Assembly (NCBI GenBank): GCA_030446555.1
Contig: JAUJNA010000005.1
Location: 43,561-95,048 of the forward strand
Length of the DNA: 51,488 nucleotides
Origin: Chloroflexota bacterium
Lineage (GTDB): Bacteria; Chloroflexota; Limnocylindria; Limnocylindrales; CSP1-4
Reading direction: 5' to 3'
The translations under genes were made by a program, and so were the position numbers. This document shows, one piece after another, positions 1 to 51,488 of this stretch. The notes beneath the pieces were generated by a model. That model searched no databases, was not told the DNA's origin, and was given only the letters and a program-made list of their open reading frames with translations. How positions within the stretch are numbered: position 1 is the first letter of the stretch; each line of letters begins with the position of its first letter.

Positions 1-2
1 GT

Positions 3-539
3 CCCTACGATCCGGAAGCCGCCTGGGAGCCGGCTCTTCGAGCCGTGGCGCGAGACGAGGCCGATGCCGACGCGCTCCGGCTCCTGGGGGCACTCACCCG
101 CCGCTCGCCCCTGGAGCGTGACGGGCACACCCGTCCGCTGTCCTGGATGGAAGCGTTCTGGTCACGCTGGGAGACAGCTTCGTCGGTCGACGAGCGACGG
201 GCCGCCATCGCCGGGCTCGACCGCCAGCTCGGCGAGATGGGCCGGATGGCCCGCCGGCTTTCGGACGGCATGATCAACCGGGCGCTCCAGCGGGACGTGG
301 CACCCTGGGCAGGCAAGCTCAGGGGATGGATCGCGGCCTGCTGCACCGCGCTGGTCGCGCTGGACGAAGCCGCGGAGCCGTGGGGCTCTGCGCGAGTCGC
401 CGAGTCGCAACGGGAGCTATCCGCGCGGCTGGCAGCGGCTCGGCAGGATCCCCACCGCGTGTCGGACATCGTGTTCCGCGCGTTCCTGCGGCGGTGCCTG
501 GCCGAGGCGTCCGCGGTGTCGGGCGATATGCCGTCGTAG
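3..539 (+). CDS. C-terminal part of a GH84-like beta-N-acetylglucosaminidase (5' end outside window)
   Basis: The reading frame is open from the first bases of the window to a TAG stop, so only the last 178 residues are visible. It begins with YDPEAAWEPAL, followed by a helical region with an RRSPL segment and DVAPWAGKLRGW. From memory this resembles the helical region behind the catalytic barrel of bacterial GH84 enzymes, which remove N-acetylglucosamine from glycans or proteins. The catalytic domain itself is not in the window, so activity cannot be judged. The next gene is convergent. An unrelated helical protein remains possible; the assignment rests on this local resemblance only. Confidence 0.5.
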   Translation, partial: PYDPEAAWEPALRAVARDEADADALRLLGALTRRSPLERDGHTRPLSWMEAFWSRWETASSVDERRAAIAGLDRQLGEMGRMARRLSDGMINRALQRDVAPWAGKLRGWIAACCTALVALDEAAEPWGSARVAESQRELSARLAAARQDPHRVSDIVFRAFLRRCLAEASAVSGDMPS

Positions 540-588
540 CTGGCGCCCGACACGAGGACATCGTTGAGCCGAAGCGCCGCCAGTGCTG

Positions 589-1347
589 CTAGGCGAGGCC
601 GCGGGCCGCCCATGCGCGCGGCGTGAGCTCGAACGGTGGGCTGGGCAGGAGGCTACGACAGATCTCGCGCAGCTCGGCCCGCCGTTCCGCGCGAAGGCTC
701 GCCACGTAGGCGCCCGCGGGACCAACGCCGCGCGTGAACGGCTCCCACCACTCTTCGAAGCTCCGGTGCTCGAGACCGACGGAAAGGACCGTCTCCTCGA
801 TCTCGCGAACGCCCGCCGCCTCGAACAACTCCCCAAGATGGCCCTCGCGAGCGCCCGCGCGCCGCGATTCATCGTCGACCTCGGGATCGAGCTCGCGTGC
901 TGCCTGCCAGAACAGGCTCAGCGGGCCTTGACCGCCGCCGTGATCCCAAACGCACGCGGCAACGACGCCATCCCTGCGCGTCACGCGCGCCATCTCGGCC
1001 AGTCCCGCTATCGGATCTGACATGAAGTGGACCACGAGCTGTGCCAGAGCCACGTCGAATGCGTGGTCCGGGAACGGCAGCCGCTCTGCGGGCGCCCGGA
1101 GCACGTTGACACCGGGATAGCGCTCTCGAGCAGCTGCGACGAAAGACTCGGAGGGGTCGACGGCCGCCACGGCCGCTGGCCCCAGGCGCCTGACCAACTC
1201 GGCGGTGAGCGCGCCGGGGCCGCAGCCCACATCCAGCACGCGTTGGCCGCCGCGCACTCCAGCCAGGTCCGCCAGCTGCGGGGAGAGCTGGACCGAGTAC
1301 CTGCCCATGAAGCGGTCGTACGCGTCGGCGGCAACCTCGAAGGCCAC
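589..1347 (-). CDS. class I SAM-dependent methyltransferase
   Basis: This 252-residue protein has the Rossmann-like methyltransferase fold. Motif I is VLDVGCGPGALT near residue 40, an acidic loop (AVDPSESF) follows, and later come FDVALAQLVVHF and the RVTRRDGVVAACVWD segment typical of UbiE/Methyltransf_11 enzymes. The substrate cannot be deduced. The start is GTG at 1347, with a TAGAGT box ending six bases upstream, which suggests a leaderless transcript. It is divergent from the mannose-6-phosphate isomerase gene across about 100 bases and probably has its own promoter. No signal peptide or membrane segment is visible. Confidence 0.85.
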   Translation of the reverse strand: MAFEVAADAYDRFMGRYSVQLSPQLADLAGVRGGQRVLDVGCGPGALTAELVRRLGPAAVAAVDPSESFVAAARERYPGVNVLRAPAERLPFPDHAFDVALAQLVVHFMSDPIAGLAEMARVTRRDGVVAACVWDHGGGQGPLSLFWQAARELDPEVDDESRRAGAREGHLGELFEAAGVREIEETVLSVGLEHRSFEEWWEPFTRGVGPAGAYVASLRAERRAELREICRSLLPSPPFELTPRAWAARGLA

Positions 1348-1353
1348 CTGCGC

Positions 1354-1359
1354 ACTCTA
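1354..1359 (-). promoter_or_regulatory. -10-like box of the methyltransferase gene (leaderless)
   Basis: Read on the minus strand the bases are TAGAGT, ending six bases before the GTG start at 1347. That spacing would put the transcription start at or next to the start codon. No convincing -35 element is visible. Confidence 0.4.
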
Positions 1360-1438
1360 CGCTCGCGCAGCAGTGTCCGGATCGCCCCCAGGCAAGGGAT
1401 CCGGCCACCGTGCGCAGGAGCGGGTGAGCGTGCGCTCG

Positions 1439-1444
1439 TAGACT
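1439..1444 (+). promoter_or_regulatory. -10-like box of manA (leaderless)
   Basis: TAGACT lies seven bases before the ATG at 1452 and no Shine-Dalgarno sequence is present. The spacing predicts a leaderless mRNA, as at several other genes in this window. Confidence 0.4.
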
Positions 1445-1451
1445 GCGGCCG

Positions 1452-2654
1452 ATGGCCCAGCCCACCCCGGGTCCGCGCATCCTGGCGCCGATCCTCCTCG
1501 AGCCGAACCGAGTGTCTCGCTTCTACCGCGGGGGCGCGCTGCTCGACGCGTTCCGAGCTGGCACGGACCCGGCCGAGGGCCGGGCGGATGGCGACGGCGA
1601 TCGGCCGGAGGACTGGCTGGCCTCGATCGTGCGTGCCTGGACACCGGTCGGCAAGCCCATCAGCGATGAGGGCCTGACCCGCGTCCGCGCCCGCGACGAC
1701 GAGGTGACGCTGCGCGAGCTGGTCCAGCGTCGCGACCCCGCGACGATCGGCGGTGCTGGTCTGGTTCGCGCGGCCGGCCCCACGACGGGCCTCCTGGTGA
1801 AGCTGCTCGACGCCGCCCAGCGCCTGCCGGTCCACTGCCACCCCTCACGGCCGTTCGCGGAGCGCTTCCTGGGCAGTCGCTTCGGCAAGACCGAAGCGTG
1901 GCTGGTCATCGGCACGCGCGAGCTGCTCGGGGAGCCGCCGCCGTGCGTCTGGCTCGGCTTTCGTCGCGACGTGGCACGCGACGAGCTGCGCGAATGGATC
2001 GGGCGAGGGGACAGCGAGGCGCTCCTGGGCGCCCTCCACCAGCGGACCGTCGCACCAGGTGACGCCTGGTTCGTGCCGGGGGGCACACCGCATGCCATCG
2101 GGGCCGGCGTCTTCGTCGTCGAGCTCCAGGAGCCGACCGACTTCTCGATCGTCGCCGAGACGGCGGGACTGCCCATCGAGCCGCGGGACGCGCACCTCGG
2201 GCAGGGCTGGGACGTGATGGTCGACTGCTTCGATCGCGGAGGCCTCGACGACACCGAACTCCAGGCACTGCACCATACGCCCGAGCCCCTGGCGTCCCCG
2301 GGACCCGTCCGAAGGGAGCGACTGCTCGGGCCGGCCGCCGAGCCCTTCTTCCGAGCGGAGCGCCTCACGCTGACGGCGGGAGACGCGCCGCTGCCATGGG
2401 CCGACACGTTCGTGGTCGGGATCGTGACGGGCGGGAGTGGCCGGGTCGCCGCGCCGGGAGGGTCCATCGACGTCCACGCGGGAAGCACCTTCGCCGTGCC
2501 CGCCGCCATCTCGCGCGAGACGTCCCTGCAGGCGGACGAGCGCCTGGAGGTCCTGTGCTGCCTGCCGCCGGACGGTGACGCGCTCGCCCGCACCGGCTGG
2601 CGCGCATCCCAGCGCGGCGCGGGGTGGGCAGGCACGGGGACGGCAAGCGCGTGA
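1452..2654 (+). CDS. manA: mannose-6-phosphate isomerase, class I type
   Basis: The 400-residue protein has the zinc-site signatures of type I phosphomannose isomerases: H128-C-H130 in LPVHCHPS, E148 in GKTEAW, and H214 in GGTPHAIG within the cupin core. These enzymes interconvert mannose-6-phosphate and fructose-6-phosphate in the cytoplasm. The C-terminal 100 residues form the second cupin-like domain. The stop codon overlaps the GTG start of the next gene as GTGA, so the alpha-glucosidase is probably translationally coupled to it. This pairing suggests uptake and use of mannose- or glucose-containing oligosaccharides. The family is clear, but the true sugar phosphate substrate is inferred. 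Confidence 0.85.
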   Translation: MAQPTPGPRILAPILLEPNRVSRFYRGGALLDAFRAGTDPAEGRADGDGDRPEDWLASIVRAWTPVGKPISDEGLTRVRARDDEVTLRELVQRRDPATIGGAGLVRAAGPTTGLLVKLLDAAQRLPVHCHPSRPFAERFLGSRFGKTEAWLVIGTRELLGEPPPCVWLGFRRDVARDELREWIGRGDSEALLGALHQRTVAPGDAWFVPGGTPHAIGAGVFVVELQEPTDFSIVAETAGLPIEPRDAHLGQGWDVMVDCFDRGGLDDTELQALHHTPEPLASPGPVRRERLLGPAAEPFFRAERLTLTAGDAPLPWADTFVVGIVTGGSGRVAAPGGSIDVHAGSTFAVPAAISRETSLQADERLEVLCCLPPDGDALARTGWRASQRGAGWAGTGTASA

Positions 2655-4246
2655 CGTGGTGGCAGCCGGGCGTCCTGTACCAGATCTACCCGCGCTCCTT
2701 CGCCGATTCGGACGGCGATGGGATCGGCGACCTGGACGGGATCACGGCGCACCTGGACCACCTGCGCGGTGCGCCCGGGTCACTGGGCGTCGATGCCATC
2801 TGGATCTCGCCGTTCTTCCCGTCCCCCGGCGCCGACTACGGCTACGACGTCTCCGACTACACCGGCGTGGATCCGGTCTACGGTGATCTGGCTGGGTTCG
2901 ACCGGCTCCTGGCGGCCGCTCACGAGCGCGGCCTGTGCGTGCTGCTCGACCTCATCCCCGGGCACACGTCGGTCGAGCATCCCTGGTTCAGGGCCGCCCG
3001 TTCGTCTCGCTCGGATCCCCACCGCAGCCTCTACATCTGGGCCGATCCGGCGCCCGACGGCGGGCCGCCCAACGGCTGGACGTCGTGCTTCGGGGGTCCG
3101 GCATGGGAGTGGGACGCGCCCACCGGCCAGTACTACCTGCACTCGTTCTATCCGGAACAGCCCGATCTGGACTGGCGCGATCCCGGCGTCCATGAGCGGA
3201 TCGGCCAGGTGGTCCGCTTTTGGCTCGAGCGGGGCGTCGACGGGTTCCGGGTCGATGCCATCGATCGCTCCATCAAGGACCCCCTCCTCCGCGAGAACCC
3301 CCCGGCTGCGCCCGGTGAACGGCGCTTCGACTTCTTCCGCGGCCAGCACCACCTCTGGAACAAGGACCGACCGGAGGTGCTCGACGTCGTCCGCTCCATC
3401 CGCCGCTCGGCCGAAGCAGCACGGCCGGGTAGCCTGCTGCTGGGCGAGAGCTACATCCCCGTCGAGCGGTTGGCCCGCTACCTGGGTGATGCGCCGGGAG
3501 ACGCGTTCGACCTGGTCTTCGACTTCCCGTTCCTCGCCTCGCCTTGGGAGGCCGGGGCGCTGCGTCACGCCGTAGAGGAGGCGGAGGCCGCGTTCCCGGC
3601 CTTCGGGTGGCCGTGTCGGGCGCTCTCCAACCACGACAACCCGCGCCACGCGACCCGGTTCGGGAGGAGGTCACTGCGCGCGGCCGCGATGCTCTCCCTG
3701 ACCCTGCGTGGCACGCCGGTCCTCTACATGGGCGAGGAGATCGGCATGGCCGATGTGGTCCCGTCCAGCGGCGTGGTGCTCGACCGGGCCGGCCGCGACG
3801 CGGCGCGGACGCCGATGCAGTGGCGCGATGCGCCCGCCGGCGGCTTCACCACGGGGCGACCTTGGCTGCCCGTGGGTGACGCGAGCCAAGTCAACGTGGA
3901 GGACCAGGCGAGCGACCCTGGTTCGCTGCTCGCGCTCTACCGGCAGCTGATCGCCGACCGGGCGGCCAGCCCCGCGCTACGGGCGGGCAGTTACCGTGGC
4001 CTGGAGACGGCCGCAGACAGTGGCGTCTTCGCCTATCTGCGTCAGAGCGCCGACGAGCGGCTGCTGGTCGCCATCTCCACTTCGGGAACCGCCGGGTCAC
4101 ACGACCTGTACGCGGCCGGGCGAGGCCGCCTGCCGGCCAAGGGACGCCTCCGGCGCTCCACGGAGCCCGACCGCGCGGGGGGCCAGGCGCTCGACCTCAG
4201 GCGGATGGAGCTCGCTGGCGACGAGGGCGTCATCGTCCAGCTCTGA
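2651..4246 (+). CDS. GH13 alpha-glucosidase / oligo-1,6-glucosidase-like
   Basis: The 531-residue protein is a full-length GH13 retaining glucosidase opening with VLYQIYPRSFADSDGDGIGD. With the GTG start at 2651, the nucleophile is Asp202 (GFRVDAID), the acid/base Glu266 (LLLGESY) and the third acid Asp329 (LSNHDN). In conserved region I the usual Asn of DxxxNHTS is Gly (DLIPGHTS), a small oddity. There is no signal peptide, so it should act in the cytoplasm on imported alpha-linked di- or oligosaccharides. GTG 2651 is preferred over an in-frame start at 2624 because it gives a GTGA overlap with manA and begins just before the conserved WWQPGVLYQ. Confidence 0.88.
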   Translation: MTWWQPGVLYQIYPRSFADSDGDGIGDLDGITAHLDHLRGAPGSLGVDAIWISPFFPSPGADYGYDVSDYTGVDPVYGDLAGFDRLLAAAHERGLCVLLDLIPGHTSVEHPWFRAARSSRSDPHRSLYIWADPAPDGGPPNGWTSCFGGPAWEWDAPTGQYYLHSFYPEQPDLDWRDPGVHERIGQVVRFWLERGVDGFRVDAIDRSIKDPLLRENPPAAPGERRFDFFRGQHHLWNKDRPEVLDVVRSIRRSAEAARPGSLLLGESYIPVERLARYLGDAPGDAFDLVFDFPFLASPWEAGALRHAVEEAEAAFPAFGWPCRALSNHDNPRHATRFGRRSLRAAAMLSLTLRGTPVLYMGEEIGMADVVPSSGVVLDRAGRDAARTPMQWRDAPAGGFTTGRPWLPVGDASQVNVEDQASDPGSLLALYRQLIADRAASPALRAGSYRGLETAADSGVFAYLRQSADERLLVAISTSGTAGSHDLYAAGRGRLPAKGRLRRSTEPDRAGGQALDLRRMELAGDEGVIVQL

Positions 4247-4277
4247 GGCGCTGGGCCGCGTCCGTGGCGGGACTGCG

Positions 4278-5342
4278 TCAGGCGACGTCCAGCGCGCGGC
4301 AGATGGCCTCCGTGACCTCCTGCGTGGATGCGGAGCCGCCGATGTCGCGCGTCCTGGGGCCTTCTCGCGCCACGGTCTCGAGGGCACGCATCACGAGCCC
4401 AGCCGCCTCGTGCTCGCCCAGGTGCTCCAGCATCATCTGCCCCGACCAGATCGCACCCATCGGGTTGGCCACGCCCTGGCCGGCGATGTCGGGCGCCGAC
4501 CCGTGGACCGGCTCGAACATGGACGGCCGACGCCGCTCGGGATCCAGGTTCGCCGACGCCGCGACCCCCATCGAACCCTGGATGGCGGCCCCCAGGTCGG
4601 TCAGGATATCGGCGTAGAGGTTGCTCGCAAGGACCACGTCGAGCGACGCCGGATGGCTCACGAAGCGGGCCGCGAGCGCGTCGACGAGGTAGCGCGTCAC
4701 CTCCACGTCCGGGTAGTCCCGGCCGACGTCGGCCACCACCTCATCCCACAGCACCGCCGTGTACTGGAGGGCGTTGGACTTGGTCGCCGAGGCCAGCCCA
4801 CCGCGTCGCTCCCGTGCTCGCTCGAAGGCGTAGCGTGCCACCCGCTCGACACCATGCCGGGTGTAGACGCTCGTCTGGAGGGCCACGTCGTGGGGCGTCC
4901 CCACGTGCGAGCGACCACCCACGCCGGCGTACTCGCCTTCGCTGTTCTCGCGGATGCACAGCATGTCGACGGTCTGCGGGCTGCCGGCTCGCAGCGGCGA
5001 CTCGATGCCGTCCAGCACGCGGATCGGGCGCGCATTGACGTACAGGTCGAAGCCCTGGCGGATGGGCAGCAGCAGGCCCCACAGGCTGACATGGTCGGGC
5101 ACGCCGGGGAAGCCCACCGCTCCCAGGTAGATGGCGTCATGGTCGGCCAGGATGTCGAGTCCGTCGGCCGGCATCATGCGCCCGTGGCGCAGGTGGTACT
5201 CGCACGACCATGGCAGGTCGGTCGTCTCGAGCGTGAAGGCGCCCGTCACCTCCCCCGCGCGGCGCAACACGGCCATCCCCGCCGGCAGGACCTCCTTCCC
5301 CACCCCGTCCCCGGGGATGAGCGCGATCCGGTGGCGGTTCAC
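4278..5342 (-). CDS. tartrate/D-malate dehydrogenase-like (isocitrate/isopropylmalate dehydrogenase family)
   Basis: The 354-residue protein starts VNRHRIALIPGDGVG and ends with FEPVHGSAPDIAGQG and NPMGAIWSGQMMLEHLG. These C-terminal blocks are those of the tartrate dehydrogenase/D-malate dehydrogenase branch of the NAD-dependent, metal-dependent beta-decarboxylating dehydrogenases. The GTG start at 5342 overlaps the aldolase stop as GTGA, making it the third gene of a coupled kinase-aldolase-dehydrogenase operon. An in-frame extension further upstream to 5612 lies inside the aldolase gene and is rejected. The substrate in this operon is unknown; a 2-hydroxy acid derived from the aldolase product is possible. 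Confidence 0.82.
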   Translation of the reverse strand: MNRHRIALIPGDGVGKEVLPAGMAVLRRAGEVTGAFTLETTDLPWSCEYHLRHGRMMPADGLDILADHDAIYLGAVGFPGVPDHVSLWGLLLPIRQGFDLYVNARPIRVLDGIESPLRAGSPQTVDMLCIRENSEGEYAGVGGRSHVGTPHDVALQTSVYTRHGVERVARYAFERARERRGGLASATKSNALQYTAVLWDEVVADVGRDYPDVEVTRYLVDALAARFVSHPASLDVVLASNLYADILTDLGAAIQGSMGVAASANLDPERRRPSMFEPVHGSAPDIAGQGVANPMGAIWSGQMMLEHLGEHEAAGLVMRALETVAREGPRTRDIGGSASTQEVTEAICRALDVA

Positions 5343-6328
5343 GGCTGACCTGCGGTGACGCTGGCGACGGCGCCGCTCGCCGGACTCCCTGCAGCCTCCC
5401 ACCACGGCCGCGCGACCCGATCCACCGTGGCGGAGAGGCGCTGGAGGCGAGGCACGGAGATTTCCTCCAGCCTGCGCGTGAGGCCGTCGAGCGCGATGGC
5501 GTCCGACCAGATGGCCCGGCCGGCGAGGAAGCCGGATGCGCCACCGCGACAGGCCGCCTCCACGGCATCCCCGAATCGCTCGAGCGGCACGCCCGCTGAG
5601 AGCACGACCCACGGACCGGCGACCGCCTCGGTCAGGGCCTGGCTGCCACGCTCGATGGCCGATGGATCTGCCTGGCCCAGGAACGGCACTTCCGCCTTGT
5701 AGAGATCGGGCCGGAGGGTGGCCATCTCCCGCGCCGCTTCGACGGCCGCTGACTCCCGGTCCCAGGCGGTCGTGGTCCTGGCGGGCTCACGCACCACCAC
5801 TTCCACGACGGAGAGGAGGCCCGACGCGCGACAGATCCGGATGAACGACTCTGCCGTCCGCCGACGCCGCTCCCGCTCGTCGTCATCGCGCCAGACGATC
5901 AAGAGTTTCAGCGCCGCCGCACCCCAGCCCCGCGCGGCGTCCGGATCCACCTGGTCGTCGAGGTCCGTGTCCGTCACCGGGCCACCAGGCGCCTGGACCA
6001 GCGCGTCGGCCGCGACGATCAAGCCACAGCCGCCATGGAGGGCTCCACAGGTGAGGATCGGCCGCAACCCGAAGGTCGTGTCGACCAGGATGGCCGATGC
6101 GTGCGGCGAGAGCGCGCGGGCGGCGGCGACCTTGAAGTCGCGCAGGGTGCCGTCCCCGACGTGCGTCCCGGTCTGCTCGGCGTAGATGGTGCGCAGCGAT
6201 TCGCGCTGGTCCGTGGCGACCATCGCGAACGTACCCGATGGTCGCGCCAGCGCCGAGAGGTCGCCCGGCCGGCCGGCGCGGGGATGGGCCGCCCGTTCGG
6301 CCGGGGCATCGTCCTGGGCCCCGTTCAT
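5339..6328 (-). CDS. class I aldolase of the LacD/YihT (sulfofructose-phosphate / tagatose-bisphosphate aldolase) family
   Basis: The 329-residue protein contains FAMVATDQRESLR near residue 35, DFKVAAARALSPHASAILVD at 64-83 and the Schiff-base lysine segment DLYKAEVPF (Lys211). Near the end are VVLSAGV and GASGFLAGRAIW (Arg271). Compared from memory with E. coli YihT the similarity runs along the whole chain, including ALKLLIVWR and the C-terminal GFLAGRA block. YihT cleaves 6-deoxy-6-sulfofructose-1-phosphate; relatives cleave tagatose-1,6-bisphosphate. It overlaps the kinase stop by 4 bases (ATGA) and the dehydrogenase start by 4 bases. The pairing with a YihV-like kinase makes a phosphorylated ketose the likely substrate; whether it is a sulfonated sugar is open. 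Confidence 0.75.
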   Translation of the reverse strand: MNGAQDDAPAERAAHPRAGRPGDLSALARPSGTFAMVATDQRESLRTIYAEQTGTHVGDGTLRDFKVAAARALSPHASAILVDTTFGLRPILTCGALHGGCGLIVAADALVQAPGGPVTDTDLDDQVDPDAARGWGAAALKLLIVWRDDDERERRRRTAESFIRICRASGLLSVVEVVVREPARTTTAWDRESAAVEAAREMATLRPDLYKAEVPFLGQADPSAIERGSQALTEAVAGPWVVLSAGVPLERFGDAVEAACRGGASGFLAGRAIWSDAIALDGLTRRLEEISVPRLQRLSATVDRVARPWWEAAGSPASGAVASVTAGQP

Positions 6329-7251
6329 GTCCCCACCACTCCGCCGCTCGCCCAGGCGGCGTCGAGCGCCTCATAGGTCGGGATCGCGGAGCGCCCGTCC
6401 AGGGCTCCGCACGCGAGCGCTGCCGCGACGTTCGCCCGAGCCGTCGCCTCTCCCAGTGGCCGGCCGTCCAGCATCCCGGCCAGCATCGCCCCGTGGAACA
6501 CGTCGCCCGCTCCGAGTGTGCTCCGTACCCGCGCCATGGCTCCCGGTACCGAGAACGCTGCCCTGCCCCGCTCGAGACCACGCGCGCCGTCGCGCCCGAG
6601 CGTGGCGACCACAGCGTCACAGCCCTCGTCCACGGCAGCGCGCAGTGCCTCGTCCAGCGAACGCGCGGGGTCGCGCGCGCAGAGCATGGCGGCCGTGGGC
6701 GAGTAGAGGTCCACCCCCCGCAGCCCGAGATTTCCGATGGGGTTGCCGCCGTCGACGGAGAGGCAGGGGCGCGGCTCGCCGGAGGGCATGCCTTCGAGCT
6801 GGGCGCGGACCGGTGCATATCCGTGGTGGTCGACGTGGATCCACCTTGCCGCCGCGCATCGCTCAGCCGCCCGGCCGCTGAGCTGCGGTGGCCCTGCCGT
6901 TCCCGGGTAGGCGCTGATCGAGCGCGTGCCCGCGCCTTCGTCGACCAGGATGAGGCTCTCGGGGGACCGTGCGCCGGGGACGACGAGAAGCCCATCGATG
7001 TCCACGCCCTCCCCCGACAGCGAACGGATGATCCGGTCGCCGACGGCGTCGTCCCCCACCGCACCGACGAACGCCACCCGGTGACCGAGCCTCGCGAGTG
7101 CCACGGCCGCTGTCGCCGCGGGCCCGCCTCCGGCCCGCTCCAGCGCCACGGCTTCCACCCGTCCGTCGGCCGGCGGGTAACCCCGCACCAGACAGATGGA
7201 GTCCCACGTCGCGAGTCCCACGCACACGACATCCATGCCGAGGGCAGTCAT
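6325..7251 (-). CDS. PfkB-family sugar kinase, YihV-like
   Basis: The 308-residue protein has the PfkB/ribokinase signatures: VCVGLATWDS at the start, GGGPAATAAVALARLG (substrate/lid side) and the C-terminal TLGAGDVFHGAMLAG with its catalytic Asp and anion hole. From memory it matches E. coli YihV (6-deoxy-6-sulfofructose kinase) in both signature blocks and in the end segment ALACGALDGRSAIP. The lysine that YihV has in its substrate lid appears as Arg (DGRVEAV). The start could be ATG 7251 or ATG 7236. It is the first gene of the kinase-aldolase-dehydrogenase operon and is divergent from the MBL-fold gene. It phosphorylates a ketose or a related sugar; the exact one is not determined. Confidence 0.78.
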   Translation of the reverse strand: MTALGMDVVCVGLATWDSICLVRGYPPADGRVEAVALERAGGGPAATAAVALARLGHRVAFVGAVGDDAVGDRIIRSLSGEGVDIDGLLVVPGARSPESLILVDEGAGTRSISAYPGTAGPPQLSGRAAERCAAARWIHVDHHGYAPVRAQLEGMPSGEPRPCLSVDGGNPIGNLGLRGVDLYSPTAAMLCARDPARSLDEALRAAVDEGCDAVVATLGRDGARGLERGRAAFSVPGAMARVRSTLGAGDVFHGAMLAGMLDGRPLGEATARANVAAALACGALDGRSAIPTYEALDAAWASGGVVGT

Positions 7252-7339
7252 CGGAGTGGCCGTTCGGAGAAGCGATATACCGGCGGCACTTCTCTCGGCA
7301 TCGATGCCATTATCGGGCCCCAGGGAGGACACACGGAAG

Positions 7340-9259
7340 TTGCATCTTTACCCGCCTCGGGACGGTCGATATGTTCGAGCGGTGGAGCCACTCTCGAACG
7401 ATCTCTTTCGCTTTCGGGATACCTGCAACGTCTACCTCGTGCGCGACGGGAACGAGGGCATCCTGATCGATCTGGGCGCCGGCGACATCCTCGATCACCT
7501 CTCCGAGGCGGGCGTGGAGCGGATCACCGACGTGCTCATGACGCACCATCACCGGGACCAGGCACAGGGTCTGCCGCGCGCGGTGGAGGCGGGTATCCGG
7601 ATCTGGGTGCCACACAGCGAGCAGGAGCTCTTCGACCGGGTGGACCATCACTGGCAGGCCCGGCAACTGTCGAACGACTACAACAACCGCCAGGACCGCT
7701 TCTCGCTCCTGGAGCCGGTGCCCATCACCGGGACGCTCCAGGAATACGTGCCCGTCACGTTCGGGGGCCGATCGCTGACCGTCGTGCCGACCCCTGGTCA
7801 CACGGTGGGATCCGTCTCGGTCCTCGGCGACATCGACGGCCGACGCGTCTGCTTCACCGGCGACCTGATCTGCGCGCCCGGCAAGGTGTGGTCGCTGGCG
7901 GCGACGCAGTGGAGCTACAACGGCTCGGAGGGCATCAGCGCCACCATCCTCTCGGGCCGGGACCTTGTGAGGAGGAAACCGGACGTCCTCCTTCCCTCGC
8001 ACGGCGAGCCGATGGACGACCCAGCGCGCGCCTTCCGGCTCCTCGAGAAGCGCCTGCTCGATCTGCTCGAGCTCCGGAACGAAGACCCTGGCCTGGAGGA
8101 TCACCTCGCCAACCCGTTCGTGCCCATCACGCGCCACTTCCTGCACAACCGCACCGCACACGCCTACTCCTACATCCTCCTCTCGAAGAGCGGCAAGGCC
8201 CTTGCCATGGACTACGGGTACGACGCCAATCCGGGACTGGCCGCCGGGACGGATCGCGCGGCGCGCCGTCCCTGGCTGTACAACGTGCCTCGCCTCAAGG
8301 AGCAGTTCGGGGTGACCTCGATCGACGTGGCCATCCCCACGCACTACCACGACGATCACCTTGCATCGTTCAACCTGCTGCGCCAGGTGGAGGGCACGCG
8401 CATCTGGGCGGGCGAGAACATGGTCGATGTCCTGGAACGCCCGACCCATTACGACCTCCCCTGCCTCTGGTACGACCCCATCCCGGTGGATCGCTCGTTG
8501 CCCCTGGGGCAGCCCTTCGCATGGGAGGAGTACGAGCTGACCCTCCATCCGCTTCCCGGCCACACGCTCTATGCGGTGGCCGTGGAGGTGCGGGTGGATG
8601 GCAAGCGGATCCTGGCCCTGGGCGACCAGCTGGTGGATCTGGCCTGGCTCTTCTACCTCTACGACAAGGCGGTACCCATCGGTGAGTCGGCGTTGGGTCC
8701 GCTCCCGCCGCCGACCAGCCAGAACTACGTGTACCGCAACCGGTTCCGCATCGGTGACTATCGGGAGACGGCCGAGCTCTACCAGAGGGTCAAGCCGGAC
8801 ATCATGGTCTACGGTCATTGGGCGCCGGGAACCGTCGACCGGTCGTACCTCGACCGACTCAAGGCTCGAGGATCCCGGCTGGAGCGGCTCCATCGCGACC
8901 TGCTGCCACTCGACGATGTGGACTTCGGGGCCGAGGGGGTCGGCGCCTGGATCCGCCCCTACCGCTCGGAGATCCGGTCGGGAGAGGAGCTCGTCCTCGC
9001 GGTGGAGGTCCTCGATCCGTTCTCCCGAGCGGCCGAGGCACAGGTCACCTTGGCGGTGCCGCCGGGCTGGAGAGTCCGCCCGGTGGCTGGCGACGGCGAG
9101 GGTCGGGTGGCGCTCCAGGCGGGACAGACGGGGACCGTTGAGTTCTGTGTGACGCCGCCGCCGGACACGCGGGTCCGGCGGGCTCGCGTGGCGGCGGACA
9201 TGACCGTGGACGGCCGCCGATTCGGCCAGCAGGCGGAGGCGCTCGTCACCGTCGTCTGA
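7340..9259 (+). CDS. two-domain metallo-beta-lactamase-fold hydrolase with C-terminal beta-sandwich
   Basis: The protein carries two MBL-fold units. The first (about residues 20-250) has a degenerate metal motif H69-H-H71-R-D73-Q74 in which the last His is Gln, followed by PGHT and FTGD and an S-H-G loop. The second (about 260-530) has the intact THYHDDH motif (335, 337, 339, 340), then PGHT, LALGD and a late His in VYGHW. The last 100 residues look like an NEW3/Ig-type beta-sandwich. No signal peptide is evident. The TTG at 7340 has a GGGAGG 11 bases upstream and is preferred; an ATG at 7304 would add 12 residues but lacks an RBS. It is divergent from the sugar kinase operon. Substrate unknown. 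Confidence 0.75.
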   Translation: MHLYPPRDGRYVRAVEPLSNDLFRFRDTCNVYLVRDGNEGILIDLGAGDILDHLSEAGVERITDVLMTHHHRDQAQGLPRAVEAGIRIWVPHSEQELFDRVDHHWQARQLSNDYNNRQDRFSLLEPVPITGTLQEYVPVTFGGRSLTVVPTPGHTVGSVSVLGDIDGRRVCFTGDLICAPGKVWSLAATQWSYNGSEGISATILSGRDLVRRKPDVLLPSHGEPMDDPARAFRLLEKRLLDLLELRNEDPGLEDHLANPFVPITRHFLHNRTAHAYSYILLSKSGKALAMDYGYDANPGLAAGTDRAARRPWLYNVPRLKEQFGVTSIDVAIPTHYHDDHLASFNLLRQVEGTRIWAGENMVDVLERPTHYDLPCLWYDPIPVDRSLPLGQPFAWEEYELTLHPLPGHTLYAVAVEVRVDGKRILALGDQLVDLAWLFYLYDKAVPIGESALGPLPPPTSQNYVYRNRFRIGDYRETAELYQRVKPDIMVYGHWAPGTVDRSYLDRLKARGSRLERLHRDLLPLDDVDFGAEGVGAWIRPYRSEIRSGEELVLAVEVLDPFSRAAEAQVTLAVPPGWRVRPVAGDGEGRVALQAGQTGTVEFCVTPPPDTRVRRARVAADMTVDGRRFGQQAEALVTVV

Positions 9260-9329
9260 CCCGTCGTGGTCCGTCGCTCCTGTGCGAGGATTGGCCGCCA
9301 CAAGGAGGACGCACGACAGGAGAGGCAGG

Positions 9330-10415
9330 ATGCCCACCCGACGACCGATGGCCCTGGTGCTGGCAGCGGTGCTGACCCTGACCGCCTGCGCGGGGACCGG
9401 CACGAGCCCGGCGCCGCGTAGCCTGCCCGCCAGCCAGGCGCCGGCTTCGGCGAGCGCCGTTCCGTCCACCGTCGCTTCGCCGGATGCCAGCCAGGCCCCG
9501 TCCGCGAGCCCGAGCGAAGCCGCGACCACGGCTCCCAGCGAGGGTGCCAGTCCCCAGGCCAGCCCGAGCGCGCCGACCGTCAGCGAGGCCTGCCTGGCGG
9601 CCAGCCTGACGCTGAAGAACCCCGGGCGCTTGACAGTCAGCACGGACGACCCGGCGTACCCGCCCTGGTGGGGCGGCGATCCCGAGATCCAGTACCCGCA
9701 CGAGCCCGAGGGCGGCTCGGGCTGGAAGTTCAGCGATCCATACTCCGGTGAGGGGTACGAGGGCGCCACGGCCTATGCCGTGGCAGAAGCACTCGGCTTC
9801 ACGCCCGACCAGGTGGACTGGACGCCGAACGTCAGCTTCGAGCTCGCCTTCCGGCCCGGCCCCAAGGCTTTCGACTTCCACCTGGCGCAGGTCTCCATCC
9901 GGCCCAGGCGCGCCGAGGCGGTCGATTTCAGCGAGCCGTACTTCGATGCCAACCAGTCGATCATCGCGCTGACCCCCAACGCGATCGGCGGCGCGACCAC
10001 GATCGAGGGCCTCAGGGACTTCAGGCTGGGGGCGGCCGTCGGCACGACGAGCCTGGAACTCATCGAGACGGTCATCGGGCCGAACGTCGAACCGTCGGTC
10101 TTCAACGACAACAACGACGCCCTGCGTGCGCTCAAGAACGGCCAGATCGACGGCCTGGTGGTCGACCTCCAGACGGCCTTCTTCATGCGCGACGCGCAGC
10201 TCGAGGACTTCGACACCCCGGAGCCGGAAGCGACCGTCATCGGCCAGTTCGATGTGTCGGCGCAGGTCGACCAAGTGGGCCTCGTGCTCGAGAAGGGCAG
10301 CCCGCTCACCCCGTGCGTCAACGAGGCCCTGGCGGTCATCAAGGCGAACGGCACGCTCCAGGCCATCTACGACGAATGGATCAGCACCGGCCAGGAGATC
10401 CCCGTCTTCGAATGA
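9330..10415 (+). CDS. amino-acid-type ABC transporter substrate-binding lipoprotein
   Basis: The 361-residue protein begins with a lipoprotein signal (LVLAAVLTLTAC, lipobox Cys near residue 19). A long Ser/Pro/Ala-rich linker to about residue 85 is followed by an SBP_bac_3 domain: LTVSTDDPAYPPW, FDFHLAQVSIRPRRAEAVDFSEPYF and LRALKNGQIDGLVVD. This family binds polar amino acids or similar small solutes outside the membrane. The ATG at 9330 is preceded by AGGAGAGG. The permease and ATPase genes follow directly, so this is the first gene of a complete three-component importer. The ligand is not predictable. Confidence 0.88.
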   Translation: MPTRRPMALVLAAVLTLTACAGTGTSPAPRSLPASQAPASASAVPSTVASPDASQAPSASPSEAATTAPSEGASPQASPSAPTVSEACLAASLTLKNPGRLTVSTDDPAYPPWWGGDPEIQYPHEPEGGSGWKFSDPYSGEGYEGATAYAVAEALGFTPDQVDWTPNVSFELAFRPGPKAFDFHLAQVSIRPRRAEAVDFSEPYFDANQSIIALTPNAIGGATTIEGLRDFRLGAAVGTTSLELIETVIGPNVEPSVFNDNNDALRALKNGQIDGLVVDLQTAFFMRDAQLEDFDTPEPEATVIGQFDVSAQVDQVGLVLEKGSPLTPCVNEALAVIKANGTLQAIYDEWISTGQEIPVFE

Positions 10416-10437
10416 GAGGCCGTTCTCCGGGCCACCG

Positions 10438-10911
10438 ATGAGCGGCGCAGCGAACTCCGCGGACCCGGACACCCTCCCCTCTCGCCGAGCGGGACCGGCG
10501 CGCAGGGAACCACTTCAGCGCCCCGGCCGCAGCATCGTCATCGCGCTCCTCAGCACCGTGGCCGTGTCCAGCGTGGTGGGCTACCTGCTCGTGAACGCGC
10601 CGGGCTGGTCCACGGTGCAGGAGTCCTTCTTCGACGGGGAGGTCTTCGCGGCGTCCCTGCCGGACATCGCGCGGGCGTTCCTCGTGAACGTCAGGCTGTT
10701 CCTGACCGCCGAGGTGTTCATCCTCATCCTCGCCTTGCTGCTCGCGGTCATGCGCAGCCTGCCGGGACCCGTCTTCTTCCCCATCCGGGCCATCGCGGTC
10801 GTCTACATCGACTTCTTCCGAGGCGTGCCCGGACTGCTGGTCATCTACCTGCTGGGCCTGGGTGTGCCGGCACTGCAGCTGCCGGGCGTGACGAACGACG
10901 TGCTGGTGTGA
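10438..10911 (+). CDS. amino-acid ABC transporter permease, N-terminal part (ends at in-frame TGA)
   Basis: This frame encodes the first part of a HisM/GlnP-type permease. A cytoplasmic, Arg-rich N-terminus is followed by membrane segments SIVIALLSTVAVSSVVGYLLV, VNVRLFLTAEVFILILALLLAV and FRGVPGLLVIYLLGLGVPAL. A TGA at 10909-10911 (codon 158) interrupts it, and the same frame continues without a shift into the rest of the permease. Either the gene is a pseudogene, the base call is wrong (TGG or GGA would restore the frame), or the TGA is read through. The neighbouring binding protein and ATPase are intact. Confidence 0.8.
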   Translation: MSGAANSADPDTLPSRRAGPARREPLQRPGRSIVIALLSTVAVSSVVGYLLVNAPGWSTVQESFFDGEVFAASLPDIARAFLVNVRLFLTAEVFILILALLLAVMRSLPGPVFFPIRAIAVVYIDFFRGVPGLLVIYLLGLGVPALQLPGVTNDVLV

Positions 10912-11316
10912 GGCCTCGTGGGGCTCGTCCTCGTCTGGTCGGCGTACGTGGCGGAGGTGTATCGGGCGGGCATCGAAGCCATCCACCCCAGCCAGGAGGC
11001 CGCTGCGCGCTCGCTCGGCCTGTCGCGTCTCCAGTCGCTTCGCTACGTGGTCCTGCCGCAAGCCGTGCGGCGCGTCATCCCGCCGCTGCTCAACGACTTC
11101 ATCGGCCTCCAGAAGGATACCGCGCTGCTCTCGCTGCTGGGGATCGTGGAGTCCTTCCGCCGGGCGCAGATCGAGGCGGCCGGTGCCTTCGACTTCACGC
11201 CCTACCTCGTCACGGCGCTCTTCTTCCTGGCCATCACGATCCCGTTGGCTCGAACGGTCGACTGGCTCGTCGCGCGCGATCGCAGCCGGCGACTCGCTGG
11301 GAGCCGAGCCCGATGA
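10912..11316 (+). CDS. amino-acid ABC transporter permease, C-terminal part (same frame after TGA)
   Basis: Immediately after the TGA the same frame gives GLVGLVLVWSAYVAEVYRAGI, then the EAA-loop region (IHPSQEAAARSLGLSRLQSLRYVVLPQAVR in overview), which contacts the ATPase. It ends with a last membrane segment near FFLAITIPLA. Joined to the upstream part it makes a 292-codon permease of ordinary size. GTG 10918 could start a separate fragment, but no RBS is seen and a half permease would lack the first membrane segments. The stop overlaps the ATPase start as ATGA. Confidence 0.8.
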   Translation, partial: GLVGLVLVWSAYVAEVYRAGIEAIHPSQEAAARSLGLSRLQSLRYVVLPQAVRRVIPPLLNDFIGLQKDTALLSLLGIVESFRRAQIEAAGAFDFTPYLVTALFFLAITIPLARTVDWLVARDRSRRLAGSRAR

Positions 11317-12110
11317 CCGCGGCGGAGTCGGGCCGCGTGAGCGCGGACGCCGGGGCCGCGGCCGGACGGGAAGCGCTGCGCATCGAGGGCCTGTGGAAGT
11401 CGTTCGGCCGGCTCGACGTCCTGCGAAGCATCGACCTTTCGGTGGGGCAGCACGAGGTCGTCTGCCTCATCGGCGCATCCGGCTCGGGCAAGTCGACGCT
11501 GCTGCGCTGCATCGACCTGCTGGAGCCCGTGGACGCGGGGCGGATCGTCATCGAGGGCGAGGAGATCACCGCGCGCGGCGTGGATGTCGACGCCATCCGC
11601 CGGCACATCGGCATCGTCTTCCAGGCCTTCAACCTCTTCCCCCACATGAACGTGCTTCGCAACGTCACGCTCGCGCCGCGGAAGGTGTTGCGGCTGGGCC
11701 GCGCCGAGGCGGAAGGTCGGGCCATGGAGCTGCTCTCGCGCTTCGGCCTGGCGGACAAGGTGCTGGAGTATCCCGACCGGCTGTCGGGCGGTCAGCAGCA
11801 GCGCGTCGCCATCGTCCGCGCGCTGGCCATGAAGCCGGACCTGCTCCTCCTCGACGAGGTGACCTCGGCGCTCGATCCCGAGCTGGTGGCGGAGGTGCTG
11901 GACGTCATCCGCGACCTGGCGGCCAGTGGGATGACGATGGTCATCGCCACGCACGAGATGAGCTTCGCGCGCGACATCGCCGACCGGGTCTGCTTCCTCG
12001 ACGAGGGGCGGATCCTGGAGCAGGGACCACCGTCGGTCATCTTCAGCGAGCCGCGGCAGGAGCGCACGCGCCAGTTCCTCGATCGCATCATCCGCGCCGG
12101 CCGGCTGTAA
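11313..12110 (+). CDS. amino-acid ABC transporter ATP-binding protein
   Basis: The 265-residue ATPase has Walker A GASGSGKST, the Q-loop FQAFNLFPHMNV, signature LSGGQQQR, Walker B LLLLDEVTSALDPE and the switch His in ATHEMSFA. This is the GlnQ/HisP type that powers import by polar-amino-acid transporters. It starts with ATG at 11313, overlapping the permease stop by four bases. It completes the set of binding protein (9330) and permease (10438-11316). No extra regulatory domain is present. Confidence 0.92.
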   Translation: MTAAESGRVSADAGAAAGREALRIEGLWKSFGRLDVLRSIDLSVGQHEVVCLIGASGSGKSTLLRCIDLLEPVDAGRIVIEGEEITARGVDVDAIRRHIGIVFQAFNLFPHMNVLRNVTLAPRKVLRLGRAEAEGRAMELLSRFGLADKVLEYPDRLSGGQQQRVAIVRALAMKPDLLLLDEVTSALDPELVAEVLDVIRDLAASGMTMVIATHEMSFARDIADRVCFLDEGRILEQGPPSVIFSEPRQERTRQFLDRIIRAGRL

Positions 12111-12435
12111 GGGCCGATGTTGCGTCAGGGCCGGGTTGACAGCGTGCGACCGGTTCTACGCAGGCGGTTTCCGTGCCCGCGGATGCGCTGCTTGCGCTTC
12201 TTGCGCCGAGTTTCCGTCAGATGGGCACCACGCGACCATGGTCCTCGGCCGGGGCCGCAAGTCCCTGTCAGATGGACGCGGCTGCGCACATGTGACCGAA
12301 GATGGCGGGATGAGGGGCCGGGATCGGCCGGATCCGCGGAACGGTGGCTCCCTGATGCGCATCTGACCGAAAACCCGCGCCTCCGTCCAGACCATCCTTG
12401 TCACTCGACTCGACGAAGCGCAAGGAGGACCGGCG
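12111..12435. other. intergenic stretch with repeated GTCAGATG motifs, no gene seen
   Basis: The 325 bases between the ABC transporter ATPase and the Rid gene hold no credible coding frame. GTCAGATG occurs at 12216-12223 and 12267-12274, and inverted (CATCTGAC) at 12360-12367. The last copy overlaps a perfect 10-base palindrome GATGCGCATC at 12354-12363. These could be operator sites for the Rid gene. A good RBS (AAGGAGG, 12422-12428) precedes that gene. Confidence 0.35.
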
Positions 12436-12834
12436 ATGCCTGGGCGAGGCACGAACGACGAACGTCAGCGAATCAGTTCCGGATCGCCCTACGAGGAGCC
12501 CATCGGCTTCTCGCGTGCCATCCGGGTGCGGGAGCGCGTGCTCGTCGCCGGCACGGCACCCGTCTGGCCGGACGGTTCGTGCGACCCTGACCCGGGGAGG
12601 CAGGCGGCGCGCTGCCTGGAGATCATCGTCGCTGCACTCGCCGAGGCCGGCGCGACGGCAGAGGATGTCGTCCGGACCCGCATCTTCCTGACCGACGCTG
12701 CCGACTGGGAGGCCGTCGGGCGCGCGCACGGTGAGGTCTTCGGGTGCATCCGGCCGGCCTCCACGATGGTCGTCGTGGCGGCGCTCCTCGACCCGCGATG
12801 GAAGGTCGAGATCGAGGCCGAGGCCATCGTCTGA
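12436..12834 (+). CDS. Rid (YjgF/YER057c/UK114) family protein
   Basis: The 132-residue protein shows the Rid fold blocks GFSRAIRVRERVLVAGTAPV, EDVVRTRIFLTD and the end segment WKVEIEAEAIV. RidA itself deaminates reactive enamine/imine intermediates using a conserved Arg near the end (P-A-R-S in RidA). Here the equivalent segment reads RPASTMV, with Ser where the Arg would be. The protein therefore belongs to one of the other Rid subgroups and imine deaminase activity is doubtful. AAGGAGG eight bases upstream fixes the ATG start. It follows an amino-acid-type transporter but lies 325 bases away, so a joint function is uncertain. Confidence 0.8.
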   Translation: MPGRGTNDERQRISSGSPYEEPIGFSRAIRVRERVLVAGTAPVWPDGSCDPDPGRQAARCLEIIVAALAEAGATAEDVVRTRIFLTDAADWEAVGRAHGEVFGCIRPASTMVVVAALLDPRWKVEIEAEAIV

Positions 12835-12855
12835 CCCGGACTCGCGGAACCCGTT

Positions 12856-12864
12856 TGCTAGAAT
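12856..12864 (+). promoter_or_regulatory. extended -10 promoter element of the tRNA-Gln gene
   Basis: The bases TGCTAGAAT form an extended -10 element (TGn plus TAGAAT) ending 13 bases before the first base of the tRNA. This distance fits a transcription start just ahead of the mature 5' end. No clear -35 hexamer is seen, as is usual for extended -10 promoters. Confidence 0.5.
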
Positions 12865-12877
12865 GCCGACCGGTCGC

Positions 12878-12952
12878 TGGCGAGTGGCCAAGCGGTAAGG
12901 CGCCTGACTCTGGATCAGGAGATCCTAGGTTCGAATCCTAGCTCGCCAGCCA
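12878..12952 (+). tRNA. tRNA-Gln (anticodon CTG), CCA encoded
   Basis: A complete cloverleaf can be folded. The acceptor stem TGGCGAG (12878-12884) pairs with CTCGCCA (12942-12948). The anticodon stem CCTGA/TCAGG encloses the loop CTCTGGA, with anticodon CTG at 12910-12912. The T arm CTAGG-TTCGAAT-CCTAG is perfect. The discriminator is G12949, followed by an encoded CCA at 12950-12952. The anticodon reads CAG, so the amino acid is glutamine. There is no neighbouring tRNA. Confidence 0.97.
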
Positions 12953-13028
12953 ATCCGCGCAGATGCACCGCTCAGCAGCGGCGAAGGCAGGGTGACCAGC
13001 TAGCTCGCTGGCTCTCGCTCGCCGGTTC

Positions 13029-13559
13029 CTAGAGCGCTCCTCCTGCGGCGGGCGGCGCGTTCGGCGACTCGCCGTGATCGCCGACCGCTTCGCGCGCCAA
13101 GTAGGCCTCGGCCAACAGGATGTTCGTCTCCGCGGCGCGCTCCACGGTCCGCAGCAGGTCGGACATCGAGGCCATCTCCTCGAGTTGCTCCTTGAGGAAC
13201 CAGGCCAGGAACTGCTCGCCGACCAGATCGCCCTCCTTCCGCGCCTGGTGGGCCAGCCGCTCGATCATCTCCGTCACTCGCTCCTCCTGGCTGAGCGCGA
13301 GGCGCACCGGTTCGACGGGGTCCGCGAACTCGTTCCTTGGTTCGCTGACCGCCGGGATGGTCACGGTCTTCCGGGCATCAAGCAGGTACTGGACGATGAT
13401 CATCGCGTGGTTCCGCTCCTCCACCGCCTGTCGGTAGAAGTGGCGAGCGAGCTGTGGAAGCGTCTGTCCGTCGTACCAGACAGCGATCGCCACGTACTGC
13501 TGGCTGGCCGCGAACTCGTGCGCGGTCTGCTCGTTGAGTGCCTCGGTGAACTGCGACAT
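13029..13559 (-). CDS. ferritin-like iron-storage protein
   Basis: The 176-residue four-helix protein has the ferroxidase-centre pattern of bacterial ferritin. The first helix is NEQTAHEFAASQQYVAIAVW, the second contains EERNHAMIIVQY (ExxH), and the fourth is FLAWFLKEQLEEMASMSDLLRTVE. Ferritins oxidise Fe(II) and store it as a mineral inside a 24-subunit shell, which limits oxidative stress. The last 20 residues are a Pro/Gly/Ala tail not needed for the fold. The ATG at 13559 is preceded by AGGAGG on the coding strand. It stands alone between the tRNA and a divergent DUF3090 gene. Confidence 0.88.
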   Translation of the reverse strand: MSQFTEALNEQTAHEFAASQQYVAIAVWYDGQTLPQLARHFYRQAVEERNHAMIIVQYLLDARKTVTIPAVSEPRNEFADPVEPVRLALSQEERVTEMIERLAHQARKEGDLVGEQFLAWFLKEQLEEMASMSDLLRTVERAAETNILLAEAYLAREAVGDHGESPNAPPAAGGAL

Positions 13560-13874
13560 CGAGCGCCTCCTGGATCTCGTACGAAGCGCGGAGCGGGGAT
13601 GATCATGCGTAGCCTAGACCGCTCCTGATGTGGTGGCGCTCGGATCGTCGATGGGGGGCTGACGGCGAACGGCATGACCGGCGGCCATCACATCGGCCGG
13701 CGGTCCCGACCGTCCCGAGCGGAGTCTCGCACCGGCGCCGGTCGGCTGAGCTCGCTACCGCTCGGCTACGCCCGGGGCTCCAGGGGGTCCTGTACGACGG
13801 TCCGCACGACCTCGTCTCGCTGAAGGCTGCGGTCTCGGGCACGTCGCCGCCGCTCGGGTATAGAGTCGCGGCAG
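13560..13874. other. divergent intergenic region between ferritin and DUF3090 genes
   Basis: About 315 bases separate the two divergent starts. No coding frame with recognisable content is seen. It must hold the ferritin promoter on the minus side; a TATAGA box near the right end is listed separately. No obvious Fur or IdeR-like palindrome could be picked out. Confidence 0.4.
13859..13864 (+). promoter_or_regulatory. -10-like box of the DUF3090 gene (leaderless)
   Basis: TATAGA ends ten bases before the ATG at 13875, with no Shine-Dalgarno sequence between. This spacing predicts a transcript starting at or very near the start codon. Confidence 0.4.
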
Positions 13875-14429
13875 ATGGCGCGCAGGATCTTCATCTTCGA
13901 CCCACCGGACCGATTCGTGGCCGGCACCGTCGGGCCGGCGGGGGAACGCACCTTCTTCCTCCAGGCGACGCAGGGTCAGCGCATCATCTCGGTGGCGCTG
14001 GAGAAGATCCAGGTCGCGGTGCTGGCGGAACGGATGGGGGCGTTGCTGGGGGAGCTCGAGCGACAGGGCGTCGCGGCGACGAAGGGCCCCATCCTCGGGA
14101 ACGACGATCGAGCGCTGGATGAGCCGCTCCGCGAGGAGTTCCGGGTGGGCACCATCGCCCTCTCATGGGACGGAGAGGACGAGGTGGTGACGGTGGAGGC
14201 AAGGGCCGCCACCGAAGCCGGGGAGGACGAGGAGACGCTCGAGGTCGATGACGATGACCTCGACGGCCCCGACCTCGTGCGGGTGCGTCTCGTGCCCGCC
14301 CTCGCCCGTGGGTTCGTGGCACGAGCGGCTCGGATCGTCGCGGCCGGCCGTGCGCCGTGCCCCTTCTGCGGCCAGCCGCTCGATCCACAGGGTCACCTCT
14401 GTGCACGCCGCAACGGGTACCTGAACTGA
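13875..14429 (+). CDS. DUF3090 family protein
   Basis: The 184-residue protein starts MARRIFIFDPPDRFVAGTVG and ends with a small Cys cluster (CPFCGQPLDPQGHLC) that could bind a zinc ion. This matches the DUF3090 family, found mainly in Actinomycetota and some Chloroflexota and usually next to the SCO1664-like gene, as it is here. The middle is strongly acidic (residues about 120-135). The biochemical function is unknown. The stop lies just before the likely start of the next gene, so the two are probably co-transcribed from a leaderless promoter. Confidence 0.85.
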   Translation: MARRIFIFDPPDRFVAGTVGPAGERTFFLQATQGQRIISVALEKIQVAVLAERMGALLGELERQGVAATKGPILGNDDRALDEPLREEFRVGTIALSWDGEDEVVTVEARAATEAGEDEETLEVDDDDLDGPDLVRVRLVPALARGFVARAARIVAAGRAPCPFCGQPLDPQGHLCARRNGYLN

Positions 14430-14446
14430 TCCTCGACACCGACCAG

Positions 14447-15154
14447 GTGCTGAGGCGACTCCGGGATGCCGAGCTGGGCGTGGTCGGGCGGCTCGTGGAG
14501 GCATCGAACGCGACGCTGTACTGCGAGCTGCGCCACCCCGAGGCCGACGAGACCGACCCCTGGCACTGCGTCTACAAGCCGATCCGCGGCGAACGGCCGC
14601 TGGAGGACTTTCCGCGCGGCACGCTAGCGTATCGGGAAGTGGCCGCCTTCGAGCTTTCCGAGGCGATCGGCTGGCGCATCGTGCCACCCACCCTCGTGCG
14701 CGACGGACCGCTGGGCCGGGGCATGGTGCAGTGGTGGATCGACGTGGACGAGGATGTCGATGTCCTGGAGCTCATCCTCACGCGCGACCAGCGACTGCGG
14801 CGCATGGCCCTCTTCGACGCCGTCATCAACAACGCCGACCGAAAGGGCGGCCACGTCCTGCCGACCGACGACGGCCACCTGTACGGCTGCGACCACGGTG
14901 TCAGCTTCGCCGTCGCCCACAAGCTCCGGACGGTCCTCTGGGGATGGCGGGGCGAGGCGCTCACCCATGAGGAGCGGGCATCCCTCCGCCGGCTGCGGCG
15001 CACGCTGGATGGGGAGCTGGCCGATCGACTGGGAACGCTGCTGGCACCCGAGGAGGTCGAGGCCACCTGCGAGCGCATCGACCGGCTCGTCCGTAGCGGT
15101 CGGATGCCGATGCCCGACCCGTACCGCCCGGCGATCCCCTGGCCGCCCTTCTGA
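14447..15154 (+). CDS. SCO1664 family protein (kinase-like fold)
   Basis: The protein has the family's blocks EASNATLYCEL, CVYKPIRGERPLEDF, LAYREVAAFELSEAIG and DAVINNADRKGGHVL, then GCDHGVSF. YKP, NNADRK and DHG look like the Lys, catalytic-loop and metal-binding motifs of an atypical PI3/4-kinase-like fold. Activity is not established for this family. GTG 14447 is used as start because it gives a normal N-terminus shortly before EASN; an in-frame GTG at 14357 would lie inside the DUF3090 gene. Pairing with DUF3090 is conserved in other genomes, from memory, which implies a shared but unknown role. Confidence 0.8.
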   Translation: MLRRLRDAELGVVGRLVEASNATLYCELRHPEADETDPWHCVYKPIRGERPLEDFPRGTLAYREVAAFELSEAIGWRIVPPTLVRDGPLGRGMVQWWIDVDEDVDVLELILTRDQRLRRMALFDAVINNADRKGGHVLPTDDGHLYGCDHGVSFAVAHKLRTVLWGWRGEALTHEERASLRRLRRTLDGELADRLGTLLAPEEVEATCERIDRLVRSGRMPMPDPYRPAIPWPPF

Positions 15155-15244
15155 TCGGTCCGGTGGGACGGTCGGCCTCGCCCACTTCATCCGGGCTAGC
15201 CTCGATACGCCAGATGTACCGGCGACCGCGCGCACTCCATGCGC

Positions 15245-15250
15245 TAAGGT
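15245..15250 (+). promoter_or_regulatory. possible -10 box of the glucose/sorbosone dehydrogenase gene
   Basis: TAAGGT lies 43 bases before the ATG at 15294, and GGGGGGAC is just ahead of the start as a possible RBS. The box is a weak match by sequence only; no -35 was identified. Confidence 0.25.
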
Positions 15251-15293
15251 GATCGGGACCGTGCGACAAGACCACATTCGGGGGGACCCACCC

Positions 15294-16502
15294 ATGTCCG
15301 GCATCCTGCGTCCTGGCGGCTTCCGTCGGCCACTGGCGGCCATCCTCCTGACCGGAGGGCTCCTGCTCACCGCGGCCGCACCGGTGGCGGCTCGCGGGCC
15401 CGCTTCGGCTCCCGAGCCCGATGGCGTCTCGGGGGTCACGCGCCTGGTGGGCGGCCTGGATAGGCCGCTCTTCGTGACCCATGCCGGGGACGACCGGCTC
15501 TATGTGGTCGAGCAGCCGGGGCGCATCAGCGTCGTGCGCAAGGCCGATGGGGCCTGGCGCCTGACCGGCACCTTCCTGGACATCCGCGGGATCGTGATGG
15601 ACGCCGGCTCGGAGCAGGGACTCCTGGGACTCGCCTTCCATCCCGGCTATGCCTCCAACGGGCGCTTGTACGTGAACTACACGAACAGCAGCGGCGACAC
15701 CGTCGTCGCCGAGTACCGCCGAGACGCGGCAAGGCCCACCAAGGCCGACCCGGGGTCCAGGCGCATCCTCTTCACCATCGACCAGCCGTACACCAACCAC
15801 AACGGTGGGTGGATGGCGTTCAAGGGCGAGTACCTGTACATCGCCACAGGCGATGGCGGGAGCGGTGGCGATCCCGGCGACCGCGCCCAGGACCTGGATT
15901 CGCGGTTGGGCAAGATGCTGCGCATCGACCCCATCGATCCGGACGGCAGCGGCCCCAAGAAGTACGGCGTCCCCTCGGACAACCCATTCGTGGGGCGCGA
16001 CGGCAAGGACGTCATCTGGTCATACGGCCTGCGCAACCCGTGGCGCAACAGCTTCGACCGTGTGACCGGCGACCTCTGGGTCGCCGACGTCGGCCAGGAC
16101 CGCTATGAGGAGGTCAGCCACGTCGACACGGGCAGCGGCACCAACTTCGGGTGGGACCTGCTGGAGGGTCGCCATCGCTATCCGTCCGGCGACCTGTGCC
16201 AGTCCGACTGCAAGACGTTGCCGATCGTGGAGTACTCATCCGCCTCCGGTAGCGAGCACTGTTCGGTGACCGGGGGCTACGTGTCCCGCCGCGCCGGTGC
16301 GGACCTCTACGGCCGCTACATCTTCGGCGACTTCTGCTCGGGCAAGATCTGGGATATCTCGACGAGCCACAGCGCCAGCGATCCGCTGCCGACGCCGTTC
16401 GCTTCGGGCCGACTCATCAGCTCCTTCGGGGAGGATGTCAACGGCCGGATCTTCCTTACCGACCTGGCCGACGGATCCCTCTGGCGCGTCTCGGGCACCT
16501 GA
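15294..16502 (+). CDS. secreted PQQ-dependent glucose/sorbosone dehydrogenase-family protein
   Basis: The 402-residue protein has a signal peptide (RRPLAAILLTGGLLLTAAAPVAARG) and then a six-bladed beta-propeller of the glucose/sorbosone dehydrogenase family. Family blocks visible are GLDRPLFVTHAG, EQGLLGLAFHPGY, NHNGGWMAF, YIATGDGGSGGDPG, WSYGLRNPWRNSFD and ADVGQDRYEEV. Members oxidise aldose sugars with PQQ and pass electrons to the respiratory chain, but many environmental homologues have unproven substrates. Two Cys pairs (CQSDC and CSVTGG/DFCSG) may form disulfides outside the cell. The gene is convergent with the paa operon. Confidence 0.85.
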   Translation: MSGILRPGGFRRPLAAILLTGGLLLTAAAPVAARGPASAPEPDGVSGVTRLVGGLDRPLFVTHAGDDRLYVVEQPGRISVVRKADGAWRLTGTFLDIRGIVMDAGSEQGLLGLAFHPGYASNGRLYVNYTNSSGDTVVAEYRRDAARPTKADPGSRRILFTIDQPYTNHNGGWMAFKGEYLYIATGDGGSGGDPGDRAQDLDSRLGKMLRIDPIDPDGSGPKKYGVPSDNPFVGRDGKDVIWSYGLRNPWRNSFDRVTGDLWVADVGQDRYEEVSHVDTGSGTNFGWDLLEGRHRYPSGDLCQSDCKTLPIVEYSSASGSEHCSVTGGYVSRRAGADLYGRYIFGDFCSGKIWDISTSHSASDPLPTPFASGRLISSFGEDVNGRIFLTDLADGSLWRVSGT

Positions 16503-16504
16503 GC

Positions 16505-16541
16505 GAGCGGGCGGATCGTCCAGTCGGACGCTCGCCCGCTC
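16505..16541. terminator. nested hairpin between convergent genes (bidirectional terminator candidate)
   Basis: GAGCGGGCG at 16505-16513 pairs with CGCCCGCTC at 16533-16541. Inside it CGTCC (16517-16521) pairs with GGACG (16526-16530). The hairpin fills the 37-base gap between the dehydrogenase stop and the paaD stop and reaches into the paaD stop codon. There is no T-run, so if it terminates, the mechanism is not a classical intrinsic one on the plus strand. Confidence 0.45.
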
Positions 16542-17079
16542 AGACCTGTTTGAACTGCTCGAAGGGCTGGCGGCAGGCGGTGCAGTGGTAGATGGCCCGG
16601 CACAGGGTCGGGCCGAACCCGTTCTCGAGCGTCGTGGCACGCGACCCGCAGTAGGGACACTCGCCGACGGGTAGGAGCGGCAGCAGCCGATCGGGCTGCG
16701 TGTCGCTTCCGGCCGGGTCCAAGGCCGATAGCTCGGGCCGTTCAGGCGGGGGCGGCCCGAATCCGCTCTCGCGGAGCCGCCGCCTTCCCTCCGGCGTGAT
16801 GCGCTCGCTTGTCCAGGGCTCGGCGAAGGTCACCGTAGCCTCCACGTCGGGCGCGAACCCCTGGAGGCGCTCTTCCACCGCGGAGCGCATCAGATCCACG
16901 GCGGGACAGCCCACGAACGTGGGCAGCAGCTCCACGCGCACGCGGCCAGGAGCCACCTCCACGCGGCGAACGACCCCTAGGTCCACGACCGAGATGACCG
17001 GGATCTCCGGGTCGTGCACATCCGCCAGCGCGGCCCACACCGCCTGCTCGAGCGGCACGGCCGAGATCGGAGCGCTCAC
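16540..17079 (-). CDS. paaD: phenylacetyl-CoA epoxidase subunit PaaD
   Basis: The 179-residue protein has an N-terminal MIP18/DUF59 domain (ADVHDPEIPVISVVDLGVVR) and a C-terminal zinc-ribbon with four Cys (CPYCGS ... YHCTAC). PaaD is needed for maturation of the di-iron epoxidase that converts phenylacetyl-CoA to its ring-1,2-epoxide. The GTG start at 17079 overlaps the paaC stop as GTGA; a longer in-frame version beginning at 17127 lies inside paaC and is rejected. It is the last gene of the paaABCD operon. Length is normal for the family. Confidence 0.9.
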   Translation of the reverse strand: MSAPISAVPLEQAVWAALADVHDPEIPVISVVDLGVVRRVEVAPGRVRVELLPTFVGCPAVDLMRSAVEERLQGFAPDVEATVTFAEPWTSERITPEGRRRLRESGFGPPPPERPELSALDPAGSDTQPDRLLPLLPVGECPYCGSRATTLENGFGPTLCRAIYHCTACRQPFEQFKQV

Positions 17080-17933
17080 CAGGTCGCGCCCTCCTCCGAT
17101 CGGTGCACCATCGTGAACTCGTTCCACAGCCAGCGAAAGCTCTCCGCGGGCACGGCACGGTCCCGGCCATCGACGGTCGAAGGCGGCGAGCCGGTCACCC
17201 GGCCCCCGGCGAGCGCGATGCCGAGCCCCGCGAGCGTGGCCGTCGCCTGAGCGAGATGCCGCTCGGCAAGCTCAGCCATCGGCTGGCCGAGGATCCCAGC
17301 CTCGAGGAGCGCATGCTCGCCCGCGAGCGGGGCGAAGGGGCTCAAGGCGTCGGGCCAGAGCTTCGCCAGCGCATCTTCCAGCCTGCGGCGAGGCTCCTCC
17401 CCGCCCCCGGCGAGACGCCGCAGCCAGACGTCCATGTGCATCAGGTGGTAAGTCTCCTCCCGCCGGATCTTGGCCACGACCTCGGCCAGCGGCGCGAACG
17501 ATGAGCGGCGCAAGGCCCCCAGGCGGACGGCATCGGCCGTGTCGTAGAGCCAGCGACGAGCGACCGAGAAGGCCCAGTCCGTTCGCGGATGGTCGAGCAG
17601 CCGGCAGTGCCGGTAGCCGTCGACCGGTCGTCCGAAGGCGATGGCGTCGGCGTCACCCCCGGTCAGCTGCGCCAGCATCTCGTACAGCACCCGGGCGTGA
17701 CCCAACTCGTCCTGCGCCAAGGAGCTGAAGGCGACATCCTCCTCCAGCATCGGTGCGATGCCGGTCCATTCCGAATCCCAGAAACCCAGCACGAACTCGT
17801 CGTCAGCCATGGTGAGCAGCAGCTCGGCCAGAGCCTCGCGCACCGGTGCGTCGAGTCCCGCGGTGTCGAAGGCCGGCACGTCCGGCACGGCCGATGCGCG
17901 TGTGACCCGCCGTTCGGCGGGGGTGGCGGTCAT
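17076..17933 (-). CDS. paaC: phenylacetyl-CoA epoxidase structural subunit PaaC
   Basis: The 285-residue helical protein has the ferritin-like PaaC blocks LLTMADDEFVLGFWDSEWTG, AQDELGHARVLYEML and RREETYHLMHMDVWLRRL. PaaC pairs with PaaA in the (AC)2 core of the multicomponent epoxidase, where it lacks a working di-iron site. The gene overlaps paaB upstream and paaD downstream by four bases each, so all three are coupled. The complex acts in the cytoplasm during aerobic phenylacetate degradation. Confidence 0.92.
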   Translation of the reverse strand: MTATPAERRVTRASAVPDVPAFDTAGLDAPVREALAELLLTMADDEFVLGFWDSEWTGIAPMLEEDVAFSSLAQDELGHARVLYEMLAQLTGGDADAIAFGRPVDGYRHCRLLDHPRTDWAFSVARRWLYDTADAVRLGALRRSSFAPLAEVVAKIRREETYHLMHMDVWLRRLAGGGEEPRRRLEDALAKLWPDALSPFAPLAGEHALLEAGILGQPMAELAERHLAQATATLAGLGIALAGGRVTGSPPSTVDGRDRAVPAESFRWLWNEFTMVHRSEEGATW

Positions 17934-18301
17934 CCCGACCCCTCCCTCGAGACGCGCCGGCGCGCCGCATCCAGCTTGTCGCGCATCACGTAGCCACCGG
18001 GCTTCTTGAACGACCGGTCGAGCGGGGGCTGGAGCAGGTCGGGATCGGAGAGGTCACGGATCGCGCCGCGTGGCACGACCCACAGCCGCACGCTCTCCTG
18101 GCGACGTGAGTACAGCTCCCGGGCGTAGTGCGTGGCGAGCTCGGCGTCGGGCGCGCGGATGTTACCGGCGTGGCGCATCGGGTCGCCGTCCTTCTCCTGC
18201 CGGAACACCTCCCAGACGTCCGCCTGGGCGCCACCGCCCTGACGGCCGGCATCGTCACGGCGGCCTTCCTCCTTCACCGAAGGATCGGCGGTCGAGCCCA
18301 T
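17930..18301 (-). CDS. paaB: phenylacetyl-CoA epoxidase subunit PaaB
   Basis: The 123-residue protein has the PaaB core DVWEVFRQEKDGDPMRHAGNI, then DAELATHYARELYSRRQES and LWVVPRGAI. The first 28 residues are a polar extension not typical of the short PaaB proteins; ATG or GTG starts further in are possible. PaaB bridges PaaAC units in the epoxidase complex. It follows paaA after four bases and overlaps paaC by four, within the paaABCD operon. Confidence 0.9.
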   Translation of the reverse strand: MGSTADPSVKEEGRRDDAGRQGGGAQADVWEVFRQEKDGDPMRHAGNIRAPDAELATHYARELYSRRQESVRLWVVPRGAIRDLSDPDLLQPPLDRSFKKPGGYVMRDKLDAARRRVSREGSG

Positions 18302-18305
18302 CGAC

Positions 18306-19301
18306 TCAGGCCGCGGCAGCGACCGGTGCGGCGAGCACGGTCGCCCGTACCCACGCCGACTCGGCGTGGTGCAGGCGCCGGAACTCGAGCCGCTCCTGTG
18401 ACATCGGGCCGTGGCCGGTGACCACCGTCCGCAGCTCGTTCCAGTCGGGCTCGCTGTACTCCCAGCGGCCAGCCCCCTCGTCGTAGTGGAGGACAGGGTC
18501 GGGGATCTCGAGACCCAGCTCGCGGATGCGCGGCACGTAGATCGACAGGAACTCCTGGCGGAGCTCCTCGCTGGTCTTGGCCTTGATGCGCCAGAAGAGG
18601 TCGCGATCCTTCGAGCGATCGGAACGGGGACCGTGCATCTGCATCAGCGGGCCCCACCAGCGGTCCAGGGCTTCCTGGACCATCCCTCGCTGCGTGTGGG
18701 TGCCGCTCATCATCGTCACGATCACGTCGCGCCCGTGCATGATGTGGACCGACTCCTCCCAACAGATCTTCTTCATCGTCCGGCTGTAGGGCCCGTACGA
18801 CGACTCACGGAGCGCCTGCTGGGCCACGATGGCGGCCGCGTCCACGAGCCAGGCGATGATGCCCACGTCGCCCCACGAGCGCGTGGGGTAGTGGAAGACG
18901 TTGTGGAACTTCGTCTTGCCATCGAGGAGATCCTGGAGCATCTGCTCGCGCGGCTTGCCCAGGTCTTCCGCGACGCGGTAAAGCAGCTGCGCGTGACCCA
19001 CCTCGTCCTGCACCTTGGCCGTGAGCGCCAGCTTCCGCTTGAGGGTCGGGGCGCGCATGATCCACTCGCGCTCGGGCAGCACGCCCATCAGCTCGCTGTT
19101 GGCGTGCATCTCCACGAAGCGTAGGACGCCGTTGCGGTACTCGTCAGGCATCCAGTCGCGCGCTTCCACCTTGCGACCGGCATGCACGTGCTCCACGAAG
19201 GCGTCGTAGCGCTCCTCGTGCGACAGGTCCGGATCGTGGTACGGCAGCCGGGATCGCTCCTCGGGCGAGAGCACCGGGTCGAGGGCGAGCGGGTCGGTCA
19301 T
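18306..19301 (-). CDS. paaA: phenylacetyl-CoA epoxidase catalytic subunit PaaA
   Basis: The 331-residue protein is the catalytic subunit. The di-iron ligand helices are visible as KVQDEVGHAQLLYR and KICWEESVHIMHGRDV. YHDPDLSHEERYDAFVEHV and RRLHHAESAW frame the domain. It inserts one oxygen atom of O2 into the ring of phenylacetyl-CoA using electrons from a PaaE-type reductase. No paaE, paaG, paaZ or paaK is in the window, so the rest of the pathway must lie elsewhere. The stop of the TetR regulator gene overlaps its start, so paaR and paaABCD are one transcription unit. Confidence 0.94.
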   Translation of the reverse strand: MTDPLALDPVLSPEERSRLPYHDPDLSHEERYDAFVEHVHAGRKVEARDWMPDEYRNGVLRFVEMHANSELMGVLPEREWIMRAPTLKRKLALTAKVQDEVGHAQLLYRVAEDLGKPREQMLQDLLDGKTKFHNVFHYPTRSWGDVGIIAWLVDAAAIVAQQALRESSYGPYSRTMKKICWEESVHIMHGRDVIVTMMSGTHTQRGMVQEALDRWWGPLMQMHGPRSDRSKDRDLFWRIKAKTSEELRQEFLSIYVPRIRELGLEIPDPVLHYDEGAGRWEYSEPDWNELRTVVTGHGPMSQERLEFRRLHHAESAWVRATVLAAPVAAAA

Positions 19302-19885
19302 GAGGTGGGTCTCCCTTCCAGGGTCCGGGCCGCCAGGTCGGCATATCGGTCGGCGATCCGCCCGGCGGAGAGCCGGCCCAGCGGCCGATACCAGGTCGCG
19401 ATGCCGTTGAGTGCGGTCAGGATGAACGTCGCCGCGAGGGCCGGGTCCGTGGGGGCGAACGCGCGACAGGCGATGCCCTCGACGATGAGGGCGCGGAATC
19501 GCGCCTCGTACCGGTCGCGCCGCTGGAGCACCTCGGCACGCCGTTCACTGGAGAGGGATCGCCACTCGTGGACGAAGACGGTCGCCAGGCGCGGGTCGTC
19601 GGTGACGACCGCGACGTGAGCCCGGACAAGGGCCCGCATGCGTTCCAGACAGCCGAGGCCCTGCCCGGCGGTGGCCGCGCGGTCGGCTGCCTCCTCGAAG
19701 CGCCCGGCGGCACGCTCCACGATCGACCAGAGCAGCTCTTCCTTGGAGGCGACGTGCGCGTAGAGGCTGGCGCCCTGGATGTTCAACGCCCCCGCGATGT
19801 CGCGCACGCTCGTCGCTGCGTAGCCACGCTCGCGGAAGAGCGCGCTCGCCGCGTCCTCGATCTGCTGCCGCCTGGTCTCGACCAT
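19298..19885 (-). CDS. paaR: TetR/AcrR-family repressor, PaaR-like
   Basis: The 195-residue protein has an N-terminal TetR DNA-binding domain (IEDAASALFRERGYAATSVRDIA, then the recognition helix region NIQGASLYAHVASKEEL). An all-helical ligand domain follows. It is the first gene of the paa operon and overlaps paaA by four bases. A palindromic operator lies 16 bases upstream, directly against its -10 box. PaaR proteins repress paa genes and are released by phenylacetyl-CoA; that ligand is inferred here from position and operator. The ATG at 19885 follows TAGGCT by nine bases. Confidence 0.85.
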   Translation of the reverse strand: MVETRRQQIEDAASALFRERGYAATSVRDIAGALNIQGASLYAHVASKEELLWSIVERAAGRFEEAADRAATAGQGLGCLERMRALVRAHVAVVTDDPRLATVFVHEWRSLSSERRAEVLQRRDRYEARFRALIVEGIACRAFAPTDPALAATFILTALNGIATWYRPLGRLSAGRIADRYADLAARTLEGRPTS

Positions 19886-19894
19886 CAGGCGGTC

Positions 19895-19900
19895 AGCCTA
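19895..19900 (-). promoter_or_regulatory. -10-like box of the paaR-paaABCD operon
   Basis: On the minus strand the bases read TAGGCT, ending nine bases before the paaR ATG. The operator palindrome begins at the very next base upstream, so a bound repressor would cover the promoter. Confidence 0.45.
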
Positions 19901-19916
19901 CCTAACGTTCGTTAGG
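19901..19916. promoter_or_regulatory. PaaR operator (CCTAACG-TT-CGTTAGG)
   Basis: Two perfect 7-base arms are separated by TT. The core matches CNAACGNNCGTTNG, which as I recall is the consensus of Thermus PaaR sites. It adjoins the -10 box of the paaR-paaABCD transcription unit. This position supports autoregulation and repression of the whole operon. Confidence 0.75.
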
Positions 19917-20286
19917 AGGTCAAGGCTTGGACCGGCATCGCTCGGTGCCGCCCGCGACCACGAGACCGCAACCGGCGCACCGGGTCGCCTCGGCTCGGGT
20001 GGTCCCGCGGGCCGGGCTCTCGCGACACGGTGCTCACGCTGTGGGCCAAGCCACGGGTCCAGGGATCATGGCCATAGCGTAGGTGCGCCACGGCTGGGCT
20101 GGGGAAGGTGCCGGGACGCGGCACCGGGCTCGCGGGCCCGTGGCGGCTGGGGTTGGCTCGCCCCCTCCTACGCAGAGCGGGGCATACGCCGAGGTGACTA
20201 TGCCCCGATCCGACTGGGGGAGCGCGGAGGCCGAGGGTCAAGCGAGGTGGACGGGATCAAGTGCGGCAGACGACGCCGACGAGATG

Positions 20287-20315
20287 CCGGACCCTCCCGA
20301 AGTGGGAGGGTCCGG
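20287..20315. terminator. perfect 12-base-pair hairpin (terminator or structured RNA)
   Basis: CCGGACCCTCCC pairs with GGGAGGGTCCGG around a 5-base GAAGT loop. No T-tract follows on either strand. It is the first of two adjacent hairpins in an intergenic region with no gene ending nearby on the plus strand. Confidence 0.5.
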
Positions 20316-20328
20316 GCGTGGGAAGGGC

Positions 20329-20357
20329 GCCGGTGCCTGCGCGTCACAGGCACCGGC
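20329..20357. terminator. perfect 11-base-pair hairpin (terminator or structured RNA)
   Basis: GCCGGTGCCTG pairs with CAGGCACCGGC around a 7-base loop. It lies 13 bases after the preceding hairpin and about 100 bases before the next gene. Sequence symmetry is exact; the role is unknown. Confidence 0.5.
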
Positions 20358-20446
20358 AGTGCGCCACGCTGCATCCCGGTCCTGAGCCACGCCTGGGACA
20401 CCGCTGAGATCGTTCTCAGGGCGTGACGTGGGCATCCCTGAGCCGC

Positions 20447-20452
20447 TATCCT
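20447..20452 (+). promoter_or_regulatory. -10-like box of the surface-protein gene (leaderless)
   Basis: TATCCT ends seven bases before the ATG at 20460. TGACGT at 20424-20429 lies 17 bases further up and could serve as a weak -35. The spacing predicts a leaderless mRNA. Confidence 0.45.
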
Positions 20453-20459
20453 GCCCACC

Positions 20460-20942
20460 ATGCGATCCGTCACCGCCATCCTCGCCAGCGTTCTGGTCCT
20501 GGGCGCCATGGCGGTGAGCCCGACCCTTGCCGCAGAACCCGAGACCTGCTCGCTCTCGGTGACACCCTCGGAGGGTCCGCCCGGAACGGAGTTCGTCTTC
20601 AGCGGCAGTGGCTACACGCCCACCCACCTGACGCTGAAGCAGCGCGGGTCCCCGCCGCGCGTGACGGAGCTCGACCTGGAGGGGGCCGATCCCTTCGAGA
20701 TCCCCGTGCTGGCCACGGAGGCGGAGGCAGGGCGCTGGACCGTCATCGCGTCCATCGAGGGCACCGAGTGCGCCGGCCGCGCGTCGATCAACGTCATCCT
20801 TCCCGATACGGCTCCGCTCGCCGGGGCGCCCACTGCCGACGGGCCGGCACAGCCGATCGTGCTCCTGGCCTTCGGTGCTCTCAGCGCCCTGTTCATCGCC
20901 TGTGCCTGGCTGCTCATGAGGCGCTTCGCCCGGCCCGCCTGA
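20460..20942 (+). CDS. small exported surface protein with C-terminal membrane anchor
   Basis: The 160-residue protein has a signal peptide (residues 1-25, cut near TLAAEP) and a single Ig/IPT-like extracellular domain (CSLSVTPSEGPPGTEFVFSG to about residue 120). A Pro/Ala linker leads to a C-terminal membrane helix (PIVLLAFGALSALFIACAWLL) followed by MRRFARPA. Topology is therefore outside domain, one anchor and a short basic cytoplasmic tail. Two Cys (CSL and ECAG) may form a disulfide. No sortase motif is seen. I do not recognise a named family and give no function. Confidence 0.75.
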   Translation: MRSVTAILASVLVLGAMAVSPTLAAEPETCSLSVTPSEGPPGTEFVFSGSGYTPTHLTLKQRGSPPRVTELDLEGADPFEIPVLATEAEAGRWTVIASIEGTECAGRASINVILPDTAPLAGAPTADGPAQPIVLLAFGALSALFIACAWLLMRRFARPA

Positions 20943-20963
20943 CGACGGAGGGTCCAGGGCCCT

Positions 20964-20969
20964 TAGCAT
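20964..20969 (+). promoter_or_regulatory. -10-like box upstream of the hypothetical gene at 20977
   Basis: TAGCAT ends seven bases before the ATG at 20977, the same arrangement as at manA and at 20447. It is a short motif and by itself only weak evidence. Confidence 0.35.
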
Positions 20970-20976
20970 CGGGAGA

Positions 20977-21423
20977 ATGCAACAGACGAGGCAGCCGCAG
21001 CCGGTCATCCGCACCTACCGAGGCCAGGAGCGGCGCGCCGCGGAAGATGCCTACCGGATCGACGCCGCGGAGGCTGCCAAGGCCTCGTGGTTCCCGGTGG
21101 CGCACCGTTGGGTCGACGACTGGAACGGTCACGCGCTGTCCGTGGTGTTCGAGCTCAGGGAGAGCCCGGGTCCGTCCCCCGCTGCTGGCCAGCCTGGGCC
21201 GGAGCGCCGAGCGCTGGCCAGCCCGGGCCGCAGCAGGCGGACGCGACGCCACAGGCATCCCGCCCGCCGTCATCCGCCGCTCGTGCCCATGCCCGGACGA
21301 CGATGCAGGCCATCGACCTGCACTGCGCCGGTGAGCCCCTCCGCCTCATCCGTACGGGGTTCCCCAAGTCCCCCACGCGCCCATCCTCGAGCGGCGCCGC
21401 TGGGTGCGCGACAACGCCGATGA
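20977..21423 (+). CDS. hypothetical protein, C-terminal half doubtful
   Basis: The first 60 residues look like a real small protein: a polar start, then RTYRGQERRAAEDAYRIDAAE and WFPVAHRWVDDWNGHALSVV. After that the frame becomes Arg/Pro/Ser-rich low-complexity sequence, and from 21303 it runs through the start of the proline-racemase pseudogene in another frame. The natural gene probably ended soon after about 21170, and a small indel may have removed its stop. A leaderless-type -10 box precedes the ATG. Function unknown. Confidence 0.4.
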   Translation: MQQTRQPQPVIRTYRGQERRAAEDAYRIDAAEAAKASWFPVAHRWVDDWNGHALSVVFELRESPGPSPAAGQPGPERRALASPGRSRRTRRHRHPARRHPPLVPMPGRRCRPSTCTAPVSPSASSVRGSPSPPRAHPRAAPLGARQRR

Positions 21424-22354
21424 CGCTCGCCGCATCGCGATGTTCGAGCCGCGTGGTCACCGCGACATGTACGGGGCGATCCTGCTTCCGCCCTTCCGCC
21501 CCGACGCGGACATGGCCGTGCTGTTCATGCACAACGAGGGCTACAGCACGATGTGCGGACACGGCATCATCGCGGTCACGACCGCTCTGGTCGAGGAGCG
21601 GCTCTTCCCGGCCGCGTCACCCGAGACGGCCATCCGGTTCGAGACGCCCGCCGGACTCGTGACGGCGCGGGCCCAGGTGCGCGCCGATGGACGGGCCGGA
21701 CCGGAGGTCGAGCGCGTCCGCTTCACGAACGTCCCGTCGTACCTCGCGGCTCGCGATATCCCTCTGCGCCTCGACGGGGTGGAACTCTCTGGGCCCGTCG
21801 CCACGACCGGCGTGCTGCGCGTGGATGCGGCGTTCGGCGGCGCGTACTACGGCATCGTCGCCGCCGCCGACCTGGGACTGCGGGTGGTACCGGCTCAGCT
21901 CGACAGGCTGAGGCGCGCAGGCGCCGCCATCACGGACCTCCTCCGTCGCCAGCACCGGCCGCTCCACCCGACCGACCCGGACCTCAACTTCGTCTACGGG
22001 ACGATCATCGTGGACGAGGTCCCGGCCAGCTCCCCCGACGGCCGTGCCCGGGACGCGGACATCCGGAACGTGACGATCTTCGCCGACGCCGAGGTCGACC
22101 GCTCGCCCTGCGGCTCGGGCACCAGTTCCCTGTTGGCTGAGCGGCTGGCGCGTGGCCGGCTCGCGCTGTGTCTGGACCTGGTGATTGCCGGCATCACGGG
22201 CTAATAGTTCAGCGCCCGCGTTGAGGGCGCCGCGATGCTGGGAGGTCAAGAGGCGGTGGAGACGAGCGTCGAGGGCTCGGCCTACGTCACCGGCTATCCC
22301 CAGCTCATCGTCGACGATCGCGATCCACTGGGTGACGGCTTCCTCCTGGGCTGA
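21303..22354 (+). pseudogene. decayed proline racemase / 4-hydroxyproline epimerase gene
   Basis: The start MQAIDLHCAGEPLRLIRTG is in one frame. After a run of five C at 21370-21374 the next frame continues with RRRWVRDNADDARRIAMFEPRGH, so one base is missing. Both catalytic Cys of proline-racemase-type enzymes are present: MCGHG, and DRSPCGSGT near 22100. TAA and TAG stand side by side in frame at 22202-22207. The same frame then resumes with FSARVEGAAMLGG and ends DPLGDGFLLG at a TGA (22352). Repaired, the product would be about 350 residues, normal for the family. The two active-site Cys argue for a racemase/epimerase rather than a dehydratase. It is probably non-functional unless the base calls are wrong. 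Confidence 0.8.
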
Positions 22355-22429
22355 GCGCACCGTCACAGCCTGCCAGCGTCCCTCAGCCGCCGGTGCAACC
22401 ATCGGCGCCATGGAGGGGTTCTGACGACT

Positions 22430-23068
22430 GTGTGCACCGACTGCCCGTCCGCTCTGGCGAGTGACCCCATGAGCGCCTTCCCCCGGATGGTCGCCCATCA
22501 CCAGGACCTGGTGTACGGACTTGCGCGGCGCTGGACGCCTCGTGCCGCTGACGCGGAAGACATCGCTCAAGAGACCTTCCTTCGCGCGTACCGGGCGTTG
22601 AGCGGCTATCCACCCGAGCGCATCGCGGCGCTCCACCTGCGTGGCTGGCTCGCGCGCATCACGCTGAACCTGGCCCGCAACCGCGCTCGTGATGGCGCGC
22701 ACCCGACGGCGGCGCTCGATGAGGCGCCCGATCGAGCCGACCCGCACGATCCGGGACCGGAGCGGTCGGCCGAGCAGCGCGAGACGGCGTTGCTGTGGCG
22801 TCGGTTGCTCGCAGGACTACCTGATCACTACCGCCAGGCCGTGGGACTGCGTCACGTCGATGGGCTCTCGTATCCGGAGGTGGCCCAGGCGCTGGGCAGG
22901 CCGCTCGGGACGGTGAAGTCGGATGTCCACCGCGGGGTGCGACTGCTTCGAAAGGCGTACGAGGCCGAGGCGGAGATGGAGCGACCGATGACGCGCGACG
23001 GGGACACCGGCACGGCCGAGCGGCGGCCGGCGACGGCCATGCGACTCGCATCGGAGGTGTCGTGGTGA
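22430..23068 (+). CDS. ECF-type RNA polymerase sigma factor
   Basis: The 212-residue protein has sigma-70 region 2 (FPRMVAHHQDLVYGLARRWT, then AEDIAQETFLRAYRAL) and region 4 (LLAGLPDHYRQAVGLRHVDG, then LSYPEVAQALGRPLGTVKSDVHRGVRLLR). A roughly 30-residue polar tail follows. The start is GTG 22430 or ATG 22469; the latter begins right before region 2. Its last codons overlap the start of the MGMT-Ada gene, the place where an anti-sigma factor gene usually sits. It probably directs transcription of a small stress regulon, possibly alkylation damage, by inference from that neighbour. Confidence 0.88.
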   Translation: MCTDCPSALASDPMSAFPRMVAHHQDLVYGLARRWTPRAADAEDIAQETFLRAYRALSGYPPERIAALHLRGWLARITLNLARNRARDGAHPTAALDEAPDRADPHDPGPERSAEQRETALLWRRLLAGLPDHYRQAVGLRHVDGLSYPEVAQALGRPLGTVKSDVHRGVRLLRKAYEAEAEMERPMTRDGDTGTAERRPATAMRLASEVSW

Positions 23069-23907
23069 GGACGGGACGGATGGTGGCGCCTGCGGCCGGC
23101 CGTCTGGCGGCTGCTCGGGACGTGCTGGCGGGACTGCGTACGCTGCGCGAGCCTGCCCCGCCCTCGCTCGCCGGACGGGTCATGGCGCAGCTAGGCCCGG
23201 TCGACTCCGTGGACAGCTACTCCCGGATGCAGACGCCGCTGTGGCCCCTCCTCGTGGCCTGGGGCCGCGACGGGATCACCGCCGTGGGCCGCGCAGACGA
23301 TCCGGCTGCGTTCGAGGCAGAGTACCGCTCACGGACCGGTCGTCCGGTCCGTCTGGTGCGGGAGGTGCCGGACCGCCTCACTCGTGCCGTCGAGAAGCGC
23401 ATGCGCGGCGAGTCCGTGCCCGGCCTTCGCGTCGACCTCAGCGGACTCAATGAGTTCCAGCGCCGGGTGCTGGCCAAGACGATGGAGATCCCCCACGGCG
23501 AGGTCCGCCCCTACGCCTGGATCGCCGAGCAGATCGGTCATCCGCGCGCCCAGCGGGCGGTGGGGACAGCGCTCGCGCGCAACCCGGTGCCCTTCGTCAT
23601 CCCCTGTCACCGCGTCGTGCGGAGCGACGGCCGGATCGGCCGGTACGGGGCGGGTGGGTCGCAGTCCAAGCGCGCGGTGCTGCAGTCCGAAGGCGTGGAC
23701 CCGGACGAACTGGAGCGGCTGGCGCAGGCCGGCATCCGCTACATCGGCAGCGACACCACGCGCATCGCCTGCTTCCCGACCTGTCGCAACGCGCGGCGCA
23801 TCACCGCCGCCCACCGCGTCCCCTTCCGGTCGGCGCGTGATGTGACGGGTGCCGGCTTCCGGGCCTGCCGGTCCTGCCGGCCCTTCCCGACCGCCCAGGC
23901 GGCCTGA
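23062..23907 (+). CDS. methylated-DNA-protein-cysteine methyltransferase with C-terminal Ada zinc domain
   Basis: The 281-residue protein has three parts. Residues 1-50 (LRTLREPAPPSLAGRVMAQL) resemble the end of a zinc-finger anti-sigma protein. Residues about 55-215 are an O6-alkylguanine methyltransferase with acceptor Cys182 in VIPCHRVV and the GLNEFQRRVL and HGEVRPYAWIA helix-turn-helix blocks. Residues 225-275 are an Ada-type metal-binding domain with four Cys (237, 241, 269, 272) spaced as in the N-terminal domain of E. coli Ada. The Ada domain thus lies after the MGMT domain, the reverse of Ada. The gene overlaps the ECF sigma gene, so the two are coupled. Likely roles are repair and sensing of alkylation damage. 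Confidence 0.82.
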   Translation: MVRTGRMVAPAAGRLAAARDVLAGLRTLREPAPPSLAGRVMAQLGPVDSVDSYSRMQTPLWPLLVAWGRDGITAVGRADDPAAFEAEYRSRTGRPVRLVREVPDRLTRAVEKRMRGESVPGLRVDLSGLNEFQRRVLAKTMEIPHGEVRPYAWIAEQIGHPRAQRAVGTALARNPVPFVIPCHRVVRSDGRIGRYGAGGSQSKRAVLQSEGVDPDELERLAQAGIRYIGSDTTRIACFPTCRNARRITAAHRVPFRSARDVTGAGFRACRSCRPFPTAQAA

Positions 23908-23939
23908 TCGTCCGCCTCGGCCCGGTGAGCCTCGCCCCT

Positions 23940-24788
23940 TCAGCGAGCGGGGCGGTCACCTCGGGCATGGATGATCGGTGGCCGCCAGCGGAACGCCTCG
24001 GCGGGTAGGGCACCAAGCCGTTCGCGGGCGCGCTGCTCCAGCCGGGCGGCGATGCCCTGATCGATCGCGCTCATGAGTCCGAGCTCGTCGTACCGGACCT
24101 TGTAGTCCAGGTACTCATCGCGGGTCCACAGGTGGTCCAGGTGCTCCGCCTCGGCTGACACGTGCTGGAAACCGGCCCCACGGAGCTCGCGGGCGGCGGT
24201 ACGCGGCGAGCGAAGGTCGCCGGCCCGCGCCTCCTCCTCGTACTCCGGCTCCTCGAGCTCGAGGTCGTAGACCGCCTCGTCGAATGCGTCCGCCGGCTCG
24301 AACGCGTCCCGGCCGGCCTGCCAGGTGACGAAGCAGAGCCGGCCTCCCGGTCGCAGGATGCGCAGGGCCTCGCGAAGCGCCGCTGCGCGATCCGGCACGA
24401 GCTGGAGGACGAAGGAGGAGATGCACAGGTCCGCCGACGCCTGAACGAGGCCCGACCGGTCGGCCTCGGCCTCGACCCAGCGGATGCGGTCTGCCTGGGC
24501 TCTCGAGAGCAGGCGCGAAGCGCGGCGTGCGGCGACGTCCAGCATGCCAGCGGCGACGTCGACACCGGTCACGGTGACCCCTGGCCAGCGAGCGACCGCC
24601 TCGATGGCAAGTGCCCCGGTGCCGGTCCCGATGTCGACGATCTGCAGCGTCCCCGTTTCCCGCAGCGAGGCGCGCACCCACGGTTCGGCTCGCTCGAGGA
24701 GGCGAGCGGCAGCCGGGGCGAGCACCGGTGCCCACCATCGCTCGTACAGCTCGGCGTTCCGGTCGTAGCGATCGGCGATCGAGGTCAC
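23940..24788 (-). CDS. class I SAM-dependent methyltransferase
   Basis: The 282-residue protein starts VTSIADRYDRNAELYERWWA and has motif I QIVDIGTGTGALAIEA, GVDVAAGMLDVA, and the motif-IV to VI region ADLCISSFVLQLVPD and ALRILRPGGRLCFVTW. It is of the UbiE/Methyltransf_11 type; a quinone, lipid or small-molecule acceptor is possible but not shown. GTG 24788 is chosen because it directly precedes the conserved ADRYD segment and clears the folD stop. Longer in-frame extensions run into folD and are rejected. Confidence 0.85.
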   Translation of the reverse strand: MTSIADRYDRNAELYERWWAPVLAPAAARLLERAEPWVRASLRETGTLQIVDIGTGTGALAIEAVARWPGVTVTGVDVAAGMLDVAARRASRLLSRAQADRIRWVEAEADRSGLVQASADLCISSFVLQLVPDRAAALREALRILRPGGRLCFVTWQAGRDAFEPADAFDEAVYDLELEEPEYEEEARAGDLRSPRTAARELRGAGFQHVSAEAEHLDHLWTRDEYLDYKVRYDELGLMSAIDQGIAARLEQRARERLGALPAEAFRWRPPIIHARGDRPAR

Positions 24789-24805
24789 GTGCCCGATGCC
24801 CCGGA

Positions 24806-25762
24806 TCAGGGCGCCCGTGCCGCAGGGGGCCGTGGAGGAGCGGACGTGTGGTGATCGTCGTGCTGTGCGCGCGCTGCGGCTATCAGATGCTCGAGCAGGA
24901 TCGCGTTCGTCAGCGGGCCGACGCCACCCGGCACGGGCGTGATCGCCTCGGCCACCTGACGCGCCGAGTCGAAGTGGACGTCGCCCACGATGCCATCGGC
25001 CACCACGTTGATGCCCACATCCACCACGATCACGCCAGGCTTGAGCATCGCCCCGGTGATGAGCCCGGGCGAGCCCGCCGCGACCACCACGAGATCGGCG
25101 CGCGCCACATGGCCCGCCAGGTCCCGCGTCCGCCGATGGCACATCGTCACGGTGCAGTGCTCGCGCTGGAGCAATAGGCTGGCTGGTCGTCCCACGACAT
25201 TGCTGCGGCCCACCACCGTCGCGTCGAGACCTTCCAGGCGGTAGCCGGAACGCTTCACGATCTCGACCGCCGCTTGTGCTGTGGCCGGCAGGAACCCCTC
25301 GTAGCCCAGCGTGAGGAGTCCGGCGTTCTCCGGCTGGAGGCCGTCGATGTCCTTGCGCGGGTCGATGACCTCGATCACCGCCCGGAGTGGGATGCGCCTG
25401 GGGAGCGGCATCTGGACGATGATCCCGGACACGAGTGGGTCGCGGTTCAGCTCCTGGATCCGGCGCCGGACGACCGCCGTCGTGACGCGCGCGCCGATCT
25501 CCACGACCCGTCCCGTCACTCCCGTGCTCCGGCAGCTGCGGACGATCTGGTGGAGGTAGACGGCGGACGGTGCGTCGGCGCCGATCAGCACGACGGCGAG
25601 CGTGGGCGGGAACCCGTGGCGTTCCGTGAACGAGCTCACTTCGCCGCTCAGACGGCCGCGGATCTCGGCCGCGATCGGCGCACCCCGGAGGAGGCGCGCG
25701 CCGTCGTGCCGGCGGTCCGTGACCTCAGCGGTCGAAGGAGCAGCGGACGGCTGGGTGGCCAT
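24806..25762 (-). CDS. folD: FolD-like methylene-THF dehydrogenase/cyclohydrolase, active-site Lys missing
   Basis: The 318-residue protein aligns with FolD along its length: PPTLAVVLIG, GIIVQMPLP, DPRKDIDGLQPEN, VVGRSNVVGRP and ITPVPGGVGPLT. FolD oxidises methylene-THF to methenyl-THF and hydrolyses it to formyl-THF. Two departures stand out. The YxxxK motif reads YLHQI, so the Lys equivalent to E. coli Lys54 is Ile. The usual PCTP segment reads PATA. In human and bacterial enzymes that Lys is needed for the cyclohydrolase step, so this protein may be dehydrogenase-only or altered. It is divergent from the formate dehydrogenase gene and near the THF gene cluster, so a place in C1 oxidation is likely. 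Confidence 0.85.
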   Translation of the reverse strand: MATQPSAAPSTAEVTDRRHDGARLLRGAPIAAEIRGRLSGEVSSFTERHGFPPTLAVVLIGADAPSAVYLHQIVRSCRSTGVTGRVVEIGARVTTAVVRRRIQELNRDPLVSGIIVQMPLPRRIPLRAVIEVIDPRKDIDGLQPENAGLLTLGYEGFLPATAQAAVEIVKRSGYRLEGLDATVVGRSNVVGRPASLLLQREHCTVTMCHRRTRDLAGHVARADLVVVAAGSPGLITGAMLKPGVIVVDVGINVVADGIVGDVHFDSARQVAEAITPVPGGVGPLTNAILLEHLIAAARAQHDDHHTSAPPRPPAARAP

Positions 25763-25825
25763 GCCGGCGATCGTCGCACACCGAGCCGCGCGGCGATGAG
25801 GCTGCTCGGGGCCTCGGCCACGGTG

Positions 25826-25831
25826 TAGGCT
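25826..25831 (+). promoter_or_regulatory. -10-like box of the formate dehydrogenase gene
   Basis: TAGGCT lies 39 bases before the GTG start, with a GGGAGG RBS (25856-25861) between. It is the same hexamer as in front of paaR. No clear -35 is seen. Confidence 0.35.
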
Positions 25832-25870
25832 CAGGGCACCACGAGGGCGAGACGAGGGAGGTCAGCGACC

Positions 25871-27070
25871 GTGTCCAAGGTTCTCTGCGTGCTGTACGAC
25901 GATCCCGTCGATGGCTACCCGCCGGCATACGCTCGTGATGCCGTCCCTAGCATCGAGCGCTACCCGGGTGGTCAAACGACGCCCACTCCCGAGCGGATCG
26001 ACTTCCAGCCGGGCGAGCTGCTGGGCAGCGTGTCCGGCGAGCTGGGCTTGCGGCGCTTCCTGGAGGAGCGCGGCCACACGTTCGTCGTGACCTCCGACAA
26101 GGAGGGTCCCGACTCGGTCTTCGACCGCGAGCTGGCCGACGCGGACGTCGTCATCTCCCAGCCGTTCTGGCCGGCCTACCTGACAGCGGAGCGGATCGCC
26201 AAGGCGCCCAGACTGAAGCTGGCGATCACGGCTGGCATCGGTTCCGATCATGTCGACCTGGAGGCCGCCATCCAGCGCGGGATCACCGTCGCCGAGGTCA
26301 CCTACTCGAACAGCATCAGCGTGTCCGAGCACGTAGTGATGATGATCCTGGCACTCGTGCGCAACTACATCCCCTCGTATGGGTGGGTCGTCAAGGGCGG
26401 CTGGAACATCGCCGACTGCGTCAGTCGGTCCTACGACCTGGAGGGCATGCAGGTGGGCACGGTCGCTGCCGGTCGGATCGGGTCTGCCGTCCTGCGACGG
26501 CTCAAGCCGTTCGAGGTCGGCCTCCACTACACCGATCGGCATCGCCTGCCGGAGGAGGTCGAGCGCGAGCTGGGCGTCACGTACCACCCCGACGCCGCGT
26601 CCATGGTGCCCGTCTGCGACGTGGTCACGATCAACGCCCCCCTGCACCCGGAGACCGAGCACATGTTCGACGACGCGCTCATCGGCAAGATGAAGCGCGG
26701 TGCGTACATCGTGAACACCGCGCGGGGCAAGATCTGCGATCGTGATGCGATCGTGCGTGCCCTCGAGAGCGGTCAGCTGGCAGGGTATGCGGGAGACGTC
26801 TGGTACCCGCAGCCTGCGCCGCCCGATCACGCCTGGCGGACCATGCCCAACCACGGCATGACGCCGCACGTCTCCGGTTCGTCGCTGTCCGCACAGGCCC
26901 GATATGCCGCCGGCACCCGGGAGATCCTGGAGTGCTGGTTCGGTGAGCGGCCGATCCGCGAGGAGTATCTGATCGCCGACGCGGGCAGGCTCGCCGGTGC
27001 GGGTGCCCACGCCTACAGCGTCGGCCGCGACGGCGACACCTCGGAGGCACCTCCGAGCGACCACGCCTAG
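25871..27070 (+). CDS. fdh: NAD-dependent formate dehydrogenase
   Basis: The 399-residue protein is a cofactor-free, D-2-hydroxyacid-dehydrogenase-type FDH that oxidises formate to CO2 with NAD+. Catalytic residues are all visible, shifted by one from my memory of Pseudomonas sp. 101 numbering: Pro98 (QPFWP), Asn147 (YSNSIS), Arg285 (NTARGK), Gln314 (YPQPAP) and His333 (TPHVSGSS). The Rossmann motif is GTVAAGRIG (196-204), and Asp222 after the second strand indicates NAD rather than NADP. The GTG start has GGGAGG upstream. It lies divergent to folD and would complete oxidation of methyl groups released by the cluster at 31444-51488. Confidence 0.95.
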   Translation: MSKVLCVLYDDPVDGYPPAYARDAVPSIERYPGGQTTPTPERIDFQPGELLGSVSGELGLRRFLEERGHTFVVTSDKEGPDSVFDRELADADVVISQPFWPAYLTAERIAKAPRLKLAITAGIGSDHVDLEAAIQRGITVAEVTYSNSISVSEHVVMMILALVRNYIPSYGWVVKGGWNIADCVSRSYDLEGMQVGTVAAGRIGSAVLRRLKPFEVGLHYTDRHRLPEEVERELGVTYHPDAASMVPVCDVVTINAPLHPETEHMFDDALIGKMKRGAYIVNTARGKICDRDAIVRALESGQLAGYAGDVWYPQPAPPDHAWRTMPNHGMTPHVSGSSLSAQARYAAGTREILECWFGERPIREEYLIADAGRLAGAGAHAYSVGRDGDTSEAPPSDHA

Positions 27071-27093
27071 CCCTCCCCTCCCGGAGACAACAG

Positions 27094-27973
27094 CTAGCGC
27101 GATGTGGCGACGGGCTCCGCCGACGCTTGTGATAGCCCGAGCTGCGCAAGGAGCCCCAGCTGATCGCTGTGGGTCCAGTGCTCGATCTCCCGGCCGTCCG
27201 CGAACCGCAGGATGTGGATCTGCTCCCACGTCGCAGATCTGCCGGTCGATGGCATTCCCATGAACTCGCCCTTCATGGTTCCGGTGGCGCGCGTTCGCTG
27301 AACGACCGTGTCGGCTTGGGCGACGACGTCCTGGATCGTGACGTGGAGGTCCGGGAACGCATCGAGGAACATCCGGAACAGGTCCTTCGCCCCGTCGCGC
27401 GTGGGCGGCACGCCCGGCGGTGCCGTATGGTCCACGAACTCCGGCGCCAGGATCTCGTCGAGCAGCTCCAGCCGTCGCCCGTTGACGACCTCGTCGACCA
27501 TCCTGCGTGCCGTGGCCTTGTTTCGTTCCGTCTGGTCGGTCGCCGGATCGAATGCGCCCGCGCTCGGGATGGCGCCCAGCTGAGTCATCAGGCCGAAGAC
27601 GTCGACGACGTCCCAATGCTCCGCCAGCCGACCCTCTGCCAGCCGGAAGATGTCGATCCCGTTGATCGCGAACGACTTCCCCGTCGGGGGGACCCCGAAC
27701 CACTCGGCCACGTGGGTTCCGCGGTTGGTCCACATGACCGCAGCCTTGTCGCCGTCCACCAGCACGTGCTCCAAAGTGAAATGCGGGGCGAAGGCCGCTC
27801 GCACCATGCTCACTCGCTGCTTCAGCCCCTCGATGCCCTGATCCTGGCCCGGCAGCGGAAAGTGCTCGAGACGATCCGACGGGCTTCATCTCGTCGAGGA
27901 CCTCGAGCCGCCCCTCGTTAACGACCTCACCATAGAGCCGTGCGATGGTTTCCTTGATCTCGCCTTCGGTCAC
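27094..27973 (-). pseudogene. tandem SnoaL-like (ester cyclase family) protein, frameshifted
   Basis: The start MTEGEIKETIARLYGEVVN is in one frame up to about 27886. The next frame carries EHFPLPGQDQGIEGLKQR, then AAFAPHFTLEHV and the rest. The span of 880 bases is one too many, so there is an extra base around 27878-27886. The restored 292-residue protein would hold two SnoaL domains: first with FRLAEGRLAEHWDVVD, second with ILRFADGREIEHW. SnoaL-fold proteins include polyketide cyclases and many small-molecule isomerases or hydrolases; no substrate can be given. It lies divergent to an HTH/STAND regulator. Confidence 0.75.
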
Positions 27974-28107
27974 GGTAACCTCCTTGTGTGTAGGGGCGGC
28001 ACGGGCCGCGCTGCGCCGCCACCGCTTCCGATGTTGAGTGCCCGCGCGAGACGTGACCAGGAAATGAAATCACCGTCTCCTCACCGACCTGGGAGGCCGC
28101 TCCGCAC

Positions 28108-28359
28108 GTGGTCACCACGGCCGATGTTCGAAGCGCCGACCCGCTCGCCAGCAACGTCAAGCGGCTGCGGGTCGAACGGGGGCTCACTCAGGAACGACTC
28201 GCCGAGCGCGCCGGGCTCAGCGCGAGAACGATCAGCGACCTCGAGCGGGGTCTCCGGACCGCCGTCTATGCCGACACGGCTCGCCGACTGACCGCGGCGC
28301 TCGAGCTGGACGACGAGGAGCGTCGGCGTTTCGAGACGTTGGCCGCGGTCGTTCGATGA
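28108..28359 (+). CDS. XRE-family helix-turn-helix protein
   Basis: The 83-residue protein is one helix-turn-helix domain: SNVKRLRVERGLTQERLAE, then AGLSARTISDLERGLRTAVY, and TARRLTAALELDDEER. In many actinobacterial and chloroflexotal regulators this domain is fused to a STAND ATPase. Here it is a separate gene whose stop overlaps the ATPase start as ATGA. The two products probably work together. The start is GTG 28108. It is divergent from the SnoaL-like gene, a likely target. Confidence 0.82.
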   Translation: MVTTADVRSADPLASNVKRLRVERGLTQERLAERAGLSARTISDLERGLRTAVYADTARRLTAALELDDEERRRFETLAAVVR

Positions 28360-30434
28360 CGTTCGAGCCGTCACACTCCCGGCTGCCGACTGTCCCGACA
28401 CCGCTGTGCGGCCGCGAGCGTGAGATCGAACAGGTCGCGTCATTGCTCCTCGACCCCGAGGTGCGGCTGGTCACGCTCACGGGACCGGGCGGCATCGGGA
28501 AGACGAGGCTGGCGATCGAGGCGGCTCGCCACGTCGAGGGTTCGTTCGCCTCTGACGTCCATTTCGTCTCGCTGGGCGAGCTCAGTGGCGCTTCGCTCGT
28601 GGCAGCCGAGCTCGCCAAGGCGATCGGCGCTATGGATACGGGAAGATCGCTCCAGCAGACGATCGTGGAGCGACTGAGTCGGCGGCGCGCGCTGATGGTG
28701 CTCGATACCTTCGAGCACCTGATACCTGCAGCCCCGCTCGTCTACTCGATCATCCAGGAGTGCCCGGACGTTACCGTCCTCCTCACCAGCCGAACGGCCA
28801 TTCGTCTCCGGGGCGAGCGCGAGTTCCCGGTCCCGCCGTTGCCGGTGCCGCCGTACGTCCCAGAGCACGCCGAAGGACTCACCGACTGGCCCGCCACTGC
28901 CCTGTTCGTCGAGCAGGCGAGAGCCGTAAGGCCGGACGTCGAGATCGATGGAGCCGGCACCGCACTCATCGTGGAGATCTGCCGGAACCTCGACGGTCTT
29001 CCGCTCGCGATCGAGCTCGCGGCCGCGCGCGTCAAACATCTTCCGCTGCTGGCGATCCACGACCAGCTCGGGCAGCGCCTGCGCCTCTTGGTCGGCGGAG
29101 CGCTCGACCTGCCGGGACGGCAGCGGACGATCCGCGACAGCGTCGCCTGGAGCTTTGAGCTGCTGCCGGCTCGCGAACAGCAGTTCTTCCGTCGGCTCGC
29201 TGTGTTCTCAGGCGGGTGGGACTTGGCGGGCGCTGCCGCAGTCCACGGAGACGACCAGGCCGCGGACGTGCTCGACCTCATGAGCGGCCTCGTTGACCAC
29301 AGCCTCGTGGCCCTGGACGCGACGGCCGCGAACGCGCGCTACGACATGCTGGAAGTCGTCAGGGACTATGCATCGGAGCGTCTCGCCCATTCGGCGGAGC
29401 GGGAGACGGTCGCCGGCCGGCATGCGGAGCACTACGCGCGCCTCGCCGAGCAGGTCGAGCCCAGCCTGGTGCGATCGGGTCACAGGCAGGGCTTCGCGCG
29501 GCTCGATCTCGAGCGCCGGAACTTCCGGCGTGCCTTGGAATGGGCGATCGAGCACCGCGAGGCGACACTCGGACTCCGGCTGATCGTCGCCCTCTGGCGG
29601 TACTGGCGTCACTTCGGGGCGTTCGTCGAAGGTCGGCGCTGGTGTGACAGAGTGCTCGCCATCAAGGGAGAGGCACCGGCGTCGTTGCGTTCAAAGGCGC
29701 TGTCGGGTGCGGCGGCGCTCGCCTTTCCGCAGGGTGACTACGCCCGGATGGCGGCGCTCGCTGCGGACGCGATGGAACTGGCGCACGCGGGCGGTGACGC
29801 GCTGGACGTGCGCAATGCGCTGACGGTTCACGGGATGGTTGCCCTGGGACAGGAGCGCTTTCGCGACGCGCTCACCCGATTCGACGAGGCGCTTGCCGTT
29901 TGCGATTCGCTCGGCGCCACATGGCAGCTCGGGTCCTCGCACCTCAACCGTGGGCTGGCGCTCCTCAATCTGGAGCGACCTGCGGACGCCTCCGAGGCGT
30001 TTCGCAAGGCGCTTGAGCTGTACCGCACGCTCGGCGACGATGTGTTCGCAGCCCGTGCCGTCAACTACGCAGCCCACGCGACACTCCTGCAGGGCAACGT
30101 TCGGCAAGCGGAATCGCTGGCTTACGAGTCCGTCGCGGCGTCCGCGCGCGCTGAGGAGCGACAGGGGGTCGCCGACGCCCTCGTGACGCTGGCGGTCATC
30201 GCGGCGGGACGGTCGGACGTCGAGCGGGCGGCGACGCTCCGCGGCGCCGTCGACGCTATTCGCGAGAGCCTCGTGATCCCCCCGGCATCCCTGGACCGCG
30301 CCATCATCAGGCGGTTCGAGCAGGCGCTGGACCGTGTCCGGAATGATGCTCGCTGGGAGCCGCGGCTGGCAGCGGGTCGCGACCTCTCGCTCGGTGCAGC
30401 CGTCGAATATGCACTCCACGACACGTCGAGCTGA
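28356..30434 (+). CDS. STAND (NB-ARC-like) ATPase with TPR repeats, transcriptional regulator partner
   Basis: The 692-residue protein opens with PTPLCGREREIEQVASLLL and Walker A GPGGIGKT at 43-50. ALMVLDTFEHL (Walker B) and VLLTSRTAIRLRGE (sensor) follow, then LPLAIELAAARVK and the winged-helix region around QRTIRDSVAWSFELL. From about residue 330 it is a series of TPR-like helical repeats (ALTRFDEALAVCDSLG, ASEAFRKALELYRTLGDD). This is the architecture of AfsR-like STAND switch proteins without their own DNA-binding domain. That domain is supplied by the overlapping upstream gene. The signal sensed is unknown. Confidence 0.85.
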   Translation: MTFEPSHSRLPTVPTPLCGREREIEQVASLLLDPEVRLVTLTGPGGIGKTRLAIEAARHVEGSFASDVHFVSLGELSGASLVAAELAKAIGAMDTGRSLQQTIVERLSRRRALMVLDTFEHLIPAAPLVYSIIQECPDVTVLLTSRTAIRLRGEREFPVPPLPVPPYVPEHAEGLTDWPATALFVEQARAVRPDVEIDGAGTALIVEICRNLDGLPLAIELAAARVKHLPLLAIHDQLGQRLRLLVGGALDLPGRQRTIRDSVAWSFELLPAREQQFFRRLAVFSGGWDLAGAAAVHGDDQAADVLDLMSGLVDHSLVALDATAANARYDMLEVVRDYASERLAHSAERETVAGRHAEHYARLAEQVEPSLVRSGHRQGFARLDLERRNFRRALEWAIEHREATLGLRLIVALWRYWRHFGAFVEGRRWCDRVLAIKGEAPASLRSKALSGAAALAFPQGDYARMAALAADAMELAHAGGDALDVRNALTVHGMVALGQERFRDALTRFDEALAVCDSLGATWQLGSSHLNRGLALLNLERPADASEAFRKALELYRTLGDDVFAARAVNYAAHATLLQGNVRQAESLAYESVAASARAEERQGVADALVTLAVIAAGRSDVERAATLRGAVDAIRESLVIPPASLDRAIIRRFEQALDRVRNDARWEPRLAAGRDLSLGAAVEYALHDTSS

Positions 30435-30594
30435 TCCGTGGACGTCCGACCCCCTTGCAGCTGGCGCGGCTCAGCGAGAGCTCGCCGCGTGACTGTGACC
30501 GACCTCGCGGCAGACAACAGCTAGGCACTTGAGTGGCGCGACCGCAGTGGAGGCGGGCGCCGCCCACGCGAGGTCGCTGCCACAAGGGGTCGCC

Positions 30595-31374
30595 TCAGGA
30601 GCTCTGGCGCAGCCGAGTAGAGATTTGCGCGGCAGCGGCGAGTACCTCTTGGGCGGTCCGCGCCTCGGCACCAGCCTTCGGGAAGCGGTACGCCGGGCCG
30701 TGGACGTGGACCGCGGCGCTCACGTTGCCCGCTGAGTCCGGGATGGGGGCGGCCACGGAGTCGATGCCCTCAGCGAATTCGTCGCGTCCCCAGACGTAGC
30801 CATCCAGCTGGATCCGCCGAAGCCGTTCGCGCAGCGCCGCCGGCTCCACGAGGGTCCGGGGCGTGAACCGCTCGAGAGGGCCGGCCAGGAAGCGGTCAAC
30901 GGCCGACGGGGCCATATGCGCCAGGAAGACCTGCCCGGACGCCACGGCATGGATCGGCAGGCGGCTGCCGGTCCAGTCACGAACGAGCACCTGGTGCGCC
31001 GTGTCGACCTGGTCGACGTAGTGAACGACGAAGCCGTCGACGACCGACAGCCCCGCGGCCTCCCCGACCGCTGACGCGAGCTCGACGAGCACTGGCCGAG
31101 CCAGGGCCACAAGACTACGGGTGGGGACGACTCCGGCGGCCAGTGAGACCATCCGCACCCCGAGGCGGTACCGCGTCTCGCCCGGCACCTGCTCCACGGC
31201 GCCCTCGCGGGCAAGGGATCCGAGCAGCCGAGCGGCCGTGCTCTTCGGCAACTCCGCTCGTTCGGCAACCTCGGTGACGCCCATGGGCCCGTCGGCCAGT
31301 GCGGACAAGACGGCGAACGCCCGCTCGATCGACTGGACCCTCGACACAGGCGCCGCACCGGGAGTAGATTCCAC
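30595..31374 (-). CDS. IclR-family transcriptional regulator
   Basis: The 259-residue protein has the IclR winged helix (VSRVQSIERAFAVLSALAD, VTEVAERAELPKSTAARLLGSLA) and the GAF-like effector domain (RLPIHAVASGQVFLAHM, GYVWGRDEFAEGIDSVAAPI). It is divergent from the corrinoid protein gene across 69 bases that contain an inverted repeat. GTG 31374 is the only start just ahead of the conserved region. Control of the one-carbon operon is inferred from this divergent position; the ligand may be the methylated substrate or an intermediate. Confidence 0.88.
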   Translation of the reverse strand: MESTPGAAPVSRVQSIERAFAVLSALADGPMGVTEVAERAELPKSTAARLLGSLAREGAVEQVPGETRYRLGVRMVSLAAGVVPTRSLVALARPVLVELASAVGEAAGLSVVDGFVVHYVDQVDTAHQVLVRDWTGSRLPIHAVASGQVFLAHMAPSAVDRFLAGPLERFTPRTLVEPAALRERLRRIQLDGYVWGRDEFAEGIDSVAAPIPDSAGNVSAAVHVHGPAYRFPKAGAEARTAQEVLAAAAQISTRLRQSS

Positions 31375-31379
31375 GTTGG

Positions 31380-31413
31380 TTCCATGATACGGGACTCGTG
31401 CCACATCGTGGAA
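31380..31413. promoter_or_regulatory. inverted repeat between IclR gene and corrinoid operon (operator candidate)
   Basis: TTCCATGAT (31380-31388) and ATCGTGGAA (31405-31413) pair at eight of nine positions around a 16-base spacer. It lies in the 69-base divergent promoter region, where an IclR dimer or tetramer would be expected to bind. This is sequence symmetry only. Confidence 0.4.
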
Positions 31414-31443
31414 CGAAGCCACAGCTCGCTGAGAAGGGAACAC

Positions 31444-32139
31444 GTGTCGGACCAGTACGAGGAGATCGACCTCGCGGCGCTCCCGGATGAGGAGCTCGTC
31501 GAGCAGATGCACAACGATCTCTACGACGGGATGAGGGACGAGATCGTCATCGGGACGAACATCCTGCTGGAGCGGGGATGGTCGGCGACGAGGGTGCTGG
31601 ACGATGCGCTCGTGGCGGGCATGAAGATCGTGGGCATCGACTTCCGCGACGGCATCCTCTTCGTCCCGGAGGTCCTCCTGGCCGCGAACGCCATGAAGGC
31701 CGGGATGGAGATCCTCCGTCCGCTGCTCGCCGAGACCGGTGCCGAGCCGGTCGGGAAGGTGGTCATCGGGACCGTCAAGGGCGACATCCACGACATCGGC
31801 AAGAACCTGGTGGGGATGATGTTCGAAGGCGCCGGCTTCGAGGTCGTGGACATCGGCATCAACACGGACGCCGAACGGTTCCTCGCCGCCCTCGAGGAGC
31901 ACAGGCCGGACATCCTGGGCATGTCAGCGCTCCTGACGACCACGATGCCGTACATGAAGGTGGTCATCCAGGCGCTCAAGGATCGGGGGATGCGCGACGA
32001 CTACATCGTCCTCGTGGGTGGGGCGCCGCTCAACGAGGAGTTCGGGGTGGCCGTCGGCGCCGACGCCTACTGCCGGGATGCAGGCGTGGCCGCCGAGACG
32101 GCGCGGCGGCTGATCGATGAGCGTCGTGCCGCCGCCTGA
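31444..32139 (+). CDS. corrinoid protein (methyl carrier of MtbC/MttC type)
   Basis: The 231-residue protein has the helical cap domain (residues about 10-95) and the B12-binding Rossmann domain with the ligand motif D114-x-H116-xx-G119 in KGDIHDIGKNLV. SALLTTTMPYMKVVIQAL and VLVGGAPLNEEFGVAVGADAYCRD follow. Such proteins carry the methyl group between a substrate methyltransferase and a second methyltransferase. The GTG at 31444 has AGAAGGGAA upstream and is preferred over an in-frame ATG at 31384 inside the operator region. It heads an operon with a methyl-THF:corrinoid methyltransferase and an activator. The MttB-like partner is encoded at 45058. Confidence 0.92.
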   Translation: MSDQYEEIDLAALPDEELVEQMHNDLYDGMRDEIVIGTNILLERGWSATRVLDDALVAGMKIVGIDFRDGILFVPEVLLAANAMKAGMEILRPLLAETGAEPVGKVVIGTVKGDIHDIGKNLVGMMFEGAGFEVVDIGINTDAERFLAALEEHRPDILGMSALLTTTMPYMKVVIQALKDRGMRDDYIVLVGGAPLNEEFGVAVGADAYCRDAGVAAETARRLIDERRAAA

Positions 32140-32791
32140 AGCCGAGTCGATCCCGACGGGTCCGCCCACGCCACGGCTCCTCGTCATCGGCTGCGGTGCC
32201 CTGGCCCGCGAGCTGGTGGCCCTGACAGGGCGGCTTCCCGACGTGGAGGTCACCTGCCTGCCGCCGTCCCTCCACGACCGCCCGGGTGGCATCCCCGGTG
32301 CGGTCCGCGAGAAGATCCGCGCTGCTCGCGTGGGTGGCCGATACTCGGGCATCTTCGTCGCCTATGCCGACTGCGGGACGGGCGGGCTTCTGGACCGGGT
32401 CCTGGAGGACGAGAGCGTCGAGCGGCTGCCGGGCGCTCACTGCTACGAGTTCTTCGCCGGACGCGAGGACTTCGCCCGGCTTGCGGAGGACGAGCCTGCG
32501 ACGTTCTGGCTGACCGACTTCCTGGCCCGGAACTTCCAGCGGCTCGTCATCGAGGGCCTGGGGATCGACCGCCACCCGGAGCTCCAGGCCCTCTACTTCG
32601 GGAACTACCGGCGCCTCGTGTATCTCTCCCAGACGGGCGGTCCGGAGTTGCTCGCCCTTGCTCGCGGCGCGGCCGACACGCTGCGTCTGGCATTCGAGCA
32701 CCGGCACACGGGCTACGGCGAGCTGGCGACCTCGATCGCGGCCGCCCTGACCCGTCCCGGTCCCCGCCCCGCCGACACGGTGGTCGCCTGA
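32117..32791 (+). CDS. DUF1638 domain protein
   Basis: The 224-residue protein has the DUF1638 features: LLVIGCGALARELVAL near the start, GRYSGIFVAYADCGTGGLLDR, AHCYEFFAG and TFWLTDFLARNF. Cys residues in IGCGA, CLPPSLHD, DCGTG and HCYEF are spaced like possible metal or cofactor ligands. It overlaps the corrinoid protein gene by 23 bases. From memory DUF1638 genes often accompany corrinoid methyltransferase genes, and position argues for a role in the methyl-transfer system. The activity is unknown. Confidence 0.8.
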   Translation: MSVVPPPEAESIPTGPPTPRLLVIGCGALARELVALTGRLPDVEVTCLPPSLHDRPGGIPGAVREKIRAARVGGRYSGIFVAYADCGTGGLLDRVLEDESVERLPGAHCYEFFAGREDFARLAEDEPATFWLTDFLARNFQRLVIEGLGIDRHPELQALYFGNYRRLVYLSQTGGPELLALARGAADTLRLAFEHRHTGYGELATSIAAALTRPGPRPADTVVA

Positions 32792-32794
32792 GCG

Positions 32795-33145
32795 ATGGCC
32801 ACGCTGACGGTCATCCTGTGGCGCGATATCCCGGCCCAGGTCGTAGCCCGAGACGGTCGCCGCACGAGCAAGGTCGTCCTCCACCCACGCTTCCAGGTGG
32901 CGATCGACAAGGCCGCCAGCCGCGCTGGCAAGCGCGCCTACAACGACTACATCGAGGAGTGGCACAAGGTCCAACGCCCGTGCACAGATGACATCGAAGC
33001 GGAGGTCCGCGTCGAGTCCGAGCGGCTCGAAGCGGGATACTCGAAGCATCGGCTGGCGGAGCTGATCGTGTCCGGTGGCCTGGAGGGAGGCTCGGCGCTC
33101 CCACCGGCCTACGATGAGACGCCCTCTCGGTCGGGGACAGCATGA
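32795..33145 (+). CDS. 'virulence factor'-domain small protein in the corrinoid operon
   Basis: The 116-residue protein contains LTVILWRDIPAQVVARDG, the KVVLHPRFQVAIDKAA segment and YNDYIEEWHK. This matches the short 'Virulence_fact' domain named in Pfam; the name reflects an old annotation, not a proven role. It begins three bases after the DUF1638 stop and overlaps the methyl-THF methyltransferase start as ATGA, so it is firmly part of the one-carbon operon. No catalytic motif, signal or membrane segment is evident. Function unknown. Confidence 0.7.
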   Translation: MATLTVILWRDIPAQVVARDGRRTSKVVLHPRFQVAIDKAASRAGKRAYNDYIEEWHKVQRPCTDDIEAEVRVESERLEAGYSKHRLAELIVSGGLEGGSALPPAYDETPSRSGTA

Positions 33146-34050
33146 CGCGCACCGTCGTCTCGTCCGCCACACGAGATGTCGTGATCGGTGACGACCGGCC
33201 CTTCGTCATCATCGGTGAGCGGATCAACCCGACCGGCCGGAAGCTCCTCGCCGAGGAGATGAAGGCGGGCGACTTCTCGCGCGTGGAGCGCGACACGATC
33301 GCCCAGGTGGAGGCCGGTGCCCACATGCTCGATGTGAACGCGGGGATCCCGCTCGCTGACGAGCCGGCCATCCTCGCCCGGACCATCCAGCTCGTCCAGT
33401 CGCTGACGGACGTGCCGCTGTCCATCGACAGCTCGATCGTCGAGGCGCTCGAGGCCGGCCTGGCGGCCTACCGCGGCAGGGCCCTCGTGAACTCGGTGAC
33501 GGGCGAGGAGGAGCGCCTGGAGCGCGTCCTGCCGCTGGTGAAGAAGTACGGCGCGGCAGTGGTCGCGATCAGCAACGACGAGACGGGGATCAGCGAGGAT
33601 CCCGACGTCCGATTCGCGGTCGCCAAGCGGATCGTGGAGCGGGCTGCCGACCATGGGATCCCCCGCGAGGACATCGTCGTGGACCCGCTGCTCATGCCGA
33701 TCGGAGCGCTGCCCACGGCCGGCCGGCAGGTCTTCCGTATCCTGGGACGGCTGCGCGACGAGCTCAAGGTGAACTCGACCTGTGGGGCGTCGAACGTCAG
33801 CTTCGGCCTCCCCAACCGAGAGGGCATCAACGCCACGTACCTGGCGATGGCCATGGCGAGCGGCCTCACCTCCGCCATCACGAACCCGCTCGCGGAAGGC
33901 GTCCGCCACGCGGTCATGGCGGGTGACGTGCTGATGGGCAACGACAGGGACGCCGCGCGCTGGATCCGCACCTTCCGGATGGCGCCTGCCGAAGGAGAGC
34001 AGGGCCGGCGCATCAACCGGCGCCGCGTGCTGTCGGCCGGTCCAGGATGA
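33142..34050 (+). CDS. methyltetrahydrofolate:corrinoid methyltransferase (AcsE/MtgA-like)
   Basis: The 302-residue TIM-barrel protein of the pterin-binding family shows FVIIGERINPTGRKLL, AGAHMLDVNAGIP, VPLSIDSSIVEALEAGL, NSVTGEE, VVAISNDETGI and NSTCGASNVSFGLPNR. It moves methyl groups between THF and the corrinoid protein; here the direction would be from methyl-corrinoid to THF. The gene overlaps its neighbours by four bases on both sides. In MtgABC glycine-betaine systems this is the MtgA role. Confidence 0.92.
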   Translation: MTRTVVSSATRDVVIGDDRPFVIIGERINPTGRKLLAEEMKAGDFSRVERDTIAQVEAGAHMLDVNAGIPLADEPAILARTIQLVQSLTDVPLSIDSSIVEALEAGLAAYRGRALVNSVTGEEERLERVLPLVKKYGAAVVAISNDETGISEDPDVRFAVAKRIVERAADHGIPREDIVVDPLLMPIGALPTAGRQVFRILGRLRDELKVNSTCGASNVSFGLPNREGINATYLAMAMASGLTSAITNPLAEGVRHAVMAGDVLMGNDRDAARWIRTFRMAPAEGEQGRRINRRRVLSAGPG

Positions 34051-36113
34051 ACGCCCCGCCGCCGTCGACGGGAGCCGCCGATCCTCTCGTCATCTTCACG
34101 CCCTCAGGCCGGCGGGGCCGATCGCCGGCCGGCACGACCATCCTCGACGCGGCGCGCGCGCTGGGCGTCGACATCGATTCGGTCTGCGGTGGGCGCGGGA
34201 TCTGCGGCCGATGCCAGGTCCAGCAGAGCGTGGGGAGCTTCGCCAAGCACGGCATCGACTCCCGCTCGGAGCACCTGTCCGAGCTCTCCCCCGTGGAGGT
34301 GGAGTACCGCGACGCCCGTGGACTAGAGCCCGGCCGTCGGCTCTCCTGCGTCGCCCGTCTCCATGGCGACGCGGTCATCGACGTCCCACCCGAGAGCCAG
34401 GTCTACCGCCAGGTCGTCCGCAAGGGCCTGGACATCCGCGACTTCCACATCGACCCGGGCGTCCGGCTCCACTACGTCCAGGTCGCTCCGCCGGGGCTCG
34501 CCTCGCCGTCGGGAGACCTCGCCCACCTTGTGGAGGCGCTGGAGGCGGAATGGGGGCTGACCGACCTCGAGACGGATCTCCATGTCATCCGGGCGCTCCA
34601 GCCGGCGCTGGAGGCCGGGGGTCGGGCGGTGACCGTGGCGGTGCACGACGGGCGGATCATCAGCGCGGTCTGGCCGGGCCTCCACGACAGGGCGTACGGG
34701 GTCGCCATCGACGTCGGGTCGACGACCATCGCCGGACACCTGGCCGACCTGGCCGATGGCGCGGTCCTGGCGTCGAACGGGGTGATGAATCCGCAGATCC
34801 GGTTCGGCGAGGACCTGATGAGCCGGGTCTCGTACGCGATGATGCACCCTGACGGGGCGGCCGAGATGACAGCGGCTGTGCGCACCGCCATCAACGGTCT
34901 CCTCGCCGGGCTCGTTGGCAAGGCGGGCATCAAGCGCCACGACATCCTGGAGCTGGCGGTGGTCGGCAACCCGATCATGCATCACCTCCTCCTCGGCATC
35001 GACCCCGTCCCGCTCGGGTCCGCGCCGTTCGCGCTGGCGACCGACCGTTCCGTCCGCGTGCGCGCTGTGGAGCTCGAGCTCAAGACCCATCCCGGCGCTC
35101 GCGTCTACGTCCTGCCGTGCATCGCGGGACACGTGGGCGCCGACACGGCGGGCGTCATCCTGGCCGAGACGCCGCACGTCAGCGAGACGGTCAGCCTCGT
35201 GGTGGACGTCGGCACGAACGCCGAGATCGTCCTCGGGAACCGCGATCGTCTGCTCGCCGCCTCGAGCCCCACCGGCCCCGCCTTCGAAGGCGCGCAGATC
35301 AGTGGCGGACAGCGCGCCGCGCCGGGGGCCATCGAGCGCGTCCGGGTCGACCGGCAGACGCTGGAGCCCCGGTTCAAGGTCATCGGGTCGGAGATCTGGT
35401 CGGACGACCCTGGCTCTGCGGAAGCCCATCGCGAGACCGGCGTGACGGGCATCTGCGGCTCGGGGATCGTCGAGGTGATCGCGGAGCTCTTCCTGGCGGG
35501 CGTCATCACGCCGGACGGGATCGTCGACGGCTCGCTCGCCTCCCGCACGCGGCGTGTCATCGCCGATGGACGCACCTTCTCGTACCTCCTCCACGACGGT
35601 TCGGCCGCCGGCCGGCCGCGCATCGCCGTGACCCAGAACGACGTCCGGGCGATCCAGTTGGCGAAGGCGGCGCTGTATGCGGGTGCTCGGCTGCTGATGG
35701 ACCGGCTGGGCGTCGAGACGATCGATCGGATCCGGCTCTGTGGCGCGTTCGGGAGCCAGATCGACCCCCTCCACGCGATGGTCCTGGGGCTCATCCCGGA
35801 CTGCGATCCCTCGCACGTCAGGTCGGCCGGGAACGCGGCCGGGACCGGGGCTCTCATCGCGCTGCTGTCGCGCGCAGCGCGACGCGAGATCGAGGGCATC
35901 GTCCGCACGGTCGAGAAGATCGAGACAGCCGTGGAGCCGCGCTTCCAGGAGCACTTCGTGGAGGCGATGGCGTTCCCCCACCGGACGGCGGGATATCCGC
36001 ACCTCTCCCGGGTGGCCGACCTGCCGGCACGCCCGGGCGGCACGGCGGCCGAAGCGCGCCCCGCACGACGACGACGCTCGAGCGTGGTCCCGCTCCAGGC
36101 CTCGGACGCCTGA
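34047..36113 (+). CDS. ASKHA-domain ferredoxin, reductive activator of corrinoid protein (RACo/RamA type)
   Basis: The 688-residue protein starts with a [2Fe-2S] ferredoxin domain (Cys47, 53, 56 in SVCGGRGICGRC and Cys101). A linker follows, then the large ASKHA ATPase domain (VAIDVGSTTIAGHLADL, VVDVGTNAEIVLG, GTGALIALLS). These proteins use ATP to drive reduction of inactive Co(II) corrinoid to Co(I), a repair step every corrinoid methyltransferase system needs, especially in air. It overlaps the methyl-THF methyltransferase gene by four bases. The last 60 residues are a basic, low-complexity tail. Confidence 0.9.
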   Translation: MNAPPPSTGAADPLVIFTPSGRRGRSPAGTTILDAARALGVDIDSVCGGRGICGRCQVQQSVGSFAKHGIDSRSEHLSELSPVEVEYRDARGLEPGRRLSCVARLHGDAVIDVPPESQVYRQVVRKGLDIRDFHIDPGVRLHYVQVAPPGLASPSGDLAHLVEALEAEWGLTDLETDLHVIRALQPALEAGGRAVTVAVHDGRIISAVWPGLHDRAYGVAIDVGSTTIAGHLADLADGAVLASNGVMNPQIRFGEDLMSRVSYAMMHPDGAAEMTAAVRTAINGLLAGLVGKAGIKRHDILELAVVGNPIMHHLLLGIDPVPLGSAPFALATDRSVRVRAVELELKTHPGARVYVLPCIAGHVGADTAGVILAETPHVSETVSLVVDVGTNAEIVLGNRDRLLAASSPTGPAFEGAQISGGQRAAPGAIERVRVDRQTLEPRFKVIGSEIWSDDPGSAEAHRETGVTGICGSGIVEVIAELFLAGVITPDGIVDGSLASRTRRVIADGRTFSYLLHDGSAAGRPRIAVTQNDVRAIQLAKAALYAGARLLMDRLGVETIDRIRLCGAFGSQIDPLHAMVLGLIPDCDPSHVRSAGNAAGTGALIALLSRAARREIEGIVRTVEKIETAVEPRFQEHFVEAMAFPHRTAGYPHLSRVADLPARPGGTAAEARPARRRRSSVVPLQASDA

Positions 36114-36116
36114 TCG

Positions 36117-37040
36117 ATGCTCTTCCGTCGCCGGCACGGTCTGTCCCCTTCGGCCAGAGAGGCGCTCGGCGGCGTGCTCTCCGCCCCGACATTCGAGCTC
36201 ATCCCGCTCAAGGACGCGATGGATCATGCCGGGTCCCTGCCACCCGGCGCGCGGGTCTCGGTCACAGCCTCCCCGATCAAGGGGCTCCAGTCGACGATCG
36301 CGCTCTCCGAGCAGCTCCAGGCGGACGGCTTCCGTGCCGTTCCCCACATCGCGGCGCGGATGGTGCGCGACCGCGCCCACCTCGGCGACCTCCTGGCCTC
36401 GCTGGAGCGTGCGGGGATCGATCGGGCCTTCATCGTGGGTGGCGACGCGAAGGTGCACGGCGACTTCCCCGATGGGCTGTCGCTCCTCCGCGAGATGAGC
36501 GAGATGGGCCACCCGTTGCGCGAGATCGGTATCCCGTGCTATCCGCAGGGTCATCCGTTCATCGCGGACGGTCCTCTCCTCGAGGCCGTCCGTGAGAAGG
36601 CGACGTATGCCAGCTACATGACCACGCAGCTGTGCTTCGAGCCGGCCGCGATCGCCTCCTGGCTCGCCGCACGACGGTCGGAGGGGATCTCGCTGCCGGT
36701 CCACATCGGCGTGCCGGGGGTCACCGAGCCACACCGGCTCCTCGCGATCAGCGCCCGGATCGGCGTCGCCGACACCCACCGCTTCCTCACCAAGAACATC
36801 CGCTTCGTAGCGCGACTCGTGCGCAGCGGTGGCTTCTTCCGACCGGATGCGCTGCTCGAGGGGCTCGCCCCGCACATCGCGGACCCCACGGCGGGCATCG
36901 TCGATCTCCATCTCTACACGTTCAACGCCGTCAGCCCGACCGAGACCTGGCGACGGCGTTACCTGAGGGCGCTCGCCCCCGACACCGTCGCAGGGCCGAC
37001 CGCGGAGGTCCGTCCCACCGCGGGCGGCGCGGTCCGATGA
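36117..37040 (+). CDS. metF: methylenetetrahydrofolate reductase family protein
   Basis: The 307-residue protein is a divergent MetF-type barrel with FELIPLKDAMDHAG, RVSVTASPIKGLQSTIALSEQL, FIVGGDAKVHGDFPDG, ASYMTTQLCFEPAAI and DLHLYTFNAV. MetF interconverts methyl- and methylene-THF using FAD. The canonical N-terminal FFPP motif is not present, so electron donor and direction cannot be read from sequence. Within this operon, oxidation of methyl-THF is the expected direction. It starts three bases after the ASKHA gene and overlaps fhs by four. Confidence 0.85.
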   Translation: MLFRRRHGLSPSAREALGGVLSAPTFELIPLKDAMDHAGSLPPGARVSVTASPIKGLQSTIALSEQLQADGFRAVPHIAARMVRDRAHLGDLLASLERAGIDRAFIVGGDAKVHGDFPDGLSLLREMSEMGHPLREIGIPCYPQGHPFIADGPLLEAVREKATYASYMTTQLCFEPAAIASWLAARRSEGISLPVHIGVPGVTEPHRLLAISARIGVADTHRFLTKNIRFVARLVRSGGFFRPDALLEGLAPHIADPTAGIVDLHLYTFNAVSPTETWRRRYLRALAPDTVAGPTAEVRPTAGGAVR

Positions 37041-38743
37041 CGTTCCCATCGGATCTGGAGATCGCGCGATCGGTCAGCCCGCGCCCTATCGCCGACGTGG
37101 CTCGAGACCTGGGACTGCGGGACGATGAGATCGAGCCCTACGGGCGCACGAAAGCGAAGGTGACGCTGGATGCGATCGGACGTCTGGAAGGGGAGCGACC
37201 GCGCGGCAAGTACGTCGTGGTCACGGCCATCACTCCGACGCCGCTGGGCGAGGGCAAGTCGACGACGACCGTCGGGCTGGCGCAGGGCCTGAGCAGGATC
37301 GGGCGGAAGGCCGCCGTGTGCATCCGTCAGCCATCGCTCGGACCGGTCTTCGGGATCAAGGGCGGGGCCGCCGGGGGCGGCTACAGCCAGATCTTGCCGA
37401 TGGATGACTTCAATCTCCATCTGACCGGCGACGTCCACGCCATCGGCGCGGCGCACAACCTGGCGGCCGCGTTCCTCGACAACAGCCTGCACCACAAGAA
37501 CCCGCTGGGGATCGACCCGCACTCCATCATCTGGCCGCGCGTCGTCGACGTCAGTGACCGGGCTCTCCGACGCACCATCATCGGACTCGGGGGCCGCGAG
37601 AACGGCGTCCCGCGCGAGACGGAGTGGCAGATCACCGTCGCCTCGGAGGTGATGGCGGCCCTCGCGCTCACGAGCGACATCCACGACCTGCGTGCCCGAC
37701 TGGGCCGGATGGTCCTCGCCATGCGCACCGACGGGACACCCGTCACCGCGGACGACCTGCGAGTGGCGGGGGCGATGACCGCCCTCCTGACCGATGCCAT
37801 CAAGCCGAACCTTCTCCAGACCCTGGAGGGAGGGCCGGCGTTCGTCCACTGTGGTCCGTTCGGGAACATCGCACATGGCAACAACTCCGTCCTCGCGGAC
37901 CGGATCGCGCTGGCCACCAATGAGATCGTCTGTACCGAGGCCGGCTTCGGGGCGGACATGGGCGCCGAGAAGTTCTTCGACATCAAGTGCCGCGCATCCG
38001 GCCTGCGGCCCGACGCCGCCGTCGTGGTGGCCACCATCCGCGCCCTCAAGATGCATGGCGGGGTGGGAAGGATCGTGGCGGGCGCTTCACTCGATCCGGC
38101 ATTCGCCAGGGAGGATGTGGAGGCCGTGCGGACCGGCGCAGCGAACCTGGCCAAGCAGATCGAGAACGTCCACGCCTTCAACGTGCCGGCGGTCGTCGCG
38201 ATCAACGTCTTCCCGACTGACACGCCCGCTGAGATCGAGGCCGTTCGGGAGGCCGCGCTCGCGGCCGGAGCCCGTGACGCGGTCGTCGCGCGCCACTTCA
38301 CCGACGGCGGCGCGGGAGCGGCGGCGCTCGCCGAAGCGGTATGGGAAGCGGCGCAGGTCGGCGCGCCCGACTTCCGCTTCCTCTACCCGGACGAGGCACC
38401 GCTGCTGGCCAAGATCGAGGCCATCGCCTCCTCCATGTACGGGGCGGACGGGGTGGACGTCGCGCCAGCCGCGGCCAAGGCGCTGCGCCGGTACGAGGAG
38501 CTGGGCTTCGGCCATCTGCCCATCTGCATGGCCAAGACGCAGTCTTCGCTGAGCCACGACCCGGCACTCCGCGGCCGGCCGACCGGCTTCCGCGTGCCGA
38601 TCCGCGCCGTCGCGCTGTCGGCCGGCGCCGGCTTCATCACGCCGTTGCTCGGTGATATCCGGACCATGCCGGGCTTGCCGGCGAAACCGGGCGGCGAGGA
38701 GATCGACATCGACGCCGAGGGCAACGTCATCGGCCTCTTCTAG
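37037..38743 (+). CDS. fhs: formate-tetrahydrofolate ligase
   Basis: The 568-residue protein is a full-length formyl-THF synthetase: P-loop TPTPLGEGKST (67-76), RQPSLGPVFGIKGGAAGGGYSQ in overview, FNLHLTGDVHAIGAAHNLAA and FGADMGAEKFFDIKCR. The enzyme links formate and 10-formyl-THF with ATP; run in reverse it yields ATP and formate from formyl-THF. The start ATG 37037 overlaps the reductase gene as ATGA. It closes the operon 31444-38743, and its product formate is the substrate of the FDH at 25871. Confidence 0.95.
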   Translation: MTFPSDLEIARSVSPRPIADVARDLGLRDDEIEPYGRTKAKVTLDAIGRLEGERPRGKYVVVTAITPTPLGEGKSTTTVGLAQGLSRIGRKAAVCIRQPSLGPVFGIKGGAAGGGYSQILPMDDFNLHLTGDVHAIGAAHNLAAAFLDNSLHHKNPLGIDPHSIIWPRVVDVSDRALRRTIIGLGGRENGVPRETEWQITVASEVMAALALTSDIHDLRARLGRMVLAMRTDGTPVTADDLRVAGAMTALLTDAIKPNLLQTLEGGPAFVHCGPFGNIAHGNNSVLADRIALATNEIVCTEAGFGADMGAEKFFDIKCRASGLRPDAAVVVATIRALKMHGGVGRIVAGASLDPAFAREDVEAVRTGAANLAKQIENVHAFNVPAVVAINVFPTDTPAEIEAVREAALAAGARDAVVARHFTDGGAGAAALAEAVWEAAQVGAPDFRFLYPDEAPLLAKIEAIASSMYGADGVDVAPAAAKALRRYEELGFGHLPICMAKTQSSLSHDPALRGRPTGFRVPIRAVALSAGAGFITPLLGDIRTMPGLPAKPGGEEIDIDAEGNVIGLF

Positions 38744-38783
38744 GTCAGAGCCGGCGGTCCTCTTCTAGGTCAGAGCCGGCGGT
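38734..38783. repeat. tandem duplication of a 25-base unit at convergent gene ends
   Basis: The 25 bases 38734-38758 are repeated exactly at 38759-38783. Copy one contains the fhs stop codon (TAG, 38741-38743); copy two contains the asnB stop (TGA on the minus strand, 38770-38772). Without the duplication the two convergent genes would end within the same unit. Confidence 0.95.
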
Positions 38784-40287
38784 CCTCGGTCCAGCGAGCG
38801 ACGTTGCGCAGGATCATGTCGGGTCGGGCATAGCCGTCGCACAGGATGCGGTGGTAGAGCGCCTCTTCCACCGACCGCACCGGCTCGGTGATCGAAGCGC
38901 GGTAGGCATCGAGGTCGATCCCCTCGAGGAGTGGGCTCAGTGCCCCGTCCAGCAGGTCCAGGGTCCCGCTCCCCTCGTCGAACTGCTCCTTGGTCCGCCA
39001 CACGATGTCGGCGGGCAGCAGATCCTCACAGGCCGTGCGCAGGACCCACTTCTCGATGAGGCGCCCATCAGGCATGGTCTTGAGCTTCAGCTCAGGGGGC
39101 ACGCTGAGGGCGAGCGCGATGAAGTCCGTGTCCAGGAACGGGACGCGGCCCTCGATGCTGTGGAGCATCGTCAGGCGGTCGACGCGTTGCAGGTTGATGT
39201 TGTGCAGCGTCGACACGGAGCGACACAACTCCTGGTGTAGGGTCGCGGGGTCGCTCCGGGCCTTGTGGTAGGCATACCCGGCGAAGAGCTCGTCCGCTCC
39301 CTCGCCCGTGAGGATCACCTTCACATGCTCGGCGGCGAGGCGTGAGCAGAAATAGGTGGGGATCGCGCTGCGCACCAGGTCCTGGTCGAACGATTCGAGG
39401 GCGTGCACGATCTCCGGGAGCTTGTCCACCACCTCGGCGGGGGTCATCAGGTACTCGTGGTGGATCGACCCGATGTGTGCAGCGACCCGTCTGGCCGCCT
39501 GGATGTCGCGGGACCCCGCAAGGCCCACCGAGAAGGTATGGAGCTCATCGACGTGTTTCCTGGCCATCGCGGCGATGACGCTCGAGTCCAAGCCTCCCGA
39601 GAGGAACGCACCGACCGGGACGTCGCTCATCAGGTGCGATGCGACGGCATCCTCGAGGCCCTTTCGAACCAGGGCCACGTGCTCCTCCACCGTGCGGTCC
39701 ACGGGAGGCGCGGTCGGCACCTGGTAGTAGGGGACGAAACCCACCCGGCTGTCGAAGTAGCTGCCGGCCGGGAACTCGTGGAGCTCGTCGACCCGATCGG
39801 CCAGTGCCTTCATCTCCGAGGCGAACGCCGTGAACGGGATCCCGGACGGGTCGACCCCGCGACCGTGATACAGCGGCTTGATGCCGATGGGATCGCGCGC
39901 GAGGAACAGGCGGTCGTCGTCGCAGATGGCGAAGGCGAACATGCCCCCTAGCGCTGCCGGGGTGCCTGCGCCTCGCTCCTCGAAGAGATGCAGGATGGCC
40001 TCACTGTCGCTGGTCGTGCTGAAGGTGTGACGACCGGTGAGATCGTCACGCAGGACCGGGAAGTTGTAGATCTCGCCGTTGGCGACGATGGCCGCCGCTC
40101 GCGTCTCGCTGTACAGCGGCTGGGCGCCACCCTGCGGGTCCATGATGGCCAGCCGCCGGTGACCCAGCACGCCGTTGGGCTGGACGTGCATCCCAGAGCC
40201 GTCCGGACCTCGGTGATGGAGGCCGTCCATGGCGCGCTCCACGAGGCCGGTGTCAGACGTTCCCCAGACCCCACAGATGCCACACAT
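38770..40287 (-). CDS. asnB: asparagine synthase (glutamine-hydrolysing)
   Basis: The 505-residue protein has an N-terminal class II glutaminase domain starting at the catalytic Cys2 (MCGICGVWG, HHRGPDG, GHRRLAIMD, VANGEIYNF) and a C-terminal synthetase domain with the PP-loop SGGLDSS (230-236) and ILTGEGADELFAGYAY. ATG 40287 must be the start because the Cys has to follow the initiator Met; a longer frame to 40317 is rejected. It makes asparagine from aspartate, or amidates another carboxylate. It lies opposite to the one-carbon genes and divergent from an IclR gene, so it could be a specialised amidotransferase or simply a housekeeping gene. Confidence 0.9.
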   Translation of the reverse strand: MCGICGVWGTSDTGLVERAMDGLHHRGPDGSGMHVQPNGVLGHRRLAIMDPQGGAQPLYSETRAAAIVANGEIYNFPVLRDDLTGRHTFSTTSDSEAILHLFEERGAGTPAALGGMFAFAICDDDRLFLARDPIGIKPLYHGRGVDPSGIPFTAFASEMKALADRVDELHEFPAGSYFDSRVGFVPYYQVPTAPPVDRTVEEHVALVRKGLEDAVASHLMSDVPVGAFLSGGLDSSVIAAMARKHVDELHTFSVGLAGSRDIQAARRVAAHIGSIHHEYLMTPAEVVDKLPEIVHALESFDQDLVRSAIPTYFCSRLAAEHVKVILTGEGADELFAGYAYHKARSDPATLHQELCRSVSTLHNINLQRVDRLTMLHSIEGRVPFLDTDFIALALSVPPELKLKTMPDGRLIEKWVLRTACEDLLPADIVWRTKEQFDEGSGTLDLLDGALSPLLEGIDLDAYRASITEPVRSVEEALYHRILCDGYARPDMILRNVARWTEDRRL

Positions 40288-40308
40288 CGGTTCGCTGTCA
40301 TCGTAGTC

Positions 40309-40329
40309 GGATCGCATCTCATGCGATCC
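40309..40329. promoter_or_regulatory. perfect 9-base inverted repeat between asnB and IclR gene (operator candidate)
   Basis: GGATCGCAT (40309-40317) and ATGCGATCC (40321-40329) flank CTC. The motif GCATCTC recurs at 40335, followed by GCGCAA that pairs with TTGC. The site lies in the 80-base divergent promoter region, as expected for an IclR operator that controls both directions. Confidence 0.5.
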
Positions 40330-40367
40330 CTATTGCATCTCGCGCAACTATCTGGCACCGTGCGCCC

Positions 40368-41183
40368 GTGGCAGACGAGCCTTCGAGCAGTCTCCGTCGT
40401 GCTCTCGACCTCCTCGATGCGCTGGCCTCGGACGACGCCGTCGCCCACGGCGGCTGGGGCGTGAACCGCCTGGCGGCCCACCTGGGCCGTGACCAGAGCC
40501 AGGTCTCGCGGACACTCCGGGTCCTGGCCGATGCCGGGTTCGTCGAGCGCGACGGCGAGACGATGGCGTACCGCGTCGGGTGGCATGTCTTCGCCCTTGC
40601 CGCGAGGGCGGGCGACCAGAGGCTGCTGGCGGCCGGCGCGCCGATCCTGCGGCGGCTGGTGGAGAAGGATCTCGGCGAGCGGATCCACCTCACGGTCCTC
40701 CAGGGCTCGCAGGTCCTGACGATCCTGACCCAGTCACCGCCGCACGTCGTGCAGACGGTCGCCTGGGCCGGTCGCCTGGTCCCGGCGCACAACACCTCGT
40801 CCGGACGCGCCCTCCTCATCGACTTCCAACGGGACGAGCTCCAGCGACTGTTCGCGGGCGTCGCGTTCGGCTCCGGCGGTCCGAACGCACCGCGTGACGT
40901 CGACGAGCTATGGGAGCGGATCCTCACCGCGCGGCGCTCGGGCTATGCCATCGTGGACGAAGAGTTCGAACCGGGCCTGGTGGCAGCGGCGGCCCCTGTT
41001 CGCGACTTCCGAGGCGGCGTGGTCGCCGCTCTCAACGTATCGGCGCCCAAGTTCCGACTGTGGGGGCGACTGCCACTCGCCGGTCCGGTGATCAAGGCTG
41101 CCGCCGACGAGCTATCCATCGAGCTGGGCTACGACGCCGCGCGTCCGCCGACCCTTGCGACGACGAGGGCGCGGACAGGCTGA
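40368..41183 (+). CDS. IclR-family transcriptional regulator
   Basis: The 271-residue protein has the IclR winged helix (LRRALDLLDALASDD, VNRLAAHLGRDQSQVSRTLRVLADAGFV) and the effector domain (VPAHNTSSGRALLIDF, SGYAIVDEEFEPGLVAAAAPV, GGVVAALNVS). It shares a TGATG overlap with the first permease gene, so it is co-transcribed with the transporter and probably regulates it. It differs clearly from the IclR protein at 30595. The start is GTG 40368. Confidence 0.88.
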   Translation: MADEPSSSLRRALDLLDALASDDAVAHGGWGVNRLAAHLGRDQSQVSRTLRVLADAGFVERDGETMAYRVGWHVFALAARAGDQRLLAAGAPILRRLVEKDLGERIHLTVLQGSQVLTILTQSPPHVVQTVAWAGRLVPAHNTSSGRALLIDFQRDELQRLFAGVAFGSGGPNAPRDVDELWERILTARRSGYAIVDEEFEPGLVAAAAPVRDFRGGVVAALNVSAPKFRLWGRLPLAGPVIKAAADELSIELGYDAARPPTLATTRARTG

Positions 41184-41833
41184 TGGATGCGTTCCTGGCC
41201 TACCTGGCTGCCCAGGGCGATCGGTTGTTCGCGTCGACCCTGGAGCACGCGACCATCGTGCTCATCTCGGTGGCGTTGGCGACGGTCATCGGCGTCACCA
41301 TCGGGGTGCTCACCTACCGAACGGGCGCCCCGAGACGGATGGCCTTGAGGGTCACCGGGATCTTCCTGACGATCCCCTCCTTCGCATTGTTCGGGCTGCT
41401 CGTCCCGTTCCTCGGCCTCGGGACGACGCCAGCCATCGTCGCGCTGGTCATGTATGGCCTGCTGCCGATCGTGCGTAACACGATCGTCGGATTGCGCAGT
41501 GTCGACCCTGCGGTCGTGGAGTCGGCCCAGGGAATGGGGATGGGTCGCTACCGGCGGCTCCTTCGGATCGAACTCCCTCTCTCATGGCCGGTCATCATCA
41601 CCGGCGTCCGCGTCGCGGCGGTGATCACGGTCGGCATCGCGGCTATCGCCGCCGTGGTCAACGGACCGGGGCTGGGCAAGGACATCTTCCGTGCGCTTGC
41701 ACGATTCGGTTCACCGAATTCCGTGCCGCAGGTCCTCAGTGCCATCCTCGGGATCATCATCATCGCCATCACCATCGACCTTGTCTTCGTGCTCATCGCC
41801 CGGTTCACGACTTCGAGGGGGATACGTGCCTGA
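41183..41833 (+). CDS. quaternary-amine ABC transporter permease (OpuCB/ProW type)
   Basis: The 216-residue permease has five or six membrane segments (ATIVLISVALATVIGVTIGVL, FLTIPSFALFGLLVPFLGLG, IVALVMYGLLPIVRNTIVGL, IITGVRVAAVITVGIAAIAAV, ILGIIIIAITIDLVFVLIA). The EAA-like loop is VESAQGMGMGRYRRLLRIELPLSWP. This is the OpuCB-type pattern for glycine betaine, choline or carnitine uptake. It overlaps the IclR stop (TGATG) and the ATPase start, in an operon of four transporter genes. Confidence 0.88.
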   Translation: MDAFLAYLAAQGDRLFASTLEHATIVLISVALATVIGVTIGVLTYRTGAPRRMALRVTGIFLTIPSFALFGLLVPFLGLGTTPAIVALVMYGLLPIVRNTIVGLRSVDPAVVESAQGMGMGRYRRLLRIELPLSWPVIITGVRVAAVITVGIAAIAAVVNGPGLGKDIFRALARFGSPNSVPQVLSAILGIIIIAITIDLVFVLIARFTTSRGIRA

Positions 41834-43043
41834 CATGACGACGATGCAGACGACCAACGGTGCAGAGCCGATGATCCGCCTCCAGGAGCTGACCAAGGTC
41901 TTCCCCGGTCAGAAGAACCCTGCCGTGGAGAGCCTCGACATGGACATCCCGGCAGGTGAGATCGTCATCCTCGTCGGACCCTCCGGCTGCGGCAAGACGA
42001 CTACGATGCGGCTCATCAATCGATTGATCGAGCCCACTTCCGGCCACATCATCCTCGAGGGCGAGGACGTCACGAAGGTCAACCCGGACAAGTTGCGCCG
42101 ACGCATCGGTTACGTCATCCAACAGGTCGGCCTCTTTCCCCACCAGACCATCGCGGACAACATCGCCACGGTCCCCAAGATGCTCGGTTGGGACAGCAAG
42201 CGCATCCGCGCTCGGGTCGATGAGCTGCTCGCGTTGGTCGGGCTGGACCCGTCGCAGTATCGGAACCGCTATCCGAAGCAGCTCTCGGGCGGCCAGCGCC
42301 AGCGAGCCGGTGTGGCCCGTGCACTGAGCGCGGATCCACCGGTGATGCTCATGGATGAGCCGTTCGGGGCCATCGACCCCATCACCCGTGACCGCCTCCA
42401 GAACGAGTTCCTGCGTCTCCAGGAGACGATCCGCAAGACGATCGTCTTCGTCACCCATGACATCGATGAAGCCATCAAGATGGGTGACCGGATCGCGATC
42501 CTGCGGGAAGGCTCCAGGATCGCACAATACGACACACCGGCGCGTATCCTGTCCGCCCCCGCGGACGACTTCGTGGCCGATTTCGTCGGCCATGGCGCCT
42601 CGCTCAAACGACTGAACCTCTCGCGAGTTCGAGATGTCGAGCTGGTGGATTGGCCGACGGCCGGGCTCGAGAGCTCGCCCGCTGAAGTGCTGGCCGCTCT
42701 GCGCGGATCCGACAAGGGTGCGGTCCTGATCCTCGATGGGGGGCGTCGACCGACGCGCTGGGTCACCGGTCGTGAGCTGGGGCGGGCAGACCAGCCGATC
42801 GCGGAGCTTGGCCATCCCGCCGAGGCCATAGTGCAACGACACACGACGCTCGGCGATGCTCTGAACGAGATGCTGACGTCCAGGGTCGGATGCGCCATCG
42901 TGGTCGATGAGTCGGGGGCCTATCTGGGCACTGTCGACTTCGCCACGGTCAGCGCCGAGATCCAGACGATGCGCCAGGACGCGCGCGACCGGTCCAGAGC
43001 GGAAGCGGACGAGATCCACGGTTCCAGTGCGAGGAACGGCTGA
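41826..43043 (+). CDS. quaternary-amine ABC transporter ATP-binding protein with CBS domain (OpuCA/ProV type)
   Basis: The 405-residue protein has Walker A GPSGCGKTTT, signature LSGGQRQRAGVARAL, Walker B VMLMDEPFGAIDP and switch His FVTHDIDEA. A C-terminal regulatory region ends in a CBS-like segment (TTLGDALNEMLTSRVGCAIVVDESG). In OpuA/OpuC ATPases these CBS modules sense ionic strength. GTG 41826 has AGGGGGAT upstream and overlaps the permease end; ATG 41835 is the alternative. It ends with a TGATG overlap to the second permease. Confidence 0.92.
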   Translation: MPDMTTMQTTNGAEPMIRLQELTKVFPGQKNPAVESLDMDIPAGEIVILVGPSGCGKTTTMRLINRLIEPTSGHIILEGEDVTKVNPDKLRRRIGYVIQQVGLFPHQTIADNIATVPKMLGWDSKRIRARVDELLALVGLDPSQYRNRYPKQLSGGQRQRAGVARALSADPPVMLMDEPFGAIDPITRDRLQNEFLRLQETIRKTIVFVTHDIDEAIKMGDRIAILREGSRIAQYDTPARILSAPADDFVADFVGHGASLKRLNLSRVRDVELVDWPTAGLESSPAEVLAALRGSDKGAVLILDGGRRPTRWVTGRELGRADQPIAELGHPAEAIVQRHTTLGDALNEMLTSRVGCAIVVDESGAYLGTVDFATVSAEIQTMRQDARDRSRAEADEIHGSSARNG

Positions 43044-43840
43044 TGGCGTGGCCAGCCGGTGTCGACCTCGAGGCAGGGGTCTCTGCCACCGGCAGCACCA
43101 GCTTCTTCGGACGGCGACGTGCGAGCCTCGTGGAGTACTTCGGCCTGCCGATCGTCCTGGCCGCGGTCTCGATCGGCGTGTACGCCTGGGCCAGCAGCCA
43201 GGAGTTGGACAGCATCGAGCGCCGCGCGCTGGCTCTTGATGGGATCCTGACGGAGTTCTCAAAGCACCTCACGCTCAGCTTCGTATCGACCATCTTCGTG
43301 ATCCTCATCGCAGTGCCACTCGGCATCCTCCTCACCCGACCCGGTACGCGCGCCATCGTGCCACCCGTCCTAGGCGTCGCGAACATCGGCCAGGCTGTGC
43401 CGTCGATCGGCGTTCTCGTGCTTCTCGCGCTCGTATGGGCCATCGGCTTCTGGCCGGCGATCGTCGCGCTGGTCGCGTATTCGACGCTGCCGGTCCTGCG
43501 CAACACCATGGTGGGTCTCCAGCAGGTGGACCAGTCGACCATAGAGGCGGGCCGTGGGATGGGCATGACCAAGGGCGCCGTGCTGCGCAAGATCGAACTG
43601 CCCCTCGCCGTGCCGGTCATCCTTGCTGGCATCCGCACCGCCCTGGTGATCAACGTGGGTACCGCGACGCTGGCCACATTCGTGAACGCGGGCGGCCTTG
43701 GCGACGTCATCAACTCAGGGCTCACCACCGGCCGCGAGATCGTGACCCTGGTGGGGAGCGTGCTGGCAGCGTCACTGGCGCTGTTCATCGACCACCTCGC
43801 CGGCATCGCCGAGAGCCGGCTGAGTCCAAAAGGCCTGTGA
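43043..43840 (+). CDS. quaternary-amine ABC transporter permease, second subunit (OpuCD type)
   Basis: The 265-residue permease has an extra N-terminal membrane segment (YFGLPIVLAAVSIGVYAWA) and then the OpuC core: LTLSFVSTIFVILIAVPLGILL, NIGQAVPSIGVLVLLALVWAI and LVAYSTLPVLRNTMVGLQQVD. The coupling loop is EAGRGMGMTKGAVLRKIELPLA. It overlaps the ATPase stop. Two different permeases, one ATPase and one binding protein match the OpuC/OpuB layout rather than ProU. Confidence 0.88.
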   Translation: MAWPAGVDLEAGVSATGSTSFFGRRRASLVEYFGLPIVLAAVSIGVYAWASSQELDSIERRALALDGILTEFSKHLTLSFVSTIFVILIAVPLGILLTRPGTRAIVPPVLGVANIGQAVPSIGVLVLLALVWAIGFWPAIVALVAYSTLPVLRNTMVGLQQVDQSTIEAGRGMGMTKGAVLRKIELPLAVPVILAGIRTALVINVGTATLATFVNAGGLGDVINSGLTTGREIVTLVGSVLAASLALFIDHLAGIAESRLSPKGL

Positions 43841-43946
43841 CCTAGACGCTCGGGCACGGGAAGGAGGCCCGCCGACCCGAGAAGCAGCTCGTACGGAGCC
43901 GTCGTTCAAGTTCCAGGAGGATCGCACATTGGAGGAGATCGAGGAG

Positions 43947-44987
43947 ATGAAGATGTCCGTGATTCGTACACCAAGGGGTCCGCTGGCCCTGCTGACCCTG
44001 CTCGCGCTCGCCGTCGGTGCCTGTGGAGGTGGCGGAACGACAAGGACACAAGGCCCCGCTCCATCCGCGACCGTAGGCGGCGGCGCAGCGAGCCCGTCGG
44101 AAGCCGCGGAGAGCCCCTCAGCCGCCGCTACGGGCGGAGCCACCGTAGACCTGTCCGGCGCATCGTTCACGGTCGGGTCCAAGGAGTTCACCGAGCAGCT
44201 CATCCTCGGTGAGATCACCGTCCAGGTGCTGGAGGCCGCGGGCGCGACAGTGGACAATCAGGTCGGCCTCATCGGGTCCGACGTGGTTCGCGGCGCGCTC
44301 CAATCCGGCGATATCGATATGTACTGGGAATACACCGGAACAGGCTGGATCAATCACCTGGGCAACACGGAGCCGGTGGCCGGCACGGAAGAGCAATACG
44401 TGGCGGTCCGAGACGCCGACGCGGCCAATGGCATCGTGTGGCTGGAGCCAGCACCCCTGAACAACACCTACGCCATCGCGGTCGCAAGCGAGACGGCCAC
44501 GGAGCTCGGTTCCACCACCCTCTCCGAGCTGGCGGCCCACGCCAAAGAGAACCCGGAAGGGGCCACCCTCTGCGCCGCCTCCGAGTTCCTGGCTCGCGAA
44601 GACGGCCTTCCCGGCCTGGAGGCCGCTTATGGGTTCGAGTTCAATGACGTCGCCACGGTCGAACTGGGGCTCATCCCCGATCAGATCGACAAGGGGGAGA
44701 CCTGTGTCTTCGGTGAGGTCTTCGCCACGGACTCTCGGATGGCCGCCCTCGATCTCCTCGTGCTCGAGGATGACCTCGCGTTCTTCCCCGTCTACGAGCC
44801 ATCCCTCAACGTGCGCCAGGAGGTCTTCGACGCGAACCCCGGCCTTGCCGACCTGTTCGCGCCCGTCGCCGCGGCGCTGGACACGGAGACGATGACGGCC
44901 CTCAACTCTCAGGTCGATCAGGGGGGCGAGGAGCCCGCCGATGTCGCGGCTCAGTTCCTGCAGGAGCAGGGGCTCGTCGGGGAATAG
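43947..44987 (+). CDS. quaternary-amine ABC transporter substrate-binding lipoprotein (OpuAC/OpuBC family)
   Basis: The protein has a lipoprotein signal (LALLTLLALAVGAC), a Ser/Ala/Pro linker to about residue 75 and an OpuAC domain: FTVGSKEFTEQLILGEITVQVL, GLIGSDVVRGALQSGDIDMYWEYTG, and AAYGFEFNDVATVELGLIPD. The pattern GSKxFTEQ and MYWEYTGT is typical of choline/betaine/carnitine-binding OpuBC/OpuCC proteins. Start candidates are ATG 43947 and ATG 43953, both with GAGGAG upstream, or TTG 43929; 43947 is used. It follows the transporter genes after about 100 bases. Confidence 0.88.
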   Translation: MKMSVIRTPRGPLALLTLLALAVGACGGGGTTRTQGPAPSATVGGGAASPSEAAESPSAAATGGATVDLSGASFTVGSKEFTEQLILGEITVQVLEAAGATVDNQVGLIGSDVVRGALQSGDIDMYWEYTGTGWINHLGNTEPVAGTEEQYVAVRDADAANGIVWLEPAPLNNTYAIAVASETATELGSTTLSELAAHAKENPEGATLCAASEFLAREDGLPGLEAAYGFEFNDVATVELGLIPDQIDKGETCVFGEVFATDSRMAALDLLVLEDDLAFFPVYEPSLNVRQEVFDANPGLADLFAPVAAALDTETMTALNSQVDQGGEEPADVAAQFLQEQGLVGE

Positions 44988-45022
44988 CGGGAGCCCGTAG
45001 CCGTCTGGCCATGTTCGATAAG

Positions 45023-45052
45023 GTCGCCCGGGCCTCCCCAGGCCTGGGCGAC
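45023..45052. promoter_or_regulatory. strong hairpin ending five bases before the MttB-like start
   Basis: GTCGCCCGGGCCT (45023-45035) pairs with AGGCCTGGGCGAC (45040-45052) around CCCC, with one non-Watson-Crick pair. It sits between the binding-protein gene and the methyltransferase gene, which lacks a Shine-Dalgarno sequence. It may act as a terminator for the transporter operon or control translation of the next gene. Confidence 0.5.
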
Positions 45053-45057
45053 AGCCC

Positions 45058-46632
45058 ATGGGACGCTTCATGACGGAGATGGGGACGGCCGCCGAACCTG
45101 CCGCGCGGCGCCGCCGCGCTGGTCGGCCCGGTGGCGAGCGCAGCCGCCTGCCACAGCAGAGACCGTGGGCCCAACCTCGGCTGCGCTACGCGCCGGTCGA
45201 GGTGGTGTCCGCTGATGAGCTGGAGTCGATCAACGAAGCATCCCTGCGGATCCTCGAGGAGATCGGCATGGACTTCCTCGACGCCGAGTCCCGGGACCTC
45301 CTCGTCAGCGCCGGGGCCCACGTGGCGACCGGCACGGAACGGGTCCGGTTCGAGCGCGGCATGGTCGACGAGATCATCCGCACCGCGCCATCGTCCTTCA
45401 CGCTCCATGCCCGCAACCCGGAGCACCACCTGCGGATCGGTGGGGACGACATCGCGTTCGGGTGCGTGAGCAGCCCTCCGTACGTGTCCGATCTCGTCGG
45501 CGGCCGGCGGGTCGGCAACCGGGCCGACTTCCAGGACCTCGTGCGCCTGGCCCAGATGCTCGACACCGTCCACTTCTTCGGTGGCTACCCGGTCGAGCCG
45601 GTCGACCTCCACGCGTCGATCCGCCACCTCGACGCCTTCTACGACCTCCTGACCCTGGCGGACAAGCCGGTCCACGCCTACAGCCTGGGGAGGGAACGCA
45701 ACCGCGATTGCCTCGAGATGGTGCGCATCGCGCGCGGCGTCGACGACGCGACGCTCGACCGCGAGCCGTCCATCTTCACGGTCATCAACTCAAGCTCCCC
45801 GCTGCGCCTGGACGCCCCGATGCTCCACGGCATCCTGGAGTACTCGGCGCGCAACCAGGTGATCGTGATGACCCCCTTCACGCTCGCCGGGGCGATGGCA
45901 CCGGTGACCCTCGCCGGCGCACTCGCGCAGCAGAACGCGGAAGCGCTCGCGGGCATCGTCATGACGCAGGTCGTGCGGCCGGGCGCACCCGTCATCTACG
46001 GCGGGTTCACCTCCAACGTCGACATGCAGTCGGGAGCGCCCGCCTTCGGGACCCCGGAGTACATGCGCAGCGCGATGGTCGGTGGTCAGCTGGCCCGCCG
46101 CTACGGGCTCCCCTATCGCTCGTCGAACGTGTGCACCGCCAACGCCCTCGATGCCCAGGCGGCCTACGAGTCGGTCTTCTCGCTGTGGGGCGCCGTGATG
46201 GGCGGGGTCAACCTGATGATGCACGGTGCGGGTTGGATGGAGGGCGGGCTGCGCGCCGGGTTCGAGAAGATGATCCTGGACGCCGAGCTGTTGCAGATGG
46301 TGTCCGCCTTCCTGGATGGCATCCAGGTCGACGAGGACAGTCTGGGTCTCGACGCCATCCGCGAGGTGGGTCCCGGCGGCCACTTCTTCGGGGCCGCCCA
46401 CACGCAGGCCCGCTACCGGACCGCCTTCCACAAGCCGATGATCTCCGACTGGCGGAACTTCGAGTCGTGGCAGGAAGCGGGCAGTCCCGAAGCGGCCGGC
46501 AAGGCCGCCTCGATCGGCAAGGAGCTCCTCGCAGCGTACGAGGCTCCGGCCATGGACGCAGCCGTCCGGGAGGAGCTCGCCGCCTTCGTCGCCCGCCGCA
46601 AGGCAGAGGGCGGCGTCCCGACCGACTTCTGA
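45058..46632 (+). CDS. MttB-superfamily methylamine:corrinoid methyltransferase without pyrrolysine (MtgB-like)
   Basis: The 524-residue protein is a trimethylamine-methyltransferase-family TIM barrel: INEASLRILEEIGMDFLDAES, NPEHHLRIGGDDIAFG, RDCLEMVRIARGV, FGTPEYMRSAMVGGQLARRYG and VGPGGHFFGAAHTQARY. The frame has no internal TAG, so it lacks pyrrolysine, unlike true trimethylamine MttB. Pyrrolysine-free members demethylate glycine betaine, proline betaine, carnitine or similar compounds onto a corrinoid protein. The start may be ATG 45058 or 45070. Its N-terminal 40 residues are basic and low-complexity. Position after a betaine-type transporter supports a quaternary amine substrate. Confidence 0.9.
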   Translation: MGRFMTEMGTAAEPAARRRRAGRPGGERSRLPQQRPWAQPRLRYAPVEVVSADELESINEASLRILEEIGMDFLDAESRDLLVSAGAHVATGTERVRFERGMVDEIIRTAPSSFTLHARNPEHHLRIGGDDIAFGCVSSPPYVSDLVGGRRVGNRADFQDLVRLAQMLDTVHFFGGYPVEPVDLHASIRHLDAFYDLLTLADKPVHAYSLGRERNRDCLEMVRIARGVDDATLDREPSIFTVINSSSPLRLDAPMLHGILEYSARNQVIVMTPFTLAGAMAPVTLAGALAQQNAEALAGIVMTQVVRPGAPVIYGGFTSNVDMQSGAPAFGTPEYMRSAMVGGQLARRYGLPYRSSNVCTANALDAQAAYESVFSLWGAVMGGVNLMMHGAGWMEGGLRAGFEKMILDAELLQMVSAFLDGIQVDEDSLGLDAIREVGPGGHFFGAAHTQARYRTAFHKPMISDWRNFESWQEAGSPEAAGKAASIGKELLAAYEAPAMDAAVREELAAFVARRKAEGGVPTDF

Positions 46633-46649
46633 GTGCGGATGGATCCACG

Positions 46650-49094
46650 TTGAGGTCCTCCGCCCGCGTCGTCGTCATCGGCGGAGGGGTCGTCGGCTGC
46701 GCCGTGCTCTACCACCTCACGAAGGCCGGCTGGACCGACGTGATGCTGCTCGAACGCCGGGAGCTGACGTCGGGATCGACGTGGCACTCGGCCGGCGGGA
46801 TGCACACGCTCAACGGCGACCCCAACGTCTCCAAGCTCCAGCAGTACACGGTCCAGCTGTACGAAGAGATCGAACGGGTCTCCGGGCAGAGCTGCGGCAT
46901 CCACCTGCCTGGCGGCCTCATGCTGGCCGACACAGAGATCCGGATGGACTTCCTGCGTCTGACGCAGGCGCGCGGCCGCTACCTGGGCATGGACCTCGAG
47001 CTCATCACCCCGTCCGAGGCCCAGACGCTCTTCCCGCTGCTCGACCCGCGGTGCTTCGTCGGTGCGCTGTACGACCCGGTCGAGGGGCACGTGGACCCTT
47101 CGGGCGTGACGCGCGCCTACGCCATCTGCGCGCGCATGGCCGGTGCCGAGTTGCACCGGAACACCATGGTCACCGGTCTCAGCCAGCGGCCGGACGGCAC
47201 GTGGGATGTCCGAACCGACGCCGGCGCCACCATCCATGCCGAGCACGTGGTGAACGCCGCCGGGCTGTGGGCGCGGGAGGTCGGCCGGATGGTCGGCATC
47301 GAGCTGCCGGTCCTCGCCATGGAGCACATGTACCTGCTGACCGAGGACATGCCCGAAGTCGCCGCGAACATGGCCGCCACCGGCAAGGAGATGGCCATGG
47401 CCATGGACTTCGGTGGCGAGATCTACATCCGCCAGGAGGGCGGCGCCATGCTGCTCGGCACCTACGAGCAGGCCTGCGTGCCGTGGGCGCCGCGAGAGAC
47501 ACCTTGGGACTTCGGTGCGCAGCTGCTGAAACCGGACCTCGAGCGCATCACACCCGAGCTGGAGGTCGCCTTCCGCCACTACCCCGCCATGTCGACGGTC
47601 GGCATCAAGCGCGTCATCAACGGGCCGTTCACCTTCTCGCCCGATGGCAATCCGCTGGTGGGGCCGGTCCCCGGGCTGCGCAACCACTGGGTGGCGTGCG
47701 GCGTGATGGCCGGTCTCTCCCAGGGCGGCGGCGTGGGCCTCGCCCTGGCGACCTGGATGACCGAGGGGGATCCGGGCATGGATATCTGGGGCATGGACGT
47801 CGCCCGCTACGGCGACTACGCGACGATCGGCTACACCAACGCCAAGGTCCGCGAGAACTACGCGCGCCGGTTCCGCATCACCTTCCCCAACGAGGAGCTG
47901 CCGGCCGGGCGGCCGTTGCACACGACGCCGATCCACGACCGGCTCACGGCGGCGAACGCGGTCTGGGGCGCCGCCTACGGCCTCGAGCATCCGTTGTGGT
48001 TCCAGAAGCCGGGCAAGGCGGCGCGGGAGGAGGTCACGTTCCGCCGCTCCAACGCCTGGGACCAGGTCGCGGGGGAGTGCGCGGCTGTCCGCGAGCGTGT
48101 CGGCCTGATCGAGATCGCCAACTTCGCCAAGTACCACGTGACAGGACCCGGCGCCGCGGCGTGGCTCTCGAGCCTGCTCACCAACCGGATGCCACAGGTC
48201 GGTCGGATCGTGCTGACGGCGATGCTGAATCCGCAGGGCCGGATCCTCGGCGAGTTCACGGTGGCGCGCGCCGCCGAGGCCGAGTTCTTCCTCTTCGGCT
48301 CGCACGCCGCCGAGTCCCATCACCGGCGCTGGTTCCTGGAGCATCTCCCGAGCGACGGTAGCGTCTCGTTCCAGGTGCTCGGTTTGAGCCTGGTCGGCCT
48401 GTCGCTGGCCGGGCCTCGTGCGCGCGACGTGCTCCAGAAGGTGACCGACACGGACCTCGCCACGAGCGCGTTCCGGTTCATGGACTTCCGCCGGGTGGAC
48501 GTGGGCATGATCCCCGCCCGCGTCGGTCGGCTCAGTTACTCCGGCGAGCTGGGCTACGAGCTATGGGTCGCGCCCGAGTACCAGCGCGCCCTCTTCGATC
48601 TGCTGATGGGCGCGGGCGCGGAGTGGGGGATCCGCCTCTTCGGCTTGCGGGCGCTGATGTCACTGCGCCTGGAAAAGGGCTACGGCACCTGGTTCCGCGA
48701 GTACCGGCCCATCTACACCCCGCTGGAGGCCGGACTCACGAGCTACATCAAGCTCGATCACGAGTTCATCGGGCGAGCGGCGCACGAGGCGGAGCTGGCG
48801 ACGGGCCCGGCGCGCCGGCTGGTCACGCTGGTCGTGGAGCCCGATGCCGATGACCCCGCCGACGCTATCGGGGACGAGCCGATCTGGCATGACGGCGCGG
48901 TGGTCGGCTGGGTGACGTCCGGCGGTTACGCGCATCACAGCCGGGCGTCGGTGGCGCTCGGCTACGTACCGACGCAGCTCGCGACGCCGGAGAGCGATGG
49001 CCACTTCGAGATCGAGATCATCGGTCGCCGGCGCCCAGCCCGGCTGCAGGCGAAGCCGCTGTTCGATCCGGAAGGACGACGGATGCGCGAATGA
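46650..49094 (+). CDS. FAD-dependent dimethylglycine/sarcosine dehydrogenase-like protein with GcvT domain
   Basis: The 814-residue protein has an N-terminal FAD domain (ARVVVIGGGVVGCAVLYHL), the SGSTWHSAGG segment whose His binds FAD covalently in dimethylglycine dehydrogenase, and a C-terminal folate-binding aminomethyltransferase (GcvT) half (SYSGELGYELW, LRALMSLRLEKGYGTWFREY). Such enzymes oxidise N-methyl groups and hand the carbon to THF as methylene-THF. The start is TTG 46650, directly before the FAD motif; no ATG is available. It follows the MttB-like gene after 17 bases and overlaps the next gene by four. It would process the dimethylglycine or sarcosine left after betaine demethylation. 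Confidence 0.88.
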   Translation: MRSSARVVVIGGGVVGCAVLYHLTKAGWTDVMLLERRELTSGSTWHSAGGMHTLNGDPNVSKLQQYTVQLYEEIERVSGQSCGIHLPGGLMLADTEIRMDFLRLTQARGRYLGMDLELITPSEAQTLFPLLDPRCFVGALYDPVEGHVDPSGVTRAYAICARMAGAELHRNTMVTGLSQRPDGTWDVRTDAGATIHAEHVVNAAGLWAREVGRMVGIELPVLAMEHMYLLTEDMPEVAANMAATGKEMAMAMDFGGEIYIRQEGGAMLLGTYEQACVPWAPRETPWDFGAQLLKPDLERITPELEVAFRHYPAMSTVGIKRVINGPFTFSPDGNPLVGPVPGLRNHWVACGVMAGLSQGGGVGLALATWMTEGDPGMDIWGMDVARYGDYATIGYTNAKVRENYARRFRITFPNEELPAGRPLHTTPIHDRLTAANAVWGAAYGLEHPLWFQKPGKAAREEVTFRRSNAWDQVAGECAAVRERVGLIEIANFAKYHVTGPGAAAWLSSLLTNRMPQVGRIVLTAMLNPQGRILGEFTVARAAEAEFFLFGSHAAESHHRRWFLEHLPSDGSVSFQVLGLSLVGLSLAGPRARDVLQKVTDTDLATSAFRFMDFRRVDVGMIPARVGRLSYSGELGYELWVAPEYQRALFDLLMGAGAEWGIRLFGLRALMSLRLEKGYGTWFREYRPIYTPLEAGLTSYIKLDHEFIGRAAHEAELATGPARRLVTLVVEPDADDPADAIGDEPIWHDGAVVGWVTSGGYAHHSRASVALGYVPTQLATPESDGHFEIEIIGRRRPARLQAKPLFDPEGRRMRE

Positions 49095-50104
49095 CCGAGG
49101 CGGGCCGGATCGTCCTCGACGGCCGCCGCATCGGCTTCCAGGCGGGCGACTCGGTCGCCATCGCCGCGCTGCGCGCCGGCGAGCACCCCGGCCACGGCGG
49201 CACCATCTGCCTGGCCGGCGACTGCGGCAACTGCGTGGCCGAGGTCGACGGCATCGCGTGGACGCGCACCTGCCAGGTCCCGGCTCGCCCCGGGCTCGTG
49301 ATCAGGCGCCACCCGGCAGCCGGCGCGCCGCCGCTGCGGGCCGCTGGCTGGACGGACGTGACCGATCCCCCGACGGCTCGCCGCATCCCGGTCCAGCGCA
49401 GCCAGGCCCAGGTCGTCGTGGTCGGGGCCGGCGAGAGCGGCTCGGCGGCCGAGGCTGACGCTCGACGGCAGGGGCGAAGCGTCACCCTTCTCGACGGCCG
49501 CGACGGGCTGGAGGTGGTGGCGGTCTACGCCGGGCCGACGGTCATCGTCCGCACGCCCGGGGGGATGGCCCACATCGACGCCGAGGAGGTGATCGTCGCG
49601 ACGGGCGCGGCCGAGCTCCAGCCGGTCTGCCCGGGTGACTCGCTGATCGGCCTGGTCACCGCCGGTGCGGCGGAGCGGCTGCATGCCGCGGGTGTCGATC
49701 TGGGCGTGACGGTCGCCGTCGGGTCCCCACCGAGGGGCGTGCCGTGTACGCCGCTGTCGGGCGACCTGCGCCGGATCGACGGGGACGGCAGGGTCTCGGC
49801 GGTGGTCACCGTCGAGGACGGCGAGGACGGGGACGCGGAACGGACCACGCCGTGCGACACGGTGATCCTGGGCCTCGGTCGCACGGCGCGCGACGTCCTC
49901 GCTCGCATGGCCGGGGACCTCCCGGTCACGGTCGTGGGTCCCGCCGCCGAGAGCTTCCCGCTTCCCGCCGCCCCCGCGGCGGGGACCATCTGTCCGTGCT
50001 CGCGTGTCGGGGTCGACGATCTGGCGGGTGTCTGGGAGCGGGGCTTCCGCGATCTCGAGCTCATCAAGCGGGCCACCCTGGCCGGCACCGGCACGTGCGA
50101 GTGA
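49091..50104 (+). CDS. sarcosine-oxidase-alpha-like protein, N-terminal part (ends at in-frame TGA)
   Basis: The 337 residues contain a plant-type [2Fe-2S] domain with Cys40, 45, 48, 61, followed by an FAD/NAD-binding domain (QVVVVGAGESGSAAEADA, HIDAEEVIVATGA). The first half of a BFD-like [2Fe-2S] site follows (Cys301-Pro-Cys303, then Cys336). The TGA at 50102 falls between Cys336 and the next ligand, at the position where relatives have Gly in CQGxxC. The same frame continues without shift into the rest of the protein. A single base change from GGA would explain it. The ATG overlaps the dehydrogenase stop. Confidence 0.82.
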   Translation: MTEAGRIVLDGRRIGFQAGDSVAIAALRAGEHPGHGGTICLAGDCGNCVAEVDGIAWTRTCQVPARPGLVIRRHPAAGAPPLRAAGWTDVTDPPTARRIPVQRSQAQVVVVGAGESGSAAEADARRQGRSVTLLDGRDGLEVVAVYAGPTVIVRTPGGMAHIDAEEVIVATGAAELQPVCPGDSLIGLVTAGAAERLHAAGVDLGVTVAVGSPPRGVPCTPLSGDLRRIDGDGRVSAVVTVEDGEDGDAERTTPCDTVILGLGRTARDVLARMAGDLPVTVVGPAAESFPLPAAPAAGTICPCSRVGVDDLAGVWERGFRDLELIKRATLAGTGTCE

Positions 50105-51319
50105 AGCGTCTGCCTGCCGCACGTCCGCGCGTGGATCGCGGAACGCTGCGGGGAGATCCCGGAGCCGTTCACCGCCCGCCCCGCGTCCCGGCAGATCACG
50201 CTCGGCGAGGCCGCCGCGGGCGTCCACTTCGATGCGTTCCGGCGGACCGCCCTGCACGAGGAGCACGTCGCGCTCGGTGCGCACATGGACCGCTTCGGGG
50301 GCTGGTGGCGGCCGTGGCACTACGGCGATCACGTCGCGGAGTACTGGGCGGTGCGCGAGGCCGTATCGCTCGGTGACGTGAGCACGCTGGGCAAGCTGGT
50401 CGTCTCCGGACCTGACGCGGTCGAGTCCCTCGAGCGGCTCTATCCCACGGGGGTCGCGGACATCCGCGTGGGCCGCTCGCGCTATGCCCTGCTGCTCAAC
50501 GAGCGAGGGCACCTGATCGACGACGGCATGATCCTCCGAGAGTCGGACACCCGCTTCGTGCTCACCTTCACCTCGGCAGGCGCGGGACATGCGGAGATGT
50601 GGGTGCGCGACTGGGTCGACACGTGGGGTCTTCGCGTCCACGTGCTGGACCGGACGATGTCGCTCGCTGCCATCAATGTCACCGGTCCGCTCGCGGGGCG
50701 TCTGCTGGAACGGGCGGGCCTCCCCGCGCTGCCGCGGTTCCTGCAGCACGTCCACGCCGAGATCCTTGGCGTGCCCTGCCACGTGATGCGGTTGAGCTTC
50801 ACCGGCGAGATGTCGTTCGAGCTGCACCACCCGGTCGACCGCTCGGTCGAGCTGTGGCGAGGCTTGATGACGCTCGGTCGCGACCTGGGCATCGCCCCGC
50901 ACGGCCTCCAGGCGCTGCAGGGGCTCCGCCTCGAGAAGGGCCACGTGATCGTGGGCATGGACACCGAGCTCGACTCCACGCCCCGCCGGCTGGGCATGGA
51001 GTGGGCGGTGAAGATGGACAAGGCCGATTTCGTCGGTCGGGATGCGCTCGCCCGCACGGGCAGGCTTCCCGACCAGCGCCGGCTGGTCGGGTTGGCGATG
51101 CCGGGTAGCGCGCCCACGGAGGGCAGTCCGATATGGTCGGACGGCCAGGTCGTGGGCCACGTGTCTTCGAGCTTCACCTCGCCGCTCCTGAGCCATGCGG
51201 TCATGCTCGGCTGGCTGAAGCGCGCACCGTTCCCCGACACGGTCCAGGTGGACGGCCGAGCGGCGTCCGTGGTCCGCCCGCCGTTCTATGACGCGGAGGG
51301 CAGCCGTGCTCGCGCTTGA
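50105..51319 (+). CDS. sarcosine-oxidase-alpha-like protein, C-terminal GcvT part (same frame after TGA)
   Basis: Right after the TGA come SVCLPHVRAWIAERCG (with the last Fe-S Cys), TARPASRQITLGEAAAGV, and a full GcvT-type folate-binding domain: VALGAHMDRFGGWWRPWHYGD, LRLSFTGEMSFELHHPVD in part, and LQALQGLRLEKGHVIVGMDTE. Joined to the upstream part the span is 743 codons, close to other sarcosine oxidase alpha proteins. ATG 50285 could start a separate aminomethyltransferase protein. However, the coding character between 50105 and 50285 is family-typical, which favours one interrupted gene. It transfers one-carbon units from sarcosine-type substrates to THF. Confidence 0.82.
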   Translation, partial: SVCLPHVRAWIAERCGEIPEPFTARPASRQITLGEAAAGVHFDAFRRTALHEEHVALGAHMDRFGGWWRPWHYGDHVAEYWAVREAVSLGDVSTLGKLVVSGPDAVESLERLYPTGVADIRVGRSRYALLLNERGHLIDDGMILRESDTRFVLTFTSAGAGHAEMWVRDWVDTWGLRVHVLDRTMSLAAINVTGPLAGRLLERAGLPALPRFLQHVHAEILGVPCHVMRLSFTGEMSFELHHPVDRSVELWRGLMTLGRDLGIAPHGLQALQGLRLEKGHVIVGMDTELDSTPRRLGMEWAVKMDKADFVGRDALARTGRLPDQRRLVGLAMPGSAPTEGSPIWSDGQVVGHVSSSFTSPLLSHAVMLGWLKRAPFPDTVQVDGRAASVVRPPFYDAEGSRARA

Positions 51320-51488
51320 GACGGTGCACGGACTGCGGGTCGTAGCCTCGCCCGAAGCGCTGGATTCGGCTCGTTGGGGCGCGGGCACGATCGTGCTCCG
51401 CTTCGCGCCGGACGACGCCTTCTGCCTGGGCTCCACCGACGTCCAGGTGACCGACGAGCACGCCATCCTGGTCCCTGAGAGCGGCTTC
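51306..51488 (+). CDS. start of a sarcosine-oxidase-gamma-like protein (cut by window end)
   Basis: A GTG at 51306 overlaps the previous stop by 14 bases and opens a frame to the end of the window: LETVHGLRVVASPEAL, then WGAGTIVLRFAPDDAF and VTDEHAILVPESGF. This resembles the start of the small gamma-like subunits found behind sarcosine oxidase alpha genes, but only 61 residues are visible. The tight overlap supports membership of the same operon. Identity is tentative. Confidence 0.5.
   Translation, partial: MLALETVHGLRVVASPEALDSARWGAGTIVLRFAPDDAFCLGSTDVQVTDEHAILVPESGF

Follow-up and report, generated by a model that had tools for sequence, protein, structure and literature searches.

A kinase-aldolase pair sister to the enzymes of sulfoglycolysis, coupled to a tartrate-dehydrogenase-family gene in a Chloroflexota bacterium

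Homologues of the Escherichia coli kinase YihV and aldolase YihT, enzymes of a pathway that breaks down the plant sulfo-sugar sulfoquinovose, are readily taken as evidence of sulfoquinovose breakdown. What does such a pair stand for when the gene coupled to it codes for something other than a sulfolactaldehyde reductase? The question is raised by a locus of an uncultured Chloroflexota bacterium, contained in the 51,488-nucleotide stretch of DNA that we analyzed as a whole and call the window.

Three minus-strand genes follow each other there in the order kinase, aldolase, dehydrogenase: a PfkB/ribokinase-family sugar kinase (308 aa, 6325..7251), a class I (Schiff-base) ketose-1-phosphate aldolase of the YihT type (329 aa, 5339..6328) and a beta-decarboxylating 2-hydroxyacid dehydrogenase of the tartrate dehydrogenase (TDH) family (354 aa, 4278..5342). 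The kinase and aldolase genes overlap by 4 nt (6325-6328), as do the aldolase and TDH genes (5339-5342), in agreement with the sequence-only reading from which this study started. The sequences directly show the families, the operon structure, the homology and the conserved linkage described below.

The aldolase is similar to the sulfoquinovose enzyme over its full length. It scores 95 bits against the Pfam DeoC/LacD model and is 40% identical to E. coli YihT; its best PDB matches are YihT 7ag7 and 1to3 (228 bits, residues 25-305), with LacD far lower at 44 bits. It has the invariant K211 and E176 and the DQR motif, and for its predicted model (pLDDT 88.4) YihT 7ag7 is the best fold match (TMt 0.93, rmsd 1.5 A). 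The PDB match, the Schiff-base lysine K211, the model and the tree all place it among the YihT-family class I aldolases. Its identification as a tagatose 1,6-bisphosphate aldolase LacD was rejected (TIGR01232, 40 bits against a cut-off of 432). Conservation at individual aldolase positions was by itself not enough to tell the groups apart.

The kinase, a sister of the sulfofructose kinases for which we propose a ketose 1-kinase activity, scores 130 bits against Pfam PfkB (PF00294), and 2rbc and YihV 7ag6 are its best PDB matches (94 bits each). The GAGD catalytic motif is present, and Foldseek matched the predicted model (pLDDT 92.3) to 1rkd and 7agk (TM 0.82-0.84). Identity to YihV is only 34%, however, and the alignment falls into two separate stretches; the earlier claim of resemblance along the length holds for the aldolase and needs qualifying for the kinase. 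We take the sulfonate ligands of YihV, reportedly described by Sharma et al. 2021, to be K27, N109 and R138, residue letters that match the E. coli protein. In the window kinase K27 is replaced by Arg and N109 by Ala, R138 is not conserved, and the arginine of actinobacterial-type kinases is a Tyr, so that two of the three presumed ligands (N109, R138) are lost together with the actinobacterial arginine. Absence of the sulfonate-binding residues was one half of what the sequence-only reading had named as speaking against it, and in the kinase these residues do seem largely absent. Loss of N109 and R138 is not decisive, since Arthrobacter grows on sulfoquinovose with a kinase that also lacks both.

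With their counterparts in genuine actinobacterial sulfo-EMP clusters, the window kinase and aldolase share about 50% identity. In the trees, both proteins stand beside, and not inside, the sulfo-EMP clade, whose members come from clusters that include a sulfoquinovose isomerase: the aldolase lies outside a sulfo-EMP clade of 28 rows (support 98/96), and the kinase falls in a separate Chloroflexota group of modest support (82/78). The two occupy comparable sister groups, as expected of genes inherited as a pair. On these alignments and trees, the pair is a sister lineage of the sulfo-EMP enzymes and not a member of them.

Nor were the other components of sulfoglycolysis recognized. No YihS-type isomerase or GH31 sulfoquinovosidase adjoins the operon, as had been noted before, and none was found in the rest of the window genome, a negative bounded by its 78% completeness. 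Among seven Chloroflexota genomes with a kinase or aldolase, window genome included, none had a YihS-family (PF07221) isomerase and six had no SftI/SqvD-type isomerase, the seventh (G008) showing one weak distant SftI-like match (28%, E 1e-9); GH31 searches of the seven returned two weak partial matches (G028, G060). Arthrobacter is also without a recognized GH31 sulfoquinovosidase. Canonical sulfoglycolysis is therefore unlikely: the trees place the pair outside the clade, kinase ligands are lost, the isomerase was not found, and the GH31 matches are weak and partial. Compared with YihV/YihT of E. coli and Arthrobacter, the window has the same combination of a PfkB kinase and a class I DeoC/LacD-type aldolase, with a 1.5 A fold match and dihydroxyacetone phosphate (DHAP) as the expected product; it differs as a sister clade without N109, R138, the actinobacterial arginine, YihS/SftI, YihQ and YihU, and with a TDH attached instead. 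A YihT/YihV-type pair lacking isomerase and sulfoquinovosidase is also seen in the short yihTUVW cassette of E. coli, but that cassette retains the YihU reductase and is close kin of the true yih genes, neither of which applies to the window operon. The short cassette is reported not to be induced by sulfoquinovose (PMC12608037). A sister lineage without isomerase and without most kinase contact residues calls for caution in annotating sulfoquinovose breakdown in Chloroflexota, where such annotation may be wrong.

It is conceivable that a divergent sulfosugar route operates, although we consider it distinctly unlikely. A non-orthologous isomerase, for example the phosphomannose-isomerase-like protein described below, would form a sulfo-ketose, the kinase and aldolase would yield DHAP and (S)-sulfolactaldehyde, an unlinked dehydrogenase would produce (S)-sulfolactate, and TDH would convert this to sulfopyruvate. 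D-malate is a known substrate of the TDH family, and by our own stereochemical reasoning (S)-sulfolactate from a D-sugar would have the same spatial arrangement. The S configuration of sulfolactaldehyde (PMC12421959) favors this route, as do the Arthrobacter precedent and the predicted aldolase fold, best matched by an SFP aldolase. Moreover, beyond Chloroflexota the closest relatives belong to sulfo-EMP clusters, which carry an SftI/SqvD-like isomerase (NF048012, 289 bits), GH31 and an aldehyde dehydrogenase; some of them have TauE or SuyA/B-like genes as well. The position of both proteins outside the sulfo-EMP clade, the missing kinase residues and the isomerase and GH31 searches speak against it, and no exporter or sulfo-lyase was recognized in the fetched loci. 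Where the sequence-only reading had left a choice between a new sulfosugar route and the use of some other ketose or of a sugar acid, its latter half fits better, given the sister lineage, the mostly lost kinase contacts and the absent isomerases.

The third gene scores 530 bits against the tartrate dehydrogenase model TIGR02089 (curated cut-off 470), full length and with conserved residues throughout, and its best PDB match is the tartrate dehydrogenase/decarboxylase 3flk (341 bits); the earlier assignment to the beta-decarboxylating 2-hydroxyacid dehydrogenases, and not to the sulfolactaldehyde reductases, is borne out. While it resembles the tartrate/D-malate dehydrogenases by this full-length score, it differs in sharing an operon with a ketose-splitting pair, and its substrate is putative.

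The same combination occurs in Proteobacteria, which strengthens the earlier point that a TDH takes the place of the sulfolactaldehyde reductase. In Cereibacter sphaeroides 2.4.1 (pB), an operon comprises a DeoR regulator, an ABC sugar transporter, a Zn-dependent alcohol dehydrogenase (Zn-ADH), an aldehyde dehydrogenase, TDH, aldolase and kinase, and in Variovorax the set is aldolase, ABC transporter, kinase, SDR, aldehyde dehydrogenase and TDH; kinase, aldolase and aldehyde dehydrogenase are 60-73% alike between the two. The three enzyme families are adjacent and co-directional in Cereibacter as in the window, and the two TDHs are 57-58% identical. The Cereibacter gene order is reversed, however, its kinase belongs to the YihV branch (34% identical to the window kinase), and transporter, Zn-ADH and aldehyde dehydrogenase are its own; indeed, the Cereibacter and Variovorax kinases and aldolases group elsewhere in the trees than those of the window. 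A genome of the window's own family (G101) combines TDH with a Zn-ADH, a transaldolase and an aldehyde dehydrogenase. In view of this recurrence, the triad is probably not accidental, and the overlapping genes likewise make a chance adjacency of TDH unlikely. TDH does not, however, mark the Chloroflexota clade as a whole, since none of the other Chloroflexota pair loci fetched contains it. A literature search found no paper on the C. sphaeroides operon or on this gene combination.

A pair of arginines has been proposed as the binding site for the acidic tail of succinate semialdehyde or sulfolactaldehyde (PMC10599462). Both are kept in the aldehyde dehydrogenases of Cereibacter, Variovorax and G101, which makes an acidic aldehyde probable. 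Two genomes of the window's clade (G008 and G171) have a DUF1537 acid-sugar kinase, an Asp/Glu racemase and a protein resembling hydroxypyruvate/2-oxotetronate isomerase (TIGR03234, 216 bits, below the cut-off of 353). The Variovorax SDR best matches a keto-deoxygluconate 5-dehydrogenase model, below cut-off, and in Cereibacter the solute-binding protein gives no match with the one from sulfo-EMP clusters.

Our preferred reading, which we hold tentatively and short of calling it probable, is an EMP-like splitting of an acidic ketose in which TDH acts downstream of the released aldehyde. Going by its family, the kinase would phosphorylate the terminal CH2OH beside the keto group, and the Schiff-base aldolase would split the ketose-1-phosphate into DHAP and an aldehyde. 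Context suggests that TDH would then carry out the NAD-linked oxidation, possibly with decarboxylation, of a 2-hydroxyacid made from this aldehyde, and that the ketose would be acidic, most likely carboxylated and not sulfonated, such as a 5-keto-aldonate or a ketouronate. With a C6 acid, the aldehyde would be tartronate semialdehyde; this compound is normally reduced to glycerate, which counts against the C6 version. Also counting against the acidic-ketose reading, no aldehyde dehydrogenase lies beside the window operon (the genome has five, none linked to it, and the one closest to the Cereibacter enzyme shares 40% identity with it), the other Chloroflexota pair loci fetched lack TDH, and TDH orthologues (59-75% identity) occur in many other contexts within the class, so that TDH may be a general D-malate/tartrate enzyme.

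Two neighboring plus-strand genes suggest an aldose, rather than an aldonate, as precursor, a further point against an acidic ketose. One (1452..2654) encodes a type I phosphomannose-isomerase-like (PMI-like) protein (PDB 1qwr ManA, 43 bits), a candidate aldose-ketose isomerase; homologues occur in seven of ten other genomes that carry a kinase and/or aldolase related to those here, in four of them no more than 5 kb away, and in none of three genomes fetched for TDH. The next, overlapping gene (2624..4246) encodes a GH13 alpha-glucosidase-like enzyme (Pfam Alpha-amylase, 361 bits; PDB 6aav, 396 bits), also found beside related aldolases in two genomes (G174, G060), with 50-56% homologues in loci L143 and L011. 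Its interpretation as a sulfoquinovosidase, with adjacency as sole support, was rejected. Glycosidase and PMI-like isomerase could instead supply a neutral ketose, split by the pair into DHAP and glyceraldehyde, with TDH a D-malate or tartrate dehydrogenase whose place in the operon would have other causes. We regard this as somewhat unlikely. The lost anion-binding residues of the kinase fit an uncharged C6 substrate, GH13/GH1 glycosidases and the PMI-like gene lie near related aldolases, and the many contexts of TDH agree with such a role. Yet TDH is translationally overlapped with the aldolase and joined to both enzymes in Proteobacteria too. There the triad kinases retain K27 and R138, and the aldehyde dehydrogenases that go with them retain their acid-binding arginines. 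In G008 and G171, enzymes of acid-sugar metabolism are found with the pair.

The splitting of a keto acid is known from the inositol pathway: there, 5-keto-2-deoxygluconate is converted by IolC and IolJ to DHAP plus malonate semialdehyde. A kinase acting on a 5-keto acid and an aldolase giving DHAP and a semialdehyde acid would be common to this pathway and our proposal, but the window aldolase is of another family. An inositol- or deoxy-inositol-type pathway, with an IolC-like kinase and a YihT-type aldolase in place of IolJ, seems very improbable: the IolC model TIGR04382 and ribokinase share first place among the NCBIfam matches to the kinase, but at 94 bits against a cut-off of 300 the identification as 5-dehydro-2-deoxygluconokinase was rejected, the loci fetched for the window's clade showed no recognizable inositol dehydrogenase, and malonate semialdehyde requires no TDH. 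In its favor, a related aldolase on Rhodococcus plasmid pLRE138 adjoins a gene annotated iolC, two Gfo/Idh/MocA genes and a sugar isomerase.

Should the kinase-aldolase-TDH set prove to be a genuine pathway, it would represent a novel route for the utilization of an acidic sugar. As a long shot, we suggest an unrecognized pathway of Chloroflexota and Proteobacteria, made of kinase, aldolase or transaldolase, aldehyde dehydrogenase and TDH, in which TDH would complete the oxidation of an acidic C3 (or C4) ketose fragment; in its boldest form the fragment would be sulfolactate, and TDH a new sulfolactate dehydrogenase linking sulfosugar splitting to sulfopyruvate without any known sulfoquinovose isomerase. 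C. sphaeroides 2.4.1 is a strain easily worked with in the laboratory, and its full operon, which runs from DQL45_RS21435 to RS21455 and has its own transporter and DeoR regulator, makes the substrate question tractable.

Divergent from the kinase, a plus-strand gene (7196..9259, its true start probably near 7330) encodes a protein with two metallo-beta-lactamase domains (Pfam Lactamase_B, 87 bits). In G167 and G171 the protein is a conserved neighbor of the kinase and aldolase genes, and homologues 52-53% identical to it are divergent from the pair in loci L144 and L198.

Three genes on the minus strand of the window are coupled by successive 4-base overlaps: a PfkB-family kinase (6325-7251) and a DeoC/LacD-type aldolase (5339-6328), both matched by family profiles, and a tartrate-dehydrogenase-family enzyme (TDH, 4278-5342). 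Family membership strongly predicts a ketose-splitting module, related to the YihV/YihT pathway but unlikely to be canonical sulfoglycolysis (sulfo-EMP). In PDB searches, YihT sulfofructosephosphate aldolases were the top solved relatives of the aldolase (228 bits, residues 25-305), far above LacD (44 bits), and the kinase scored 94 bits both to YihV and to the uncharacterised 2rbc. Queried with AlphaFold models (mean pLDDT 88.4 for the aldolase, 92.3 for the kinase), Foldseek gave YihT as the top fold match of the aldolase (TM-score 0.93 by target, rmsd 1.5); for the kinase it ranked ribokinase and YihV highest. The sequence-only reading had taken the third gene for a beta-decarboxylating 2-hydroxyacid dehydrogenase, and the family assignment holds: it scores 530 bits to TIGR02089 (cut-off 470), and its closest PDB structure is 3flk, a tartrate dehydrogenase/decarboxylase. 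The window lies on contig C7 in a genome of 2.1 Mb that is 78% complete.

A scan of bacterial genomes returned 80 loci. Relatives among them were Chloroflexota MAGs (L024 and L029, matching genomes G167 and G008); the nearest loci by identity outside the phylum were actinobacterial clusters of kinase, aldolase, SftI/SqvD-like isomerase (NF048012, 289 bits, under its cut-off of 700), GH31, aldehyde dehydrogenase and sometimes TauE. The window kinase and aldolase are about 50% identical to these actinobacterial sulfo-EMP counterparts. In trees, the window aldolase falls outside a clade of 28 sulfo-EMP-type aldolases (support 98/96), which includes Variovorax and Rhodospirillales rows without a recognised isomerase; the kinase joins a separate, modestly supported group of Chloroflexota sequences (82/78). 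Some actinobacterial loci (L020-L023, L025, L035, L089) join a YihT-like aldolase to an SftI/SqvD-like isomerase, GH31 and, in most, a YihV-like kinase, and are apparent hybrid sulfo-EMP clusters. L023 also carries SuyA/SuyB-resembling genes about 5 kb upstream, and an actinobacterial MAG encodes a SuyA-like SAF-domain protein, recognised by eye, close to related kinase and aldolase genes (L026:3980-4282).

Sharma et al. 2021 reportedly placed the sulfonate contacts of YihV at K27, N109 and R138, letters confirmed at those numbers in the E. coli sequence. The window kinase has Arg and Ala at the first two, and the third is a non-conserved site. These residues speak against a sulfonate substrate, but not decisively, because the kinase of Arthrobacter AK04, an isolate growing on sulfoquinovose, also lacks N109 and R138. 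Actinobacterial kinases, that of AK04 included, lack both and have in common an Arg at neighbouring position 110, where the window kinase has Tyr. Seven Chloroflexota genomes with kinase and/or aldolase (in the loci read, kinase only in G028, aldolase only in G174 and G060) were searched for the other parts: none of the seven has a PF07221 (YihS-type) protein, SftI-type isomerases are absent save one weak 28% match in G008, and GH31 gave just two weak partial matches. With completeness ranging from 59-92% across the genomes, any one absence is weak evidence; the lack of isomerase and GH31 parts in combination counts for more. The sequence-only reading had allowed either a sulfosugar or another ketose or sugar acid; trees, kinase residues and missing parts together make canonical sulfoglycolysis unlikely. 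YihT/YihV-type genes outside sulfoquinovose use have a published precedent: in E. coli Nissle, sulfoquinovose did not induce the short yihTUVW cassette (PMC12608037). Enterobacterial loci with yihT/U/V-like genes and no yihS/yihQ within the fetched stretch (L031, L028, L032, L037, L067, L094) correspond to this cassette.

As in the window, a YihT-type aldolase, PfkB kinase and TDH occur together in a complete, uncharacterised plasmid operon of Cereibacter sphaeroides (L203:3230-13825, NZ_CP051471.1), ordered DeoR, solute-binding protein, two permeases, ATPase, Zn-alcohol dehydrogenase, succinate-semialdehyde-type aldehyde dehydrogenase, TDH, aldolase and sugar kinase. Strain 2.4.1, a tractable laboratory strain, bears the same operon on plasmid pB (L217), complete with ABC sugar transporter and DeoR, and there the ketose-splitting reading is testable. 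Variovorax sp. E3 has this set (kinase 60%, aldolase 66%, aldehyde dehydrogenase 73% identical), but with an SDR replacing the Zn-alcohol dehydrogenase; an assembly frameshift apparently interrupts its TDH frame (L056:18398-19497). In G101, of the window's own family, Zn-alcohol dehydrogenase, transaldolase, TDH and SSADH-like aldehyde dehydrogenase are consecutive (L185:6587-11553), the TDH and aldehyde dehydrogenase being 62% and 53% identical to those of Cereibacter. The transaldolase occupies the place of kinase and aldolase, recalling sulfo-EMP versus sulfo-TAL. Since the window and proteobacterial kinases and aldolases lie on separate branches, TDH probably became linked to such pairs on more than one occasion, which argues for functional coupling; a counterpoint is that, within the class, TDH orthologues mostly sit in other gene contexts.

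A neutral or sulfonated aldose is a possible substrate, given the phosphomannose-isomerase-like (PMI-like) protein (1452..2654, plus strand) and GH13 glycosidase (2624-4246, plus strand) beside the triad. Of 10 other genomes carrying a related kinase and/or aldolase, 7 have PMI-like homologues, which in four (G008, G015, G124, G174) lie no more than 5 kb from these genes; the three genomes retrieved for TDH have none. The context of relatives instead favours a carboxylated ketose, by analogy with the inositol pathway, whose IolC/IolJ route passes through one. This preference for a carboxylated ketose draws on several clues. In SSADH, two arginines contact the aldehyde's acidic end, a role also proposed in sulfolactaldehyde dehydrogenase (PMC10599462); both are kept in the aldehyde dehydrogenases of the Cereibacter, Variovorax and G101 sets. 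In G008 (L010:6824-11687) and G171 (L198:1-8723), of the window's clade, the pair is accompanied by a DUF1537 acid-sugar kinase, an Asp/Glu racemase and a hydroxypyruvate/2-oxotetronate isomerase-like protein scoring under family cut-offs. The top model for the Variovorax SDR is keto-deoxygluconate 5-dehydrogenase, below its cut-off, and the Cereibacter solute-binding protein did not match that of sulfo-EMP clusters.

On a Rhodococcus plasmid (L208:9961-16035), a YihT-related aldolase, 39% identical to the window's, adjoins an iolC-annotated gene, two Gfo/Idh/MocA genes and a sugar isomerase. The window GH13 protein reads DLIPGHTS against DLVPNHTS in its G174 and G060 relatives, Gly replacing the Asn that precedes the conserved His. 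A double metallo-beta-lactamase-domain protein (7196-9259), with a weak C-terminal NPCBM-associated match, is a conserved neighbour, adjoining the pair also in G167 and G171 (locus L198). Phenylacetic-acid catabolism genes, encoding two PaaA_PaaC-family proteins, lie at 16540-19301.
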